Assembly (NCBI RefSeq): GCF_007050985.1 | Contig: NZ_VHSF01000003.1 | Location: 593,500 to 657,499 of the forward strand | DNA from: Christiangramia sabulilitoris | GTDB lineage: Bacteria; Bacteroidota; Bacteroidia; Flavobacteriales; Flavobacteriaceae | Direction of reading: 5' to 3' | Length of the DNA: 64,000 nucleotides | Part shown: piece after piece, positions 1 through 64,000 of the stretch | How the letters are laid out: the number at the start of each line of letters is the position of its first letter | Position numbering within the stretch: the first letter of the stretch is position 1 | Program-made: the position numbers and the translations under genes | Notes under the pieces: model-generated | What the model saw: the letters and a program-made list of their open reading frames with translations, nothing else | Database searches by the model: none | Told to the model about the DNA's origin: nothing

Positions 1-1
1 T

Positions 2-1267
2 TACAGCCTGGAGCATTTTTCTGTACACAATGAAGCTGGAGATCTCCTGTGGCTGGCGCCTAAAAATAATGGTGATATGGCATTATTTTCGAGTGATCCT
101 CTTCCAATTGATATAGAGTTGCTGGCAGGAACCAAACCATATATAGACGTCCCGGTATTATGTTATGATAATCGCGATGTCAATGAGTACGGATATTTGT
201 TTTTTGAGCTTGATGCCACCCCTCTTTTGCCATATTGCTTCTTCGCGAATTATTGTGATGATAGCGGCAGGCATTATCCTGCAAGGTATTCATTAGAAAT
301 TTCCATTAATGACATTATAATTTATTCTGAAGTAAATACTACAGGTATTAATGAAGCGGGAAACTATTTTGCAGAGCCACTTTGCGCAGCAATTCCGGTT
401 TTATCAGAATTTGAAGATGATGAGGAGTATATAGACTATGCTATTACCCTGCTGGACTGGGATGAAGTATACACTATTAATGAACCTCAGGAAATTAGCG
501 GAAGTCTTAGTCTTGAGGATATTGAAGACCAATTTGATGGAGATGATAACGTGGAATATGAGCATATCTTTATCAATTGCGATGAACAGGTTGCAGATAT
601 AGATTTACCAGATTTTGAATCAGCGGTTTTTTCAGACCCGACAAATATTACTAATCCATATTATGGTCCGGATGAAGGATACATCTACGAATACGAAGGA
701 TACGAAATTGAAGACGGAGAATTTCCCGACGAACCTTCCGAAGTGATTATCGTAGAAAGAAGGGCAGAAAATAAAAATATTCTTGGTATTTCCACGGTAA
801 TTCAAAGAGATTATGTGGCTGAAGATGGCGTAATAATTGAAGACACAGACGACTGGCTGGCGCAGGACGACGAAGGCAATCTCTGGTATATGGGTGAATT
901 GTCTTTGAATTATGATGATGAGGGGAATTTCTTAGATACCGAAGGCTCATGGGAGACAGGTGTAGACGGAGCTCTACCTGGTTATTGGTTACCTGGAAAT
1001 CCGCAAGTAGGCCAGCGCTATTATCAGGAGTTTTATGAAGGTGAAGCAGAAGATTGGGCGGAAGTAATAGCCCTGAACGAAACAGTGATTCTCGATGTTG
1101 GAACTTTTGAAAATGTCCTGGTAACCAAGGATATAAACCCATTTGAAAGTGGTGTGTATGAATTAAAATATTATGCGCCTGGAACAGGGTTTATTAAAGA
1201 AGAAAAATTTGAGGATGATGAATTGGTTGAAATTGTAATTCTCACAGGAATAATCGTAATCGATTAA
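2..1267 (+). CDS. Acidic hypothetical protein, 5' end outside window
   Basis: The reading frame is open from base 2, so the true start lies left of the window and the Met at base 77 is probably internal; 421 residues are visible. The protein is very rich in Asp, Glu and Tyr. Its C-terminal ~170 residues contain DDWLAQDDEGNLWYMGE, then GSWETGVDGALPGYW and a closing YYAPGTGFIKEE. I recall this layout from uncharacterised secreted proteins of Bacteroidota and Actinobacteria, where it forms one beta-rich domain. No catalytic motif is evident and no function is proposed. A strong intrinsic terminator follows the stop, so it is the last gene of its transcript. Confidence 0.75.
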   Translation, partial: YSLEHFSVHNEAGDLLWLAPKNNGDMALFSSDPLPIDIELLAGTKPYIDVPVLCYDNRDVNEYGYLFFELDATPLLPYCFFANYCDDSGRHYPARYSLEISINDIIIYSEVNTTGINEAGNYFAEPLCAAIPVLSEFEDDEEYIDYAITLLDWDEVYTINEPQEISGSLSLEDIEDQFDGDDNVEYEHIFINCDEQVADIDLPDFESAVFSDPTNITNPYYGPDEGYIYEYEGYEIEDGEFPDEPSEVIIVERRAENKNILGISTVIQRDYVAEDGVIIEDTDDWLAQDDEGNLWYMGELSLNYDDEGNFLDTEGSWETGVDGALPGYWLPGNPQVGQRYYQEFYEGEAEDWAEVIALNETVILDVGTFENVLVTKDINPFESGVYELKYYAPGTGFIKEEKFEDDELVEIVILTGIIVID

Positions 1268-1282
1268 TTATTCTCCTGAAGC

Positions 1283-1310
1283 AAAAAGCCGACATATTTG
1301 TCGGCTTTTT
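1283..1310 (+). terminator. Intrinsic terminator
   Basis: A perfect 12-base stem (AAAAAGCCGACA pairing with TGTCGGCTTTTT) closes a TATT loop and ends in a T run, 15 bases after the preceding stop codon. The A run on the 5' side makes it potentially bidirectional. Confidence 0.9.
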
Positions 1311-1762
1311 AAATAATCCTAATTATTTTAACTAACCGGTATTATTACCAGGAGCTTGATATGAATTGTGGCTTTCCCAAAATTTAAATACCTGACATTA
1401 GCCTCAGCGTCCATTTTAAAAATTAAGGATCTTGTATATCCGATTTCCCTATTAGACCCGGGTTTACCTATGCCTTATTGGCAATCATGTAATTTAATTT
1501 ACTTTCCAATTATTGATAATGAATTCTGTACTTTACCTTCCCTCCAGGATAGGTTTCATGTATAAATAACACTTAATACAAGGCATATATATTGCTGACT
1601 ATCAATTATTTGATTTAATTTTCTATCTTTATTAGCCTCTGAGAAGGGTAAACCTCTATCAGTTCATTTATTAATTTAAACTAACCCCCGCAGCTACGCA
1701 TTCTGATTTTCTATATCAGCATCTTTTTCCTACTTACTAATAACTAACTAAAACCAACAATT
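1311..1762. other. Intergenic region, no gene seen
   Basis: This AT-rich spacer separates a terminator from the next secreted-protein gene. A 65-codon open frame (1368-1565, plus) has no recognisable features and unconvincing composition, so I do not call it. The promoter of the downstream pair should lie here, but I could not find a TTTG/TAnnTTTG pair at proper spacing. Confidence 0.6.
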
Positions 1763-2215
1763 ATGAAAGCAAAGAATTTTATTCCATTGATCTTTAGTTT
1801 AATATTTCTTTCGGCATTTTCTTATGGCCAGAAAAAGATAGATCTAGTATTAATCGTGGAAACAGATATTATTACCCAGGATAATATTTCTGAGACCTGC
1901 AGGTTCGAAGATCAGGCTGAGGGAACAAGCATTATCGATTATACTACCCTTGTGGACCTCGGCGATGAGATTAAATGGAAGGCAGAGGAAGCAGCAGATA
2001 ATAGCGGCAAAGTCAAACTGGAAAAATTTAAACACGAAAGCGGCCTTAAATTTTTTAACAAAGATTCGATACCTGTAACTTTTGGTAGGATAAAAGGAAC
2101 CATTGTACAGGGTGTACCGAATGAAGTGGAAAAATATATGCTTGTGATAAAGGTAAGGAAAAGTGGAGGTGACTGGACAGAATATTTTATTGATCCAAAG
2201 CTCAAAATGAATTAA
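1763..2215 (+). CDS. Small secreted hypothetical protein
   Basis: The 150-residue protein begins with a typical Sec signal peptide (residues 1 to about 22, hydrophobic core LIFSLIFLSAF, cleavage near SYG-QKK). The mature part is about 125 residues, with alternating hydrophobic and charged stretches suggesting a small beta-rich domain and the ending EYFIDPKLKMN. I do not recognise the family. Only 17 bases separate it from the downstream adenylate cyclase gene on the same strand, so the two are probably co-transcribed. It could be a periplasmic or exported partner of the cyclase's sensor region, but that is inference from position alone. Confidence 0.7.
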   Translation: MKAKNFIPLIFSLIFLSAFSYGQKKIDLVLIVETDIITQDNISETCRFEDQAEGTSIIDYTTLVDLGDEIKWKAEEAADNSGKVKLEKFKHESGLKFFNKDSIPVTFGRIKGTIVQGVPNEVEKYMLVIKVRKSGGDWTEYFIDPKLKMN

Positions 2216-2232
2216 TATAAATAGGTTTTAAT

Positions 2233-4098
2233 ATGCAGATAAGTGATAAACTCCACCTATACTTTAAATGCAGGATATTTTCTGCAGTTTTTCTATTGGC
2301 GTTGTTTATCACTGGAACTGCATTTTCCCAGGATCAGGATTTGCAGGATAGTCTTGAGGTTAAATATAACTCAGGTAAAAGGGCAAAAAAAGATCTTGAG
2401 ATTCTTAAGGGACTGGCATCAAATTCTACTGAACCGGATAAAAAACTGAAATATAGTGCTGAACTTTTGAAAATCGCCCGTGAAAAAGATGCTCCAGAGT
2501 ATTTCTTTCACGCCTATTTTAATATGGGGTATGGTCACATGAATAAAGGGAACAACAAGGAAGCCCTGGAAAATTTTTTCAGCGCAGCTACACTGGCAGA
2601 GAGCAAAGAAGATCTGGCAGTGGTCAAGGTTACCCTGGGAGATGTTTATTCCCTTTCTAAAAATCACAACAGATCCATTAATTATTATAATGAAGCAATA
2701 GAAATTCTCCGGGAAATAAATGATAATGAAACCCTGGGAAGGGCTCTCTTTAATGCTGGTGATGAATATCTTAAAAATAACCAGATAGAGAAATCTATAT
2801 CTTATTTAAAAGAAGCTGAAAAGATTTTTACAGAAGAGAATTTTAGCCTCGGGCTGGCCTATTGTAAAGGCACTCTGGGCCTGGCCTATGCAAGGCTGGG
2901 CAGGTATGCCGATGCCGAAGCTAACTTACAGGAAGCTATACAGACCATAGAGAAAGAAGAAGATTTTTCCCCCATCTGTGAATTTTTAATTGGAATGGCA
3001 GATATTTATACTGAACGAGGTCTGGATTCAACCGCTATTGAATATGCCCAGATAAGCCGCGAGCTTGCCAAAGCCTATGGATTTAAAAACGAAATTCGGG
3101 AAGCTAACCTGAGACTTTCGAGGATCTATGAGAAAACCGGAAACATACCGGAATCTTATGAATATTATAAGGAATACATCACGTACCGTGATAGCGTATT
3201 AAATGTATCCACGGCACAGGATATGGCCGGTATACGTGCAGACTATGAAGTTTCGCAAAAACAGGCCGAGGTAGACCTGTTGAATGCTAAGCAGGAAAAT
3301 CAGCAATTGGTAGTGATCTCTATTGCTATAGCTTCCTTTCTGGTCTGTCTTATCGCCTTCGGATTATATCGCAGAAACAGGTTTATTAAAAGAACCAGCT
3401 CAATTATAGAGGCAGAGCGTAACCGATCTGATAGTTTACTATTAAATATACTTCCTGAAGAAACGGCGAAAGAATTAAAAACCAATGGTAAGGTAAAGGC
3501 GAAAAAATTTGCTTCTGTTACTGTACTTTTCGCAGATTTTAAAAGGTTTACTCTTGTTGCAGAGAAATTACCTCCAGAACGTTTGATAAAGACCATCGAT
3601 TATTATTTTTCACAATTCGATCGCATAATGGAAAAATATGGTATCGAAAAAATAAAAACTATAGGTGACAGTTATATGGCTGCAAGCGGGTTGCCTTTTC
3701 CTGCACATGATCACGCCACGAAAATGCTCCAGGCAGCTTTTGAAATGACCGAATTTGTCAGGGAAACCAAGGAAAAATCGCTTTTCGATGATGCAGATTT
3801 TGAAGTAAGAATAGGTTTGAATTCAGGTCCGGTAGTCGCCGGAGTCGTGGGAATCAAGAAATTCGCTTATGATATCTGGGGCGACACGGTCAATATTGCT
3901 TCCAGAATGGAATCCCATTCAGAAATTGGCAGGATAAATATATCAGAACATACTTACGAACTGGTGAAAGACCAGTTTGACTGCGAATACCGGGGTAAAG
4001 TCGAGGTGAAAAATCAGCGGATCCTAAAAATGTACTATGTGAACGGAGTTAAGAAGAATCTGGAAAAAAGCAGTATGACTACTAATATTGAAAATTAG
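2233..4098 (+). CDS. Membrane-bound TPR-containing class III adenylate cyclase
   Basis: Predicted to make cAMP from ATP. Order of parts: signal peptide or N-terminal anchor (residues 1-33), TPR repeats (about 60-330) that would lie in the periplasm, one membrane helix (about 358-377), a short coiled linker, and a cytoplasmic class III cyclase domain (about 425-605). Both metal-binding aspartates are visible (VLFADFKRF, D434, and TIGDSYM). Substrate residues point to ATP rather than GTP: Lys in KIKTIGD and Asp in YDIWGDTVN. The transition-state Asn and Arg of VNIASRM are present. The architecture suggests protein-protein sensing outside and signalling inside. Specificity is inferred from residues, not tested. 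Confidence 0.88.
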   Translation: MQISDKLHLYFKCRIFSAVFLLALFITGTAFSQDQDLQDSLEVKYNSGKRAKKDLEILKGLASNSTEPDKKLKYSAELLKIAREKDAPEYFFHAYFNMGYGHMNKGNNKEALENFFSAATLAESKEDLAVVKVTLGDVYSLSKNHNRSINYYNEAIEILREINDNETLGRALFNAGDEYLKNNQIEKSISYLKEAEKIFTEENFSLGLAYCKGTLGLAYARLGRYADAEANLQEAIQTIEKEEDFSPICEFLIGMADIYTERGLDSTAIEYAQISRELAKAYGFKNEIREANLRLSRIYEKTGNIPESYEYYKEYITYRDSVLNVSTAQDMAGIRADYEVSQKQAEVDLLNAKQENQQLVVISIAIASFLVCLIAFGLYRRNRFIKRTSSIIEAERNRSDSLLLNILPEETAKELKTNGKVKAKKFASVTVLFADFKRFTLVAEKLPPERLIKTIDYYFSQFDRIMEKYGIEKIKTIGDSYMAASGLPFPAHDHATKMLQAAFEMTEFVRETKEKSLFDDADFEVRIGLNSGPVVAGVVGIKKFAYDIWGDTVNIASRMESHSEIGRINISEHTYELVKDQFDCEYRGKVEVKNQRILKMYYVNGVKKNLEKSSMTTNIEN

Positions 4099-4130
4099 CT
4101 GCTAAATAAATTCAAGGAAGAAGGAGTAAT

Positions 4131-4325
4131 TCATTCAGAACGTACCTTAGATCCAACAGGCCTGGATCCAGTATTCAATTTACCGGTTATAGCCCAGCCA
4201 ATACCCACACCAATGAGCACTCCCGATAATAAATGTATCTCTGTCCTGTCGAAAAAATATCCCAGAAGAACTCCCACGATAATTGCCCCTATACCTACGA
4301 TCCGGATTAAATTCATTGTTATCAT
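4131..4325 (-). CDS. Small two-helix membrane protein
   Basis: The 64-residue product has two hydrophobic segments (about 5-24 and 32-48), each rich in Gly, Ile and Val, and a basic polar tail. It resembles small uncharacterised inner-membrane proteins common in Flavobacteriaceae. Met4 (MNLIRIVG) is as likely a start as Met1. An overlapping minus-strand frame (4180-4362) lacks this pattern and is discounted. It stands alone between a plus-strand cyclase and an SRPBCC gene. Function unknown. Confidence 0.6.
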   Translation of the reverse strand: MITMNLIRIVGIGAIIVGVLLGYFFDRTEIHLLSGVLIGVGIGWAITGKLNTGSRPVGSKVRSE

Positions 4326-4557
4326 TTGCGACCTTTACAAATGTGCGCCGTAGGGATAGCATAAAATAGATGAAGGCCCGATTTGAACGATAAAACTAAG
4401 TATTAATTTTCGAAATCTAAACTTCAGAAGTAGGAAAATTATATTTTTTTCAGATATGGAAAATTGTAACCTATTGCAGGCAAGATAAAAAGAAGAAGTT
4501 TTATCAGGTTAATATGGACAGAGGTTAGGAAATGGTCTGAATAAGACTTTGTTTTAA

Positions 4558-4998
4558 TTAAGGATTGTCAGCACTTTCGTTCATGGCATAAACCTTAAAA
4601 TTATCCAGAATTGCCTGCCAGCCTTTTCTCTGATTCTCTATAGAATTTTCATCTTCCACCTCGAAGGTTTCCGTTATTTTGGTTCCATTTTCAAGCCTGG
4701 TAAAATCTATAGTTACCATTCTATCGTCGTCTAATTTCAAAATAATCTTATGCTTATCGGATATTTTTCTGAAGGTACCCGAGAAATCAAAGCCGTCACT
4801 GCCATCGACATTCTCCATGCGCCAGTTAAATTTTCCGCCAGGTTTTAAGTCATTAACGGCATTAGGGCAATGCCAGTCTACTCCCGCAGAATTCCATTTT
4901 TTAATATGATCAGGATTTGTCCATAATTCCCAGATCCTGTCGATTGGCTTAGGAACGTATGTACCAATGGTAACTGTTTTTTTTCCGGCGAATTCCAT
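4558..4998 (-). CDS. SRPBCC/AHSA1-type domain protein
   Basis: The 146 residues span one START-like helix-grip fold of the Aha1-C type. Recognisable parts are the early segment IDRIWELWTNPDHIKKW, a central GGKFNWRME strand, and the closing helix QRKGWQAILDNFKVY. Such proteins bind hydrophobic ligands in a central cavity, and many are annotated as activators of Hsp90 ATPase-like without evidence for that role. No signal peptide, so cytoplasmic. A second, divergent member of the superfamily lies at 48802-49260. Monocistronic by context; ligand unknown. Confidence 0.85.
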   Translation of the reverse strand: MEFAGKKTVTIGTYVPKPIDRIWELWTNPDHIKKWNSAGVDWHCPNAVNDLKPGGKFNWRMENVDGSDGFDFSGTFRKISDKHKIILKLDDDRMVTIDFTRLENGTKITETFEVEDENSIENQRKGWQAILDNFKVYAMNESADNP

Positions 4999-5114
4999 AT
5001 ATAAGATTGAAGATTAATATCTAAAGCTGATACCTGAATCTTATTTAGCCAAATTCCTTCTCTACAGGTAATAGGTGAATTTAATAAAATTCTTACAAAT
5101 ATTTTAACTGGCTA

Positions 5115-6428
5115 TTACTCTTTAAATTTTTTCATTTCAGATAAACGGTACATCAATAAAGCTGCTCTTTTCGCCTGAACCCCAAGCTTATTAATATTAC
5201 CTGTTTCATTGACCGTATGGTCATCTGCTCCACTGAGCCCAAGGCCATCCACGGCCATATCTACATGACCAGCGGTAAATGAAATATCTGCTGCACCGGC
5301 ATTGCGCGGGTTTACAGGATAAACAATTCCATAACCAAGCTTCTGGCTAATCTGACTGTAATATTCTAATAATTCGGTATTCCCATCAGTAAGACCCAGG
5401 GGAGGATAACCTCCAGGGTCGAAGGTGAGTTTGGCATTTGTCCCGGGATAATTTTCTGAAACTATATTATTCATAAGCTTCTTAGCCATCTCAAGCTGTT
5501 CTAAGGAAACTGCCCGGATATCACCTTTAACCACAGCTTTTTCGGCTACGACATTAGTTTTACCAAATGCTGTGCCCCCGGTTTCATCTTCCTTAAGATC
5601 CACTGAGGTTCCTCCGAGAATAAATCCTGGATTAAAAGTTAGATTTTCTTCTTTCGATAATTGCTGATAAAATTCATTCAGAATCCTTGAAGTTTCATAG
5701 ATAGCTCCTGTTCCCACCTTTTCAGAAAAAACCTGGGATGAGTGTGCAGCATTCCCGGTTACCTCCAGTTTCCATCCCGCAGAACCTCTTCTGGCCACTA
5801 CGATAGTTTCTGGATTACCATCACCATTCTCAAAACCTAAAGCCACATCTGCCCATTTTGCTGCATCTATGAGATCCTTTTTTGAAAGATCCAGAGGAGA
5901 ACCACTCTTCTCTTCATCGCCGGTCATTACAATTTCAACAGACATATTATCCAGCACTCCGGCTTCCTTAAGAGCCTGCATCGCCAGAATTATAATCACG
6001 TCCCCGCCTTTCATATCTGCCACTCCCGGCGCTTTCATTACCGAATCATTGACCTTAGTGGAAGTTTGAAACGGACTATCGAGTTCAAAAACAGTATCAA
6101 GATGACCTATTAAAAGCAATTTGAGACCAGGTTTACCCTTATGAGTAGCCACGAGATGTCCAGCCCTTCCAAAGGCTTCGCCCGAAGTGAGTTTAGTTTC
6201 AAATCCCAGTTTATCCAGTTCTTTCTGAAACAGTTTTCCTACCTCCCTGACACCCTGAAAATTCATGGTCCCGCTGTTAATGTTTACCGCTTTAGTCAAT
6301 AATTCCAGAGCTTCAGCTTCATGCTTATCAACAGATTTCACAATCTTCTTTTCTTTCCTGTTTAGTTGTGAAAATGAAATTATTGGTAAAATACAAAGCA
6401 GTAAAATTAAAATAGATCTAAGATTCAT
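5115..6428 (-). CDS. Secreted M20 family metallopeptidase
   Basis: A zinc-dependent exopeptidase of the M20 (carboxypeptidase G2/ArgE/DapE) family. I start it at the Met giving a signal peptide (MNLRSILILLLC, about 21 residues, 437 in total); the longer frame adds 20 implausible residues. Visible motifs: LLLIGHLDTVFE (H109, D111), GVADMKGG (bridging Asp138), TGDEEKSGS (catalytic Glu172/Glu173) and a late HTVNE histidine. The central segment with GNAAHSSQ is the lid/dimerisation domain. It probably cleaves peptides or N-acyl amino acids in the periplasm. The catalytic set is complete; substrate cannot be read from sequence. Confidence 0.9.
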   Translation of the reverse strand: MNLRSILILLLCILPIISFSQLNRKEKKIVKSVDKHEAEALELLTKAVNINSGTMNFQGVREVGKLFQKELDKLGFETKLTSGEAFGRAGHLVATHKGKPGLKLLLIGHLDTVFELDSPFQTSTKVNDSVMKAPGVADMKGGDVIIILAMQALKEAGVLDNMSVEIVMTGDEEKSGSPLDLSKKDLIDAAKWADVALGFENGDGNPETIVVARRGSAGWKLEVTGNAAHSSQVFSEKVGTGAIYETSRILNEFYQQLSKEENLTFNPGFILGGTSVDLKEDETGGTAFGKTNVVAEKAVVKGDIRAVSLEQLEMAKKLMNNIVSENYPGTNAKLTFDPGGYPPLGLTDGNTELLEYYSQISQKLGYGIVYPVNPRNAGAADISFTAGHVDMAVDGLGLSGADDHTVNETGNINKLGVQAKRAALLMYRLSEMKKFKE

Positions 6429-6550
6429 GTGAATTGATTTTTTGGAAATCCTTAATTGATTTCTAAAATACAAAAAAGAAAAGTTCAAGTGGCTAAGACC
6501 TCGAAACGCGATTCAGAAACCCGGGATTAAAATAAAGATATGAGAAGTTT

Positions 6551-7573
6551 TTATTCAGCATTAAAGTTTACAGAGACTTCAATTTGCTCTTTAAATTTAT
6601 GTTTCTCATCAATATGTAAAAGCAGTGTCTTGAAGGTACTTTTTCTTCCATAAAGTCCATATAAAGTATTTTCCCTTTTTAAATACAGGACCAGATTATG
6701 GCTTTCAAGAGAACCGAGAAATGAAAGTTTCCTGGTTTCGGAATTCAATTCGATGTCTTTAGATGAAATTTCGATTGCTTTTATATCCTCTATTTTTACA
6801 ACCGCTTCACTCATTATCCCATATCGTAGATATAACTTGTTCTGCCCAATAATAACAGGCCTTTTAGACATAGAACGCATAAAGCCAAATATCTGGATCA
6901 ATGAATAAGCACTAAGTAATGAAAGTAACCACGCGAAAGTATTACTCCACATAGCCAAAAGAATATGCAGTACGATGGTTTCAATTATGATCAGGAAGAT
7001 CAACACGGCCAGTAAAGAAACCGAGCCACTCTCTTTGTGATATAGAAACTCATTTGTTCTTATTGGTCTTTTTTTCCAATATAGAAATCCATAATAAAAA
7101 ACAGCAATTTCGGTAACCACAGGAACTACAAATGGTTTAGGAAAAAGCTCATTACAGCTCTTTTTTAATATGCTGTAAAAATCAGTTTCATTTTCTTTAT
7201 TCAGATTAAATTGCTTAATCGCCTTATGAACCTTTAAAATAACGAAGCCTAAAACGAATATTTCTATTACTGGAAGTCCCCAAATCTTGAAAAGATCAAG
7301 GTAATAATGGTGCTCACCCGGGATAATATATTTGCCTATGATTAAAGAAAAAACCAGTAAAGGAACAAGGGTAGTTTTCGGGATCCTGGTTTTCCTGATT
7401 AATAGAAAATAAACCAGCGGAATAGTGATTAATAGGTCGAAGCTAACACCTATAGAAAAGAGCTCAACATTCTCTTTAAAAGTTGCTGTCATTGAAAGAA
7501 CGACCATGGCGGAGATCATTAACAGGGGAAGGCCAAAAACCAGGTAGTTTTGCGGAAGTCTTAATCGATCCAT
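6551..7573 (-). CDS. Multi-pass membrane protein with PH-like C-terminal domain
   Basis: A 340-residue protein with about six to seven hydrophobic segments spread through residues 10-240, including LIFLIIIETIVLHILLAMW. It ends in a roughly 100-residue beta-rich region (from RPVIIGQNKLYLRYG) resembling a bacterial PH-like domain. I do not recognise the family and see no catalytic motif. It lies between an M20 peptidase and an alpha/beta hydrolase on the same strand, with gaps of 50-120 bases, so co-transcription is possible but not evident. Confidence 0.7.
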   Translation of the reverse strand: MDRLRLPQNYLVFGLPLLMISAMVVLSMTATFKENVELFSIGVSFDLLITIPLVYFLLIRKTRIPKTTLVPLLVFSLIIGKYIIPGEHHYYLDLFKIWGLPVIEIFVLGFVILKVHKAIKQFNLNKENETDFYSILKKSCNELFPKPFVVPVVTEIAVFYYGFLYWKKRPIRTNEFLYHKESGSVSLLAVLIFLIIIETIVLHILLAMWSNTFAWLLSLLSAYSLIQIFGFMRSMSKRPVIIGQNKLYLRYGIMSEAVVKIEDIKAIEISSKDIELNSETRKLSFLGSLESHNLVLYLKRENTLYGLYGRKSTFKTLLLHIDEKHKFKEQIEVSVNFNAE

Positions 7574-7626
7574 ATTCTATGATCTTCTATTTATAGGACG
7601 CTCAAAGATGAGAATGTTACATAAGA

Positions 7627-8520
7627 TCAGGACTCAGCTTCTACTTTTTCTCCTTTCATAAACCTATCTATATAAGCAGCTATCTCCTCTCCTTTCTCCT
7701 CCTGTAAAAAATGTCCGGCTCCTTTTATGATGATTGGTTTATCACCAATACTTCCCGGAATTAGTTTATGAAAGAAGTTTTCCAAACCACTAAATACGGG
7801 ATCCTTATCAGAAAACATGATCAATGCCGGTTTATTCCATTCTGAAAGGACTTTTCTGGCCTTTATCATCCTATCTACTCCTTCATCATCGGGGCTCGAA
7901 GGCACCAGTTGCGGAAAGGCTTTGGCCCCATCTTTGTATTTTTTGGAAGGGAAAGGACTGTCGTAGGCCTTTCTAACCTGCTTTGAGATCTTTCCGAAAC
8001 TGGCGAATTTTACTATTCGCCCAGCTGAAAGCCAAGGGTGATACCGGGCATACATTTGCCATAACCTGAAATACCAGGGAAGTTTTTTTCCCTTGGGCAG
8101 GAACGTATTCAATATGACCACCCTTTTGAATCTTTCAGGCAATTCGCCAACCAGGCTCAAACCTAAAAGACCACCCCAATCCTGAACTACCAAGGTTATA
8201 TCGTTCAGCTCGAGTTTGTCAATAAAATTTTTAAGCGATCTAAAATGAAGATCAAAAGTATAGTTCTTACAGCCTACGATCTTATCAGATTTACCAAAAC
8301 CTATCATATCTGGAGCTATAAAGCGGTAATGCTTTAAAACAGGAACGAATTTCCTGTAGAGGTAAGACCAGGTGGGTTCGCCATGTAAAGCGAGTATTAC
8401 CTCACCTTCCCCTACATCGATATAATGCATGTCCAGCGCTCCGAATTTTATATGGTTTTCCTTGTAAGGAAAATCTTCTATATGTCTGAATCTTTCCAGA
8501 TCGGTTTTAAGTATTTCCAT
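7627..8520 (-). CDS. Alpha/beta hydrolase, haloalkane dehalogenase-like
   Basis: The 297 residues match the haloalkane dehalogenase branch of alpha/beta hydrolases. The oxyanion-hole segment is HGEPTWSYLYRKF (46-58), the nucleophile elbow VVQDWGG gives Asp114 followed by halide-binding-type Trp115, and the acid and base are Asp240 (SDKDPVF) and His270 (GAGHFLQEE). A second halide-stabilising Trp would come from the cap (W149 or W154 in LPWYFRLWQ). The family hydrolyses carbon-halogen bonds in two steps through an Asp ester. Fluoroacetate dehalogenases and epoxide hydrolases share much of this pattern, so activity should be treated as dehalogenase-like. Cytoplasmic; probably downstream of the MBOAT gene (22-base gap). 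Confidence 0.82.
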   Translation of the reverse strand: MEILKTDLERFRHIEDFPYKENHIKFGALDMHYIDVGEGEVILALHGEPTWSYLYRKFVPVLKHYRFIAPDMIGFGKSDKIVGCKNYTFDLHFRSLKNFIDKLELNDITLVVQDWGGLLGLSLVGELPERFKRVVILNTFLPKGKKLPWYFRLWQMYARYHPWLSAGRIVKFASFGKISKQVRKAYDSPFPSKKYKDGAKAFPQLVPSSPDDEGVDRMIKARKVLSEWNKPALIMFSDKDPVFSGLENFFHKLIPGSIGDKPIIIKGAGHFLQEEKGEEIAAYIDRFMKGEKVEAES

Positions 8521-8542
8521 TTTTCATTGTTTATCCAGATGC

Positions 8543-9958
8543 CTAAAACTGAAAATAAATAAATTGTTGCCCGCTACCCTGTGAGATTACTATAAGAAAT
8601 AGCATGATGGCCCATCCTACTCCGAATAACCAGGCAGGGGCTTTAAGCGAAAGTTCCTTTAAAGAAGAGTTTCGCATTAAATAATGGCAAATAAACAAAA
8701 GGCTAACCACCACCATCACCTTGAAAATATCGAAATATTGTAAAAGTTTTACCCCATCGTTATTGATAAAGAACATAGAACTTATCATGTTCCTGGCAGT
8801 TTCGAATTCCCTGGCCCTGAAGAAAACCCAGGTAATATTTACACAAGTATAGGTTAACAGCGCCAGAAAAATACCATTTATTGGGTTGATCTTGAGTCTA
8901 ACCTTAGATCTGAGAAACCTTTCAACTACGAGGTATAAACCGTGCAGTGCCCCCCAAACCACAAAGGTCCAGGCCGCCCCGTGCCACAAACCTCCCAGAA
9001 GCATGGTGAGAATAAGAGCAACATACATCCTGGTTATTCCATTTTTATTTCCTCCCAAAGGAATGTAAAGGTAATCTCTTAGCCAGGTTGATAGTGAGAT
9101 ATGCCATCTGCTCCACAGGTCTGAAAAACCTATTGCCGCATAGGGATATTTAAAGTTATCTGGCAGGATGATCCCCAACATCAAAGCAATTCCGATAGCA
9201 CAGGTGGAGTAACCGGCAAAATCAAAGAAAATCTGTCCTGAAAATGCAAGTGTTCCAATCCACGCATCGAGGCCATTCAAAACCACACCGGCTCCAAATA
9301 CCGCATCTGCTGTGCCAGATAACAACGTGTCTGCAAGGACTACCTTTTGAAATAATCCAATAGTCAGCAAAAAGCTGCCCCACATGAATTGATTTGCAGT
9401 TGCTTTTTTCTCATCGTAAAACTGGCTTATGAGATCTTTTGCGCGTACGATTGGCCCTGCCACCAATTGGGGAAAAAAAGTTACATAGAGGGCAAAATCC
9501 AGAAATGTCCTGGCCGGTTTTATTCTTTGATAATACATATCTATGGTATAAGACATGGTTTGAAATGTGTAGAAAGAAATCCCCATTGGCAGAATAATAT
9601 CCATGGGTTGTGGTTCATAGGTCATTCCTAGGGCATTAACACCAGTTGTGAAATTTTCAAGAAGAAAGTCTCCGTATTTAAAAAAGGCAAGGAAGCCCAG
9701 GTTGGTAAACATGCTCAACAGCAACCACATTTTTCTACGTCCACTATTTTTCTCTACGGCCAGTTTATTTCCGGCTGTCCAATCTACGATTGTTGAAATC
9801 CATAAAAGGATCACTAGGGGTGGGTTCCATAATCCATAGAAGAGATAACTTGCCAGTAAAAGCATTCGCTTTCTGTTCGTCCAGCTTAATATCCCGGTAT
9901 AATAAAGAAAAAGAACCAGTCCCAGGAACAAAATAAAACCCAAAGAGTTAAATAGCAT
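8543..9958 (-). CDS. MBOAT family O-acyltransferase (AlgI-like)
   Basis: A polytopic membrane acyltransferase of 471 residues, the usual AlgI/DltB size, with about ten hydrophobic segments. Signature stretches include LPMGISFYTFQTMSY, FFPQLVAGPIVR, LWSRWHISLSTWLRDY and GGLWHGAAWTFVVWG. The invariant membrane histidine is His326 (LWHG), with a further His339 (ALHG). These enzymes move an acetyl or other acyl group across the membrane to a surface or secreted glycan. The upstream gene encodes an SGNH-like protein, the usual partner that completes transfer. Acceptor glycan unknown. Confidence 0.93.
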   Translation of the reverse strand: MLFNSLGFILFLGLVLFLYYTGILSWTNRKRMLLLASYLFYGLWNPPLVILLWISTIVDWTAGNKLAVEKNSGRRKMWLLLSMFTNLGFLAFFKYGDFLLENFTTGVNALGMTYEPQPMDIILPMGISFYTFQTMSYTIDMYYQRIKPARTFLDFALYVTFFPQLVAGPIVRAKDLISQFYDEKKATANQFMWGSFLLTIGLFQKVVLADTLLSGTADAVFGAGVVLNGLDAWIGTLAFSGQIFFDFAGYSTCAIGIALMLGIILPDNFKYPYAAIGFSDLWSRWHISLSTWLRDYLYIPLGGNKNGITRMYVALILTMLLGGLWHGAAWTFVVWGALHGLYLVVERFLRSKVRLKINPINGIFLALLTYTCVNITWVFFRAREFETARNMISSMFFINNDGVKLLQYFDIFKVMVVVSLLFICHYLMRNSSLKELSLKAPAWLFGVGWAIMLFLIVISQGSGQQFIYFQF

Positions 9959-9991
9959 ATTCTAATTTATTAGATCATTAAAGCTTAAAAT

Positions 9992-11014
9992 TCATTTAGA
10001 CAGATACCCATCCTTTACTAAAATACGTACCAGGGAAGCGGTAAAAATATCTGCATCCTCAGCTGAAAGGTGGGACCATTCGGGACAATCAAATCCTCTT
10101 AGTGATTCATAATCCTCAAAATGATAAGCAGGAACATCTGATTTTTCCACCAATGGATCCCAGAATTCATTACGCGGAAAAACCTGATTCTCGTGTTCTC
10201 TCAATTCTCCAGTAGATGGACATCGCACGAGAATAACCTCGCCTCCTCTATTCTTGAATTTCTTTACATTTTCTATAAAAAAATTGGTGGTCGCTTCTTT
10301 TTCCGGAACATTTTCAGATCCAGCCTGGTTGAAGAAAAGCCAGACTTTCTTTATAGTACCAGCAAAAGCAGTATCTGTAGCGGTTCTAGTGGTCATCCTC
10401 AAATTTCTATTGATATCCACCTCTGAAAATTTATGGAAAGGAGGCATAGGATCGGGAACCCGCTGACCTACTTCTATTTCATCGAGCAATGCTTTCAGTT
10501 TGATTCCGTCAACTCCCGAAACATCACTGATAAATGCAAATGAACTTTGCAATGGTATGGAAAGGTTGTAGTTTAATCTATCAGCATAGGTACGGTCTTC
10601 ATAATATTTGATTCTGCTCACCACCTTCTCATTGGGAGGAGCTTCTGGAAAAAGGGTGGAAAAAAACAGCCCTGCAGTTACACCTACCACAATGGTACCA
10701 TTAAAGTCAGTATTATTCACCAGGTCGTCAAAGGCGTATAAGGGCGAAGTACCCTCAATGGCCAGTTGTATTGGTCTTTTCCCGGTTTCTTCCTCCCATT
10801 TATCAAGCTGCAGGTCGAAATATACTCTTGACGACCCAACTATGACCACATCATCTTCAGTCGCATCTTCTACGGCTTCCCTATGGATCACCCATAGGTC
10901 GTCATCATCATCAAGATCTGGTACCAAGTTGTGATTTCTCCAATATATTTCCCAGGCAACAAGGCCTATTAAGGCACCAACAATCCCTATGATCATAGAT
11001 CTTTTCAAATTCAT
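9992..11014 (-). CDS. Membrane-anchored SGNH-like protein, MBOAT partner
   Basis: The 340-residue protein has one N-terminal membrane helix (about 6-24) and a periplasmic domain. An SGNH-hydrolase-like signature is visible: VVIVGSSRVYFD supplies the candidate nucleophile Ser61/62, and near the C-terminus DCPEWSHLS supplies an Asp and His315 in the usual D..H spacing. A run of five Asp (35-39) follows the anchor. It precedes the MBOAT gene by 33 bases in the same operon, the arrangement seen for AlgX/DltD-type partners of polysaccharide O-acetylation. Assignment rests on motif and context. Confidence 0.72.
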   Translation of the reverse strand: MNLKRSMIIGIVGALIGLVAWEIYWRNHNLVPDLDDDDDLWVIHREAVEDATEDDVVIVGSSRVYFDLQLDKWEEETGKRPIQLAIEGTSPLYAFDDLVNNTDFNGTIVVGVTAGLFFSTLFPEAPPNEKVVSRIKYYEDRTYADRLNYNLSIPLQSSFAFISDVSGVDGIKLKALLDEIEVGQRVPDPMPPFHKFSEVDINRNLRMTTRTATDTAFAGTIKKVWLFFNQAGSENVPEKEATTNFFIENVKKFKNRGGEVILVRCPSTGELREHENQVFPRNEFWDPLVEKSDVPAYHFEDYESLRGFDCPEWSHLSAEDADIFTASLVRILVKDGYLSK

Positions 11015-11335
11015 ATCGACAGAAATAAAAATTACACTTTTTGCAAAGGCGTGTTTAAAGCAGGGGCGGAAAAATGGTCATCTGGTATTTCCAGGGGTAA
11101 TCAACAACATTAGTAAAAATTCTGACATAACACAGGTCCTGAAAGGATCACCAATCAATCATAAATATATGATTTTTAATTGATTACATTAACCATGATG
11201 CGTTAGACTGAAAATATCTTTGTATTTGATTGTTAGATATTATGCTGCAAATACTGGAGCCAGAAGCGATAATTCTCCAGATCTGGAGGATTGAAAAAAA
11301 GGTTAGGAAAGACTTAATTAGCAGATCTGTTTCGT
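11015..11335. other. Intergenic region with possible small ORF
   Basis: The region lies between the start of the SGNH-like gene and the stop of a CAT-like gene, both on the minus strand. On the plus strand a TATCTTTG box (11215-11222), matching the Bacteroidota -7 consensus, lies 20 bases before an ATG at 11242. That ATG opens a 34-codon frame ending at 11346 and overlapping the neighbour's stop. No -33 TTG at proper spacing was found, so I leave the ORF uncalled. Confidence 0.4.
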
Positions 11336-11959
11336 CTAATCATTAAGGAGTGCCTGAAACTTTTCTACAAACAATCCTATATGGTAACCATCCATTAATG
11401 CGTGATGAGCATGTATGGAAACCGGCATTATTTTTTTACCATTATCAGAAATACATTTACCAAATGATATTTTTGGACAGCTGTCCTGGCCGGTAAAACT
11501 CCGGGAATGAGAGAGCGAGGTAAAATTTACCCAGGGAATTGCAGAATAATGTACCTCATTAAGACGAATTTCGTCTAACATCAAGCCGCTGCCAAACCTT
11601 ACCCTGGCAATTTCATTTTCGGCATTTTGTAAAAAAACCTTGAGATCATCATCGTGGATAATATTCGAAAAACCAAAGGTATTATCCTCCCGGCTTATTG
11701 TCGCCGACGCGTTGATCTTATCGTAAATAAAAACCTTTTCCCCGGATATCCTGTACTTAAAATTTTCAATGGAATTAACAGCCCGGGAAGCCAGATAGAG
11801 ATAATATAGAAAAAAGGACATGCCCTCTTCCTTACTTTTTTTATAAGCCAGGGTACAATCGACATTCACCGCCATTCCAAAAAACGGTTCTTCAAATTTT
11901 GAGAAAAATTCAAAATGCTCTTTACGATTCCAGGTAGAAATATCTAATTCAGATCTCAT
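11336..11959 (-). CDS. Chloramphenicol acetyltransferase-like acyltransferase
   Basis: At 207 residues this is close to the usual length of type A CAT subunits and co-linear with them. N-terminal ISTWNRKEHFEFFSKF and central SFFLYYLYLASRAVN match the family, and the catalytic motif HHALMDGYH (HHxxxDG, histidines at about 185-186) lies near the C-terminus. The enzyme would move acetyl from acetyl-CoA to a hydroxyl as a trimer. Chromosomal CAT-like proteins of Flavobacteriaceae often have unknown natural acceptors, so resistance cannot be assumed. A CAAACCTA sequence at 11991-11998 could be its -7 box (minus strand). Confidence 0.85.
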   Translation of the reverse strand: MRSELDISTWNRKEHFEFFSKFEEPFFGMAVNVDCTLAYKKSKEEGMSFFLYYLYLASRAVNSIENFKYRISGEKVFIYDKINASATISREDNTFGFSNIIHDDDLKVFLQNAENEIARVRFGSGLMLDEIRLNEVHYSAIPWVNFTSLSHSRSFTGQDSCPKISFGKCISDNGKKIMPVSIHAHHALMDGYHIGLFVEKFQALLND

Positions 11960-12033
11960 ATTAACTTCAGGCTTGATAATAAAATCGCTGCAAACCTAAG
12001 TTAAATTTAGAAAGTCCGGTAAATAAAAAACTC

Positions 12034-12930
12034 TTATAAAGCTTTCAATCTTTTAAATCTGTTCACCTTTTGTTTGCCATCACCATAAGAAGTTGTTTTA
12101 GTGAGGCTTACTTCTCCATCCTTTTCAAGCTTAAAATCCAGTTTTTCAAACATTCCTTCTGGCAAGCCTCCGTATTCAAAAGAATTATTCCCGCTGTAGG
12201 TATATATTTTTCCGAAGACCTCATTCTTAACCCATAAATCGCCATCCCGGGCAAAAAACGTTACAACTGTTCCAGTACCAATATTCCTATACTCACCGGT
12301 TATTTTTTGAATAGAATCGTCGGTAACCTTTAGCACATCGTTCATGTTACAGTCAAAACCGATCTTGTAAATATCATTATTTTTTTTAAGTTTCAGGATT
12401 CGCTCCTTAGCCTGAGGACTGGAGGAAGAAGGGTCTGAAAGAAGATAAGGATCGTCTTTAAAATATATCTGGGTTATCAAACTCTTGTAACCGTTGGCGG
12501 TAATGAGTAAATGAAAATGTGCCGGCCTGTAATTTCCACCACCGGTATCATAGGGCACCGGCATCTGGGTGATGAATTTATATTTTCCCTCATCATCACT
12601 AATCGTGGTTCCACGATACCTGAATTCATCTGAACTATTATCATAGACTCCATCATGGGAACAATGCCATAGTTCTATTTTTGCATTTTTATAAGCCGTC
12701 AAACAGTCCTTATGCCTTATTTTTCCGGATAGTTCCACTATTTCTCCGGGCATATCCTTAATTACCAGATTAGTTCTTAAAGGACTGTCCGGGCGATAAA
12801 AAGGACCTAAGATATCTGTGGTGGTCACGCAATCTGCCACATAATTTTCACCATTAAATTTTAGAAATCCTGTTGCAGAGATCGCGATTACACTAAGACC
12901 CGCTAAGCGGGCGAATTCTCTACGTTTCAT
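12034..12930 (-). CDS. Intradiol ring-cleavage dioxygenase-like protein
   Basis: Residues 35-190 form an intradiol dioxygenase beta-sandwich. All four non-haem Fe(III) ligands are visible: Tyr96 in HDGVYDN, and Tyr134, His138 and His140 in YRPAHFHL. The N-terminus MKRREFARLAGLSVIAIS looks like a Tat-type or lipoprotein-free signal, suggesting export, as in other extracytoplasmic family members. The last ~100 residues form an extra beta-rich domain (GTGTVVTFFARDGDLWVK onward) absent from catechol and protocatechuate dioxygenases. No aromatic catabolic genes are nearby, so the substrate is unknown. Possibly monocistronic. Confidence 0.87.
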   Translation of the reverse strand: MKRREFARLAGLSVIAISATGFLKFNGENYVADCVTTTDILGPFYRPDSPLRTNLVIKDMPGEIVELSGKIRHKDCLTAYKNAKIELWHCSHDGVYDNSSDEFRYRGTTISDDEGKYKFITQMPVPYDTGGGNYRPAHFHLLITANGYKSLITQIYFKDDPYLLSDPSSSSPQAKERILKLKKNNDIYKIGFDCNMNDVLKVTDDSIQKITGEYRNIGTGTVVTFFARDGDLWVKNEVFGKIYTYSGNNSFEYGGLPEGMFEKLDFKLEKDGEVSLTKTTSYGDGKQKVNRFKRLKAL

Positions 12931-13077
12931 AAATTGTGTATTGTATTAATGATTCTGTTCCCAGCCTGGAAAGTCAGCATTCATTTTATAGATTTGAAGA
13001 GATTGTTACTTTAAAAATTACTAATGCCGGAGCGGAAGAAAATTTGAATTATATATTTAATGCGGTTGATGCTCCGT

Positions 13078-13911
13078 TTATTTTTTTATGATTTTCGATT
13101 TATCGGTTAACCCCTTTACCTGAATATCAGGATTACCATATACATAAATAGTGCTCTTTCCTTCGGCATCTATTTCGATACTTTTGCTGGCATCAACGTA
13201 AATATCAGACTTGTTCTTTGAATTTAAAACAGCCGTTTGAGCATTGAGTTTCTTAGCATTCAGGTTTGAATTTCCTTCCAGGTTAAAAACCACATTAGTG
13301 GCCTTTCCATCTAGTTTCGCACTTGCAGATTTATTCAGCACTACATTTAGATCATCGGTTTGAAGGTCTGCCTTTAGATCTGATCTTTTCTCCATATTAA
13401 TCACAATATTCCCGGCACGTAAATCTAATTTCCCTTTGGAATTATCACTCATAATGATCTCTGCTGAAGAATTTACATCCAGTTTAATATCAAATTGTGA
13501 AGAATTGTTTGCATAAATGGTGATCTTGTCTGTATCGAATTCAGAGCTGGTCTCGAGCACCGCATCATCATTTATAGTAATACTTTCTATACCCGTAAGG
13601 TTAAGGAAAATATGGAGTTTTTTATTTTTTACAATTTTACTGCGGGTGTAAACTTTCAAAACCCCGTTACTTACTCTCACCTCAACCTCCTCGGCGAGAT
13701 TCTGGTCTGTGGTAAGAACATAAGAATTCCTGTTCGAGGTTTGTATTTCGACTTCCAGGTTATCAGAAATTTCAAGATGGTTGAATTCACCAATGATCTC
13801 GTTGCTGGTGCTAATTACTTCTTTATCACCTTTGACCTTTTCTTTTTTTTGCGCCAGTGATACGGCGGAAAACAGAATGCAGGAAGCGAGGAAAATGATA
13901 TATTTTTTCAT
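13078..13911 (-). CDS. Secreted GIN (DUF2807) domain protein
   Basis: A signal peptide (MKKYIIFLASCILFSAVSLA, cleaved near AQK) is followed by a head-GIN/DUF2807 domain, recognised by FNHLEISDNLEVEIQTSN and repeating short strands with Asn/Ser turns (for example SAEIIMSDNSKGKLDLRAG). Such proteins fold as right-handed beta-helices and are abundant in Bacteroidota; the 'auto-transporter adhesin' name has little experimental support. 277 residues, complete. Likely periplasmic or surface-exposed. Separated from its neighbours by more than 130 bases on each side. Confidence 0.85.
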   Translation of the reverse strand: MKKYIIFLASCILFSAVSLAQKKEKVKGDKEVISTSNEIIGEFNHLEISDNLEVEIQTSNRNSYVLTTDQNLAEEVEVRVSNGVLKVYTRSKIVKNKKLHIFLNLTGIESITINDDAVLETSSEFDTDKITIYANNSSQFDIKLDVNSSAEIIMSDNSKGKLDLRAGNIVINMEKRSDLKADLQTDDLNVVLNKSASAKLDGKATNVVFNLEGNSNLNAKKLNAQTAVLNSKNKSDIYVDASKSIEIDAEGKSTIYVYGNPDIQVKGLTDKSKIIKK

Positions 13912-14047
13912 GAGGTCGAATTTTTAACATAAAAATCCGGAGCTATTCTTAAAGTTAGTTAAAAGTATTTGATTTTCAGTGTTTTATATTTAATAAATGA
14001 AGATATGGATGTAAAGTTTTCTCACCGCTAATTTATAATTACGCTTA

Positions 14048-14599
14048 CTATTCCGGAAAGCTTGTAACGTAGCCGAGCTGATTAAGAAGTTCATGGTTAT
14101 CATAATATACTTCTTCCTGAATAGCTATGCCATCCTCATTATATGACCAGATGGAAAAACCAATTATACTCACAGATCGCTGAGTTGGTGGATTTCCCAT
14201 AAAATCACCTGTATTATCCCCGGAAAATATAAAACTGGAATAGGATTTATGGTCTGCAAATTGAGTCTCGCCGGTAATTTCAACATTCACATTGGAGAAA
14301 CCTTCATGAAAAGAATTCATCATATTAAGGTATTCTGCACGTGTAGAAATTTCTTTTTTTCCATTGGTAAACCGGGTTAGATCTTCATTGGTGACTTTTC
14401 TAAATAAGGTTTTATTATTTGTATTCCATGCTTCCTGAATATCATTTAAAGTAGCACCGATATCCTTTTCCATACGCTCGATCCTGGTATGGGCCATTTC
14501 TTTTTCAACCTCTTCCAGCTTTCTTTCTTTTTTTGCATTGGACTCGCAGGAACTAAAGGCCAGAAAAAGCGTAATAAAAAGTAATTTTAAAATTTTCAT
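14048..14599 (-). CDS. SnoaL/NTF2-like lipoprotein
   Basis: Starting at MKILKLLF gives a lipoprotein signal with lipobox FSSC (Cys18); the longer frame adds six residues before it and is less likely. After a charged coiled stretch (about 25-50) comes an NTF2-like alpha+beta cone domain containing IQEAWNTNNKTLFRKV and a nuclear-transport-factor-like core ending QEEVYYDNHELLNQLGY. The ending resembles the ester-cyclase/SnoaL proteins, as does the neighbour at 14684-15562. Probably outer- or inner-membrane anchored with the fold in the periplasm. Ligand or reaction unknown. Confidence 0.75.
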   Translation of the reverse strand: MKILKLLFITLFLAFSSCESNAKKERKLEEVEKEMAHTRIERMEKDIGATLNDIQEAWNTNNKTLFRKVTNEDLTRFTNGKKEISTRAEYLNMMNSFHEGFSNVNVEITGETQFADHKSYSSFIFSGDNTGDFMGNPPTQRSVSIIGFSIWSYNEDGIAIQEEVYYDNHELLNQLGYVTSFPE

Positions 14600-14683
14600 A
14601 TTACCTCTCTTTATCACATTTTAAAAAGCTCAATTACGGATTGGATAAGGCCTGGTAACTTTAACCTTCTCCAGAACCGGATT

Positions 14684-15562
14684 CTAATCTGCATTGGCTT
14701 CGCTGAGTTGCTTTGTATCTACATATTGCTGGAAAGCTATGATCTTCCCATCATTCAGGGTCCATAAATGGGCCGCCTGAACGTCATAGGTTTTCGCATT
14801 CTTTTTCACTTTGGCATTATACCTTAAAGTGGCCAGCACCTGATTATTGCTCATTTCATGCAATTTAATGTCTGTGAGTTTAAAATATTCATGGTCTTCT
14901 CCTACCCTGGCAAAAATCCCATTCAATACAGCATCTGGTCCCACATAAGGATTTCCATCGGCATAATCATTACCTTCTGCCTCATTCCATACTATATCTT
15001 TATCCATCTTAGCAAGTACACCGGGAATATCTCCAGCACTAAAAGATTTATACAAACCGTCAACGATTTTAACATTGTCCGGGTTAGACATCAGGCCTAA
15101 TTGCTGAAGAAAGACCATACTATCCATAAAATCATGTTCCTTGGCTATTTTTCCATTTTTCATTTTCACCAGAGTAACTCCTTCCACATCCACTTCCTTC
15201 CCCGTTCCTGGAATACCAAAAAAAGTTCCGCTATGCTTGCCTTTAAAATGCCAGTGTTTTGCAATATTATCTCCTTCTCCAAAAATGTTTTTTACCGTGA
15301 ATTCACGCTCTGAAAAGCCCGTGATAAAATTTTTGTAATGGGCTTTAAAGGCCTCTATACCTACAATGTTCTCTGGAGTGTTCACGAGAACTACATCTTC
15401 CTGAAAATGCTCTTTATTTATTTGATCTAAGTCGCCACTATTAATGACCTCATCCCAAACCCGGTTATACATTTCGACATCCTTTTCGATCGAACTGCTT
15501 TGAGCCAAGAGCATATTCCCACTCAATAAAATAAGCGCCAGAGATAAAATGAAATTTTTCAT
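14684..15562 (-). CDS. Secreted protein with two tandem SnoaL-like domains
   Basis: The signal peptide (MKNFILSLALILLSGNMLLA, about 20 residues) is followed by two NTF2-like domains. The first (about 25-155) is ester-cyclase-like, with VTLVKMKNGKIAKEHDFMDS and LQQLGL. The second (about 162-285) is SnoaL-like, with DGLYKSFSAGDIPGVLAKM and AAHLWTLNDGKIIAFQQYVD. The duplicated fold in one exported chain is unusual compared with the cytosolic single-domain enzymes. It lies 84 bases upstream of the SnoaL-like lipoprotein gene, same strand, so the two may act together. No reaction is assigned. Confidence 0.8.
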   Translation of the reverse strand: MKNFILSLALILLSGNMLLAQSSSIEKDVEMYNRVWDEVINSGDLDQINKEHFQEDVVLVNTPENIVGIEAFKAHYKNFITGFSEREFTVKNIFGEGDNIAKHWHFKGKHSGTFFGIPGTGKEVDVEGVTLVKMKNGKIAKEHDFMDSMVFLQQLGLMSNPDNVKIVDGLYKSFSAGDIPGVLAKMDKDIVWNEAEGNDYADGNPYVGPDAVLNGIFARVGEDHEYFKLTDIKLHEMSNNQVLATLRYNAKVKKNAKTYDVQAAHLWTLNDGKIIAFQQYVDTKQLSEANAD

Positions 15563-16020
15563 AATTTGAATTGTTTTATTAAAGTTTTGAAATTAAAACC
15601 GTGAGGCAGATCGGCATAAGTTAAAGGTAATCAAATATTTAGAATATTTTATGTGTTGATAATGCTTATCAAACTACCTGAAATTTAGTTCATTTAAATT
15701 CATAAAAAAGCCGTGAGTTCATGAATAACTCAGGTTCAGATTTAAGATCTACCTTTTTCGCAATCCTAAGGCAGAAACCCTGCAACATTACTATATGCTG
15801 TAATTCATATAATGAGCAATGTTATCCGAGGTCAATGGTTTTTCCCGGGTATTTTAGGAGAAAGCAGATTAATTTCGATCGAGCTGGAAATTAGGTTCCA
15901 GATTTCTAGTACCGGATGGAGAGTCTGTCACCATATAAAACGGTAGTTTTGAAAACCTTTTGATTTCGGCTTTTGGAAATACCAGAAACAGGTTAAATAA
16001 GCCCTTTTCGGGAAGGACTA
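15563..16020. other. Intergenic region, nothing recognised
   Basis: The 458-base spacer lies between two minus-strand genes. I found no convincing ORF, tRNA fold, terminator with a T run or repeat. A short imperfect inverted pair near 15710-15735 (GTGAGTTCATG.. with AACTCAGG) is too weak to call. Confidence 0.5.
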
Positions 16021-16410
16021 TTAATCCATTTGTAAAAGCTGAATATAATTCCCGTTATCGTCGTCAAAAACCGCTTCAAAACCATAGTCAGTTTTAACCG
16101 GATCCTTTTTAAAAACCACTCCTTTATTTTTTAGTTCCCGGGTAGTTTCATGAATATCCTGTGCACTGAAGCTGATCACCGGGATACCCATTTCATATAA
16201 TTTCTTCTTGTAATCCCTGGCAACCTGTATACCGTTAGGCTCAGTTGGTTCCAGCAAAATGGTAGTAGGGTCTGTTCCCAGAGGAGATTTTATGATAGCA
16301 ATATAATTTTCCGGAGAGAACATAACCTCAAGAAAACCAAGCGTATTGGTGTAATATTTAAAAGCCTTGGCAGGATCTTCGACGAAGATACTAACCATAG
16401 CTAACTTCAT
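16021..16410 (-). CDS. VOC/glyoxalase-like domain protein
   Basis: A single vicinal-oxygen-chelate protein of about 129 residues. The start at MKLAMVSIFVEDP matches where the first beta-alpha-beta-beta-beta module begins; a Met eight codons upstream (16434) is possible. Module one ends around LLEPTEPNG, and module two includes SAQDIHETTRELKNKGVVF and ends DDDNGNYIQLLQMD, the typical terminal metal-ligand or substrate strand. The family covers glyoxalases, dioxygenases and fosfomycin or bleomycin resistance proteins. The usual metal triad is not clear here, so function is open. Downstream of the ATP-grasp gene, 81 bases away. Confidence 0.85.
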   Translation of the reverse strand: MKLAMVSIFVEDPAKAFKYYTNTLGFLEVMFSPENYIAIIKSPLGTDPTTILLEPTEPNGIQVARDYKKKLYEMGIPVISFSAQDIHETTRELKNKGVVFKKDPVKTDYGFEAVFDDDNGNYIQLLQMD

Positions 16411-16491
16411 TGGATGTTGATTCTTGCTTATCATATAAGAAAATTAAAATTTAGTTCTGAAGCTTTAATATTTTGATTTGAGGTCTTAAAA

Positions 16492-17334
16492 TCATATTTC
16501 CTGAGGCATGATTTTATCCAGTGGTTCTTTCAGATCTGTCAGGACTTCCTGAAGGTTCTTTATGAACCGCTCTCTCTTTTCATCGTTAAGACGATCTATG
16601 GAAAGATATGGATTTAGATCCTCCAGTTCTACGAGCAGTAATGAACCATCGGGTAATTTACAGGCATCTATCCGGGTTATTCCATGAGTCATATTATTCC
16701 ATTTTATGAATTTTTCAGCAAAATCAAGATCCTCCTGTGTTGGCTCGTGAGCTGAAAGCTCCCAGCGTTTATTTGGATTTGGAGCGTATAAGGCATATTG
16801 AAATTTATTATTCAGGAAATAGAACGATACTTCATAGGTAAAATTTATAAAAGGCTGGATAAGCATTCCGGTAACATCTGCGTTTCCTAATTCCTGTGCG
16901 TTCAAGATCTGCATTCCAATAGAATCGGCACCATTCTTCAATTTCAGCACATATTTTTCATGTTCCCCCAGTTGATGCAGCTGGTCTTTATCTTCAATAG
17001 TTGGAATCACAGGATAACCCAGTTTGGTGAGTTCTGGTAAATATTGTTTCCCTTTAATATCCCCTTTTCCGTCGAAGGAATTAAAAGTCAGCATGCTTCT
17101 TTGCTTTACTGCATTAAGGAATTCATTAAAATATTCCTGATAACCAATGACCGGTCCGGTATTTCTAAATACCACCAGGTCTGTCTCATTCAGCAGCGGG
17201 ATCGCTTCAAGGGGATGGGCAATAGTGATGTCAAAATGCGACCTTAACCTGGAGGTTATATAAAGATCTTCTTCAGAATAGACTCGGCCATTAGCCTCGT
17301 AATAGAGATCTGTGAGGTAAAGAATGTTCTTCAT
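16492..17334 (-). CDS. ATP-grasp-like protein
   Basis: The 280 residues read as a compact ATP-grasp protein related to the RimK/glutathione-synthetase group. There is an N-terminal Rossmann-like part (ILYLTDLYYEANGRVYSEED), then TFNSFDGKGDIKGKQYL, the nucleotide-binding lysine strand YVLKLKNGADSIGMQ, the adenine-contact segment MLIQPFINF, and the metal-binding strand LLLVELEDLNPYLS. ATP-grasp enzymes ligate a carboxylate to an amine or thiol through an acyl phosphate. The acceptor is unknown and no peptide or siderophore cluster surrounds the gene. Confidence 0.72.
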   Translation of the reverse strand: MKNILYLTDLYYEANGRVYSEEDLYITSRLRSHFDITIAHPLEAIPLLNETDLVVFRNTGPVIGYQEYFNEFLNAVKQRSMLTFNSFDGKGDIKGKQYLPELTKLGYPVIPTIEDKDQLHQLGEHEKYVLKLKNGADSIGMQILNAQELGNADVTGMLIQPFINFTYEVSFYFLNNKFQYALYAPNPNKRWELSAHEPTQEDLDFAEKFIKWNNMTHGITRIDACKLPDGSLLLVELEDLNPYLSIDRLNDEKRERFIKNLQEVLTDLKEPLDKIMPQEI

Positions 17335-17840
17335 GAACTAATCATAATTTTAATGAAATTAACAAACTCCTGTAATTTGAACAAAATAGTCTGCGGTAAT
17401 TTCAAGGATCTATTAAAACCCTAACCAGTACTATCTATAATTTTGACCGCCAGACTGTCCAGCACGTGATAATGTTCCAGCATTATATTATTCCAGAATA
17501 ATTTGCTTTGAAACAGATTTATTGTGAATTACGTAATGAAAGAGCTTTTTTAATTTCATGCAGTGAGTTCTTGCAGTAGTAAAGTAGAAAATTCATTTAT
17601 ATCGAAAATTGCTTTCTATAATACCTCCCGTAATACCTTTTCCAAATTTTGCTAATTCTGCTCATCATCTCCATCCCGATTACTTAAAAGTGACTTATAT
17701 TTAAGTTAAGAATTACTATGTAAAGCAACCCGGTCAATTATTATTAGTATCTTCATAATCAACCTTAAACCAACAACTTAAATCGACTAATTCACGGCAG
17801 GCGGGCGGTAAATCGCAAAGTTGCTATTAGACGAGATTGG
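17335..17840. other. Intergenic region between divergent genes
   Basis: The 506-base AT-rich spacer separates divergently transcribed genes, so it must hold promoters in both directions, although I found no properly spaced TTTG/TAnnTTTG pair. A GC-richer patch, CACGGCAGGCGGGCGG, lies at 17793-17808, just before the plus-strand gene. No ORF, tRNA or repeat was recognised. Confidence 0.5.
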
Positions 17841-18326
17841 ATGAAAAGGTTAATTTTTATTTTAGTGCTGCTGCTTTCCCAGACCACATATTCGCAATCC
17901 TGGCTCACCCGGGAAGAAGTTTACTGGTTCGCCGGCATGGGGGTAGATTTACGAAATGCCACCATAGGCGGCACTGTAAATGATGCATCTTATGACGGCA
18001 CATTTAGTATCGGGTACCGCAATGTAGGTTTTAGTATTCTTGCTTATTACGAAACTTTCCAGGCTATAGAATATGAATCTATGGGCGTTAATCCGGGGTT
18101 TGTTTTGAGACCTGGCAAAAAATTTACTCCGGCCGCAGATCTATCCCTTTCATTCATTAGAAGACCATGGAAGACTTATCCCTCCCTGGCACTTAATGCC
18201 CGGGCCGAATATCATTTCGACAGGTTTTTTGTATATCTGCGCGGGGAGAACCGCTGGAGAACAGATTATGACTTTTACCAGATCTCGGTTTATGGTGGTA
18301 TCAGTATCAAATTTGGCTTCGAGTGA
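17841..18326 (+). CDS. Small outer-membrane beta-barrel-like protein
   Basis: A signal peptide (MKRLIFILVLLLSQTTYS, cleaved before QSW) leads into about 143 residues of alternating hydrophobic/polar strands with aromatic girdle residues (GTFSIGYRNVGFSILAYYETF, FFVYLRGENRWRTDYDFY). It ends with a phenylalanine-containing strand, SIKFGFE, a typical outer-membrane barrel terminus. About eight strands could be built, giving an OmpX/OmpW-sized barrel. I do not recognise a specific family. It is followed 97 bases later by the TerC gene on the same strand. Confidence 0.7.
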   Translation: MKRLIFILVLLLSQTTYSQSWLTREEVYWFAGMGVDLRNATIGGTVNDASYDGTFSIGYRNVGFSILAYYETFQAIEYESMGVNPGFVLRPGKKFTPAADLSLSFIRRPWKTYPSLALNARAEYHFDRFFVYLRGENRWRTDYDFYQISVYGGISIKFGFE

Positions 18327-18423
18327 TCAATTTTTAACCATTTTATAGCAGTTGCTTTGTAATTTATTTAACTACATGCTATTGTTTTTTCAATAATTTT
18401 GATACTTCGCCAATCGCTATTAA

Positions 18424-19140
18424 ATGGAAATTTTTTTACAACCCGATACATGGGTAGCCTTACTTACCCTGACTTTTCTGGAAATAGTTCTGGGAATAGA
18501 TAATATTATTTTTATTTCGCTGGTGGCCGGGCGCGTACCAGAAGAAAGTCAGAAAAAGGCTCGTCTGGGCGGTCTCACGATTGCGCTGGTGATGAGAATA
18601 TTGCTTTTATTAAGCATCACCTGGATTATTGGTCTTACCAAACCGGTACTTACGGTAGCAAGTTTTGAACTAAGCTGGAGGGATATTATTCTAATTGCCG
18701 GCGGTATATTTTTACTTGTGAAAAGTACTCTGGAAATACATCATAAAGTAGAAGGACAGGAAACGAACCTTGAAACAGGAAAGAAAACGAAGATGATGAG
18801 CTTCTCTACTGCGATCGTTCAAATTGTATTACTGGACCTGGTTTTTTCCTTCGATTCGATTTTAACCGCGGTGGGTCTTACAGATGAGATCATTCTTATG
18901 ATCATCGCCGTGGCAATTGCGATCATTGTTATGATGATCTTTGCGAAACCGGTAGGGGAGTTTGTAAATGATCACCCCACCATACAGATCCTGGCTCTTT
19001 CATTTCTAATATTGATCGGGGTCATGCTTATCGTGGAAGGCGCTCATTATCATGTTCCTAAAGGGTATATCTATTTCGCGGTTTTCTTCTCTCTTGCCAT
19101 AGAAATGCTGAACATGAGATACAGGAAGAAAAACACCTGA
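18424..19140 (+). CDS. TerC family integral membrane protein
   Basis: The 238 residues carry about seven transmembrane segments and the family signatures TFLEIVLGIDNIIFISL near the N-terminus and LVFSFDSILTAVGL in the second half, each with a membrane-embedded Asp thought to take part in metal-ion handling. TerC/Alx/MeeF-type proteins are linked to manganese export or metal delivery to exported proteins as well as tellurite resistance, and no other ter genes are nearby. A TAATTTTG -7-like box lies at 18394-18401. Complete and ordinary in length. Confidence 0.92.
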   Translation: MEIFLQPDTWVALLTLTFLEIVLGIDNIIFISLVAGRVPEESQKKARLGGLTIALVMRILLLLSITWIIGLTKPVLTVASFELSWRDIILIAGGIFLLVKSTLEIHHKVEGQETNLETGKKTKMMSFSTAIVQIVLLDLVFSFDSILTAVGLTDEIILMIIAVAIAIIVMMIFAKPVGEFVNDHPTIQILALSFLILIGVMLIVEGAHYHVPKGYIYFAVFFSLAIEMLNMRYRKKNT

Positions 19141-19173
19141 AAAGACAAGTTTCAATAGTCATATTAAAAACCA

Positions 19174-19755
19174 TCACTGGTTGATGATTTCGTAATGTAT
19201 AGGCTTAAAGCTGCCACCGTTACTATCTTCAGCAGAACAAGCTGTTAAACCCACGATCAGGTCCATTTTAGCTTCAAAAAGAACATAATCTCCGGGCTTG
19301 CTTAGGGGTGGATCAACGCTTAATTTTCCATTTGCAGCAAATTGAACATTCATGAAAATATTGAAAGCTGTAGGAATATCATCTGGCTCTATATTAAATT
19401 TAGCCAGGTTGGTATGAAGGTTTTCAAAGCAGCTGGGATGATATGCATCATTTTTATACATGATCTTAAAAGTTTCCGGACTACAGGGAGCCAGCAAAAA
19501 ATCATTCCTGCCATTGGTATCCTCAATGATTTCCATCATTTTGTTGCTTCGGTTGCTCCATAGATGATCTCCTTTTGTTATAAGAATGGATTCTTCAAAA
19601 TCAAGTGTTTTTCCACCAGATATTTTTTCCCGGGGATCCTTCGCATTGAAAAGAACCATATCACTTACCTGCTGCCCTTTTGGATCTATTACCTTAAGTT
19701 TTTCCCCATTCTTCAATTTAAAAGCGGTACCGGTTTGTTTCTCTATGGTATTCAT
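19174..19755 (-). CDS. DUF1989 (urea carboxylase-associated) family protein
   Basis: The 193 residues match DUF1989: an early GEKLKVIDPKGQQVSDMV, central DFLLAPCSPETF and YHPSCFENLHTNLAKF, and the conserved late LTACSAEDSNGG. Relatives sit beside urea/guanidine carboxylases and transporters, and the Cys residues suggest metal or substrate binding, but no reaction is established that I know of. Here it is the last gene of a three-gene minus-strand operon, one base after the PaiB-like gene, and no urea carboxylase is present. The operon's first gene is a putative haem-dependent N-hydroxylase. Confidence 0.85.
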   Translation of the reverse strand: MNTIEKQTGTAFKLKNGEKLKVIDPKGQQVSDMVLFNAKDPREKISGGKTLDFEESILITKGDHLWSNRSNKMMEIIEDTNGRNDFLLAPCSPETFKIMYKNDAYHPSCFENLHTNLAKFNIEPDDIPTAFNIFMNVQFAANGKLSVDPPLSKPGDYVLFEAKMDLIVGLTACSAEDSNGGSFKPIHYEIINQ

Positions 19756-19756
19756 T

Positions 19757-20383
19757 TTAAGATTTTAGTTTATTCTTATTCTGGTTCATAATATCCTGAG
19801 CAATTTTTTTATGCATACATTCACCCGACTGCTCCAGTTTATCGGTAACCCTTAAAATATCTTCAGAAGAGTAGGATTGATGTAATTTCGCAATCCCCTC
19901 AACCTTATAGGGTTCAAGCCAGAAGCCGGTAATAAGTGGTAAATGTGAGGATAGCATATCCTCCGGAATATCTTTATAGAATAGCGGTTCTTGTTGTTCC
20001 TTTTCAAAATGCCTCACAAGTTTTTCCAGGGAAACTTCCAGCTCCTTCCGGGTTTGCAATCTTATCCTCGCATTGACATGAACCGCGGAATAGTCCCATG
20101 TGCTGATATCCTTTTCTTTATACCAGGAGGAAGATATATAGCTGTGCGGGCCATGAAAAATAACCAGAGCTTCAGCTCCGTTTTCGAGTAGTTTCGACTG
20201 CTTATTATGATTTGCCATGTGGGAATAAAGGATCCACTCATTTTCATCACCTTCGGCCAGAACGGGTATATGGGTACCCACCAACTCTTTCACTTTCATA
20301 ATGAAACTAGCAAAAGGATTTTCTCGCATAAAGGAAAAGACGAAATCCTTATCGTCTTTTATATATTTTTCAGGTCTGTACAT
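19757..20383 (-). CDS. PaiB-type FMN-binding negative transcriptional regulator family protein
   Basis: 208 residues with the PaiB layout. MYRPEKYIKDDKDFVFSFM begins the split-barrel flavin domain, GTHIPVL and ILYSHMANHNKQ follow, and the most conserved piece is VIFHGPHSYISSSWY, with STWDYSAVHVNARI after it. The family is named after a Bacillus repressor of sporulation/protease genes, but the fold is that of pyridoxamine-phosphate-oxidase-like flavin enzymes, so an enzymatic role in this operon is equally plausible. It is tightly packed: five bases after the YqcI/YcgG gene and one base before DUF1989. Confidence 0.87.
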   Translation of the reverse strand: MYRPEKYIKDDKDFVFSFMRENPFASFIMKVKELVGTHIPVLAEGDENEWILYSHMANHNKQSKLLENGAEALVIFHGPHSYISSSWYKEKDISTWDYSAVHVNARIRLQTRKELEVSLEKLVRHFEKEQQEPLFYKDIPEDMLSSHLPLITGFWLEPYKVEGIAKLHQSYSSEDILRVTDKLEQSGECMHKKIAQDIMNQNKNKLKS

Positions 20384-20388
20384 TTATT

Positions 20389-21087
20389 CTAATTAGCATT
20401 ATGGAAGGGGCATTTCCACTCTTTTTCTACCTTCCGGCCACTATATTGCTTAGCTTCACTATCTTTTCCAAAATCCTGTAATACGGGGTTAATGGAGCCC
20501 TGTAATTCTTTATCACGCTCCCTTATTTTGTCCCGAACTGTTTCATAACTTCCCATCTCCCGTAATTTCTCAAACTGCCAGTGCAGGTTGAAAGCTATGG
20601 CCGTATAAGGAGCCTGTCTGGCCATTCTGGAAGCTCCGGGATGCATCCCTACGATATAAAAAGCTTTCCCGGCAAGACTAAAACTAAAATGTTCACTTTC
20701 AGGATCTGGACTTACCTCCTTATCCCATTCTGCATCATCTGCCAGGTGCAGGTTTTCCAGTTGTTTCCATAAAATATTTTCGAATTCAAGTTCGGAATAA
20801 TCAGGCGAATCTGGAAATACTGCCAGGAAAGTTTTAAAATCATTTGATTCAAAATCATAGTCCCGGATATATTCCCTGAGATCTTTTAGAATTGTTTTTG
20901 CATTGCCCGACTCTCCAAAATCTGGATAGGTATGCATTTCCACCTGGTCCATACTAAATACAGTCTTCGCCATGATACATGGATGATCCTGGCCTAGAAT
21001 AAAATTTTCAAATTCCTTCCTTATCTTCATTTTCTTCCTGGAACCTTTTCCTGATCCCTTCACAGGAACTTCATAATTTATTTCCAT
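20389..21087 (-). CDS. YqcI/YcgG family protein, putative haem-dependent N-hydroxylase
   Basis: 232 residues with YqcI/YcgG signatures: FENFILGQDHPCIMAKTVF near residue 25, HTYPDFGESG, the central AFYIVGMHPGASRMAR, and the terminal CPFH motif. As I recall, this family includes DcsA (arginine N-hydroxylase of D-cycloserine synthesis) and GntA (guanitoxin pathway), both haem-dependent, so an amine or guanidine N-hydroxylase is the best guess. The His/Cys of CPFH and the His of MHPG are candidate functional residues. First gene of the operon with PaiB-like and DUF1989 genes; divergent from the membrane gene at 21138 across 50 bases. Confidence 0.8.
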   Translation of the reverse strand: MEINYEVPVKGSGKGSRKKMKIRKEFENFILGQDHPCIMAKTVFSMDQVEMHTYPDFGESGNAKTILKDLREYIRDYDFESNDFKTFLAVFPDSPDYSELEFENILWKQLENLHLADDAEWDKEVSPDPESEHFSFSLAGKAFYIVGMHPGASRMARQAPYTAIAFNLHWQFEKLREMGSYETVRDKIRERDKELQGSINPVLQDFGKDSEAKQYSGRKVEKEWKCPFHNAN

Positions 21088-21137
21088 AATATGCTTATTT
21101 TAAGTAATTTATATAATCGAAAACTAGCTTTGATCAA

Positions 21138-21569
21138 ATGGAACTTCTTAAGGTTATATTGGCCGGCATTCTCGGAACCCTACTAATGACTGCTTTTAGC
21201 TATTTAATTCCCAGGCTGAGGGCTAAACAATTCCGCGAACCGCAATTGCTAAATATGATCCTGCGCAGGTCTACCTCAGATAGCATGAACCCCTCAAACA
21301 ATTCCCTGATCGGCTGGGTGGTACATTTTTCTATCGGCATTATTCTAATGACCTTATTCTATATGTTCCATCTTATTTTCACCTTTAAAATTTCCTTTTT
21401 TTCTATTTTTATCTACGGAATATTTGCCGGAAGCCTATCTATCCTGAGCTGGTATTTAATGTTCAGCCTGTCTAATAATCCCGCCGAGATTACTATGAAA
21501 GAATTCTATTTCCAGTTATTGATCGCTCATATATTATTTGCCACAGGCGCCGTTATCTTTATGATCTAA
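21138..21569 (+). CDS. Four-helix membrane protein, unknown
   Basis: A 143-residue protein with four clear hydrophobic segments (about 5-25, 58-80, 85-108 and 122-142) separated by a polar stretch with RAKQFREPQLLNMILRR. No family recognised. Its start is 50 bases from the divergent YqcI/YcgG gene, and its stop overlaps the convergent DUF421 gene by four bases. Small inner-membrane proteins like this are common in Flavobacteriia and mostly uncharacterised. Confidence 0.7.
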   Translation: MELLKVILAGILGTLLMTAFSYLIPRLRAKQFREPQLLNMILRRSTSDSMNPSNNSLIGWVVHFSIGIILMTLFYMFHLIFTFKISFFSIFIYGIFAGSLSILSWYLMFSLSNNPAEITMKEFYFQLLIAHILFATGAVIFMI

Positions 21570-22105
21570 AAACCAATATGTTGCTCCCTCTCTACATCCT
21601 TTAAAAGCCAATCTGCCAGATCCTGGTCATAGTTTTGGCTATGCAATACTGAAATATCTCCGGTAGCTTCATAAACCACCGCCTTTACCTCTTCCAGTTT
21701 GATGACGTTTGCTTCCCGCAGTTTAGAGCGAAGGTCACCTACGGTTACCCTTGCTTTTTTTAGATTATCATATAAAATCTCTTTACCATCCATTAATAAT
21801 AGAGGATTGTTATCCACCATTCTCTTAACCGTTTTAAAACGCCGAAGTAAAGCCACCGATATTTGTAAAATATAGACCATACCAAGACCTACTATACCTT
21901 CCCACAAGCTCACGCTCTTGGATAATACTGTAGTGGCGATCATGGAACCCACTGCCACGGTCATAGCAAAGTCAAAACTTGACATTTTGGAAAAACTTCG
22001 CTTCCCCGCTAGCCTGGTATAAACAATGATTGCTATATATATTCCAATAGCCGTAAGACAAATTGCAAGAAGGTTCGCTTCTTTGAACTGAAACCATTTT
22101 TCCAT
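21566..22105 (-). CDS. DUF421/YetF-like membrane protein
   Basis: 179 residues: three N-terminal membrane helices containing the signature RLAGKRSFSKMSSFDFAMTVAVGS, then a soluble domain (about 90-179) with PLLLMDGKEILYDNLKKARVTVGDLRSKLRE compressed into the usual YetF/YdfR order. The family often contributes to spore or stress phenotypes in Firmicutes, and its biochemical role is unknown. Length and domain order are typical of the shorter Bacteroidota members. Convergent with the preceding plus-strand gene, overlapping by four bases. Confidence 0.88.
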   Translation of the reverse strand: MEKWFQFKEANLLAICLTAIGIYIAIIVYTRLAGKRSFSKMSSFDFAMTVAVGSMIATTVLSKSVSLWEGIVGLGMVYILQISVALLRRFKTVKRMVDNNPLLLMDGKEILYDNLKKARVTVGDLRSKLREANVIKLEEVKAVVYEATGDISVLHSQNYDQDLADWLLKDVEREQHIGF

Positions 22106-22322
22106 AATTATTGCTTTTTGAAATATAAATCCTGCAGATTAAAACTTAAACCTGAAATAGATTTTCGCTTTTTCATATCTGTTGAAATTGGTTAGATCAC
22201 TAAATTAATCAGCTGCACCTCTAACTAAATGTTAAGCACTCATAAACCTTTGTCAATATTACATTTATAGCCTTGATACCGTTAATAATGTGATCAAATG
22301 AATTAATTGAATAAATTTGAAT

Positions 22323-23036
22323 ATGATTGATTTTTTAAAAATAGGCCATAGAGGCGCAAAGGGTCATCTGGCTGAAAATACTCTTGAAAGTATTCAGAAA
22401 GCGCTCGAACTGGGCGTGGATGCTATAGAAATTGATGTACATAAATGTGCCACCGGCGAACTTTGGGTCATACATGATTTCACCCTGGATCGCACCACAG
22501 ATGGAAGTGGAGAAATTGCCAAACGGCCTGCAGAAGAGATCCGTAAATTAAGAATAGAAGGTAAATACAAGATCCCATTATTATCTGAGGTGCTGGACTT
22601 ACTGGAAGGCAGCTGTATGCTCAACATAGAATTAAAAGGTCTTAATACGGCTGCACCGGTTCATTGTGTTTTACAGGAAAAAGTCGCCGCAGGAACATGG
22701 AAATATGAAGATTTTATCGTTTCCAGTTTTCAGAAAAATGAACTTTTTGAAATAAGAAATTTAAATGCCGATGTTCCAATTGCCGTCCTGAGTAAAGCCA
22801 GTGTGCCCGAAGCTATTGAAGTGGGCAAAAGATTGAGCGCGATCGCAATTCATCCTTCCTTAGGCATTATAACCAGGGATAATACCAGACTTAGCCACGA
22901 CGCGGGCTTTAAAGTGAATGTCTGGACCGTTAACGAAAGGGAAGATATCCAGAGAATGATAGATTTTGGAGTGGATGGTATCATTTCAGACTATCCAAAC
23001 CGGCTGCATAATCCCACGCTGGCTTTGAAGTCCTGA
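22323..23036 (+). CDS. Glycerophosphodiester phosphodiesterase
   Basis: Hydrolyses glycerophosphodiesters to glycerol-3-phosphate and an alcohol. The GDPD TIM-barrel active site is complete when numbered from ATG at 22323: His9 in GHRGAKG, the metal ligands Glu36 and Asp38 in AIEIDVH, and His51 in VIHDFTLDRTTDG; a later LNIELKG supplies another Glu. C-terminal VNVWTVNEREDIQRMIDFGVDG-type residues are typical. I prefer this ATG to a TTG two codons upstream. No signal peptide, so it probably acts on intracellular products of phospholipid turnover. Monocistronic or with the flavoprotein 49 bases downstream. Confidence 0.93.
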   Translation: MIDFLKIGHRGAKGHLAENTLESIQKALELGVDAIEIDVHKCATGELWVIHDFTLDRTTDGSGEIAKRPAEEIRKLRIEGKYKIPLLSEVLDLLEGSCMLNIELKGLNTAAPVHCVLQEKVAAGTWKYEDFIVSSFQKNELFEIRNLNADVPIAVLSKASVPEAIEVGKRLSAIAIHPSLGIITRDNTRLSHDAGFKVNVWTVNEREDIQRMIDFGVDGIISDYPNRLHNPTLALKS

Positions 23037-23085
23037 CAAATTTCTTAAGCCCGGATTATCTGCCTATTTTTGTCCTTCAAAAAAA

Positions 23086-24303
23086 TTGCAGGATTTGGCT
23101 CTTTATGATATAATTATTGTTGGTGGTGGTGCAGCCGGATTTTTTACAGCCATAAACGCTGCTGAGAATAATCCCGCATCAAAAATTCTAATTCTCGAAA
23201 GAGGAAAAGAGGTGCTTACCAAAGTTCGTGTCTCCGGCGGTGGACGCTGTAATGTTACCCATGCCGAATTCATCCCTGCAGAACTTGTAAAAAGATATCC
23301 CCGCGGAGAGAAAGAACTTCGGGGCCCCTTCCATAAATTCATGACCGGTGATACCATAGAGTGGTTCGAAAAACGTGGCATAGAACTAAAAACTGAAGAG
23401 GATGGCCGTATGTTTCCTATTACCGACAGTTCTGAAACTATAATCAATTGTTTTACCAGGGAATGTACCCGGCTCAACATCGAAATTCAAAAAGGTCATA
23501 GTCTTAAGAATTTTCAGAAGTCTGGTGATGAGTGGAATTTACAGACCAGCGCAGGAGATTTTATCACGAAGAAATTAATGCTGGCCACGGGCAGCAATTC
23601 CAAAGTCTGGAACCTTTTAGAAAAAATGGGACACGCTATAGTCCAGGCCGTCCCTTCCCTGTTCACTTTCAATATTAAGGATACAAGAATAAAAGACCTC
23701 GCCGGCATCGCAGCAGATGCTGAAGTTACTATCCCTGGCGGGAACCTGCAGAGTTCGGGACCCTTGCTAATTACACATTGGGGTATGAGTGGTCCTGCAA
23801 TTCTGAAATTATCTGCCTGGGGAGCACGGGAGTTAAATATGATGAATTATAAATTCAGCATGAATGTCAACTGGCTGCCCGGTTATTCTGAAAGCGAGAT
23901 ATTGGACCAACTTAAAGAGCTCAAATTTGCGAATTCAAAGCAGCAGGTCTCTAAAAGAGCTCAGTTCGAATTACCAAAAAGACTGTGGCAAAGCATAACC
24001 ACTGCTTCTTTAATAAAACCGGAAACCAAATGGGCAGATCTTAACAAAGAACAATTACTCGCCCTGGCAAAACAACTAACCTCAGCAATTTATAAGGTTG
24101 ATGGCAAGAGCACCTTTAAAGAGGAATTTGTTACCGCCGGGGGTATAGATCTACGGGAAGTAGAATTTAAAACCTTTGAAAGCAAGCTTCACAAAAATCT
24201 GTATTTCGCAGGAGAGATCCTGAATATTGATGCCATCACCGGTGGTTTTAATTTTCAGAATGCCTGGACGGGAGGCTACCTGGCGGCAAAAGCTATGAGT
24301 TAA
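23086..24303 (+). CDS. HI0933-type flavoprotein (NAD(P)/FAD-dependent oxidoreductase)
   Basis: A 405-residue flavoprotein of the HI0933/BaiN-like group. The N-terminal FAD-binding Rossmann motif is IIIVGGGAAGFF, the hallmark VSGGGRCNVTH follows, and the C-terminal FAD segment includes AGEILNIDAITGGFNFQ and AWTGGYLAAKAM. Members reduce or oxidise diverse substrates, and the physiological role in Flavobacteriia is unknown. There is no ATG before the FAD motif, so a TTG start is used; the second TTG, three codons on, is possible. Its 3' end overlaps the convergent tspO-like gene by 11 bases. Confidence 0.9.
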   Translation: MQDLALYDIIIVGGGAAGFFTAINAAENNPASKILILERGKEVLTKVRVSGGGRCNVTHAEFIPAELVKRYPRGEKELRGPFHKFMTGDTIEWFEKRGIELKTEEDGRMFPITDSSETIINCFTRECTRLNIEIQKGHSLKNFQKSGDEWNLQTSAGDFITKKLMLATGSNSKVWNLLEKMGHAIVQAVPSLFTFNIKDTRIKDLAGIAADAEVTIPGGNLQSSGPLLITHWGMSGPAILKLSAWGARELNMMNYKFSMNVNWLPGYSESEILDQLKELKFANSKQQVSKRAQFELPKRLWQSITTASLIKPETKWADLNKEQLLALAKQLTSAIYKVDGKSTFKEEFVTAGGIDLREVEFKTFESKLHKNLYFAGEILNIDAITGGFNFQNAWTGGYLAAKAMS

Positions 24304-24772
24304 GCCTCCAGATCTCGAAATTAAATACGATCGCAAATAATACCCAGACCGCATATGGTATAAGCATATATGCCGCCGTTGAACTTACAATCCTGAACCA
24401 TTTAATAGTAAATAAGATAACTATAAAAAGGATTATAAGGTCAAGAAGTGCGATCAACGGTTGTTCTAAAGCAAAGAAAATCAGGAACCAGAATCCATTT
24501 AAAGAAAGTTGAAATCCAAAATGGATTAAAGCTGTTTTTACCCATTTATGGTAAAATCCTTTGGACCAGACGATTCCGGCAGCAACTCCCATTAAAACAT
24601 ACATAAAGATCCATACCCAGCTAAAGAGATCTACATCCAGGTGAAACCATGGTTTTTCCAGATGCTGGTACCATTCTGCAAGGCCGGTCTGGGTAGCAAC
24701 CGTCCCCATAAATCCAAAAATGAGACAGATCACGACTGCAAAAGAACTCCTTATGAATAATTTACTGTTCAT
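24293..24772 (-). CDS. TspO/MBR family membrane protein
   Basis: Starting at MNSKLFIRSS gives about 159 residues, the usual TspO length; the longer frame adds 22 residues without the first helix pattern. Five transmembrane helices are visible, with family signatures WYQHLEKPWFHLD, a W/N-rich middle (FQLSLNGFWFLIFFAL) and the closing PYAVWVLFAIVFNFEIWRLN. TspO proteins bind porphyrins and sterol-like ligands and affect tetrapyrrole and stress responses. Convergent with the flavoprotein gene and divergent from the mevalonate genes. Complete. Confidence 0.92.
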   Translation of the reverse strand: MNSKLFIRSSFAVVICLIFGFMGTVATQTGLAEWYQHLEKPWFHLDVDLFSWVWIFMYVLMGVAAGIVWSKGFYHKWVKTALIHFGFQLSLNGFWFLIFFALEQPLIALLDLIILFIVILFTIKWFRIVSSTAAYMLIPYAVWVLFAIVFNFEIWRLNS

Positions 24773-24869
24773 ACCGGTCCGGTTAATTGTACTAAAATAG
24801 GAATTTATTTGAATTGCCATATCAGGAATCCAAGCCATAAAAGTTTAACTTTGGCAAAAATTTTAGAGG

Positions 24870-25958
24870 ATGACCCAAAAGGATTTTATTCCCAGACAGC
24901 AACCTGAATACAAAGCGTCTGGAGAAGTTACCTGGCAATCGCCCAGCAATATAGCGCTGGTTAAGTACTGGGGGAAAAAGGAGAATCAGATTCCGGCCAA
25001 CCCATCTATCAGTTTCACTTTAGATAATTGCCAAAGTACAACCACTCTTAAGTATTCCAGAATAAAGGAAGCGTCAAAAACTTCAGGATTTGACTTTGAT
25101 TTTTATTTTGAAGGAAAAGCCAAACAGGATTTTAAACCAAAGATCTTCAAGTTCTTCGAGAGAATAGAAAAATACTGCCCCTACCTGAGGGAATATAAGT
25201 TTGAGATCCATAGCGAAAATTCTTTTCCACATAGCAGCGGGATCGCCTCTTCTGCAAGTGGCATGAGTGCTATTGCTTTATGTATCATGCACCTTGAGAA
25301 AGAATTATACCCGGGTATGGAAAAGGATTATTTCTCAAAGAAATCCTCATTCCTGGCCAGATTAGGATCTGGTAGTGCTTCGAGAAGCATAGACGGTGGC
25401 CTGGTGGTTTGGGGTGAACATAAGAATATTCCGGGTTCATCTAATGAGTATGCGATCCCTTTTCCTTTTGAGATTCATGACATTTTTAAAAATTACAGGG
25501 ATACAATCCTTTTAGTAGATAAAGGGGAAAAACAGGTAAGCAGTACCGTTGGTCATGACCTGATGCATGGTCACCCTTTTGCTGAAAATCGCTTTGCACA
25601 GGCACATGAAAATCTGGATAAACTAATCCCTGTCCTGAAACACGGAGACACTACAGAATTCATAAAGATCGTGGAAAGCGAAGCACTTACCCTGCACTCG
25701 ATGATGATGAGCAGCCTGCCTTATTTTATCCTGATGAAACCAAATACCCTGGAGATCATCAACAAAATCTGGTCTTACAGAGAAACTACCGGAATCCCAG
25801 TCTGCTTCACCCTGGATGCAGGAGCAAATGTGCACGTTTTATACCCTGAAAATCATGAAACTAAAATTTTAGAATTCATTAATAATGAGTTAGTTGTGTA
25901 TTGTCAAAACGGGCACTATATTTGCGACCAAGTTGGAGGTGGAGCGAAAAAATTGTAA
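24870..25958 (+). CDS. mvaD: Diphosphomevalonate decarboxylase
   Basis: Converts mevalonate diphosphate to isopentenyl diphosphate with ATP, the last mevalonate-pathway step. GHMP-kinase fold: WQSPSNIALVKYWGKK near residue 20 contains the family start, SGIASSASGMSA (about 123) the ATP loop, GSGSASRS the substrate loop, and LDAGANVH carries the catalytic Asp316. The residue after that GSGSASRSI loop is Asp, where members I remember carry an aromatic. Length 362 is slightly long, from an N-terminal extension. A TAACTTTG -7-like box lies at 24846-24853. Followed 50 bases on by a mevalonate kinase gene. Confidence 0.94.
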   Translation: MTQKDFIPRQQPEYKASGEVTWQSPSNIALVKYWGKKENQIPANPSISFTLDNCQSTTTLKYSRIKEASKTSGFDFDFYFEGKAKQDFKPKIFKFFERIEKYCPYLREYKFEIHSENSFPHSSGIASSASGMSAIALCIMHLEKELYPGMEKDYFSKKSSFLARLGSGSASRSIDGGLVVWGEHKNIPGSSNEYAIPFPFEIHDIFKNYRDTILLVDKGEKQVSSTVGHDLMHGHPFAENRFAQAHENLDKLIPVLKHGDTTEFIKIVESEALTLHSMMMSSLPYFILMKPNTLEIINKIWSYRETTGIPVCFTLDAGANVHVLYPENHETKILEFINNELVVYCQNGHYICDQVGGGAKKL

Positions 25959-26008
25959 TTTTAATCAGTTTTCAGCCCATTAACTGCCTGAAAGAATCTT
26001 AGATACTT

Positions 26009-26947
26009 ATGAAAGGACCGCTTTTTTACTCGAAAATCCTTCTCTTCGGAGAGTATGGGATCATCAAGGATTCCAAGGGTTTATCTATTCCTTATAACTT
26101 TTATAATGGCGCGCTTAAACTGGATGAGAATCCTGATGAAGCCTCCAGAAAGTCTAACGAAAATCTTAGGAAATTTGCTTCTCATCTGGAAAGTTTACAG
26201 GAAAACAATCCAGATCTGGTCCAGTTTGATCTTGATGATCTTAGGGAAGATATTTCCAAAGGAATGTATTTTGACTCGAGTATCCCCCAGGGTTATGGGG
26301 TTGGAAGTAGTGGAGCCCTGGTAGCGGCTATCTATGATAAATATGCCCTGGACAAGATCACCGTACTGGAGAATCTTACCCGGGATAAGCTTTTGAAGTT
26401 GAAAAAGATTTTCGGAGAAATGGAATCTTTCTTCCATGGAAAATCTTCGGGACTTGATCCTTTGAATTCATATTTAAGCATTCCAATTCTTATCAATTCT
26501 AAAGAGAATATAGAACCGGCAGGTATACCTTCGCAAACAGCGAACGGAACCGGCGCAGTATTCTTACTGGATAGTGGAATTACCGGGGACACAGCTCCTA
26601 TGGTAAGCATCTTTATGGAAAACATGAAGCAGGAACCTTTCAGAAAAATGCTGAAAGAACAGTTTATTACACAAACCGATGCCTGCGTAGACAATTTTCT
26701 TAAAGGAGATGTAAAATCTCTTTTCTCGAATGTTAAGAAATTATCGCACACGGTATTAAATAACTTCAAACCAATGATCCCTGCTCAATTCCATAAATTG
26801 TGGCAGAACGGGATCGAAACCAACGATTATTACCTTAAACTTTGTGGTTCCGGTGGCGGTGGATATATTCTTGGATTTACCGAGGATATAGACAAAGCCA
26901 GGAAAGCCTTGAAAGATTATAATTTAGAAGTGGTTTATAACTTCTAA
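26009..26947 (+). CDS. Mevalonate kinase (GHMP family)
   Basis: Phosphorylates mevalonate for isoprenoid synthesis. The 312 residues show GHMP motif 1 (YSKILLFGEYGI, start), motif 2 PQGYGVGSSGALVAA (about 91-105), the catalytic-Asp region GLDPLNSYLSIPI (about 148) and motif 3 LCGSGGGGYILGF (about 277). Placement between mvaD and a UbiA prenyltransferase supports mevalonate rather than galactose or homoserine as substrate. Phosphomevalonate kinase is not in this window. The kinase start is directly at the KGPLFYSKIL strand, so no alternative start is needed. Confidence 0.88.
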   Translation: MKGPLFYSKILLFGEYGIIKDSKGLSIPYNFYNGALKLDENPDEASRKSNENLRKFASHLESLQENNPDLVQFDLDDLREDISKGMYFDSSIPQGYGVGSSGALVAAIYDKYALDKITVLENLTRDKLLKLKKIFGEMESFFHGKSSGLDPLNSYLSIPILINSKENIEPAGIPSQTANGTGAVFLLDSGITGDTAPMVSIFMENMKQEPFRKMLKEQFITQTDACVDNFLKGDVKSLFSNVKKLSHTVLNNFKPMIPAQFHKLWQNGIETNDYYLKLCGSGGGGYILGFTEDIDKARKALKDYNLEVVYNF

Positions 26948-26956
26948 ACAGATCTT

Positions 26957-27862
26957 ATGGCAGCTTCAGCGAACAAGCGCCTGCTACTGAAAATATTCAG
27001 TTTATTTTCTGTGGTAAGGGGATATAATATTCTGGTAGTGGTTATTGCGCAATATCTCACCTCAGCTTTTATCCTCGCGCCAGAAAAACCCCTTAGAGAT
27101 ATACTTTTTGACCCTAATCTTTTCTTTCTTATCCTCGCTTCTTCCAGTGTGATCGCTTCTGGATATATTATTAATAATTTCTACGATAGTGAGAAGGATT
27201 TAATCAACCGGCCCAAGAAAACCATGCTGGACAGAGTGGTGAGCCAGAGAACCAAACTTTCGGTATATTTTATCCTGAATTTCGCGGCCATCTTTTTTGC
27301 AAGCTACGTTTCCTTTAGAGCGGTTGTTTTCTTTTCGATCTACATATTCGTCATCTGGCTGTATTCACACAGGCTCAAGAAAATCCTTTTTCTGGGCAAC
27401 CTGGTTGCTTCCATACTTACAATCACCCCATTCTTTGTGATATTTATTTATTACAAGAATTTTGAGACGGTCATTTTCATCCACGCAACCTTTCTATACC
27501 TTATGATCGTAATGCGGGAACTGGTAAAAGACCTGGAAAACATGCAGGGTGATCTGGTGCAGAATTATCATACTATTCCTCTGGTATACGGGGAAAAGTG
27601 GAGCAAATTTTTTTTAGCAATATGTACCTTATGTGCGGTCATCCCTATCTACCTTTTAGTAACCCGGTTTGAACTTGGATATATGGACTATTACTTTTTT
27701 GTCTCGCTTATATTGCTAACCGTGTTCATGCTTCTACTCTATTTCAGCAAGGCTAAATGGCAGTATTTACTGCTTCATAATATCCTGAAGCTTATCATCG
27801 TGGTGGGAGTTTTCAGTATTTTGCTGATCGATCTCGACGAGGTACTTAACCGGGTTTTTTAG
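26957..27862 (+). CDS. UbiA-family prenyltransferase
   Basis: A membrane prenyltransferase with about nine helices in 301 residues. Both Asp-rich prenyl-diphosphate/Mg sites are visible: N73xxxD77xxxD81 in NNFYDSEKD, and the second around residues 188-197 (RELVKDLENMQGD). It joins an isoprenoid chain to a small acceptor. It follows mevalonate kinase by nine bases, so it is translationally close to the precursor-supply genes. Flavobacterial homologues are often annotated geranylgeranylglycerol-phosphate transferase, but the acceptor cannot be read from sequence; quinone or haem O type acceptors remain possible. Confidence 0.88.
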   Translation: MAASANKRLLLKIFSLFSVVRGYNILVVVIAQYLTSAFILAPEKPLRDILFDPNLFFLILASSSVIASGYIINNFYDSEKDLINRPKKTMLDRVVSQRTKLSVYFILNFAAIFFASYVSFRAVVFFSIYIFVIWLYSHRLKKILFLGNLVASILTITPFFVIFIYYKNFETVIFIHATFLYLMIVMRELVKDLENMQGDLVQNYHTIPLVYGEKWSKFFLAICTLCAVIPIYLLVTRFELGYMDYYFFVSLILLTVFMLLLYFSKAKWQYLLLHNILKLIIVVGVFSILLIDLDEVLNRVF

Positions 27863-27896
27863 ATAAACCGCTCAGTCTAAAACTTTTCTCAAATAC

Positions 27897-27928
27897 TTGC
27901 CTTCCTCATTGGGGATAATGTATCTTTG
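27897..27928 (+). promoter_or_regulatory. Bacteroidota-type promoter of the pseudouridine synthase gene
   Basis: A TTG (27897-27899), 21 bases of spacer and TATCTTTG (27921-27928) match the TTTG/TAnnTTTG consensus, placing transcription start near 27935. The longest open frame would start at this same TTG, so the real start is the ATG at 27942. Confidence 0.65.
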
Positions 27929-27941
27929 CAAAAAATTTGGT

Positions 27942-28829
27942 ATGAGCAGACACGATAGATCTTCAGGCAGAAAAACTAATAAAGATACAGGTAGCAGAAG
28001 CGACCGTTCTTCTGGAGGAAAACAAAGTGGACGTCAGGGTGGTGGAATTCGCAAGAAGTCCCAGGCCCGCGGTAATGCCCCTATCAAACCAAAAATGGAG
28101 CAAAGCCCATTGACCAATACAGAGGGAATAAGGCTCAATAAATATATTGCCAATTCCGGGGTTTGTTCCCGTCGTGATGCAGATATGTATATTGCCGCCG
28201 GTAATGTAACGGTGAATGGTAAATCTGTTACTGAAATGGGCTACCGGGTTAAACTGGAAGACGACGTTCGTTTTGACGGCAGAAGACTAAATCCTGAAAA
28301 ACCAGAATATATTCTCATAAACAAACCGGCAGGCTTCTTTGTAACCGGTAATCCGGAGAAAGGTGGCCGTACGGTAATGGAATTAGTGGCCAGAGCGACT
28401 AAAGCCAAGGTAAGTCCAGTTGGAAAACTGGATAACCAGGCTAAAGGACTTTTGCTTTTCACCAATGATGGTACCCTGGCCAAAAAACTGGCCAAGCCGA
28501 AAAACGGGATCAGGCAGATATATCATGTTGCCTTGAACAAGAACCTAACAAAAGAAGACCTTGAAAATATCCAGAAAGGAGTTTACCTGGAAGGATCTAA
28601 AGTGATCATTACCAATGTAAGCTTTATTGATGACAAACCTCACAACGAAGTTGGCATCGAACTTTACAGCATCAAGGAGCATATCGTGACCCGTATTTTT
28701 AAGAGTTTAGGTTACGAGGTGGAAAGTCTTGATCGTGTAGTTTTTGGCGGACTTACCAAAAAGGATCTTCCACGCGGAAGATTTAGAAATCTTACTCAGC
28801 AAGAGGTAATTAACCTCGGTATGCACTAA
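27942..28829 (+). CDS. RluB/RsuA-family pseudouridine synthase
   Basis: Isomerises a specific uridine in 23S or 16S rRNA to pseudouridine. From the ATG at 27942 the 295 residues comprise a basic Ser/Arg/Gly-rich tail (1-60), an S4 RNA-binding domain (RLNKYIANSGVCSRRDADMYI, 64-84, and following), and the RsuA/RluB catalytic domain with Asp164 in VGKLDNQAKGLLLFTND. In the usual GRLDxxTxGLL motif the Arg and Thr are Lys and Ala here. The long disordered basic tail is common in Bacteroidota relatives. Which site is modified, and so the symbol, is uncertain. Confidence 0.9.
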   Translation: MSRHDRSSGRKTNKDTGSRSDRSSGGKQSGRQGGGIRKKSQARGNAPIKPKMEQSPLTNTEGIRLNKYIANSGVCSRRDADMYIAAGNVTVNGKSVTEMGYRVKLEDDVRFDGRRLNPEKPEYILINKPAGFFVTGNPEKGGRTVMELVARATKAKVSPVGKLDNQAKGLLLFTNDGTLAKKLAKPKNGIRQIYHVALNKNLTKEDLENIQKGVYLEGSKVIITNVSFIDDKPHNEVGIELYSIKEHIVTRIFKSLGYEVESLDRVVFGGLTKKDLPRGRFRNLTQQEVINLGMH

Positions 28830-29102
28830 CATTTTTTTTAATTTTTCCTTTTATTTTTTTAATACATTTACCGCGTTAAAGAACGAGGCAAAAACTAATG
28901 TTTCGTTTTGATTTTATGTAATTGAAAAGAATCATTATTTCCAAGACTGGATTTGTTTCAGTCTCTCAAAATCTCAAGTCCCGATATTCTTTCGCTGGCT
29001 TTGAGACCTCCAGGAATTCGTTTCTTAACATTAATTTACCAGTCGATCCTTTCGACCCTATAAATTATTCTCTAATTTCTTGCCCTAAATTTATTTAACA
29101 AA

Positions 29103-30506
29103 TTGAATACAAAGTACAGCGATTTAATAGACCAGACATATTACTTCCCGCAGGAAGAATTCAACCTTGATGGATCCCAGTTGAAGTTTCATGACATAGA
29201 TCTTATGGAACTTGTTAAACAATACGGAGCTCCGTTAAAGTTTACTTATCTCCCAAAAATTTCTCAGAATATCAATCGAGCTAAAGGCTGGTTCAAAGCG
29301 GCTATAGAGAAGCATGATTATAAAGGGAAATATAATTATTGCTATTGCACCAAAAGTTCGCATTTTGAGCATGTTCTTAATGAGGCATTGAAGAATGATA
29401 TTCATATCGAGACTTCTTCAGCTTTCGACATTAACATCGTGGAAAAACTGAAGAAATCCGGGAAAATATCTGATGACCGCTGGGTGATCTGTAATGGCTT
29501 TAAAAGAGACCAGTATATTGAAAACATCAGCCGTTTGCTTAATGGTGGTCACAAGAACTGCCTTCCGATAATAGATAATTATGAAGAGCTGGACCTTCTT
29601 TCTGAAAGGATCGAAGGAAAATTCCAGGTGGGGATACGAATTGCTTCAGAAGAAGAACCAAAATTTGAATTCTATACCTCCAGACTTGGTATTGGTTATA
29701 AAAATATCGTGCCGTTTTATAATAAGCAGATAAAAGACAATGAAAATGTGGAGCTTAAAATGCTGCACTTCTTCATTAACACCGGGATTCGCGATACAGC
29801 CTACTATTGGAATGAGTTGAACAAGTGTCTAAAAGTATATATCGCGTTAAAAAAGATATGTCCCAATCTGGATAGTTTGAACATTGGAGGAGGATTCCCA
29901 ATTAAGAATTCTCTGGCTTTTGAATATGATTATGCATATATGGTAGACGAGATTGTGAATCAGATCAAGCTTACCTGCGAAGAAGCCCATGTGGATGTTC
30001 CAAATATTTTTACCGAATTCGGAAGTTTTACGGTCGGTGAAAGCGGAGGAGCTATTTACGAGGTTCTCTACCAGAAGCAACAAAATGACCGTGAGAAATG
30101 GAATATGATCAATTCTTCATTTATCACGACACTTCCTGATACCTGGGCTATTAGCAAAAAATTCGTAATGCTGGCGGTGAATAGATGGAATGAGGAATAT
30201 GAACGGGTATTACTGGGAGGTTTGACCTGCGATAGCGATGATTATTACAATTCTGAGCAACATACAAATGCTATTTACCTACCGAAGTTTAAAAAAGACA
30301 AACCACTTTATATAGGCTTCTTTAATACCGGAGCTTATCAGGATACCATCGGTGGATTTGGGGGATTACAGCATTGCCTTATTCCACAGCCTAAACATAT
30401 ATTAATAGACTTTGATGAAAACGGAGAATTAACCAGCAGGTTATTTCGTGAACAACAAAATTCTGAAGATATGCTGAACATTTTGGGCTATGACAGAAAC
30501 AATTAA
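29103..30506 (+). CDS. speA: Arginine decarboxylase (PLP, alanine-racemase fold)
   Basis: Decarboxylates arginine to agmatine. 467 residues of fold III type: the PLP lysine is Lys84 in YCTKSSHFEH, the glycine loop is NIGGGFPIKN, and GGLTCDSDDYY contains the active-site Cys contributed across the dimer. It is shorter than the roughly 630-residue enterobacterial SpeA and lacks its insertion domains, as in other Bacteroidota. The start is TTG (MNTKYSDLIDQ), since no ATG exists before conserved sequence. It heads a polyamine operon with agmatinase and a deoxyhypusine-synthase-like gene. Residues 1-40 match the family start I remember. Confidence 0.9.
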   Translation: MNTKYSDLIDQTYYFPQEEFNLDGSQLKFHDIDLMELVKQYGAPLKFTYLPKISQNINRAKGWFKAAIEKHDYKGKYNYCYCTKSSHFEHVLNEALKNDIHIETSSAFDINIVEKLKKSGKISDDRWVICNGFKRDQYIENISRLLNGGHKNCLPIIDNYEELDLLSERIEGKFQVGIRIASEEEPKFEFYTSRLGIGYKNIVPFYNKQIKDNENVELKMLHFFINTGIRDTAYYWNELNKCLKVYIALKKICPNLDSLNIGGGFPIKNSLAFEYDYAYMVDEIVNQIKLTCEEAHVDVPNIFTEFGSFTVGESGGAIYEVLYQKQQNDREKWNMINSSFITTLPDTWAISKKFVMLAVNRWNEEYERVLLGGLTCDSDDYYNSEQHTNAIYLPKFKKDKPLYIGFFNTGAYQDTIGGFGGLQHCLIPQPKHILIDFDENGELTSRLFREQQNSEDMLNILGYDRNN

Positions 30507-30552
30507 TATTTTAACGCTTTAATAATCAACTAACTAATCAATTCAATTAGCC

Positions 30553-31428
30553 ATGAGCAAAAAGAATTATGCCGGGATACCCGAAAAATACGCTCGTATA
30601 GACGAAGCAAAAGTGGTATTGATTCCTGTTCCATATGATGGTACCAGTACCTGGCAAAAAGGCGCCGATAAAGGCCCGGAGGCATTTTTAGATGCTTCAG
30701 AAAATATGGAGCTGTATGATATCGAAACCCGTAGCGAGGTTTATAAAAAAGGTATTTATCTTGCCCCGCCGGTAACAGAAAACTCTTCACCAGAAAAGAT
30801 GGTTGAGGCAGTTTATATGACCACCAAGAATTACATCAAACAGGAGAAGTTCGTGACCCTTTTTGGAGGAGAGCATTCAATTTCAATTGGAAGCATTAGA
30901 GCTTTTAATGAAGCCTTCGAAGACCTTACGGTGGTTCAGCTTGATGCACATGCCGATCTTAGACCAGAGTATGAAGGTTCAAAATGTAACCACGCCTGCG
31001 CTTTGCACGAAGCCAGTAAAAATACGAATCTCGTACAGGTAGGTATACGCTCTATGGATGTTTCAGAAAAAGACCATATGGACGAAAACCAGGTCTATTT
31101 TGCTCATGACCTTTATGAAGACTGGCAGGAAGATGCGATAGGACAAATGACGCCTAATGTATTTATCACGATAGATCTTGATGCGTTCGATCCAAGCATC
31201 ATGCCTTCTACCGGAACTCCTGAGCCGGGTGGATTATTCTGGTATGAAACACTGGAATTCCTTAAAATGATGTTCAAAAAGAAAAATGTTGTAGGATTTG
31301 ATATCGTAGAGCTTTGCCCGAATAAGGAAGAAAAATCTTCAGATTTCCTGGCGGCAAAACTTTACTACAAGATGTTGAGCTACAAATTTAAATACCAAAA
31401 TTACAACGAAGAAGACGAAGATGAGTAA
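30553..31428 (+). CDS. speB: Agmatinase
   Basis: Hydrolyses agmatine to putrescine and urea using two Mn2+ ions. All ureohydrolase metal motifs are present: GGEHS with His108, DAHAD with Asp131, His133 and Asp135, and IDLDAFDPS with Asp208 and Asp210. The 291 residues fit the family. It follows the arginine decarboxylase by 46 bases and overlaps the deoxyhypusine-synthase-like gene by eight, so these three make one polyamine operon. Arginase or guanidinobutyrase is disfavoured by the neighbour. Cytoplasmic. Confidence 0.92.
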   Translation: MSKKNYAGIPEKYARIDEAKVVLIPVPYDGTSTWQKGADKGPEAFLDASENMELYDIETRSEVYKKGIYLAPPVTENSSPEKMVEAVYMTTKNYIKQEKFVTLFGGEHSISIGSIRAFNEAFEDLTVVQLDAHADLRPEYEGSKCNHACALHEASKNTNLVQVGIRSMDVSEKDHMDENQVYFAHDLYEDWQEDAIGQMTPNVFITIDLDAFDPSIMPSTGTPEPGGLFWYETLEFLKMMFKKKNVVGFDIVELCPNKEEKSSDFLAAKLYYKMLSYKFKYQNYNEEDEDE

Positions 31429-32392
31429 AGGACAGATATCTCAGTTCATTGAGAAATATTATTTACACTTTAACGCTGCTGCCCTTGTAGATGCGGCTAA
31501 AGATTACGAAAAACAGCTTGAAGGAGGCGCTAAAATGCTTGTTTCTCTTGCCGGGGCGATGAGTACCGCCGAGATCGGGAAGATTTTTGCTGAAATGATC
31601 CGCCAGGATAAAGTTCATATTATTTCCTGTACAGGTGCTAACCTGGAAGAGGATGTGATGAACCTGGTAGCGCATTCACATTATAAAAGAGTTCCTAATT
31701 ACCGTGACCTTACTCCGCAAGAGGAATGGGATCTATTGGAAAAAGGACTTAATCGTGTGACCGATACCTGCATTCCTGAAGAGGAAGCTTTCAGGAGAAT
31801 ACAGGAGCATATTTTCAAAATCTGGAAAGGTGCCGAAGAAAAAGGAGAGCGTTATTTCCCGCATGAATTCCTGCACAAATTGCTATTAAGCGGAGTGATG
31901 GAAGAGCATTATGAAATAGATCTTAAAGATTCATGGATGTATGCTGCCGCCGAAAAGAACCTGCCCATGGTAGTTCCAGGCTGGGAAGACTCTACGCTGG
32001 GTAATATTTTCGCCTCTTATGTATTAAAAGGTGAATTGAAAGCAAGCACCATGAAATCTGGTATTGAATATATGACCTTCCTGGCAGACTGGTATACGGA
32101 AAATTCTAAGCAAGGAATTGGGTTCTTCCAGATTGGTGGTGGGATAGCCGGTGACTTCCCTATATGTGTAGTACCAATGCTATACCAGGATATGGAAAGA
32201 ACAGACACTCCTTTCTGGAGCTATTTCTGCCAGATCTCAGATTCTACGACCAGTTACGGATCCTATTCGGGCGCTGTCCCAAATGAAAAGATCACCTGGG
32301 GTAAACTGGATATTACCACCCCTAAACATATCATAGAAAGTGACGCGACTATAGTTGCCCCCCTGGTTTTTGCATATCTCCTGGATATGTAA
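31421..32392 (+). CDS. Deoxyhypusine synthase-like protein, possible homospermidine synthase
   Basis: 323 residues with the NAD-dependent deoxyhypusine synthase fold, recognised by ISCTGANLEEDVMN, YYLHFNAAALVDAA and the late IGGGIAGDFP. The catalytic lysine that forms the enzyme-imine in eukaryotic enzymes (WGK) is present as Lys295 in TWGKLDIT. The segment equivalent to eukaryotic GGGxPKHHI is GGGIAGDFPI, so the histidine region used there differs. Bacteria lack eIF5A; bacterial homologues are thought to make homospermidine or other polyamines from putrescine. The eight-base overlap with speB supports polyamine metabolism. Product inferred, not proven. Confidence 0.82.
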   Translation: MSKGQISQFIEKYYLHFNAAALVDAAKDYEKQLEGGAKMLVSLAGAMSTAEIGKIFAEMIRQDKVHIISCTGANLEEDVMNLVAHSHYKRVPNYRDLTPQEEWDLLEKGLNRVTDTCIPEEEAFRRIQEHIFKIWKGAEEKGERYFPHEFLHKLLLSGVMEEHYEIDLKDSWMYAAAEKNLPMVVPGWEDSTLGNIFASYVLKGELKASTMKSGIEYMTFLADWYTENSKQGIGFFQIGGGIAGDFPICVVPMLYQDMERTDTPFWSYFCQISDSTTSYGSYSGAVPNEKITWGKLDITTPKHIIESDATIVAPLVFAYLLDM

Positions 32393-32418
32393 TTAACAAA
32401 TAATTGCATTGAGTTATA

Positions 32419-32461
32419 GCTGTTCAGTATTACATTATTAGTAATATTGGACAGCTTTTTT
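32419..32461 (+). terminator. Intrinsic terminator of the polyamine operon
   Basis: GCTGTTCAGTATTAC (32419-32433) pairs with GTAATATTGGACAGC (32441-32455), with two G-U pairs and a seven-base loop, followed by a T run. It lies 26 bases after the stop of the deoxyhypusine-synthase-like gene. Confidence 0.88.
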
Positions 32462-32475
32462 AATTTCGAATATTA

Positions 32476-33048
32476 ATGAAACGGTTCCTGTTACTTTCAG
32501 CTTTCTTATTTCTTAGTCTTACCTCCTGTCATACTCCCAGTTATACTTTCACTCGGAATTCCTCAAATTCATTTCAACCAATAGAAGGAAAATACCTGGT
32601 AAATTATATCGATTCCCCGGAAGCGGTAAGAACAGAGTTTCAGGATATGCTGCTGGAGAAATTTCCTAAGAATACCCACCTGGCGCAAAATTCAGGAGTG
32701 GCGATTTTCCCGGTCAATATCCCGGAAAACCCGGGTTCAGAAAAAATCAAGGATATAAGCGCTACGACCGGAGATTTTGATTACCTGATTAACATAAAAG
32801 CAAATATTTCCAGTGACAATATAGACGCTATGCAAATTGGAAATCTTGCGCCGTCTGATAGTAATGAAACATTTGTTGCCCTGGAGATCTTCGATCTTAA
32901 CAATCCCGGAACTATATTTTATTCCAGGGTGCGTGCATATTTGCAGGATCGTGACGATTCCCAGGATTTTTCTTTTGGGGTTTCCTCTAATACAATGCTG
33001 AAAAAGAGTTTAAAAAAGATCCTTAGACGTATCGATAATTTAAATTAA
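32476..33048 (+). CDS. Lipoprotein, unknown
   Basis: The 190-residue protein has a lipoprotein signal with lipobox LTSC (Cys18). The mature part contains a possible beta-alpha domain (AIFPVNIPEN, FDYLINIKANISSDN, FVALEIFDLNNPGTIFYSRV) and a C-terminal basic helix, MLKKSLKKILRRIDNLN. No family is recognised. Its stop and the next gene's start share a TAATG, so it is translationally coupled to the duplicated LAB_N membrane protein, suggesting a shared envelope role. Confidence 0.78.
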   Translation: MKRFLLLSAFLFLSLTSCHTPSYTFTRNSSNSFQPIEGKYLVNYIDSPEAVRTEFQDMLLEKFPKNTHLAQNSGVAIFPVNIPENPGSEKIKDISATTGDFDYLINIKANISSDNIDAMQIGNLAPSDSNETFVALEIFDLNNPGTIFYSRVRAYLQDRDDSQDFSFGVSSNTMLKKSLKKILRRIDNLN

Positions 33049-33686
33049 TGGAAAACTGGCCAATTTTTGCTATCGGATTTTTAGCCCAGTTGCTATTTTC
33101 GGCGAGGCTAATCTCTCAATGGTTTCTGTCTGAAAAATCTCAGAAAGTGGAAACTCCGGTTCTATTCTGGAAATTAAGCTTGTTAGCTTCCATTTTGCTT
33201 TTCACCTACGGCTACCTAAGAGAGGATTTCGCAATCATGCTCGGCCAATTCCTTATTTATGGTGTATACTGGCGTAACCTGGTCTTGATGAATGAATGGA
33301 AGAAAAGAAACCTGTTTTTTAAAGGACTTGTAATCATTTTTCCCTTTGGTATCGCAGCTTATATTATGTTCTTTGGCTCCCTTACCTGGTCTGATGTTTT
33401 GTTGAGTACCGGTAATATTCCGGGCTGGCTTATAGGCTTAGGTATAATCGCCCAGATCGTTTATACTTCCAGGTTCTTTTATCAATGGTATTATTCTGAA
33501 GTTAATAATGAGTCTTCATTACCTATGGGATTCTGGATATTGAGCCTGATAGGTGCAGCTCTTCTATTCACTTATGGCATTTTTCGCCATGATCCCGTCC
33601 TCATCGCTGCACATTTCTTTGGGGGCATTATTTACATCAGGGATATGTACCTTTTGCAAAATTCCACTAAGCAGAAACAGGCCTAG
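33048..33686 (+). CDS. Membrane protein with two LAB_N domains
   Basis: Two copies of the lipid-A-biosynthesis N-terminal (LAB_N) domain in 212 residues, about 1-90 and 115-205. Each copy repeats the same pattern: IGFLAQLLFSARLISQWF / LGIIAQIVYTSRFFYQWY, then a WxLSL block, LLFTYGxxR, and a gate-like YGVYWRN/IIYIRDM. About six helices in total. LAB_N occurs at the N-terminus of some lipid-A-disaccharide synthases and as stand-alone transmembrane proteins, possibly involved in lipid movement. It is coupled to the preceding lipoprotein gene (TAATG) and overlaps the convergent glycosyltransferase by 20 bases. Confidence 0.85.
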   Translation: MENWPIFAIGFLAQLLFSARLISQWFLSEKSQKVETPVLFWKLSLLASILLFTYGYLREDFAIMLGQFLIYGVYWRNLVLMNEWKKRNLFFKGLVIIFPFGIAAYIMFFGSLTWSDVLLSTGNIPGWLIGLGIIAQIVYTSRFFYQWYYSEVNNESSLPMGFWILSLIGAALLFTYGIFRHDPVLIAAHFFGGIIYIRDMYLLQNSTKQKQA

Positions 33687-35031
33687 GCTTTAATAGGCTT
33701 TCCTTTAGCATATAGAAAAATACAAGTAGATATTCCAGGGTGATAAGCCATAGATTTTCGCTGTAATCGGCATTGGAATAGGCAAAATAACTTAGCATCA
33801 CTACGGCAGTCCAGATGATCATATACTTATACTCGGTAAAAACGCTCAGAATCAAGGGGATCGCCAGATACCATGGATGAACCGTAGTTGAAAGAAGTAA
33901 ATATGCGGTGACGGCTAAAAGCATATTGGTTAACAGCTGTTTTGTGTTCTTATTTTTTCTGAATAAGCTAAGACCAAGAATGATCAGAATCGTAATGAAT
34001 GGAAGTATCTTTCCCGCGGTCTCAATTATATTATAGCCCTTCACCTGGAATCCTATCCAGCGCACGATATAGTATATGCTGGCATTGAACTCGAATTTAC
34101 CGAACCATAGACCTACACTCCTGAAAAAATTCGAAACCACTTCCGCAGAATAGAACGGGATAAATGAAATAATTACTGTTGAAATACAAACCAGGTAATA
34201 TAAGAGAAGTCTCCGGAAACCTTTCATCCCTAGACTACCCACAGCCTGAATGAAATATTTGAAAAGCAATGGTAGAAACATCAACGGCAATAATTTTATT
34301 GAAACTGACATTCCTAAAAATACTGCACTCCAGAACCATTTCCCATGATGCAGTAAATAAACAGAAAGTACCAGCAAAAACACCATAACCGATTCGAAAT
34401 GAAGATTACCGGTCATTTCAATAATAACGAAAGGATTTAAAATGTACCAGAAGATCCTGTATTCAGGAATCTTCATAGATCTCAGAAGTTTTCTGCCGTA
34501 ATATAGAATACCTACATCTGCCAGAATGATGGCAATCCTGAATATAATTACTGCCCCGGTGATACTTTTAGGAGATAGCCAACCCGCAATAGCGAATATG
34601 AGCTGATTTAAGGGCGCGTAATTGGAGTAATGCCCTGAACTCAGGCTTCCCATCCCCTTTAATAATTCTGAAGCCTGTGCAATGCTGAAATTCGGTCTTA
34701 GAATAAGATCATCTGGCACAAACTGATATGGATTCCAGGCTTTCGCGATAAGCCTGCCATCCCAGATAAACCTGTAAAAATCCTGGGATAATTCAGGTAA
34801 AGACCACAAGGGGATCAACCTGAAAATTATAGCCAGCCCCGCCAGGAACCAGAAATTATGTTTCTGTATCTGGATTAGTTTAAAGCTCAGGTAAAACAAG
34901 GCTGCGTATAACGAGATGAGCTTTATAAAATCTGTTCTTTCAAGCCCGTGGGCAAAACTGAAATGAAATACCGCACAAGCAAGTGCCAGGATAATAGGAG
35001 TCTGGTAGGCTTTAAAGATGTTCAGATTCAT
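33667..35031 (-). CDS. Polytopic glycosyltransferase, MptA/B or GT87-like
   Basis: A 454-residue protein with about ten to eleven hydrophobic segments, resembling GT-C enzymes that use polyprenyl-phosphate sugars. The acidic loop LPELSQDFYRFIWDGRLI after the second helix provides an Asp comparable to the catalytic loop of such enzymes, and GNLHFESVMVFLLVL is typical of the mannosyltransferase/GT87 group. It is last in a minus-strand run with two GT2 genes 37 bases upstream. The GT2 enzymes could supply a polyprenyl-linked sugar that this protein transfers on the periplasmic side. Sugar and acceptor unknown. Confidence 0.72.
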   Translation of the reverse strand: MNLNIFKAYQTPIILALACAVFHFSFAHGLERTDFIKLISLYAALFYLSFKLIQIQKHNFWFLAGLAIIFRLIPLWSLPELSQDFYRFIWDGRLIAKAWNPYQFVPDDLILRPNFSIAQASELLKGMGSLSSGHYSNYAPLNQLIFAIAGWLSPKSITGAVIIFRIAIILADVGILYYGRKLLRSMKIPEYRIFWYILNPFVIIEMTGNLHFESVMVFLLVLSVYLLHHGKWFWSAVFLGMSVSIKLLPLMFLPLLFKYFIQAVGSLGMKGFRRLLLYYLVCISTVIISFIPFYSAEVVSNFFRSVGLWFGKFEFNASIYYIVRWIGFQVKGYNIIETAGKILPFITILIILGLSLFRKNKNTKQLLTNMLLAVTAYLLLSTTVHPWYLAIPLILSVFTEYKYMIIWTAVVMLSYFAYSNADYSENLWLITLEYLLVFFYMLKESLLKPRPVSA

Positions 35032-35067
35032 TGCAGAGCTGCGGGCTTTGCGCTAAAATAGAAAAAA

Positions 35068-36534
35068 TCAGGCTCGTATGCTTTTAAAAAATACAAAGCC
35101 AAAGCCGGTGAACAACATTAAGTGAAAAATAAGAAGCCCAAAATCATTCAGTTTGAAAGCGCTCCAGATGGCAAATCCAAAATAGAGGAAAAGTAAGCCT
35201 TCAATGATCACATTCTTCGAAAAGCGATTGGTCAGGTACCTGTTTCCTTTCCAGGAATCCTTCATAGAATTAATGTTGAACTTGGGTGTTCTGATAAATT
35301 CTGATTTTTTACCAAAATGCCCCTCAAGAACTGCAAGAGTATTATGAACTGAGAAGCCCATGGCGATGGAGAAAAAGGTAAGAAACATTCCGAGGAAGCT
35401 AAAAAAGCTTTTGATACTCCTACCGTGAATTTTAGTATAGGCCACGTAGTAACAGGCAAAAAAGATAAGAGTACTAATGGCAAAACCGGCTAGAACATTG
35501 AAATACCAGGAAAAGGCCGGATTATTATGTTTAATATAAAGGACGGGCACGCTTAAAACAGCCAGTAAAAGGACGATCAAAAACATACTGGAATTAAGCA
35601 AATGGAAAAAACCATGAAATTTAGTACTAAAGGAAACCGATCTATCATTCAACAGCTTCCCGTAATTCTTTTTAAAATTCTCTGCCGCGCCTTTATTCCA
35701 TCGAAATTGCTGACTCCTGGCTGCGCTAATAACCACCGGTAATTCTGCCGGAGTTTCTACATCTTCCAGGTATTTAAATTCCCATTTTTTCATCTGGGCC
35801 CTGTAACTCAGGTCAAGATCTTCAGTTAAAGTATCCCCGCTCCAGTTGCCGGCATCAAGAATACATGCTTTACGCCAGATCCCGGCCGTTCCATTGAAGT
35901 TGATAAAATTCCTGCCAAAATTCCTTCCGGTTTGTTCAAGGATAAAATGAAAGTCCAGCGCAAAGGCCTGGATCTTTGTAAGCAGGGAGTAGTTGCGGTT
36001 TAAATGCCCCCAACGGGTTTGCACCACCCCAATTTTTTCATTCTTAAAATATGGAAGGGTTTCCATCAACCATTTTTCACCCGGCACAAAGTCTGAATCG
36101 AAAACTGCGATAAATTCCCCTTTGGCAACTTTTAGTCCTTCTTTTAAAGCACCTGCTTTAAACCCAGATCTGATTTCTCGCCTGATATGTTGGATATCCA
36201 GCCCGGTTGTTTGAAGCTCTTTTATAATTCCCGCCGTCTTTTCCAAGGAATGATCTGTAGAGTCGTCCAGGACCTGGATCTCAAGTTTATCCTGGGGATA
36301 ATTGATCTCAGCAATATTTTTCAGTAGCCGTTCGACTACGTAATATTCATTATAAAGAGGTAACTGAATTGTAACCAGGGGAAGGTCCTCCTTGGAAAAA
36401 TCGAACTTTTCAGAGTTATCAGTGGCTTTGGTCGCCTTCAGATAATTTATCAATAAGTGAAGCTGGGAAAGGCTGTAAATAAATATAACGAGTAAGGCAA
36501 GAGTATAAATTATGATTACCGCTAAATCTATCAT
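35068..36534 (-). CDS. GT2 processive glycosyltransferase, cellulose-synthase-like
   Basis: 488 residues: an N-terminal helix (3-30), a cytoplasmic GT-A domain with the D,D,D,QxxRW set (VLDDSTDHS 89-97; AVFDSDFVPG; DTLTEDLDLS; SQQFRWNKGA), then four C-terminal helices. This is the CesA/BcsA-like arrangement of enzymes that polymerise or transfer beta-linked sugars at the membrane. No PilZ domain is visible, so direct c-di-GMP control is unlikely. It overlaps the preceding GT2 gene by four bases (ATGA), so the two are translationally coupled. A role in lipid or arsenolipid glycosylation is possible from context only. Confidence 0.9.
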   Translation of the reverse strand: MIDLAVIIIYTLALLVIFIYSLSQLHLLINYLKATKATDNSEKFDFSKEDLPLVTIQLPLYNEYYVVERLLKNIAEINYPQDKLEIQVLDDSTDHSLEKTAGIIKELQTTGLDIQHIRREIRSGFKAGALKEGLKVAKGEFIAVFDSDFVPGEKWLMETLPYFKNEKIGVVQTRWGHLNRNYSLLTKIQAFALDFHFILEQTGRNFGRNFINFNGTAGIWRKACILDAGNWSGDTLTEDLDLSYRAQMKKWEFKYLEDVETPAELPVVISAARSQQFRWNKGAAENFKKNYGKLLNDRSVSFSTKFHGFFHLLNSSMFLIVLLLAVLSVPVLYIKHNNPAFSWYFNVLAGFAISTLIFFACYYVAYTKIHGRSIKSFFSFLGMFLTFFSIAMGFSVHNTLAVLEGHFGKKSEFIRTPKFNINSMKDSWKGNRYLTNRFSKNVIIEGLLFLYFGFAIWSAFKLNDFGLLIFHLMLFTGFGFVFFKSIRA

Positions 36535-37235
36535 TTAAAACTGTATTTAAAAATCCAACCGAGAATTTTTACACCTGCAAAGATAGCACCTTTGACGGTT
36601 CCCGAAACTTTTGAAACGCCAATTCTGTTTCGGTAATGCACAGGAACTTCGGTATAGCTTAGGTTTTGTCGTAATGCCTTCAATTGCATTTCAACGGTCC
36701 AGCCATAAGTTTTATCTTCCATCTTCAGCTGTAGTAATTTTTCATAGGTTATCGCCCTGAATGGTCCCAGATCTGTAAACCTGGAGTTGAAGAAGATTTT
36801 CATTAAGGTTGTTGCCAGTTTATTCCCAAAGATCTGCGGGAAGGTCATAGAACCTTGCTCTCTCCACTGTCTAACCCTCGCTCCCACCACGAAATCTTTG
36901 CCTTCGCTTAAAATTGGTTGTAAAATTTTTGGCAATTCATCAGGGTAATCTGAATAATCACCATCCAGAAAGACCAAGATATCTGGCTTTTCTTGCAAAT
37001 CTGCGACATAAGCCATTCCCTTCAGACAGGCATAACCATATCCTTTTTTTTCTTCAGAAAGAACGGTGGCTCCGGCTTTTCTTGCATTGATTATTGTAGC
37101 ATCTGTAGAGTTATTGCTAACCACGATCACTTCATCCACCAGATCTGGTATATCTGCGATCACTCTTGCTATAGAATCTGCTTCGTTGAATGCGGGAATA
37201 ATTACCTTGATATAAGGCGGATTGGGGATATGCAA
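36531..37235 (-). CDS. GT2 glycosyltransferase, dolichyl-phosphate-sugar-synthase-like
   Basis: 234 residues of a GT-A fold starting VIIPAFNEADSIARVI, with DEVIVVSNNSTD, the metal site VFLDGDYSDYPDE, and YGWTVEMQLKAL with PVHYRNRIGVSKVSGT, typical of polyprenyl-phosphate mannose/glucose synthase-like enzymes. The last hydrophobic stretch (AGVKILGWIFKYSF) could be a membrane-associating helix. Start at the ATG closest to the fold. It overlaps the cellulose-synthase-like gene by four bases. The pair may provide a lipid-linked sugar for the GT-C enzyme downstream. Confidence 0.87.
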   Translation of the reverse strand: MHIPNPPYIKVIIPAFNEADSIARVIADIPDLVDEVIVVSNNSTDATIINARKAGATVLSEEKKGYGYACLKGMAYVADLQEKPDILVFLDGDYSDYPDELPKILQPILSEGKDFVVGARVRQWREQGSMTFPQIFGNKLATTLMKIFFNSRFTDLGPFRAITYEKLLQLKMEDKTYGWTVEMQLKALRQNLSYTEVPVHYRNRIGVSKVSGTVKGAIFAGVKILGWIFKYSFK

Positions 37236-37284
37236 TATTTATTTTTTAGATAAGCAGTGCAAAAATAGTATATTTCCTTACAAA

Positions 37285-38880
37285 TTATTTGCTATTCTGT
37301 TTGATGAGATCCAATAGGTCCACGTTATCTCCCATCACTGCTTCCTGAGATTCCACCCGGTTCTTATGACTGCCATTTTCCAGTTTAAGCACTCCTCTTG
37401 GACATACGGCTGAACAGATCCCGCAACCTACACAGCTGGATCTTACAATATTTTCACCTTTCTGGGCATAAGCTCTTACATCGATTCCCATCTCGCAATA
37501 GGTTGAACAATTGCCGCAGGAGATACATTGCCCGCCATTGGTGGTGATCCTGAATTTTGAAAACAATCGTTGCTGCATTCCTAAAATTGCCGCCATGGGA
37601 CATCCAAACCTGCACCATACCCTGTTTCCAAAAATCGGGTAAAATCCTGTACCTATTACCCCGCTAAAAATGGCACCTATAAGGAAGCCATAACTTTGCC
37701 GCAGCGTTTCCGCATTGAACAGAAAGAGATTACTGCCACTGAAATAATGAAACCCTATAAGAGAAATTATGATCACCAAATAACCTATGGCTCCATACCT
37801 GGCATCCTTTTCAAGCTCTTCTCTTTTAAAATACCAGATGCCGGCAAACAACAGGGTTAGAAATGTTCCAACCCCAATGAGAAACACATCACGGTTTAAC
37901 CAGTACCTATCTGCATCATACCCCAGATACGAATAAATCACCGCGGTGGTCATAAGGACCACGAAGACCAGTACACTATGAATCACCCAGCGCTCTACCT
38001 TCCAGGCAAAAAGACTTTTATCTGAAAGATGACGGTAGGGATCGCCGGCAGTTTCTGCCAGACCACCGCAACCACACACCCAGCTGCAATACCATCTTTT
38101 ACCATATTTATAAGTAAGGATGGGGGTAATGATAAAAATAGAAGCTATCCCGAATAATAATAGAATAAGACCAATTGTGCCTGAATCTAAAAAATCATTG
38201 ACACGGTATTGTTCAAAATTATAATAATTAAGGGGCCAGATATTTTTTAGATCATAATAAGGCAGGGAAAATCCCTTCCCGTTTAATCTCGACATGAATT
38301 CAGGAATAAGAAATGCAAAAGCCGTCTGGAAGAACATTACAGATACTGTTCTTATTTTTTCGTACCGATTATGCCTGTATTTCCACATGAATTTTACACC
38401 AAAGGCCAGGATCGCTATGGTATAGAGCGTTCCATATACAAACCACTGGCTGGCTGGATTACCGCTCAGCAATTTGCTTAACGGGTCAAAAAGCGAGATA
38501 AGGCCGGTATTATCTCCTTCTGCCTGTAATCCTAGATACTCCGGATAAAAATAAAGGATAATGTAAAAACCGGTGAGCGCAATCCCCGTCAACCAGGCCA
38601 GGTATCCCCTGTTGGTCATAGACTTGAACCATAGCCCATCATTTTTAATGCCCGGGTGTTTATCTGCATAGGCAGCCAGGGCAAACCAGACTATACCTCC
38701 GGAAATCGCCGCTAAAGACAGGCTAAGCCAGAGAGTTTTATTGGGAAAATTAAGATTGAAAGCAGCAAGGACCAGTATCATTAACCCAGACATTCCAATA
38801 AGGGTGGCGATTTTCTGCTGAGTATTGATGGATCGCGGTGCGTCACCGGTCATGGACATATTGTGTTCTATCCTGCTCAT
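37285..38880 (-). CDS. Membrane polyferredoxin (NapH/NosR-like)
   Basis: 531 residues with about nine to ten membrane segments and two cytoplasmic CxxxCP-like motifs (WYCSWVCGCGG near 265 and WCRFGCPM near 425), as in NapH/NosR. Two [4Fe-4S] motifs follow: CISCGNCSTYCEMG and CVGCGICSAVCPRG. Such proteins carry electrons through or along the membrane to a periplasmic or membrane reductase. No nap or nos catalytic subunit is in the window. It follows the FAD oxidoreductase by a single base, so they probably form an NAD(P)H to FAD to Fe-S electron path. The final acceptor is unknown. Confidence 0.88.
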   Translation of the reverse strand: MSRIEHNMSMTGDAPRSINTQQKIATLIGMSGLMILVLAAFNLNFPNKTLWLSLSLAAISGGIVWFALAAYADKHPGIKNDGLWFKSMTNRGYLAWLTGIALTGFYIILYFYPEYLGLQAEGDNTGLISLFDPLSKLLSGNPASQWFVYGTLYTIAILAFGVKFMWKYRHNRYEKIRTVSVMFFQTAFAFLIPEFMSRLNGKGFSLPYYDLKNIWPLNYYNFEQYRVNDFLDSGTIGLILLLFGIASIFIITPILTYKYGKRWYCSWVCGCGGLAETAGDPYRHLSDKSLFAWKVERWVIHSVLVFVVLMTTAVIYSYLGYDADRYWLNRDVFLIGVGTFLTLLFAGIWYFKREELEKDARYGAIGYLVIIISLIGFHYFSGSNLFLFNAETLRQSYGFLIGAIFSGVIGTGFYPIFGNRVWCRFGCPMAAILGMQQRLFSKFRITTNGGQCISCGNCSTYCEMGIDVRAYAQKGENIVRSSCVGCGICSAVCPRGVLKLENGSHKNRVESQEAVMGDNVDLLDLIKQNSK

Positions 38881-38881
38881 G

Positions 38882-40168
38882 CTATACTTTCTGTAAATTA
38901 TTTTTAAAATTGCTTAAAATCTCATCTTCATGAGTGTCGTAAAATTCCGGGTCAAAATTAGCCAGGCTCAAATTCATCATCACGTGATCTACAGATCTAT
39001 TTTCATCCAGCCAGCGATCAAAGACTTCCTGTCTCATCCTGATCCCAAAAGTATTGATACCTAAAAATCTTCTACTTTCTGCTTCATATGAAATGCTGAT
39101 TGCCTTAAATTCCTTTTTATGCCTCCAGTGAAAATGTTCCTCACCCTTCTTCGGTTCAGGCCAGACCCAGCCATAAGTTTGATATTCGATGTCGAAGAAT
39201 TTAGCTGAATTAAACCAGTTACCGGGTTCATATGCAGTCCTTTTTCCAACTAAGGTCTGGGCGAGAGTTTCACCCATGATCCTGCCCGTATACCATACGG
39301 CTTCCACCGGCTTTCTTAAACCTATAGCATTTCGTTGCTGGGCACAGTCACCAATGGAATATACATCTGGAATATTGGTTTCCAAATATTCGTTGACCAG
39401 TACTCCCCTGTCTGTTTCCAGTTTAGAATTTTTTAGAAAATCTATATTAGGTCGTACGCCGGCACAAAGGCCTACTAGCTGACATTCGATCTCTTCCCCA
39501 TCTTTTGTCGTGACCGCCCTTACCCTGCCGTTTTCATCTGCAAGGATCTTATCTAATTCTGTATTATGTCGCAAATCTACAACATGAGAGCTTATGTGTT
39601 CAGAGATCATTTCAGCATCTGGGAATGGAAGAACATTACTCCAGAATGCTTTTTCTCTAACCAGGAAAGTAACCTCAATCTTCCGGGTTCTCAGCATTTC
39701 GGCAAGCTCTATGCCAATAAGTCCTCCTCCTACAATTACCGCTTTTTTCGTGTGCGCTGTGTTTTCTTCCAACTCGATAAGATCCTGTTTGGACACCAGG
39801 CCCTGGACTCCTTTAAGATCTTCTCCTTCCCAACCAAATTTGTTATATACCGAACCGGTGGCAATTACAAGCTTATCATAGCTCATAGGCTCACCCACAG
39901 AAAAACGTAATTTCTTTTTTTCAAAATCTAACCTGGTCACCCAGGCCTTTACCAATTCTATCCTGTTCTTTTTCCAGAACCAGTCTTCGTATGGCTGTAG
40001 ATGATTCCACTTCATATGCCCCATATAGACATACATTAATGCAGTACGCGAAAAGAAATAATCTGATTCACCTGAAATTACTGTGATCTTATGGTCTGCA
40101 TTTTTCCGGATGTGCCGGGCCGCCGTGATACCTGAAATTCCGTTACCGATTATTACTATATGCTCCAT
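38882..40168 (-). CDS. FAD-dependent pyridine-nucleotide oxidoreductase
   Basis: A 428-residue reductase starting at MEHIVIIG; the 12 upstream residues of the longer frame are not credible. Two Rossmann motifs are visible: FAD site IVIIGNGISGITAARHI (4-20) and NAD(P)H site VIVGGGLIGIELAEML. The terminal FAD motif is VYSIGDCAQQ. It resembles rubredoxin/ferredoxin reductases and the FAD half of nitrite reductase, but lacks disulphide CxxxxC motifs. Its last base lies one base before the polyferredoxin gene, strongly suggesting a functional pair. Divergent from the glycosidase-like gene at 40270. Confidence 0.9.
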   Translation of the reverse strand: MEHIVIIGNGISGITAARHIRKNADHKITVISGESDYFFSRTALMYVYMGHMKWNHLQPYEDWFWKKNRIELVKAWVTRLDFEKKKLRFSVGEPMSYDKLVIATGSVYNKFGWEGEDLKGVQGLVSKQDLIELEENTAHTKKAVIVGGGLIGIELAEMLRTRKIEVTFLVREKAFWSNVLPFPDAEMISEHISSHVVDLRHNTELDKILADENGRVRAVTTKDGEEIECQLVGLCAGVRPNIDFLKNSKLETDRGVLVNEYLETNIPDVYSIGDCAQQRNAIGLRKPVEAVWYTGRIMGETLAQTLVGKRTAYEPGNWFNSAKFFDIEYQTYGWVWPEPKKGEEHFHWRHKKEFKAISISYEAESRRFLGINTFGIRMRQEVFDRWLDENRSVDHVMMNLSLANFDPEFYDTHEDEILSNFKNNLQKV

Positions 40169-40269
40169 TAATTTTTTATAATTTGGCAGAAAGCCTGATG
40201 GCACTACGAGTAAAGTACGCTGAAAATTGGCAAATTCCCAAGTAGAACAGGGTTTTTATAACTTTAAGG

Positions 40270-41301
40270 ATGGCACGTATTTCCAAAATATCAATTCACG
40301 TTCTGATCCTAGCACTAATAGCTGTTTTATCAGGATCGTGCCAGGCAGAAATACCTTTAAAGAAAATTAATGGCATAAGTCTCGTGGCCTCCAGGGATAG
40401 TCTTAGAAGCGAACATATTTTGCCAATGGTCGAGATAAATGCCAATGCTGTAGCTTTGGTCCCTTATGCTTTCGTTCCGAATAAAGACGAACCCAGGTTA
40501 ATTTTCAATACAGAGAGACAATGGTTTGGAGAAAGGGTCGCCGGAATTGAGCATGCCATTAAGTTGCTAAAAAAACAAGATCTAAGGCTGATGATAAAAC
40601 CTCATATCTGGCTGAGAAACGGTGAATTTACCGGTGATTTTAAAGCTTCGACAGAAAGTGATTGGGTAAAATTTGAGTCTACATACCGTGATTACATTTT
40701 GCTCTATGCCCGGATTGCAGAAGAAAATAATATTGAAACCTTTTGCATTGGAACAGAACTTTTCAATTTTGCAGACCAGAGACCTGACTACTGGAAACAA
40801 TTAATTGCCGACGTTAGAAGTATTTATAAAGGAAAACTGGTATATGCAGAAAACTGGGACAAGGTAGATAAGATTGAATTCTGGGATCAACTGGATTATA
40901 TAGGAGTAGATGCCTATTTTCCCCTGAGCGAGGAAAGTTCTCCTACAGAAGAAGAGATCAGAAATGGCTGGCAGAATCATAAAAATATGCTGGAAGAACT
41001 GAGCCAGGAATTTAACAAACCCGTAATGTTCACAGAATATGGCTACCGGAGTATGGATTATGCATTGAAGGAGCCGTGGAATTCCAGCCGGGATATTTCA
41101 GGCATTAACCAGGAACTTCAGGCCAGGGCCCTGAAAATTTTATATGAAGAATTCTGGGGTGAAAACTGGTTCGCCGGCGGTTATATCTGGAAGTGGCATC
41201 AGTCTGAAAATGCCGGAGGACCTGATAATGATCGTTTTACACCACAGAATAAACCTGCCGAGGCTGTTATTCAGAAAAATCATGAGAATTTCAGGAACTA
41301 A
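40270..41301 (+). CDS. GH113-like glycosidase lipoprotein
   Basis: 343 residues with a lipoprotein signal ending SGSC (Cys24). The TIM-barrel resembles GH113 beta-mannanases: proposed acid/base Glu163 in FCIGTEL and nucleophile Glu256 in VMFTEYGYR, with WDQLDYIGVDAYFPL between. The late GGYIWKWH segment is also typical. It would cleave a beta-linked glycan at the cell envelope, possibly one containing mannose. It is the only plus-strand gene in this stretch and overlaps the convergent TIGR04283 glycosyltransferase by 11 bases. Whether it acts on products of the neighbouring glycosyltransferases is a guess. Confidence 0.85.
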   Translation: MARISKISIHVLILALIAVLSGSCQAEIPLKKINGISLVASRDSLRSEHILPMVEINANAVALVPYAFVPNKDEPRLIFNTERQWFGERVAGIEHAIKLLKKQDLRLMIKPHIWLRNGEFTGDFKASTESDWVKFESTYRDYILLYARIAEENNIETFCIGTELFNFADQRPDYWKQLIADVRSIYKGKLVYAENWDKVDKIEFWDQLDYIGVDAYFPLSEESSPTEEEIRNGWQNHKNMLEELSQEFNKPVMFTEYGYRSMDYALKEPWNSSRDISGINQELQARALKILYEEFWGENWFAGGYIWKWHQSENAGGPDNDRFTPQNKPAEAVIQKNHENFRN

Positions 41302-41977
41302 TACGCTTATAATAATGCGAATAAAGTTCTTCTGCAGATGCTCCAAACCTTCTTTTCCAATAGATCTCGATAAACAGACGCTGAGTATTCCAGACACCCA
41401 GTTTTTCGTAAAGCCTGGCCGAGGTAGTAATCCAGCTTTTTATCACCGTAAACTGCCCCAAATCGTATAGTCTTTTAATGAATTCATTGTCTTCATAAAC
41501 AAGGTAGGATTCATCGAATCCCGATAATTGTTCAAAAAGCCGCCGTGATACAAAAAGAGATTGATCACCGCCGCGACAGGAGATATGATTAAATTTAGTG
41601 AAAAACCCCATTAAACTCAGCCACCAGTGATCTTTATCAAATTTCATCTGAAAGCATCCGGCTTTATTGCCCTTTTTAAATTCATTTACGATCAAAGAAT
41701 CAAAACGCTCCGGTGGAAAACTATCGGCATGTAAAAAATAAAGAATTTCAGATTTGGCAATTTTGGCCCCGGTATTCATCTGCACAGCCCTTCCTTTAGG
41801 GGAATTCAAATAGATAACCCCGGGCTGGTATTTGCAAACCCTGGCCGTTGCATCTGTACTTCCACCGTCTACAACAATAATTTCGGAAACAAAACCAGAA
41901 GAGACCCTCGCGAGATGTTGCAGTAAAACCGGAAGTTTTTCTTCCTCATTAAAAACGGGAATAATAATGCTTATCAT
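41291..41977 (-). CDS. TIGR04283-type glycosyltransferase of arsenosugar cluster
   Basis: A 228-residue GT2 enzyme of the family annotated arsenosugar-biosynthesis glycosyltransferase (TIGR04283). Visible parts are SIIIPVFNEEEKLPVLL, DGGSTDATARV, the conserved SPKGRAVQMNTGA, YFLHADSFPP with the metal Asp, and CRGGDQSLFVSRRLFEQLSGFDE reduced to the family pattern GGDQ plus GFDE. No membrane helix; cytoplasmic. Last gene of the arsenosugar operon, six bases after the DUF547 gene. Likely attaches an aglycone or sugar unit to the arsenic-containing ribose, but the acceptor is not known. Confidence 0.9.
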   Translation of the reverse strand: MISIIIPVFNEEEKLPVLLQHLARVSSGFVSEIIVVDGGSTDATARVCKYQPGVIYLNSPKGRAVQMNTGAKIAKSEILYFLHADSFPPERFDSLIVNEFKKGNKAGCFQMKFDKDHWWLSLMGFFTKFNHISCRGGDQSLFVSRRLFEQLSGFDESYLVYEDNEFIKRLYDLGQFTVIKSWITTSARLYEKLGVWNTQRLFIEIYWKRRFGASAEELYSHYYKRISS

Positions 41978-41983
41978 CCCTTT

Positions 41984-42787
41984 CTACTTAGCTTCGTTCA
42001 GGTTCCAGTTATATTCGAGATATGAAATCTCCGCATCCTTAGCTATTTTAACTTTTGAATACCGGTTCACATAGTCTATAAGACTTACACCGCCTTCAGT
42101 AAAATCGCCTTTATACCAGTCAAATATCGAAGATAGCCTGGCTGAATTCCCGGAAATTTCATTCTTATCTGAATTCACGAATTCTCTGGTAACTATCTCC
42201 AGCTGCTGTTCGATCTTAGGTGCAGTAAAAGCTTCATTAATAAGTTTTGGACATGATATCGACGCACAATTGATCGCAAAATGTATTCTGGGTTCATTCA
42301 TCTTGCGCAGCAAACTATTTTCTATACCGCCAAGGGAAATTTTAGTATCACCTATATTGATAAATTCGCTGGTCCAGGCACCATTAATATCTTTAATACT
42401 CTTCACCGGATAATTTCGCAAAATAAGATCTACGGTATAGGCATTATAGAGATTGATATAATAGGCAAGCAGTTCCTGCGCAGACCAGGAATCATCTGGT
42501 TTTTGCTTAGAAAGCATTTCCAGGTATTTATTAAGCTTTTCCCTGTCATTTTTAAAACCTTTATAATCTACCATCCCATCTTCCCGAACATGCTTTTGAA
42601 GTAATTTATTCCACAGACTGTGATCTACTTTAACAGCTTCATTTTTAGCTATATTTTTGGCTTCATCATTTACGCTTGGAGTAGGCAGGCCCTTACTGTT
42701 AAATCCTGCGCTGGATATGAGATTACAGGAGGCGAACATGGCCGCCCCGGAGATGAGGATCACAAAACTTAGAATTAACTTCTTCAT
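41984..42787 (-). CDS. DUF547 lipoprotein
   Basis: 267 residues: lipoprotein signal ending FASC (Cys21) and a DUF547 domain from about 65 to 240, with SLWNKLLQKHVREDGMVDY, LAYYINLYNAYTVDLILRN, GGIENSLLR and IHFAINCASISCPKL in order, then LSSIFDWYKGDF. DUF547 has a cysteine-protease/transglutaminase-like fold with N/H/C residues; in the ISCASCP-like segment (NCASISCP) the Cys pair is present. Function unknown, although a member near vitamin or methyl metabolism is common. It is inside the arsenosugar operon (18 bases after arsM), which makes an export or folding role possible. Confidence 0.88.
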   Translation of the reverse strand: MKKLILSFVILISGAAMFASCNLISSAGFNSKGLPTPSVNDEAKNIAKNEAVKVDHSLWNKLLQKHVREDGMVDYKGFKNDREKLNKYLEMLSKQKPDDSWSAQELLAYYINLYNAYTVDLILRNYPVKSIKDINGAWTSEFINIGDTKISLGGIENSLLRKMNEPRIHFAINCASISCPKLINEAFTAPKIEQQLEIVTREFVNSDKNEISGNSARLSSIFDWYKGDFTEGGVSLIDYVNRYSKVKIAKDAEISYLEYNWNLNEAK

Positions 42788-42805
42788 GGTATTCTTTTTT
42801 AAAAA

Positions 42806-43774
42806 TTAGCAGCAGCCTCCACCATCGTAATGCCAGGTAGATTCACTAATAAATATATCGTCTCTGCCGAGGGATGCCAGTGCTCCGGCAGTTTTATCAC
42901 AGACCGCCAGCGGCTGGTTTTTAACCAGGAAATGCCCCTTACCATCATCAAAATGATCCTGATCGCCATAATATATGGCAGCTTTACCGGTAAATATACA
43001 TGGACCATCTTCTGGCATTGGATCTTTTATGGCGGCTACCTCTATCGATTCTATATAAATGAGTTCATCTGTAGGATAGTTTTTAGGATCCAGAATTCGA
43101 TAAGGTTTTCTTGCCCTTATCTCGATCGTACCAAAACCTACATCTGTTAACGCTTTGACATAATCCTGTATGGTTAAACTTCCGCTAAGACATAAAGCCC
43201 GGAGGCGTTCATCATTCCTCAATTCATCGTTCATTTCCTGCTCACAGGTAGGATCACTCATCACAAGCCGGCCATGTGGTTTTAAAACGCGGTACATTTC
43301 CTTTAAAGCTTTGGTAAGCTCTTCAGTTTTAAAAATATTAAAAAGACAATTCTGAGCTGCCACATCTATTGAATTATCCTCCACCGGCAGTTCTGTAGCA
43401 TCACCCTTTTTGAGGTCCACGAATTCAGACTTAAACCATGAATTCAACTTTTCAGCTTCCTTAAAATTCTTCCGGGAAGCCTCCAGCATTTCATCTACAA
43501 TGTCTACCCCGACAACCCCCGATTTCTGCCGGGAGAAATAGGCAAATTGCAGCAGTTCCATCCCACCGCCAACGCCCACATAAAGGGTTCTGGGATTATT
43601 GGTAAGGTCACGGGCATGAACCGTAGATCCACAACCGTAATTCATTTCCTGCATGATCTTAGGAATCTTTAGCCCGGGTAATTCCCAAATTGGATTTGTA
43701 GTACAACATAATCCCACATCTGGAGTAAGGGCCGCTTCGCGATAAACATCTTTGGTAGTTTCTAAATAGCTCAT
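42806..43774 (-). CDS. arsM: Arsenite S-adenosylmethionine methyltransferase ArsM (arsenosugar type)
   Basis: Methylates arsenite with S-adenosylmethionine, the first committed arsenosugar step. 322 residues: SAM motif LYVGVGGGMELLQFA (64-78), acidic VGVDIVDEML, and the three arsenic-binding cysteines of canonical ArsM can be placed at Cys48 (YGCGST), Cys143 (QNCLFN) and Cys195 (ALCLSGS). Extra cysteines occur at 23-24 and in the C-terminal GGGCC tail, the latter absent from many ArsM proteins. It overlaps the purine nucleoside phosphorylase stop by a shared TAATG, so translation is coupled. The surrounding genes support arsenosugar rather than volatile-arsenic production. Confidence 0.92.
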   Translation of the reverse strand: MSYLETTKDVYREAALTPDVGLCCTTNPIWELPGLKIPKIMQEMNYGCGSTVHARDLTNNPRTLYVGVGGGMELLQFAYFSRQKSGVVGVDIVDEMLEASRKNFKEAEKLNSWFKSEFVDLKKGDATELPVEDNSIDVAAQNCLFNIFKTEELTKALKEMYRVLKPHGRLVMSDPTCEQEMNDELRNDERLRALCLSGSLTIQDYVKALTDVGFGTIEIRARKPYRILDPKNYPTDELIYIESIEVAAIKDPMPEDGPCIFTGKAAIYYGDQDHFDDGKGHFLVKNQPLAVCDKTAGALASLGRDDIFISESTWHYDGGGCC

Positions 43775-44586
43775 TATATCTTATCTAATAATTCTTTAAA
43801 CAATTTTACCATATTCGGCTCTGCCTTGGCGGCATTGGCCAGGATATCCTGAATATCGACCTTCTCCAGGTTATCCGGATCTCCCTGATCTGTGATCACT
43901 GAAATTGCTGAAACCGGAATTCCCAAATGATTTGCCACGATAACTTCTGGCACAGTGCTCATACCTACTGCATCCCCTCCAATCATTTTTAAATAACGAT
44001 ATTCAGCCCTGGTTTCGAGTTCGGGGCCGGGAACAGAAATATACACTCCTTTGTGTAGTGTGATATTATTTCTTCTTGCAGCTTCTTCAAAAATTTCGTT
44101 CATTTCCCTGTTGTAGGGCTCGCTCATATCTACAAACCTTTCACCCAGTTGATCCACGCCGTGAAAAGCCAAAGGTGAACCTCCAAGCAGGTTAATATGA
44201 TCATCTATAAGCATAAGTTCTGCTTTTTTAAAATCGAGATTCAATGCCCCGGAAGCATTGGACACCAATAATCGTTGCATTCCTAACCGCTTCATTACCC
44301 TAACCGGAAAAGTAACATCGAAAAGACTGTACCCTTCATACAGGTGAAACCTTCCCTGCATAATGACTACTTTTTTACCCTGCAGGCTTCCAAAGATCAG
44401 TTTACCTTTATGAAATTCAACCGTAGCCGTAGGAAAGTATGGAATATGATTATAACTGGCTTCAGCCTCGATTTCCACATCTTCAAGTAGTTTTCCAAGC
44501 CCGGTCCCAAGAATGATCCCAACCTCAGGAGTTCCAAAGCCTTTCGATTTTAAATAGTCTACAGATTCATTAATTCTGTCTGTCAT
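43774..44586 (-). CDS. Purine nucleoside phosphorylase within arsenosugar operon
   Basis: Phosphorolyses purine nucleosides to base and (deoxy)ribose-1-phosphate. The 270-residue trimeric-type PNP shows the phosphate/substrate residues in GIILGTGLGKLLE, YEGYSLFDVTFPVRVM, NASGALNLDF, and the late VISVITDQGDPDN block. It is joined to TIGR04282 and arsM by TAATG overlaps on both sides, an unusually intimate arrangement. A natural reading is that it cleaves adenine from the 5'-deoxy-5'-dimethylarsinoyl-adenosine expected from ArsM plus ArsS, giving an arsenosugar phosphate. That is inference; ordinary purine salvage is the alternative. Confidence 0.92.
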   Translation of the reverse strand: MTDRINESVDYLKSKGFGTPEVGIILGTGLGKLLEDVEIEAEASYNHIPYFPTATVEFHKGKLIFGSLQGKKVVIMQGRFHLYEGYSLFDVTFPVRVMKRLGMQRLLVSNASGALNLDFKKAELMLIDDHINLLGGSPLAFHGVDQLGERFVDMSEPYNREMNEIFEEAARRNNITLHKGVYISVPGPELETRAEYRYLKMIGGDAVGMSTVPEVIVANHLGIPVSAISVITDQGDPDNLEKVDIQDILANAAKAEPNMVKLFKELLDKI

Positions 44587-45191
44587 TATTTTATAAAATT
44601 TTGGAAGGCCGGATGATCTTTTATATCATCCAGCATATCTATATCATTTTTTTCTGGCAGGACCTTGATCTTCGCATCCTGCATATCTTTAAGCGAGTCT
44701 TCAAAAACACTGGAAGTACTCCAATTTTTTCCATGGAAAAGCTTTTTATTCATGGCTTTCATTCCAAGTAAATAGTAGCCTCCGTCCTTCGCCGGACCTA
44801 TTACATAATCATGATCCTGCAATTCTGAAAAAGCTGCAGAAATATCAGCCGAAGATATATCATAAAGATCACTCCCTATAATGATCACTTCCTGATAACC
44901 CTGTGCAAAAGCATCTGTAAAGGCCGCTTGCATTTTATCTCCCAGATCCCCATCGATTTGAAGTTTTTTTTCAAAACCTCCAGTTTCCCAAATATCATTC
45001 TCAGCAAGAAAGCTGGAATAAAATACTTGTTTTTCCAGTTTCAGGGGAGCAGTGATTTCATGAGAGTGCTTCAACAGAAATTTATAAATTTCCAGCGCCT
45101 TATTATTACCAAGATCTCTGGCCAGCCTCGTTTTCACCTTTCCCGCTTCAGGATTTTTGGTGAAGATCATCAATAATTTCTCGTTATCCAC
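44586..45191 (-). CDS. TIGR04282-type glycosyltransferase of arsenosugar cluster
   Basis: A 201-residue small nucleotide-sugar/CofC-like transferase (DUF2064) of the TIGR04282 family. Signature pieces are LMIFTKNPEAGKVKTRLA at the start, GDLGDKMQAAFTDAF, IIIGSDLYDIS, and AKDGGYYLLGMK near 135. The fold resembles guanylyl- or uridylyl-transferases, so it may activate a sugar phosphate (for example a ribose-1-phosphate) rather than transfer it. Directly abuts the rhodanese gene (no gap) and is coupled to the PNP gene by TAATG. Cytoplasmic. The family's link to arsenosugars is from genome context. Confidence 0.9.
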   Translation of the reverse strand: MDNEKLLMIFTKNPEAGKVKTRLARDLGNNKALEIYKFLLKHSHEITAPLKLEKQVFYSSFLAENDIWETGGFEKKLQIDGDLGDKMQAAFTDAFAQGYQEVIIIGSDLYDISSADISAAFSELQDHDYVIGPAKDGGYYLLGMKAMNKKLFHGKNWSTSSVFEDSLKDMQDAKIKVLPEKNDIDMLDDIKDHPAFQNFIK

Positions 45192-45695
45192 CTAATAAAT
45201 TTTTTCAGCATTCTCCAGCCATTTAGCCCAATGCCTGGAATAAGCGTGAACTTTATTGGTTGGTTTGTTTTTTATATCCATAACAGGAAAACCGCTTTGC
45301 TTCCATCCAAATATGCCCCCATAAAGATTCCTGATATTTTTATAACCCGCTTTAGCAAGTTTTATGGCAATATCTTCAGATCTGATCCCTATAGAACAAT
45401 ACACCACGATTTTTTTATTTTTCTGAATGTCATTCATTCCGGAGAGTTCAAAATCATTATAGCCAATATATATCGCGCCGGGAATATGACTCACTATGAA
45501 TTCTTCGTTCTCCCTTGCATCCAATATGATCACATCTCCATTTAACTGGTGCATTCTTAATTCTTCCGCAGAAATATAGGGAATGCTGCCAGAATTATAT
45601 TTCTTAAGAATTTCCCCCAGGGAATTCTGAGATTGCACGGGTGAAAAAATCTGGACCATAAAGATGAGTATAAGAAAGTTCCTTGTCATACTCAT
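45192..45695 (-). CDS. Exported rhodanese-like protein in arsenosugar operon
   Basis: A rhodanese domain with a signal peptide (MSMTRNFLILIFMVQIFSPVQS). The start at 45695 is preferred because the longer frame would overlap arsS by 22 bases. Typical features: HIPGAIYIGYND, and the persulphide cysteine Cys100 in VVYCSIGIRSE, with a GGIFGWKQSGFPV close. The six-residue active loop CSIGIR is normal for rhodaneses. It would sit in the periplasm, unlike most sulphur-transfer rhodaneses. It lies two bases after arsS. Its connection with arsenic (for example thioarsenical formation or arsenate reduction) is hypothetical. Confidence 0.87.
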   Translation of the reverse strand: MSMTRNFLILIFMVQIFSPVQSQNSLGEILKKYNSGSIPYISAEELRMHQLNGDVIILDARENEEFIVSHIPGAIYIGYNDFELSGMNDIQKNKKIVVYCSIGIRSEDIAIKLAKAGYKNIRNLYGGIFGWKQSGFPVMDIKNKPTNKVHAYSRHWAKWLENAEKIY

Positions 45696-45697
45696 GA

Positions 45698-46753
45698 TCA
45701 GGCTACGCTTCCCTGGCAACTACTACCGGCCCCGGCAGTACAACCATAGCAATGTTGTGAAATTATAATATTCCTGTCGTTTAATAAATCTTCGTTATAC
45801 GCGCTAATATGTTGCACTTTACTATCAACTTTTAACTCCAGCATTTGGTTGAAATCACAGTCATACAACCAGCCATCCCAGCTAATGGAGATGGTATTTG
45901 TACACATTACATTCTCCACAGCCGCAGGATTATAGGCATCTACCAGGGCGTACATATAATCCTCGTAATTCTCTGAAGCAATAAGATATTCCAGGAAACG
46001 ACTTATAGGCAAGTTGGTTATCGCAAATAAATTATCGAAATCTATATTGAAATCTTCCTTTAAAGCAACTTTAAAATCATGCTCCATGGCCTGTTGATCT
46101 GTAGGCAGGAATGCCCCGGAAGGATTATAAACCAGGTCAAGTTTTAAACCGGTACCTTCCTGTGCATAACCAACCGAATTGAGCATTTGTAAGGCCTTTA
46201 TAGATTTATCAAAAACCCCGCTTCCACGTTGCTTGTCTGTCTTCTCTCTTTTATAAAAGGGAAGCGAAGATACTACGTGTACATTGTGTTTCTTAAAAAA
46301 TTCCGGAAGGTCATGATATTTTTTATTAGCCAGAATGATGGTTAGATTAGACCTTACGATAAAATCCTTAATGCCTGCCTTTGATGCTTCTTCCACGAAC
46401 CATCTGAAATTCGGATTCATTTCCGGAGCTCCACCCGTAAGATCCAGGGTGTGGGCACCTGTATTTTTAATTACTTCAAGACATTGTTCCATGGTTTCCC
46501 GGGTCATGATCTCTTTCCTGTCTGGACCGGCATCTACGTGGCAATGAGAACAAACCTGATTGCACATATAACCAAGATTAAGCTGGAGTATCTCTAATTT
46601 TTTTGGTTTCAGGGGGAAATTACCGGTTTGGCTAATCTTGTCTTTGAATGTGGGTAAACCACCATTTTGAAAAATACCGTTACTCAGGAATTTTAATTGA
46701 TTTTTAGGACTGGAAAGATCATCCTTTCGTGCTTTCAGGGACTTAATGGTCAT
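45698..46753 (-). CDS. arsS: Radical SAM enzyme ArsS (arsenosugar biosynthesis)
   Basis: Expected to add a 5'-deoxyadenosyl group from SAM to dimethylarsinous acid, giving the arsenic nucleoside precursor of arsenosugars. The radical SAM cluster motif is C64xxxC68xxC71 in GYMCNQVCSHCHVDAGP. The DUF3641-like C-terminus carries further cysteines (MCTNTISISWDGWLYDCDF near 283-297, and C335, C338 and C346 in CYGCTAGAGSSC), likely auxiliary Fe-S or arsenic-binding sites. Some homologues are selenoproteins; this one uses Cys throughout. Second gene of the operon, 49 bases after the AhpD-like gene. 351 residues, normal length. Confidence 0.93.
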   Translation of the reverse strand: MTIKSLKARKDDLSSPKNQLKFLSNGIFQNGGLPTFKDKISQTGNFPLKPKKLEILQLNLGYMCNQVCSHCHVDAGPDRKEIMTRETMEQCLEVIKNTGAHTLDLTGGAPEMNPNFRWFVEEASKAGIKDFIVRSNLTIILANKKYHDLPEFFKKHNVHVVSSLPFYKREKTDKQRGSGVFDKSIKALQMLNSVGYAQEGTGLKLDLVYNPSGAFLPTDQQAMEHDFKVALKEDFNIDFDNLFAITNLPISRFLEYLIASENYEDYMYALVDAYNPAAVENVMCTNTISISWDGWLYDCDFNQMLELKVDSKVQHISAYNEDLLNDRNIIISQHCYGCTAGAGSSCQGSVA

Positions 46754-46802
46754 AAAGAAATTTTGATGCGTTAAATAATTAGTACACTTATTACGAAAAT
46801 AC

Positions 46803-47138
46803 TTACATACTTAACTTTTTGTACTTGTTCATCATTTGAACGCCATGCACCAAAGTAGCTCCACTTTCAATTGCTGCGCCGGCATGCACCGCTTCCATCA
46901 TTTCCTCTTTGGTAATACCCCGCTGTAATCCGTCTTTAGTATATGCATCTATGCAATATGGACATTTAACAACGTGCGACACAGCCAGGGCAATCAGGGA
47001 TTTTTCGCGCGCAGAAAGTGCTCCTTCTTCGAAAACCTTACCGTAGTAATCGAAGAATTTGTTTCCTAATTCCTCACTCCATTCAGTAATTTCTCCAAAT
47101 TTTCTAAGGTCTGCAGGATCATAATAATTTTTAGACAT
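46803..47138 (-). CDS. AhpD/carboxymuconolactone-decarboxylase-like protein of arsenosugar cluster
   Basis: A 111-residue alkylhydroperoxidase-like protein matching the group annotated arsenosugar-biosynthesis-associated peroxidase-like protein. The redox motif is VKCPYCIDAY, with Cys59 and Cys62, followed by the AhpD-type helix EMMEAVHAGAAIESGATL. In some relatives the first Cys is selenocysteine; here it is Cys. It probably acts as a thiol-dependent peroxidase or arsenic redox protein. First gene of the minus-strand arsenosugar operon; the next gene is arsS. Confidence 0.9.
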   Translation of the reverse strand: MSKNYYDPADLRKFGEITEWSEELGNKFFDYYGKVFEEGALSAREKSLIALAVSHVVKCPYCIDAYTKDGLQRGITKEEMMEAVHAGAAIESGATLVHGVQMMNKYKKLSM

Positions 47139-47197
47139 AGTAAAGTTTTTATGCTTTTAGCATTTAATATAAATACGAAATTTTTACAGTAGCGGAT

Positions 47198-47380
47198 TTA
47201 TAAAGTAACCACTCCTGTTACAGAAAGAATGATAAGCAAAAAAACCAGGATAATAAGTACTACCACCCACATTTTGTTCCTGGAATTACCGGTTCTTGTT
47301 TCTGTAGATTGATTTCTACTTTGTTCAGAATCTTTATGATCTGTTAGCATAGGTGAAGACCTGTCTTTATCTGCGCTCAT
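47198..47380 (-). CDS. Small C-tail-anchored membrane protein
   Basis: Sixty residues from the Met at 47380: a polar, Ser/Asp/Arg-rich N-terminus (MSADKDRSSPMLTDHKDS) followed by a single C-terminal hydrophobic helix (MWVVVLIILVFLLIILSVTGV), so it is likely tail-anchored in the inner membrane. The longer frame to 47482 adds an implausible leader. No family recognised. It precedes the arsenosugar operon on the same strand by 59 bases but shows no evident coupling. Confidence 0.6.
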   Translation of the reverse strand: MSADKDRSSPMLTDHKDSEQSRNQSTETRTGNSRNKMWVVVLIILVFLLIILSVTGVVTL

Positions 47381-47655
47381 AATATTGGATTTTCCTGAAT
47401 TTAAGGCCCTGTGGTTTTCCAAAAAAAGATTTAACAAATAATTGATATCTAAACACAGTTGCTTATTTAGCCGTGAAATCAATCTAAAGAAAGGGCATTA
47501 TAACGTTTTTCGCATTACAATTATCTTAAATAATGATATCTCGCACAAGAATTCTTAAAATTTTCACACAAATGATAATTTTACAGCCTTTGTGTTTAGA
47601 AAAAATTAGTAAAAAACGCTTAACTTTAAAAAGCGCGAATTCTACGAGATTATCA

Positions 47656-48702
47656 ATGAGAATTATTGTTAAAACCTTACCAGTAAACGAAATCCTCGAG
47701 GATATTGCAGAAACCCTTGGAACTGAATTAATAAACCGAAACGGAGAACTAAGTGTTAATATTCCGGAAAGTTCCGGAGAAGGTTATATAAGAGGAGTCA
47801 GTTTCGATTCCGGGATGGGCATCCTTACTTATAACTGTAAATTCTACGAGGATGTAGAAATTCATTTTGCGTTAAATACAGTACATCCGCTAAAGTTTAT
47901 TTTTTGTTCTGAAGGAAGCGTAGGACATCGTTTTCAGAAGAGTGATGAGCTTCACACCATTGACACTTACCAGAATATTGTAGTAAGCAGTAATGGCTAC
48001 CAGGGACACATTTTGTACTTTAAAAAGAATATTGCCACCCATGTATCCAGCCTGGAGATCATCAGGTCGATATTCGCGCATAGATCTAATTACGATTTCA
48101 AGGACCTTGACCCTACTTTAAAGGAGCTTTTTCAGGATGCCGTTTCTAAGAAGCAATTTTTTTACCAGGGGAATTACAGTATTAAAGCTGCAGATCTTAT
48201 GGACGATATCAGCACTAAGGATTATTCCGGTTTTTTGCGCAACCTGTTCCTTGAGGGTAAGGCCTTTGAAATGCTGGTCATCCAGATCGCACAATATGAA
48301 GACGACGAGAATGGTGAAAACCTGCCTAAGATCCTCAGAAAATCTGATATCGAAAAAGTAGATTATGTCGCGAAAAGAATTCAGGGGGATCTTAGCACAA
48401 ATCTAAATGTGGAATCCCTGGCGAAAGAAGCGGGCACTAATGTGAACAAGCTGCAGGAAGGTTTTAAATATGTATATAACCTTACCGTAAATAAATATAT
48501 GCAGAATGTAAAGCTTGAGGCGGCTAAGGAGATGCTAAAACTTTCAGATAAGAATATTTCAGAGATTGTCACCTCTATAGGACTTAATAACCGAAGTTAT
48601 TTTTCAAAGATCTTTAAAGAAAAATATGGAGTTAGCCCCAAGTATTTCCTCAAATCCAAGAAACAACTTAAAACTGAAGAGATCAAAGAAGAGCAGGATT
48701 AA
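47656..48702 (+). CDS. AraC-family transcriptional regulator
   Basis: 348 residues from the ATG at 47656 (MRIIVKTLPV); the longer frame adds 41 residues of low-complexity translation that do not match a domain. The C-terminal two-helix-turn-helix AraC domain (about 240-340) includes NVESLAKEAGTNVNKLQEGFK and the second helix pair ISEIVTSIGLNNRSYFSKIFKEKYGVSP. The N-terminal ~220 residues are a sensory region without a recognised family. It is divergent from the tail-anchored gene and arsenosugar cluster, and so a candidate regulator of them, on position only. Confidence 0.88.
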   Translation: MRIIVKTLPVNEILEDIAETLGTELINRNGELSVNIPESSGEGYIRGVSFDSGMGILTYNCKFYEDVEIHFALNTVHPLKFIFCSEGSVGHRFQKSDELHTIDTYQNIVVSSNGYQGHILYFKKNIATHVSSLEIIRSIFAHRSNYDFKDLDPTLKELFQDAVSKKQFFYQGNYSIKAADLMDDISTKDYSGFLRNLFLEGKAFEMLVIQIAQYEDDENGENLPKILRKSDIEKVDYVAKRIQGDLSTNLNVESLAKEAGTNVNKLQEGFKYVYNLTVNKYMQNVKLEAAKEMLKLSDKNISEIVTSIGLNNRSYFSKIFKEKYGVSPKYFLKSKKQLKTEEIKEEQD

Positions 48703-48801
48703 TAAGATTTACTGTTAATTCTACGTTCTGGCTTTAAATTAAGAATTCATTCTTCTTTTTTATAAATTCCCGATCTTTAATTTTTTAATCGATTATTACA
48801 A

Positions 48802-49260
48802 ATGAAAGATCTCGAGATCAATGCAGCGCTGCAAATAGGTAAATCCAGGCAGGTAGTCTTCGAAGCTATTGTAGAGCCAGAAAAAATGTCCAATTACTTT
48901 ATATCTGAAAGTACCGGCACTATGGTAGAAGGCGAGGAGATCACCTGGAAATTTCCTGAATTTGATATGACATTTCCCGTGAAAGTGCTAAAGGTCAAGA
49001 AGCCTGAATTCATCTCTTTTGAATGGGAAGGCTCGCCGGGAAAAATGCTTACCGTTGGTATAAGCCTGGAAGAATTAAGTCCAGATAAAACCCTGGTGAA
49101 AATCACTGAGGGCAAAATGCTGAATAATGAAGAAGGTATTCAATGGTACGGTAGAAATTCAGGCGGATGGGCAAATTTTTTAGCCTGCCTCAAGGCATAC
49201 CTGGAATTTGGCATAAACCTGCGTAAAGGAGGCTTTGATTTTATGAAACAACCCGAATAA
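48802..49260 (+). CDS. SRPBCC/AHSA1-type domain protein
   Basis: 152 residues of one helix-grip domain: early SRQVVFEAIVEPEKMSNYF, a central EFISFEWEGSPGKMLTV strand pair, and a long C-terminal helix, GGWANFLACLKAYLEFG. Similar fold to the protein at 4558-4998 but with a distinct sequence. Cytoplasmic, ligand unknown. It follows the AraC gene by 99 bases on the same strand and is ended by a strong terminator, so the two might share a transcript. Confidence 0.85.
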   Translation: MKDLEINAALQIGKSRQVVFEAIVEPEKMSNYFISESTGTMVEGEEITWKFPEFDMTFPVKVLKVKKPEFISFEWEGSPGKMLTVGISLEELSPDKTLVKITEGKMLNNEEGIQWYGRNSGGWANFLACLKAYLEFGINLRKGGFDFMKQPE

Positions 49261-49280
49261 ACCTGTACCAGCTATAAATA

Positions 49281-49312
49281 AAAAACCCGCCTTTAAAAGA
49301 AGCGGGTTTTTT
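49281..49312. terminator. Bidirectional intrinsic terminator
   Basis: AAAAACCCGC and GCGGGTTTTT flank an 11-base spacer and are bordered by A and T runs. It lies just downstream of the plus-strand SRPBCC gene and, read on the other strand, downstream of groEL. Confidence 0.9.
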
Positions 49313-49354
49313 TATAAAGTCTAACGGTTAAAATCTAACGTCTAACTTTTGCTT

Positions 49355-51010
<1,656 letters not shown>

Positions 51011-51096
51011 TCAACAGCCTGAGGGCATTGAAAATATTTGGTTAATTAATTTTTTGATTTATTCCCTGCGGCAGCAGGAAAGTAATTTTGATGTAG

Positions 51097-51372
51097 TTAT
51101 ACTATTGCCAGAATATCATCTTCCCGCATAATCAGGTAGTCTGTACCTTCAAGCTTTAGCTCGGTACCTGCATATTTACCATAAAGAACCATATCCCCTT
51201 CTTTAACGGTCATATCGTGATCTTTAGATCCTGCACCAACAGCTACTACTTTACCTTTTTGAGGTTTTTCTTTTGCGGTTTCGGGAATAATAATCCCAGA
51301 TGCAGTCTTGTTTTCTGCAGCAACAGGTTCAATAACAACCCTGTCTGAAAGCGGTTTAATGTTTAGTCCCAT
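51097..51372 (-). CDS. groS: Co-chaperonin GroES
   Basis: The 91-residue lid protein of GroEL. The mobile loop region follows [10 protein letters not shown] (residues 6-15), including [20 protein letters not shown], then GKVVAVGAG and [11 protein letters not shown]. Length is slightly shorter than the E. coli protein, as usual in Bacteroidota. Upstream, at 51417-51432, is an imperfect 16-base palindrome, TTAGGGATATTCCTAA, possibly an operator. Promoter boxes were not found with confidence. Confidence 0.97.
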
Positions 51373-51465
51373 TTTTTATAATTTTTATTACAGGTTAATT
51401 AATTTTTTAATCGTGCTTAGGGATATTCCTAAAATTATGCCAGCGATTTATTCCTGCCATTAACC

Positions 51466-51502
51466 AAAAAAAAATGCCAGCTTGTCATAAGCTGGCATTT
51501 TT
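51466..51502 (-). terminator. Intrinsic terminator after secG
   Basis: A perfect ten-base stem, ATGCCAGCTT (51474-51483) with AAGCTGGCAT (51489-51498) and loop GTCAT, is followed on the minus strand by eight T residues. It separates secG from groES, so groES-groEL needs its own promoter. Confidence 0.9.
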
Positions 51503-51525
51503 AAATTATAATGTTTTGTGAAAAT

Positions 51526-51867
51526 CTACTGTGCACTGTCAGTCTCTACCGGTTGAGCTGGATTCTGAGCTGCAGGAACCTCTGTATTTACAGGTTCATC
51601 ACTTTCAAAAACCCTTGTAGCTGCTCCCGCAGGTGCATCCATAATGGCTACATTCGAAAGAAGAATCAATACTAATAATAAGGTAGCCAGGGTCCAGGTA
51701 CTTTTATCAAGAAAATCTGTGGTTTTCTTAACTCCTCCCATTTGTTGACCACCACCTCCAAAAGATGAAGATAAACCTCCTCCTTTAGGATTCTGTACCA
51801 TAATTACAACTACCAGCAAAAATGCTACGATAATTATTAAAGCTAAAAAAATAGTGAATGTACTCAT
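51526..51867 (-). CDS. secG: Preprotein translocase subunit SecG
   Basis: The 113-residue protein has two transmembrane helices (about 5-24 and 58-76) joined by the Gly-rich loop NPKGGGLSSSFGGGGQQMGG, the classic SecG signature. It assists SecYEG-mediated protein export. The tail after the second helix is longer and polar (ending AQPVETDSAQ). Two bases after the TPR gene and followed by a strong terminator, so it ends the lptE operon. Confidence 0.95.
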   Translation of the reverse strand: MSTFTIFLALIIIVAFLLVVVIMVQNPKGGGLSSSFGGGGQQMGGVKKTTDFLDKSTWTLATLLLVLILLSNVAIMDAPAGAATRVFESDEPVNTEVPAAQNPAQPVETDSAQ

Positions 51868-51869
51868 TC

Positions 51870-52745
51870 TTATTCGTTATTAATGTCTTGTAATTTCTCT
51901 ATTGCCCGAATTTGGTCTGCAAAGAAACCACTTTTTTCGGGATTTTTCAAAATTAATATTTTATAAGCCTGGATGGCTTTTTTATAGTTTTTCTGCTCGA
52001 GATATACCTTAGCCAGAGTCTCTGTCATAAGGGATTCCGGGGCAGTTGTACCCTGTTCTGCCAGGTTCGCTTTATTGGCAATTTTACCTGGCTTTATTTT
52101 AGGATTCTTAGAAATGAATTCTTCTATCAGCTCGAATTTACGCGAACGGTTTTCATCTTGCTCATTCCTTGCACTCTCTTCTCTTTCAATAGGCTGTGCT
52201 TTGGTAAGTTTTAACCATTCTGAAAAAGAATGGGATTCCCTCCCGTCAAATTCCAAAGGCTTTCCAATTCCAAGCTCATCTTCAGAAGAACTTTCTTTTT
52301 GCCCAGTCTGGATTTCTTCCTCCTCTACAGGTTCATGTCTTTCAAATAAAGAAGGATCCATCACCAATTCAGATTCAGACTGCTTCATCTTTATGGCCTC
52401 ATTGATATCAATACTCCTGCGTCCATGCACCTCTTCTGGCTCATAAACGGTCATCTGCATCAACCTTTCTTCCTGGTCACGTATCTGTTTGGCAATTTGA
52501 TTTTGATTAAATTCTGCCGAGGTAATAAATTCAAATAAAATACTGCGGTCTGTGGTATATGCGGCGGTCTTTTTTAAAGCGTCATTATAACTAAATTCCT
52601 GGTGCTCTTTTAAGCCCTTTAACCTGATAGCCCGCGCCGCCTGAAAATAAGGAGCTTTGACCAAGATCTTTTCGATCTCTCGGGTTTGCTCTGCGGTGAT
52701 CTCACCCGGGTTTTCCAGTAAATTTGTTAGCGCTTTTATATCCAT
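51870..52745 (-). CDS. TPR-containing hypothetical protein
   Basis: 291 residues from the Met at 52745, which shares TAATG with the lptE stop; a Met two codons upstream is less likely. The region up to about 210 is charged with Glu-rich, disordered stretches, and the C-terminal ~65 residues form a TPR-like helix pair, LAKVYLEQKNYKKAIQAYKILILKNPEKS. No enzyme motif. Its fixed place between lptE and secG suggests a conserved Flavobacteriia protein of the envelope block, but function is unknown. Confidence 0.8.
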   Translation of the reverse strand: MDIKALTNLLENPGEITAEQTREIEKILVKAPYFQAARAIRLKGLKEHQEFSYNDALKKTAAYTTDRSILFEFITSAEFNQNQIAKQIRDQEERLMQMTVYEPEEVHGRRSIDINEAIKMKQSESELVMDPSLFERHEPVEEEEIQTGQKESSSEDELGIGKPLEFDGRESHSFSEWLKLTKAQPIEREESARNEQDENRSRKFELIEEFISKNPKIKPGKIANKANLAEQGTTAPESLMTETLAKVYLEQKNYKKAIQAYKILILKNPEKSGFFADQIRAIEKLQDINNE

Positions 52746-53248
52746 TACCAATCGGTTAAAGCCGCATTAAAAATATCCTGAGTTAGTCTCGTATAAATTT
52801 CATCTAAAGCGGTTTCCAGGGCAGCACCTACAAGTTGAGTCTGCGCAGGATAATCAAAATAAAATGAGAATCTACGTTCAAAATCCTTATCCGGCTCCAG
52901 GGTATTGTAATATCTCACATTCACCGTTATGGTCAACCTGTTCTGGGCTGCCGTATTTTGGGCAGTAGCAGACATAGGAGAGATGTAATACTCTGTGATT
53001 TCTCCTTCAAAGATAAGGTCTCCATTGGTATTGGTCAGGTTAAGACTGGTTTGATTAAGGATAAGATCCTGAAGAGAAATAGTAAAAGCCCGGTCTATAC
53101 CCGGTTCTACCAGATCTGCATTATTTTGAAAAAAGTTCACCTGGAAAGATTCTGCCTCGCCGGTATCTGCACCCGTAAAAGAATAAATACCACAGGACTG
53201 GAGGCTTAATAGAAGTACGGAGCAAAAAATAAAAAATAATTTCTTCAT
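52745..53248 (-). CDS. lptE: LPS assembly lipoprotein LptE-like
   Basis: A 167-residue lipoprotein with lipobox LQSC (Cys19), starting the mature part GIYSFTGAD. Composition and length fit the LptE family of Bacteroidota, where it is expected to plug the LptD barrel in the outer membrane. Characteristic segments are NLTNTNGDLIFEGEITEYY and RLTITVNVRYYNT, with the terminal helix LTQDIFNAALTDW. In the block sigma-54 activator, lptE, TPR protein, secG; the gene stop is coupled to the next start. Confidence 0.88.
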   Translation of the reverse strand: MKKLFFIFCSVLLLSLQSCGIYSFTGADTGEAESFQVNFFQNNADLVEPGIDRAFTISLQDLILNQTSLNLTNTNGDLIFEGEITEYYISPMSATAQNTAAQNRLTITVNVRYYNTLEPDKDFERRFSFYFDYPAQTQLVGAALETALDEIYTRLTQDIFNAALTDW

Positions 53249-53338
53249 ATGTTTTTAGCTGTAAGCTTTAAGCACTAAGCTGATAAGATCCAAAATATTA
53301 AATTCGGCTTATCGGCTTGATCCAGGGGCTGAAAGCTA

Positions 53339-54604
53339 CTACAAATTATACTGTTTTATCTTTCGGTAAAGTGTTCGTTCGCTTATCCCAAGTTCTTCGG
53401 CAGCAGCTTTACGTTTACCGCTATGTCTTTCCAGAGATTTCTTTATGAGTTCTAACTCCTTATCCTGAAGAGATAGCGTTTCCTCTTCCTCAATTTCTTC
53501 AGCAAAATAGTATTTATCTTTTTCTTCCTGTCTTGCCGTAGAATTATTTTGCTGTGGAATTTGCAGAACATTTAACTGGTCGTCATCGATATCTGCCTCA
53601 TCAATATCATCGCCGCTATTTCCATAGATCTTCTGAATTAAACCTTCATTATCATCCTGTACCTGCTTGGAATCACCTTCCTGCATCAATTTAAGGGTAA
53701 GTTTCTTCAGATCATTCAGGTCACTCTTCATATCGAAAAGAACTTTATAAAGAATCTCCCGCTCATTACTAAAATCACTCTCCTGTTTTTTATCTGAAAT
53801 CACCGCCGGAAGATTACTTCCAACATCGGGCAGGTAATGCCGCAGATCTGAAGCACTTATAATTCTATTCTGTTCCAGAACCGAGATCTGTTCAGCAATA
53901 TTTCTTAGCTGACGGATATTTCCACCCCACCTGTACTTTAGTAGGAGGTCCACGGCATCATCCTCCAGTTTTATCGTAGGCATTTTATACTTCAGGCCAA
54001 AGTCTGAAGCGAATTTTCTGAATAAAAGGTGAATATCATCTTTTCTCTCGCGAAGTGGCGGCAGGTTGATCTCCACGGTACTCAATCTATAGTAAAGATC
54101 CTCTCTGAATTTCTCTTTCTTAATAGACTCGAACATATTGATGTTCGTAGCCGCTACGATCCTCACGTTTGTTTTTTGAACTTTGGAAGAACCTACCTTG
54201 ATGAATTCTCCATTTTCCAACACCCGCAACAAACGCACCTGGGTTGGTAAAGGCAGTTCACCAACCTCATCTAAAAATATAGTTCCGCCATCGGCAACCT
54301 CAAAATATCCATTCCTCGTTTGGGTAGCTCCGGTGAATGCTCCTTTCTCGTGACCGAACAATTCACTGTCTATAGTTCCTTCAGGAATGGCCCCACAGTT
54401 CACTGCTATGTATTTCCCATGTTTCCTGTGAGAGAGGGCATGAATGATCTTGGGGATACTTTCTTTACCCACACCACTCTCTCCGGTAACAAGCACCGAA
54501 ATATCTGTTGGCGCAACCTGTATCGCCTTTTCTACTGAACGATTTAGTTTGGGGTCGTCACCAATGATCCCAAATCGCTGTTTTATCGCCTGTACTGATT
54601 CCAT
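53339..54604 (-). CDS. Sigma-54-dependent transcriptional activator (no receiver domain)
   Basis: A 421-residue AAA+ activator that remodels sigma-54 RNA polymerase. Walker A GESGVGKE (41-48), the sigma-54 contact loop GAFTGA (88-93), Walker B with Asp112-Glu113 (GTIFLDE), and a C-terminal Fis-type helix-turn-helix (about 385-421, RKAAAEELGISERTLYRKIKQ). There is no N-terminal receiver or sensor domain, so activity is probably controlled by expression or by a partner. A Glu/Asp-rich linker lies between AAA+ and HTH. It sits in an essential-gene block between miaB and lptE. Target genes unknown. Confidence 0.93.
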   Translation of the reverse strand: MESVQAIKQRFGIIGDDPKLNRSVEKAIQVAPTDISVLVTGESGVGKESIPKIIHALSHRKHGKYIAVNCGAIPEGTIDSELFGHEKGAFTGATQTRNGYFEVADGGTIFLDEVGELPLPTQVRLLRVLENGEFIKVGSSKVQKTNVRIVAATNINMFESIKKEKFREDLYYRLSTVEINLPPLRERKDDIHLLFRKFASDFGLKYKMPTIKLEDDAVDLLLKYRWGGNIRQLRNIAEQISVLEQNRIISASDLRHYLPDVGSNLPAVISDKKQESDFSNEREILYKVLFDMKSDLNDLKKLTLKLMQEGDSKQVQDDNEGLIQKIYGNSGDDIDEADIDDDQLNVLQIPQQNNSTARQEEKDKYYFAEEIEEEETLSLQDKELELIKKSLERHSGKRKAAAEELGISERTLYRKIKQYNL

Positions 54605-54662
54605 TTAGAAATATTCTGTATTGCTAAAAAGCATAATCCCGAAAATTATGCTTTAATACTAT

Positions 54663-56108
54663 TTAATTATTATCGCTATAACCTACCGGCTTCCCGATCA
54701 AGGTTGCACTGGTACAATCATTAATTATTACATTCACGAAATCTCCTACCTGATAATTTTCTTTATCAAATACCACTACTGTATTCTGAGAATTTCTTCC
54801 ACTCCAGTGGTTTGCAGATTTTTTCGATTCTCTTTCGATGAGAACCTCAACAGTTTGTCCCAGGAACCTTTCTGTTCTTCGCTTGCTATGCTTTTGTTGA
54901 AGATCTACTATTTCCTGCAGCCTTCTTTTCTTTACTTCTTCCGGTACATCATCCTCAAGTTTACGCTCGGCCATAGTACCTGGTCTTTCAGAATATGCGA
55001 ACATATAGCCAAAATCATACTGAACATATTCCATCAGGGACAGAGTGTCCTGATGATCTTCTTCGGTTTCTGTGGGGAATCCGGTGATAAGATCATGAGA
55101 GATTCCGCAGCCCGGAATCATTTTTTTAATATTATCTATAAGCCTGAAGTATTCCTCCCTGGTGTGAAGTCGATTCATTTTTTTCAAAATACGGTCACTC
55201 CCACTTTGTACCGGTAAATGAATGTAATTACAAATATTACGATATTTAGCCATGGCCTCTATAACATCCAGAGTCATATCCTGGGGATTGGAAGTAGAGA
55301 AGCGAATTCTCATTTTTGGCTGTGCTTCGGCAACCAGCTTTAAAAGCCCGGCAAAATTGGTAGCGGTCGCTTTTTGAATTTCGGTGGCATTCTTAAAGTC
55401 CTTCTTTAATCCGCCGCCATACCAAAGATAACTATCCACATTCTGCCCTAGTAAGGTGATCTCTTTGTATCCTTTGGCAGCGAGGTCATTCACTTCCTCA
55501 ATAATACTTTGAGGATCACGGCTTCTTTCCCTGCCACGGGTAAATGGTACCACACAAAATGTACACATATTATCACAACCACGGGTAATGGATACAAATG
55601 CAGAAACACCGTTTGTTTGCAGCCTTACAGGCGAAATATCACCGTAAGTTTCTTCCTTGCTAAGGATAACATTTATGGCATCTCTACCTTCTTCGACTTC
55701 GTTGATAAGATTTGGAAGGTCCTTATAGGCATCTGGTCCCACGACCAGATCTACGATCTTCTCTTCCTCGAGAAATTTGCTTTTAAGTCTCTCGGCCATA
55801 CAACCCAGTACTCCAACTTTCATCCCTGGATTTATCCTCTTTACGGCATTATATTTCTCCAGACGTTTGCGAACAGTTTGTTCAGCTTTTTCCCTGATAG
55901 AACAGGTATTCACCAAAACAAGATCTGCCTCCTCCAAATTCTGGGTGGTATTAAAACCTTCTTTGGAAAGAATAGAAGCTACAATTTCACTATCGCTGAA
56001 ATTCATAGCGCATCCGTAACTTTCAATGAAAAGTTTACGACTGTTCTCTGCTTTCTGTTCAAGCACTAAAGAGTTTCCCTGCTTTTTTTCGTCTATTGTC
56101 TTCTCCAT
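54663..56108 (-). CDS. miaB: tRNA-2-methylthio-N6-dimethylallyladenosine synthase MiaB
   Basis: Adds a methylthio group to i6A37 of tRNAs reading UNN codons, using two SAM. 481 residues: N-terminal UPF0004 domain with its cluster cysteines Cys33, Cys69 and Cys103, radical SAM motif C178xxxC182xxC185 ([13 protein letters not shown]), and a C-terminal TRAM domain ([18 protein letters not shown]). A canonical promoter lies directly upstream (56142-56172), so it heads the block with the sigma-54 activator. Normal length. Confidence 0.96.
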
Positions 56109-56141
56109 AAAACTGTAATAACCGGTCGGTTTTTAGAATCG

Positions 56142-56172
56142 CAAAGATAGGACTAAACAGAGTTCTGACAAA
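56142..56172 (-). promoter_or_regulatory. Bacteroidota-type promoter of miaB
   Basis: On the minus strand TTTG (56172-56169), 19 bases, then TATCTTTG (56149-56142) match the consensus exactly, with predicted transcription start near 56135 and the miaB start at 56108. Confidence 0.85.
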
Positions 56173-56251
56173 GTGACAGAAAAAATTTATTACGTACCTA
56201 CGCAACCAAATTCCCACTCCTGCATCTTTATATTAACCAATAGAATAAAAA

Positions 56252-57478
56252 ATGAAAAAGCTCTTCCTGTTTCCCTTGCTCCTGGCATTCCTATTTCTTT
56301 CTTCCTGCAGTGAAGAGCAAGAGTCAAACCTGGTTACCGTTGCTGTTCCCGTTACTCAAAGTATTGCAGATTTTAGAGCTTCGGTGAAAGTTGAACAACC
56401 CAAAGGAATTAAAGAATCAGGGAAAATTTACGCCTGGAAGGATTATATTTTTGTGAACGACAAGAATGAAGGAGTTCATATATTGGACAACCAGGACCCT
56501 CGCAATCCGGTTAAAATAAAATTCATTAACATTCCCGGAAATAAGGACATCGCGATAAGTGATGCGAAACTATATGCAGACAGCGGAATGGATCTGGTGG
56601 TTTTTGACATCAGCGATATGAACAATATTAAGGAAACAAACCGGTTAAAAGATGTGTTCCCTACGTATTTTCATATTGCACCTGCAGGTGCAAGTTATGT
56701 TGATTTTGAGAATTTTAACCAGGAAAATGAAGTAATCGTGGGCTATGTCTTCGAAACCAGGAAAATTGAAATGGTCACCATGGATACCGACTGGCTTAGC
56801 TTTGAAAGTGTTTCAGGCGGAAACCGAAGCGGAACCGGGGGCAGCATGTCCAGGTTCAGTATTAACAAGGATTTTCTTTATTTAGCAGATGAAACAGCCC
56901 TGTCTGTATTTGACATTTCAAATCCCTCCGATCCAAACAGGGTAAGCTCTGAATATGCCGGCTGGCGAATAGAAACCATTTTCAATTACGAGGACCATTT
57001 ATATTTAGGCAGCGCAACCGGTATGTATATATATAGTATTGAGGATGCCGCGGCTCCAAAGCAGGTTTCTTTTTTACAACATGTACTTGGCTGTGACCCG
57101 GTGGTGGTAAAGGATAATTATGCCTACGTCACCATTCGAGGGGGCAATGAATGCGAACAGAATTTCAATCAGTTGGACGTAGTGGATATCTCAGATAAAC
57201 AAAATCCTGAAATTGTTGAAACCTATGAAATGACCAATCCCTATGGTCTGGGCGTGAAAGACGATTGGTTATTTGTTTGTGATGGAAATGACGGATTGAA
57301 AGTATTTGATATAAAAAACACTCCCAGCCTTGAGCAAATTGGTCATTTTTCTGACATAAATACCTATGATGTCATCCCTCTGGATGAAAAATTGCTCATG
57401 GTTGGGAATAATACACTTTATCAATATTCCTATAAAGGCGATGAGATCAATTTACTTAGCACCTATATTTTAAATTGA
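56252..57478 (+). CDS. LVIVD-repeat lipoprotein
   Basis: 408 residues: a lipoprotein signal with lipobox LSSC (Cys19) and a series of LVIVD-type repeats predicted to fold as a beta-propeller. Repeats read VHILDNQDPRNPVK, LSVFDISNPSDPNRVS, LDVVDISDKQNPEIVE and LKVFDIKNTPSLEQIG, spaced about 45-60 residues. Likely surface-exposed, protein- or glycan-binding; no catalytic residues apparent. Divergent from miaB across 143 bases, and a good terminator follows. Confidence 0.87.
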   Translation: MKKLFLFPLLLAFLFLSSCSEEQESNLVTVAVPVTQSIADFRASVKVEQPKGIKESGKIYAWKDYIFVNDKNEGVHILDNQDPRNPVKIKFINIPGNKDIAISDAKLYADSGMDLVVFDISDMNNIKETNRLKDVFPTYFHIAPAGASYVDFENFNQENEVIVGYVFETRKIEMVTMDTDWLSFESVSGGNRSGTGGSMSRFSINKDFLYLADETALSVFDISNPSDPNRVSSEYAGWRIETIFNYEDHLYLGSATGMYIYSIEDAAAPKQVSFLQHVLGCDPVVVKDNYAYVTIRGGNECEQNFNQLDVVDISDKQNPEIVETYEMTNPYGLGVKDDWLFVCDGNDGLKVFDIKNTPSLEQIGHFSDINTYDVIPLDEKLLMVGNNTLYQYSYKGDEINLLSTYILN

Positions 57479-57506
57479 TCTGGCCTTTTGTTTGGTTTTT
57501 GTGAAG

Positions 57507-57532
57507 ATCCCCGTTACCACGGGGATTTTTTC
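57507..57532 (+). terminator. Intrinsic terminator
   Basis: ATCCCCGT (57507-57514) pairs perfectly with ACGGGGAT (57519-57526) around a TACC loop and runs into T residues, 28 bases after the LVIVD-protein stop. Confidence 0.9.
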
Positions 57533-57829
57533 TTAGTATTTCTTTTTCGAGATCCTGTTTCCTGTAATCTGCCGCTGAGCTTTACTTTTAAATCTTTTAA
57601 CCGAATCATTTCTAAGCTTCTCATGTTTGGTAGGTCTCCCCTGAACTCTCGCTCTCCATTTTCTCCAGTTACGGGGATGCATCTGTTCCCGCATAAAAGT
57701 AATCACCTGTTTTTCAGTTAATCCAAACTGATATTCTATAGCTTCAAAGGTAGTGCGGTCTTCCCAGGCCATGGAGATTATCCGGTCTATCTGCCTCTCA
57801 TCAAATTCATATTCTTCAGCAATTTTCAT
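57533..57829 (-). CDS. TIGR03643-family protein
   Basis: A 98-residue basic protein matching the TIGR03643 family: RIISMAWEDRTTFEAIEYQ, GLTEKQVITFMREQM, and HPRNWRKWRARVQGRPTKH, which is almost invariant. Start taken at MKIAEEYEF, the longer frame adding 11 residues. The helix pattern and basic tail (KRFKSKAQRQ) suggest nucleic-acid binding, but I know of no experimental function. Close to the rplU-rpmA operon but preceded by its terminator, so probably separate. Confidence 0.9.
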   Translation of the reverse strand: MKIAEEYEFDERQIDRIISMAWEDRTTFEAIEYQFGLTEKQVITFMREQMHPRNWRKWRARVQGRPTKHEKLRNDSVKRFKSKAQRQITGNRISKKKY

Positions 57830-57878
57830 TTTGTTTAATTTTTTTACAATATAATTAAACATTTTAAATAATAGCCAT

Positions 57879-57908
57879 AAAAAAACCCCAATCCTGAGAA
57901 AGGGGTTC
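57879..57908 (-). terminator. Intrinsic terminator of rplU-rpmA
   Basis: On the minus strand AACCCC pairs with GGGGTT across a 12-base loop and is followed by a T run; it begins 27 bases beyond the rpmA stop. Confidence 0.85.
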
Positions 57909-57934
57909 TGTATACTTATAAAAGTTTGTTTTAA

Positions 57935-58195
57935 TTAAGCATCGAAAGGCTCAATAGAAACATAAGATTTATCATCTTTCTTTTTTGTGAACTTCACAAG
58001 TCCGTCAACTTTAGCATGTAAAGTATGGTCTTTTCCGGCATATACATTTTCACCTGGACGATGAGCCGTACCTCTTTGTCTTACGATAATATTTCCTGCA
58101 ACGGCAGCCTGACCACCAAAGATCTTCACACCTAAGCGTTTCGATTCTGATTCTCTACCGTTCTTGGAACTACCAACTCCTTTTTTATGTGCCAT
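57935..58195 (-). CDS. rpmA: 50S ribosomal protein L27
   Basis: The 86-residue protein has the diagnostic [24 protein letters not shown] start, [22 protein letters not shown] and the tail YVSIEPF. Its N-terminus reaches the peptidyl transferase centre; no extra N-terminal peptide requiring processing is present. Twenty-six bases after rplU in one operon with a defined promoter and terminator. Confidence 0.97.
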
Positions 58196-58221
58196 TTTAT
58201 TGCGTTTTTAGTAGTTTAAAT

Positions 58222-58713
58222 TTAGCTTAATGCAGCAATTAGTTCTGCTTTCTTCATTGAAGAATAACCTTCAACACCTTTTTCTTTAGCCATTTCTCTA
58301 AGCTCAACTACAGTGTGCTGACTTAGATCACCTGATTTAGACTCAGATTTAGCTTCTTTCTTAGGCTCTTCTTTTTTAGCTGAAGTTGCTTTCTTACCAC
58401 CTTTAAGGTCTATCCCTTCAATTAAAAGTTCTGTAAGGGCTTGTCTGTGACCGTTCTTAACACGGTAACCTTTACGTCTTTTCTTTTTGAATACAATAAC
58501 TTTATCACCTTTCAAGTGACGATTGATCTTTGCTCCAACAAGAGCTCCTTCTATAGCCGGGGCGCCAACGGTAATATTGTCTCCATCTGCAGTCAGAAGA
58601 ACTTTATCGAAAGAAACACTGTCTCCTTCTTCTCCTGCTAAACGGTTTACAAAAACCTTCTGGTCTTTTGCAACTTTAAATTGCTGCCCTGCTATCTCTA
58701 CAATTGCGTACAT
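58222..58713 (-). CDS. rplU: 50S ribosomal protein L21 with C-terminal extension
   Basis: 163 residues, about 60 more than E. coli L21. Residues 1-100 are canonical ([38 protein letters not shown]). A Lys/Glu-rich linker (about 107-130) leads to a final helical module, [20 protein letters not shown] followed by [13 protein letters not shown], resembling a SAP/Rho-N nucleic-acid-binding motif. Such extensions occur in Flavobacteriia L21. First gene of the rplU-rpmA operon, 60 bases from a consensus promoter. Confidence 0.95.
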
Positions 58714-58773
58714 AGCGTATAATTAATTATTTAAATACTTAAAATAAATCTCACGTTTTCACGCAAGCGGGTG

Positions 58774-58804
58774 CAAATATAATCCTAATTAATTAATTGA
58801 CAAA
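58774..58804 (-). promoter_or_regulatory. Bacteroidota-type promoter of rplU-rpmA
   Basis: On the minus strand TTTG (58804-58801), a 19-base spacer and TATATTTG (58781-58774) match the family consensus perfectly. The predicted transcript start is near 58767 and the first gene starts at 58713. Confidence 0.88.
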
Positions 58805-58828
58805 GGTTTTTTACTTTTTCAAAGTTGG

Positions 58829-59293
58829 TTACAAAGTATGCTTCTTAGCTTCTTTGGTGTTCCAGGATTGTTTAAATAATTGCATAAAAGAAAGCGTCAA
58901 CACCAGACTTGTTGCGAAGCCCATCACAGCTACCACAAACAATACAATACCAATATTGGTATTATAGTCCACTATCCATACAGTAATAAGATCATCCAAA
59001 AACCCAGGATTGAACTCGGCAGCGTATAGACCAAAGAATATGGTGAATATTATCGTAGCATTAAAGCCGGTTAATAAACTAGCCATAAACCCTTTTTGAT
59101 ACTTGAACTTATTCCCTTTATGCAACCTGTAATGTTTTAGAGCTTCATACATCCCATAAGCCATGATTACCCCATTGAATAAGCTGAATAATGGGTATAC
59201 ATGTAAATTGAATATTGAAAGAATTAAAAAGTAAGCGATTAATCCGGCTGAAATAGCCACTCCGTATTTAATTGGAATACTGAATTTGCCCAT
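58829..59293 (-). CDS. DUF4199-like membrane protein
   Basis: 154 residues with four membrane helices (about 10-28, 33-50, 68-90 and 112-136) and the family pattern YGVAISAGLIAYFLILSI, followed by KYQKGFMASLLTGFNATIIFT reduced in length. DUF4199 proteins are Bacteroidota-specific and uncharacterised. The C-terminus is polar and basic (NTKEAKKH). It shares the intergenic region with the divergent M16 protease gene. Complete, single gene. Confidence 0.85.
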   Translation of the reverse strand: MGKFSIPIKYGVAISAGLIAYFLILSIFNLHVYPLFSLFNGVIMAYGMYEALKHYRLHKGNKFKYQKGFMASLLTGFNATIIFTIFFGLYAAEFNPGFLDDLITVWIVDYNTNIGIVLFVVAVMGFATSLVLTLSFMQLFKQSWNTKEAKKHTL

Positions 59294-59461
59294 AGCAATT
59301 TGATAGTTTTGGTAGTAAATTTCCTAAAAAAGTAGCGTTTTTTGCCTTAATAGCCTGTTAATTTTAACACAATGGAGAGGATTAGCATTTTCAGAGTATA
59401 AATCTGTAACTTATTCGCTTACTTGGTTACTAATGTAATAACTGAAAAAAATTTATTGAAA

Positions 59462-60787
59462 ATGACTAACAAATTAAAGCTAATATTCTGCTCTCTCCTT
59501 GTTGGAGCTGCAGGATTTGCTCAGGAAGTAGAATTTACTGAGTATGAATTAGAAAATGGCCTGGATGTGATCCTGCATCAGGACAATACTGCTCCTGTGG
59601 TAACAGTAGGAGTAATGTACCATGTAGGTGCTAAAGATGAGCAACCCGGAAGATCTGGTTTTGCCCATTTCTTTGAACACCTACTTTTTGAAGGTACTGA
59701 AAATATTGAACGTGGAAAATGGTTCGATATCGTGGCTGCAAATGGCGGAAGTAATAATGCCAACACTACTCAGGACAGGACCTATTACTACGAAACCTTC
59801 CCGTCTAACAACCTTGAACTGGGTCTATGGATGGAATCTGAAAGAATGCTTCACCCGGTAATTAATGAAATTGGAGTAGAAACTCAAAATGAAGTTGTAA
59901 AGGAAGAAAAACGTTCCAGGATCGATAACGCTCCATACGGAAAGATCATCTATGCAACCGGAATTAACAAATATGTATTTGACAAGCATCCTTATAAAAA
60001 TTCTGTGATTGGGACTATGGAAGATCTTGACGCTGCAGAACTTGATGAATTCAAATCTTTCTTCCAAAAATATTATGGACCTAATAACGCGACTTTGGTT
60101 GTAGCAGGTGACATAAATATTCAGGATACCAAAAAGATGATCGCCAAATATTTCAGTGAAGTTCCAAAAGGACCTGAGGTTGAAAGAGTGGAGATCGAAG
60201 AGGAACCTATTACAGAAACTATTGAAGCCACCGAATATGACAGTAATATTCAGATCCCGGCGAAATTGTTCGTTTATCGCACTCCATCAATGGTAGACAG
60301 GGATGCATATGTACTGGACATGATCTCATCAATACTTACAGATGGTAAGAGCTCAAGAATGTACAAGAAAATGGTAGACGTAGAAAAAACTGCCCTGCAA
60401 GTGCTTGCTTTCCCAAGATCGCAGGAAGATTACGGTACCTATGTTATGGGAGCTTTAGCTCTTGGAGATACACCACTGGATACCCTTGCTGTTTCCATGG
60501 ATGAGGAAATTGAAAAACTTCAAACTGAACTTATTTCTGAAAAGGAGTATCAGAAATTACAGAACAAATTCGAGAATCGGTTTGTGAATTCTAACAGCAG
60601 TATCGAGGGCATCGCCTCTTCGCTGGCAACTTATAGTGTACTTTATGACGATACAGATCTAATCAATGAAGAGATCGAGATCTACAGAAATATCACCAGG
60701 GAGGATATTAAAAGAGTTGCGAACCAGTATCTACAGGAAAACCAAAGATTAGAATTGGATTACTTACCTGAAAGTGCCAAGGAATAA
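59462..60787 (+). CDS. M16 metalloprotease, catalytic subunit
   Basis: 441 residues from the ATG at 59462 with a signal peptide (MTNKLKLIFCSLLVGAAGFA); the longer frame from a TTG adds 13 residues before it. The inverted zinc motif HFFEH (His69, Glu72, His73) is intact, with a downstream glutamate in NEVVKEEKRS. Two half-domains of about 220 residues make the M16 clamshell. It forms a translationally close pair with the catalytically dead M16 protein downstream (19-base gap). Exported, probably periplasmic, degrading peptides. Substrate unknown. Confidence 0.93.
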   Translation: MTNKLKLIFCSLLVGAAGFAQEVEFTEYELENGLDVILHQDNTAPVVTVGVMYHVGAKDEQPGRSGFAHFFEHLLFEGTENIERGKWFDIVAANGGSNNANTTQDRTYYYETFPSNNLELGLWMESERMLHPVINEIGVETQNEVVKEEKRSRIDNAPYGKIIYATGINKYVFDKHPYKNSVIGTMEDLDAAELDEFKSFFQKYYGPNNATLVVAGDINIQDTKKMIAKYFSEVPKGPEVERVEIEEEPITETIEATEYDSNIQIPAKLFVYRTPSMVDRDAYVLDMISSILTDGKSSRMYKKMVDVEKTALQVLAFPRSQEDYGTYVMGALALGDTPLDTLAVSMDEEIEKLQTELISEKEYQKLQNKFENRFVNSNSSIEGIASSLATYSVLYDDTDLINEEIEIYRNITREDIKRVANQYLQENQRLELDYLPESAKE

Positions 60788-60806
60788 CCTAAAAAACAAA
60801 GAAAGA

Positions 60807-62870
60807 ATGAAATTCAATATACTTACATTATTTATTGCCTGTTTTCTTACCACAGCGTCTTTCGCTCAGGTAGATCGCTCGAAGCAGCCGGAACCGGGAC
60901 CGGCTCCAAAAATAAATCTGGGACAACCAGATGAATTTGTACTGGACAATGGTCTGAAAGTATTAATCGTAGAGAACCATAAGCTCCCAAGAGTTTCGGC
61001 TTCACTAATCATAGACAATACTCCCCATGCCGAGGAAAAGCCGGCTACAGCCGCACTGGTTTCCTCGTTACTGGGAACTGGAACCAAGAATATTTCAAAA
61101 GATGCTTTTAATGAAGAGATCGACTTCTTAGGTGCCAACCTCAACTTTGGATCTGAAAGTGCTTATGCCAGTTCGCTTTCCAAATTTTTCCCAAGAGTTA
61201 TGGAGCTAATGGCTGAAGGTGCCCTTAGACCTAATTTTACACAGGAAGAATTTGAGGCTGAAAAAACAAAACAGATAGAAGGCCTTAAGGCTAACGAAAA
61301 GAATGTTGGCGCTATCGCCAGCCGTGTTAGTGCAGCTCTTGCCTATGGAAAAAACCACCCTTATGGTGAGTTTGCCACGGTAGAGAATACAGAGAAAGTG
61401 ACCTTACAGGATGTAAAGGATTTTTATAACAGTTACTTTAAACCTGCCAACGCATACCTGGTTATAGTAGGAGATGTAAAGAAAGATGAAGTAAAAAAAC
61501 TGGTCAAAAAGAATTTTGGAAGCTGGGCGAAAGGCGCTCCAAAAACCAAAGAATTACCTGAAGTAGCCAATGTGAAAGAAACGCAGATCAACTTAATTGA
61601 TATGCCAAACGCTGTACAAAGCGAGCTAAGGTTGCAGAATACCATCAAACTTAAAATGAATGATGAGGACTATTTCCCTGTTTTGGTTGCAAACCAGATC
61701 TTAGGAGGGAGCTTTGGAAGCTATCTTAACATGAACCTAAGAGAAAATAAAGGATATACTTATGGCGCCAGAACAAGTACCGGTGCAGATAAATATGCTT
61801 CCAGATTCGTGGCCCAGGCAAGTGTAAGAAATGAGGTTACCGACAGTGCTATCGTAGAATCTCTTAAAGAGATCAACAGGATTAAAACAGAACTGGTGGA
61901 TGCAGAGATGCTGGAAAACGCCAAGAGTAAATTCGCCGGAGATTTCGTTCTTAGACTTGAAAGCCCTTCGACGATCGCCAGTTACGCCTTAAACGTTAAG
62001 ACTAACGATCTTCCAAAGGACTTTTACGAAAATTTCCTTTCTAAGATCAATGCAGTGACTGCTGAAGATATCAAACGTGTTGCCAACAAATATTATCAAA
62101 TAGATAATATGAGAATAGTTGTGGCAGGAAAGGCTTCAGATATTGCTGAAAACCTGGAAAAGATAAAGTGGAATGGAAATACAATTCCGGTTAAATACTA
62201 TAACAAATTAGGGGAACCAATAGCAAAGCCGGTTAAGAAAGAATTAGATCCTGCTATTACCGCCGATGCCGTTTTCTCGAAATATATCGAGGCTATCGGA
62301 GGTGAAGATTCTGTGATGAATATAGAAAGCATGGTGATGATCGCCCAGGCTGAGATCCAGGGAATGAAGCTTGATCTTGAGATGAAAAAGACCAGTGATG
62401 GAAAAATGAACCAGTCTATTTCTATGGGCGGGAATGTTATGAACATGCAGGTTTTTGATGGCAATACCGGTTACGTTATGGCTCAGGGACAAAAAATGCC
62501 TTATAATGAAGAGCAGATCGCCATGGCTAAAACCGATGCGCAGATCTTTCCTGAATTAAATGCCGAAAACGCTAAAGTTAGCGGTATAGAGAAAGTAAAC
62601 GAAGAAGACGCATATGTGGTTGAAATGGATGACAGCAACAAGAACTTTTATTCTGTAGAAACTGGTTTAAAGGTGAAGTCTGTAAAGTCTGTTTCTCAGG
62701 CCGGTCAAACCATGACCATTCCTACCCTTTATAGTGATTATAAAGAAGTGGAAGGCGTGAAGTTTCCATTTATGATCTCCCAAAGCATGGGACCACAGTC
62801 ATTCGAATTCAAAGTATCTGAAATTCTGGTGAATGAAGGTGTTGAGGAAAGTGATTTTGCAACTGAGTAA
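60807..62870 (+). CDS. M16 protease-like non-catalytic subunit with C-terminal beta domain
   Basis: 687 residues from ATG 60807 (signal peptide MKFNILTLFIACFLTTASFA). The two M16 domains (about 30-470) lack the HxxEH motif; the equivalent stretch is ATAALVSSLLGTG. The family Arg/Tyr substrate-clamp motif, ENKGYTYGARTS, is present, as in the non-catalytic partners of heterodimeric bacterial M16 enzymes. From about residue 490 a further region (TADAVFSKYIEAIGGEDSVMN onward) resembles outer-membrane lipoprotein-sorting/LolA-like beta folds; this addition is not part of M16. It presumably pairs with the upstream catalytic subunit. Confidence 0.9.
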   Translation: MKFNILTLFIACFLTTASFAQVDRSKQPEPGPAPKINLGQPDEFVLDNGLKVLIVENHKLPRVSASLIIDNTPHAEEKPATAALVSSLLGTGTKNISKDAFNEEIDFLGANLNFGSESAYASSLSKFFPRVMELMAEGALRPNFTQEEFEAEKTKQIEGLKANEKNVGAIASRVSAALAYGKNHPYGEFATVENTEKVTLQDVKDFYNSYFKPANAYLVIVGDVKKDEVKKLVKKNFGSWAKGAPKTKELPEVANVKETQINLIDMPNAVQSELRLQNTIKLKMNDEDYFPVLVANQILGGSFGSYLNMNLRENKGYTYGARTSTGADKYASRFVAQASVRNEVTDSAIVESLKEINRIKTELVDAEMLENAKSKFAGDFVLRLESPSTIASYALNVKTNDLPKDFYENFLSKINAVTAEDIKRVANKYYQIDNMRIVVAGKASDIAENLEKIKWNGNTIPVKYYNKLGEPIAKPVKKELDPAITADAVFSKYIEAIGGEDSVMNIESMVMIAQAEIQGMKLDLEMKKTSDGKMNQSISMGGNVMNMQVFDGNTGYVMAQGQKMPYNEEQIAMAKTDAQIFPELNAENAKVSGIEKVNEEDAYVVEMDDSNKNFYSVETGLKVKSVKSVSQAGQTMTIPTLYSDYKEVEGVKFPFMISQSMGPQSFEFKVSEILVNEGVEESDFATE

Positions 62871-62889
62871 TTTCTAATAAACTTCATAT

Positions 62890-62917
62890 AAAAAGCCCCT
62901 TTAACGGGGCTTTTTTT
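62890..62917. terminator. Bidirectional intrinsic terminator
   Basis: AAAAGCCCC (62891-62899) pairs with GGGGCTTTT (62906-62914), loop TTTAAC, with A and T runs on the two sides. It ends the M16 pair on the plus strand and the EamA gene on the minus strand, whose stop codon overlaps the T run. Confidence 0.9.
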
Positions 62918-63815
62918 ATATAGCCTGTTTGCGATATCTTGAAATCAGGCTTTTGGATTTATTCACAATGAACACACCTATTAGAATCACAAAGGCAGAG
63001 ATCAATTGCCAGAAACTGAATATCTCTCCATCCATAACTCCCCAGCCCAAAGCTACAACGGGTATGGTATAAGTAACCGAGGTTGTAAAAACCGGATCTG
63101 AGATCTGCACAAGTTTATTAAAAATGATCATAGCTACCCCGGTTCCTATAATCCCCAATATAGCTACACTCAGGATCGAAAACTGAAAGGCATCATTGAA
63201 TTCTACATTTTCGAAGAATCCGCTAAGGAACAGAATCAGCACTGCCGGCAGGAACAACACAGAGAAATTTCCTGCAGCTATACCTAATGGTGAGATATCG
63301 CTCATCCTGGTTTTAAGAATATTTACATTCATCGCGTAACAGGCAGCCGCCATGATCACCAATATCGAATACATATAATTCTGATCCGGGTTTATACTGG
63401 CACCACTAATTATCAATCCCGCCGTTCCTAATAAACCTACAATAACTCCCGTGATCTTATTCTGGCTGAAAACCGACCGGAAAAACAAAGCTCCGAAGAT
63501 AAGAGTTAATAAGGGTGTTGTTGCGTTTAAAATAGAAGCTATGGCACTGTCTATTTCTGTTTCAGCATAAGCGAATAGATAGACCGGGAAAAAAGAACCC
63601 AGGAATCCTGACAATATGATCCATTTCCATTGTCTTAAAGAGAGCCTGCTAATACTTTTAAAGCCAACAAGGATGAGAAAAACTGCGGCAAATATAATCC
63701 TGAAAGAACCCACCTCCAATGCCGTTAAACCTATTAAAGCCTTTTTTATCAAGATGAAGGAGCTTCCCCACACGATGGAAAGAATGATCAAATAGATCCA
63801 TTTAAGATTTTTCAA
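62916..63815 (-). CDS. EamA/DMT-superfamily transporter
   Basis: 299 residues with ten transmembrane helices arranged as two EamA repeats: the first starts YLIILSIVWGSSFILIKKAL, the second YMYSILVIMAAACYAMN. Proline- and glycine-rich helix breaks (GTAGLIISG, GTGVAMIIF) are typical. Such carriers export amino acids, nucleobases or other metabolites; no substrate is indicated. No operon partner. The C-terminus KSLISRYRKQAI is cytoplasmic and basic. Confidence 0.9.
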   Translation of the reverse strand: MKNLKWIYLIILSIVWGSSFILIKKALIGLTALEVGSFRIIFAAVFLILVGFKSISRLSLRQWKWIILSGFLGSFFPVYLFAYAETEIDSAIASILNATTPLLTLIFGALFFRSVFSQNKITGVIVGLLGTAGLIISGASINPDQNYMYSILVIMAAACYAMNVNILKTRMSDISPLGIAAGNFSVLFLPAVLILFLSGFFENVEFNDAFQFSILSVAILGIIGTGVAMIIFNKLVQISDPVFTTSVTYTIPVVALGWGVMDGEIFSFWQLISAFVILIGVFIVNKSKSLISRYRKQAI

Positions 63816-63871
63816 ACCAATAGAAGTTTTCAGTTATGAGCGCGAATATAAATTATAGGAATGGTATCAAA

Positions 63872-63907
63872 TTAAAAAATCCATTCCAATACAATTGGAA
63901 TGGATTT
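63872..63907 (-). terminator. Intrinsic terminator of the SusD-like gene
   Basis: A perfect 14-base stem, AAATCCATTCCAAT (63877-63890) with ATTGGAATGGATTT (63894-63907) and an ACA loop. On the minus strand it ends in a T run, 22 bases past the SusD-like stop codon. Confidence 0.9.
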
Positions 63908-63928
63908 CAAATTAAAATGAATGATAAA

Positions 63929-64000
63929 TTATTGATTTTCGTTTAGCGGTATAGGGAATTGAGCAAAGACATTATCTCCCTCTCTGTCAATTGGCAAATC
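63929..64000 (-). CDS. C-terminus of a SusD/RagB-like outer-membrane protein (partial)
   Basis: The last 23 codons of a minus-strand gene are visible, ending GDNVFAQFPIPLNENQ and a stop at 63929-63931. The FPIPLNE-type ending is characteristic of SusD/RagB nutrient-binding lipoproteins, whose tails read LxPIPxxEI. The rest lies beyond the window. A SusC-type TonB-dependent receptor would be expected just upstream, outside this sequence. Identification rests on a short tail only. Confidence 0.6.
   Translation of the reverse strand, partial: DLPIDREGDNVFAQFPIPLNENQ

Follow-up and report, generated by a model that had tools for sequence, protein, structure and literature searches.

An operon in the marine bacterium Christiangramia (Gramella) sabulilitoris may encode the missing middle of arsenosugar synthesis. 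We propose, tentatively and with slightly less than even confidence, that its purine nucleoside phosphorylase (PNP) and its TIGR04282 protein act after ArsM and ArsS, with a TIGR04283 protein as the final transferase. Arsenosugars and arsenosugar lipids are among the major forms of arsenic in seaweed and seafood. In the ArsM-ArsS pathway, worked out in cyanobacteria, ArsM methylates arsenite and ArsS adenosylates the dimethylarsenical; to our knowledge, these are the only characterised steps of arsenosugar synthesis. In the operon, ArsM would methylate arsenite and ArsS is predicted to put a 5'-deoxyadenosyl group on the dimethylated arsenic. PNP would then likely remove adenine from the adenosyl-arsenical. 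The product, an arsenic-bearing ribose-1-phosphate (arsenoribose-1-phosphate), would likely be activated with a nucleotide by TIGR04282 and then likely passed to glycerol or a lipid by TIGR04283. A sugar-1-phosphate producer beside a nucleotidyltransferase-like protein is a chemically coherent pair. What was computed directly is the genes, their packing and families, the modelled fold of TIGR04282, the PNP-TIGR04282 adjacency and the co-occurrence of ArsS with TIGR04282; everything downstream of ArsS in this scheme, including the choice of nucleotide and acceptor, is inferred, as are any roles of the AhpD, rhodanese and DUF547 proteins. For every later step the operon offers a candidate that can be tested. 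In the accessible text of two studies, a radical SAM enzyme adenosylates arsenic in oxo-arsenosugar synthesis (PMC12159101), and an algal arsenosugar lipid is proposed to be made with a nucleosidase step after adenosylation (PMC10456119).

The window is the 64,000-nt stretch at positions 593,500-657,499 (forward strand) of contig NZ_VHSF01000003.1, assembly GCF_007050985.1. As the preliminary description had reported, eight tightly packed minus-strand genes occupy positions 41291-47138, and profile matches agreed with the families it named. The AhpD/CMD-domain protein (46803..47138) matched TIGR04169, arsenosugar biosynthesis-associated peroxidase-like (199 bits, cut-off 120). ArsS (45698..46753; radical SAM with DUF3641, Cys form; TIGR04167, 444 bits, cut-off 300) carries the expected radical SAM motif CNQVCSHC (CxxxCxxC). 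They are followed by a rhodanese-domain protein with a hydrophobic N-terminus (45192..45719; NF045521 “rhoda_near_glyco”, 198 bits, cut-off 145), whose role we can only guess to be thiol/redox chemistry or sulfur transfer, and by the TIGR04282 protein, named a glycosyltransferase (44586..45191; 206 bits, over the cut-off). PNP (43774..44586) belongs to the trimeric family (NF006054, 335 bits, cut-off 218; TIGR01697, 288 bits, cut-off 197). ArsM (42806..43774; NF038099, arsenosugar-type arsenite methyltransferase, 572 bits, cut-off 400) has the canonical Cys48, 143 and 195; nine of its ten cysteines, including the C-terminal Cys-Cys, are invariant in 64/64 aligned relatives. The last two genes encode a DUF547 lipoprotein-like protein (41984..42787; PF04784, 91 bits), for which the AF2 model has a mean pLDDT of 88.5 and a PDB search returned no match at E ≤ 0.001, and the TIGR04283 GT2-fold glycosyltransferase (41291..41977; 235 bits, cut-off 182; PF00535), a predicted sugar transferase.

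The stop-start overlaps noted earlier are both there: the TIGR04282/PNP and PNP/ArsM junctions are one-base TAATG overlaps. The rhodanese and TIGR04282 genes abut, and the gaps are 49 bp (AhpD-ArsS), 18 bp (ArsM-DUF547) and 6 bp (DUF547-TIGR04283). The rhodanese reading frame as listed starts at a TTG (45719) and overlaps the end of ArsS; it also contains an internal ATG. Six of the eight genes match NCBIfam models whose names refer to the pathway or the locus, five of them labelled arsenosugar and the rhodanese named by its neighbourhood, and the cluster as such is already known to annotators. New here are the observations that PNP is more tightly adjacent to TIGR04282 than to ArsS and that the unit around them is separable from ArsM/ArsS, together with the prediction, from a modelled fold, that TIGR04282 is a CofC/FbiD-like nucleotidyltransferase and not a glycosyltransferase.

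The eight-gene order was expected to recur in relatives, and did so in part. Among 13 same-genus regions (the window's own included), nine keep the eight genes without insertion, although the rhodanese of one (G001) scores only 28 bits; in three, five extra genes separate ArsS from the rhodanese gene, and one (G017) lacks AhpD, ArsS and ArsM. We also analysed the best 80 of 587 candidate ArsS loci, mostly from Flavobacteriaceae, using phmmer with the window's own proteins as queries, which may miss divergent homologues. In these best 80 of 587, AhpD was detected in 79, PNP in 58, rhodanese in 43 and all eight genes in 20. The preliminary description would have been contradicted by PNP and rhodanese being encoded elsewhere in most relatives; for PNP this is not the case, and rhodanese is present in the 43 loci just mentioned.

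TIGR04282 is closely associated with ArsS. It occurs in 57/58 ArsS-positive and 33/90 ArsS-negative Bacteroidota genomes (Fisher p = 7e-16, shared ancestry being ignored in this as in the TIGR04282/TIGR04283 and PNP residue 257 tests), and 42 of the 58 have it no more than 3 kb from ArsS. Among close relatives the split is 33/33 vs 3/26. Outside Flavobacteriales, in other orders and classes, 20 regions centred on ArsS were read, and in eight of them the compact set is (AhpD-)ArsS-TIGR04282-TIGR04283. TIGR04283 is present in at least 74 of 148 Bacteroidota genomes, all 74 of which also carry TIGR04282 (the TIGR04283 counts are lower bounds, as scoring stopped at 18 candidates in many of the genomes).

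The unit can nevertheless exist without the arsenic genes. The searches, which for ArsM covered the 59 relatives genome-wide, gave no ArsM or ArsS match in three relatives (G017, G024 and G048) that keep TIGR04282 and a PNP with Ile257. The remaining genes of G017 are not clearly faster-evolving than in ArsS carriers. The ArsS-negative G198 keeps rhodanese-TIGR04282-DUF547-TIGR04283, and at least 27 of the 148 Bacteroidota genomes have both TIGR04282 and TIGR04283 without an ArsS match, so these two families, without further genes, are not suitable arsenosugar markers. The preliminary description suggested that the whole pathway, up to a glycosylated arsenic sugar, is encoded in the operon. 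Family matches to an arsenosugar-type cluster, the TIGR04282-ArsS association and the recurrence of PNP in the locus speak for it, but the separability of the unit in the three relatives and the 27 genomes leaves it only partly supported. Since the TIGR04282-TIGR04283 pair persists without ArsS, it most likely has a second substrate as well, a sugar phosphate free of arsenic. A broader and rather doubtful extension is that arsenosugar synthesis is the arsenic-loaded branch of a wider route, in which 5'-deoxy-5'-substituted adenosines made by radical SAM enzymes would be turned into nucleotide-activated 5-substituted riboses by the phosphorylase, then TIGR04282 as a CofC-fold sugar-1-phosphate nucleotidyltransferase, then its obligate partner glycosyltransferase TIGR04283. 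ArsM and ArsS would then be an arsenic plug-in, and genomes without them would make a 5-deoxyribose-type glycoside.

The same separability feeds the strongest alternative, which we nonetheless consider unlikely: rhodanese, TIGR04282, PNP, DUF547 and TIGR04283 could form a general salvage route for 5'-deoxynucleosides (MTA, or the 5'-deoxyadenosine that radical SAM enzymes produce) or an arsenic-free glycoconjugate route, with ArsM, ArsS and AhpD separate, sharing the operon or feeding it occasionally. The unit, whole or in part, persists in the three relatives without ArsM/ArsS, G017 showing no clear relaxation, as does its four-gene form in G198 and the TIGR04282-TIGR04283 pair in the ArsS-negative genomes. 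In addition, the MTA/SAH nucleosidase (TIGR01704) was found in only 8/59 relatives, including one (G025) of the 33 that are ArsS-positive; given this rarity, another enzyme may clear 5'-deoxynucleosides. Yet TIGR04282 is far commoner with ArsS than without it. Moreover, at least seven ArsS-negative relatives (G039, G042, G044, G045, G052, G055, G057) have neither a TIGR01704 match nor, among the genes read, a PNP with a hydrophobic residue 257, which argues that the unit is not generally required for such salvage. The DHAP shunt for 5'-deoxyadenosine/MTA salvage also begins by removing adenine from a SAM-derived 5'-deoxynucleoside, but, in the accessible text of its descriptions, it employs either MtnP or the pair MtnN and MtnK, followed by MtnA and an aldolase (PMC10986504, PMC6079011). 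The kinase, isomerase and aldolase given there (PMC10986504) are not among the families of the eight genes, and the operon phosphorylase instead adjoins a nucleotidyltransferase-like protein and a glycosyltransferase.

A role for PNP in the arsenosugar pathway is suggested by its position. In 36/36 related genomes carrying TIGR04282 the two genes are no more than 0.8 kb apart, whereas only 25/33 have PNP 3 kb or less from ArsS; the adjacency to TIGR04282 holds in G033, G034 and G047, where ArsS is located elsewhere. Residue 257 (human PNP numbering) gives a second indication. The operon PNP keeps Glu201, Tyr88 and Phe159 and has Asp at position 243, but has Ile in place of His257. A hydrophobic residue 257 was found in 41/41 ArsS-positive vs 4/19 ArsS-negative Flavobacteriales, ancestry being ignored and the set consisting of genomes with a PNP match other than G051 (truncated). 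Cluster-linked PNPs have I, V or L in 81/81 readable cases (of 83), whereas 11/12 unlinked ones have His. The sequence tree was built from unique entries longer than 220 aa. Two genomes, G048 and the ArsS-positive G141, carry both types; in each it is the hydrophobic one that adjoins TIGR04282, the His type being encoded away from it (in G141 on another contig). Among the matches listed for the genus of G141 (g33), the ArsS-negative G114, G125 and G198 have only the His type, and G078 and G082 have no PNP match.

Neither residue is arsenic-specific, because both are common regardless of ArsS: a hydrophobic 257 also occurs in 12/29 Bacteroidota PNPs and in 21/21 from other orders and classes (L288-L307), and Asp243 is the majority residue everywhere (all of the readable linked and unlinked set, 23/29 and 28/30 PNPs). 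Human MTAP, as aligned, also has Asp at 243 and a hydrophobic residue (Val) at 257, a likeness of these two residues only; otherwise the operon protein is PNP-like in sequence, scoring 108 bits against a cut-off of 275 for S-methyl-5'-thioadenosine phosphorylase (TIGR01694). The pattern at residue 257 fits an arsenosugar role but does not prove it.

It is improbable, more so than general salvage by the whole unit, that PNP is an ordinary purine-salvage enzyme that is in the operon by chance, an unlinked enzyme deadenylating the ArsS product. General salvage is conceivable because no second match to the trimeric PNP family was found in the genome, the other PF01048 genes being one uridine-phosphorylase-like and one DeoD-type whose match spans only positions 2-83 of 236. 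Family models call it a PNP. It falls just below the cut-off of the inosine/guanosine-specific TIGR01700 (292.4 vs 293.35 bits). The 20 regions centred on ArsS in other orders and classes contain no PNP, although a few of the named loci outside Flavobacteriales do have one (L177, L182 and L183, in the best 80 of 587). The 36/36 adjacency, the 41/41 vs 4/19 split and the two genomes in which the hydrophobic type is the one beside TIGR04282 all argue against a chance placement.

The preliminary description took TIGR04282 for a glycosyltransferase. Its modelled overall fold is instead that of a CofC/FbiD-like nucleotidyltransferase: after the family's own 3cgx, the best solved relatives are the CofC/FbiD guanylyltransferases 7p97, 2i5e and 6bwg/6bwh, then the cytidylyltransferases IspD/TarI. 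Pfam and NCBIfam give weak CofC matches. The protein is not CofC itself, since it scores 29 bits against the cut-off of 105 for 2-phospho-L-lactate guanylyltransferase (TIGR03552), which separates it from the known enzymes (2i5e, 7p97, Rv2983). That the arsenosugar is handled by two successive glycosyltransferases, TIGR04282 being one of them, as the NCBIfam name and the presence of mannosylglycerate synthase and ArnC/GtrB lower in the fold lists (indicating a shared GT-A-like fold) might suggest, is very improbable given the higher rank of the guanylyl- and cytidylyltransferases and the CofC matches. This widely used database name thus probably conveys the wrong chemistry.

Compared with the cyanobacterial pathway, both ArsM and ArsS are here well above curated cut-offs (NF038099, TIGR04167), but they are packed with a phosphorylase, a rhodanese, AhpD and DUF547. 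For each of ArsS, TIGR04282 and TIGR04283, Synechococcus elongatus was the only match among 14 control genomes; it had no match to the trimeric PNP family, and none of the 14, Synechococcus included, matched NF038099 at E ≤ 1e-80. The arsinothricin cluster arsQML likewise combines an arsenic methyltransferase and a radical SAM enzyme to make a C-As natural product, but the accessible text describes an amino acid, not a sugar (PMC8552651), and a radical SAM chemistry different from that of arsenosugar ArsS (PMC12159101).

Several genes recur around the operon. A flavin NAD(P)H oxidoreductase (Pyr_redox_2; 38882..40204, minus strand) and a membrane 4Fe-4S (NapH-like) protein (37285..38880, minus strand) were detected in 15 and 11, and a convergent GH113-family protein (40270..41301, plus strand; PF22612, 154 bits) in 16, of the best 80 of 587 ArsS loci. 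The GH113 gene ends 11 bases inside the TIGR04283 gene. Divergent from AhpD is an AraC-type regulator (47533..48702, plus strand; PF12833), which adjoins the cluster in 13/13 same-genus regions.

The eight minus-strand genes at 41291..47138 lie where the preliminary description had placed them according to gene calls, their junctions are as tight as claimed, and profile searches matched all the families it named. Arsenosugar-named NCBIfam models already exist for the AhpD-like protein (TIGR04169), ArsS, TIGR04282, ArsM and TIGR04283, and the model for the rhodanese is named after its gene neighbourhood; neither label is found in NCBIfam for the DUF547 protein or the purine nucleoside phosphorylase (PNP), whose closest named proteins come from Christiangramia/Gramella. 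Since most members already carry arsenosugar labels, the cluster is of a known kind, and the question that it leaves is the job of its unlabelled parts and of those that may be misnamed. What is new here is a testable assignment of the middle steps. The proposal that the operon encodes the whole pathway up to a glycosylated arsenic sugar was supported in part: the cluster is indeed of a known kind, but some of its members are kept in genomes that lack the arsenic genes.

The best-supported chain runs from ArsM through ArsS, PNP and TIGR04282 to TIGR04283, and we infer all steps past ArsS. ArsM would methylate arsenite and ArsS would add the 5'-deoxyadenosyl group, as established in other systems; a radical SAM enzyme performs arsenic adenosylation in oxo-arsenosugar synthesis (PMC12159101). 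PNP would split the ArsS product by phosphorolysis into adenine and arsenoribose-1-phosphate; the latter would be activated by TIGR04282 and then transferred by TIGR04283. An adenine-removing nucleosidase step was proposed earlier for an algal arsenosugar lipid (PMC10456119); a route by phosphorolysis and activation with named genes was not evident in the literature searched.

Profile searches in 59 related genomes identified ArsS in 33, the arsenosugar ArsM in 32 (G030 has ArsS and no ArsM match), TIGR04282 in 36, including all 33 ArsS carriers, and trimeric PNP in 49. By gene coordinates, PNP was <0.8 kb from TIGR04282 in 36/36 relatives carrying the latter and <3 kb from ArsS in 25/33 ArsS carriers, and thus tracks TIGR04282 more closely than ArsS. 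The PNP-TIGR04282 pair was separate from ArsS in G033, G034 and G047, and ArsS and PNP were 4 kb apart in G025 and about 9 kb apart in G005, G008, G022 and G035. PNP also stood beside TIGR04282 in all eight further ArsS-positive Flavobacteriaceae of the phylum sample (the window's genome not counted). The intervening DNA in the four genomes with 9 kb, and in G141, encodes a second DUF2064 protein, SusC, SusD, an SSF-type permease and a metallophosphoesterase. In some clusters (L071 5274-13074; L072, L074, L087, L123, L136, L150, L276) this five-gene block splits ArsS from the rhodanese or TIGR04282, and in others (L120, L130, L175) it lies on the opposite side of ArsS; its presence suggests outer-membrane uptake linked to the cluster.

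Among 80 named ArsS loci (the best 80 of 587 candidates), some of them short and all searched with the window's proteins as sole queries, we found AhpD in 79, TIGR04282 in 70, PNP in 58, ArsM in 44, rhodanese in 43, DUF547 in 35, TIGR04283 in 27, and the full set in 20. Across 148 Bacteroidota genomes, 58 encoded ArsS, 90 TIGR04282 and 74 TIGR04283, the last count being possibly low, as in many genomes scoring covered just 18 candidates. TIGR04282 occurred in 57/58 ArsS-positive vs 33/90 other genomes (Fisher p 7e-16, shared ancestry uncorrected), and in 42 of the 58 it was no more than 3 kb from ArsS. TIGR04283 occurred in 47/58 vs 27/90, likewise uncorrected for ancestry. All 74 TIGR04283 genomes carry TIGR04282, and therefore 27 ArsS-negative genomes own the pair. 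A compact core, AhpD-ArsS-TIGR04282-TIGR04283 or the same without AhpD, was present in 8/20 ArsS-centred regions from other orders or classes (L250-L252, L254, L259, L260, L263, L267). Among 14 control genomes, Synechococcus elongatus alone was positive for ArsS, TIGR04282 and TIGR04283, and none matched the ArsM model (NF038099) at the threshold used.

In an alignment to human PNP, the residues of the operon enzyme at human positions 243 and 257 are Asp and Ile, and Glu201 is kept. In the human enzyme Asn243 binds the purine (PMC4308819), and combining Glu201Gln with Asn243Asp lets it accept adenosine-type substrates (PMC2799393); His257 has been discussed as a 5'-OH partner, a persistent hydrogen bond being absent in simulations (PMC4308819). 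Position 257 was I, V or L in 81/81 readable cluster-linked PNPs, and His in 11/12 unlinked ones of the same set. In Flavobacteriales genomes with a readable PNP, a hydrophobic 257 was found in 41/41 ArsS-positive vs 4/19 ArsS-negative ones. Yet this type is common elsewhere whatever the ArsS status (12/29 PNPs in one set, 21/21 in L288-L307), and in the tree the two types separate mostly along an old split. Residue 257 thus fits a substrate like the ArsS product, a 5'-deoxy-5'-substituted adenosine, and is not arsenic-specific.

There is clear evidence that part of the cluster persists without arsenic genes. In the operon of G017, of the same genus, only AhpD, ArsS and ArsM are missing; the genome has no ArsS or ArsM match elsewhere, and retains rhodanese, TIGR04282, PNP, DUF547 and TIGR04283. 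Its mean pairwise dN shows no clear rise across the retained genes: it is lower than in relatives for TIGR04283, DUF547, TIGR04282 and rhodanese, and 0.099 vs 0.093 for PNP; dN/dS is slightly above relatives for TIGR04282 and rhodanese. Its closest relative is distant (dS >1 where computable), so the arsenic genes may have gone recently. G024 shows the same pattern, and G048 retains DUF547-PNP-TIGR04282; these three are the relatives, among the 59, with TIGR04282 and neither ArsS nor ArsM. G198 retains rhodanese-TIGR04282-DUF547-TIGR04283 without PNP, and G083 the TIGR04282-TIGR04283 pair. The MTA/SAH nucleosidase family is scarce (8/59 relatives), so PNP could have a part in salvage; in several genomes neither this nucleosidase nor a hydrophobic-257 PNP was among the genes read.

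ArsM (42806-43774), for which three cysteines are usually cited, has nine that are invariant in 64/64 aligned relatives, including a C-terminal Cys-Cys. The DUF547 protein (41984-42787) has invariant His169, Cys174 and Cys179; its AlphaFold2 model is confident over a core at about residues 51-267 (pLDDT above 90), and the protein matched no PDB fold at E<=0.001. An NAD(P)H flavoprotein and a NapH-like Fe-S membrane protein (37285-40204) recur near ArsS, also outside the order (L256, L266), and could supply electrons to ArsS or to arsenic reduction. A protein of the fatty-acid-hydroxylase family with weak similarity to OlsE (85 bits, cut-off 475) recurs in 22/123 loci (L158 13952-14833 and 21 others), a possible hint of a lipid product. 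In the window's own genome, a DeoD-type PNP gene (L004 1477-1845), preceded by a DeoC-like ORF, aligns to the 236-position model at positions 2-83 alone and appears to be truncated in the assembly. A GH113-family gene (40270-41301) adjoins the cluster in 16 of the 80 named ArsS loci.
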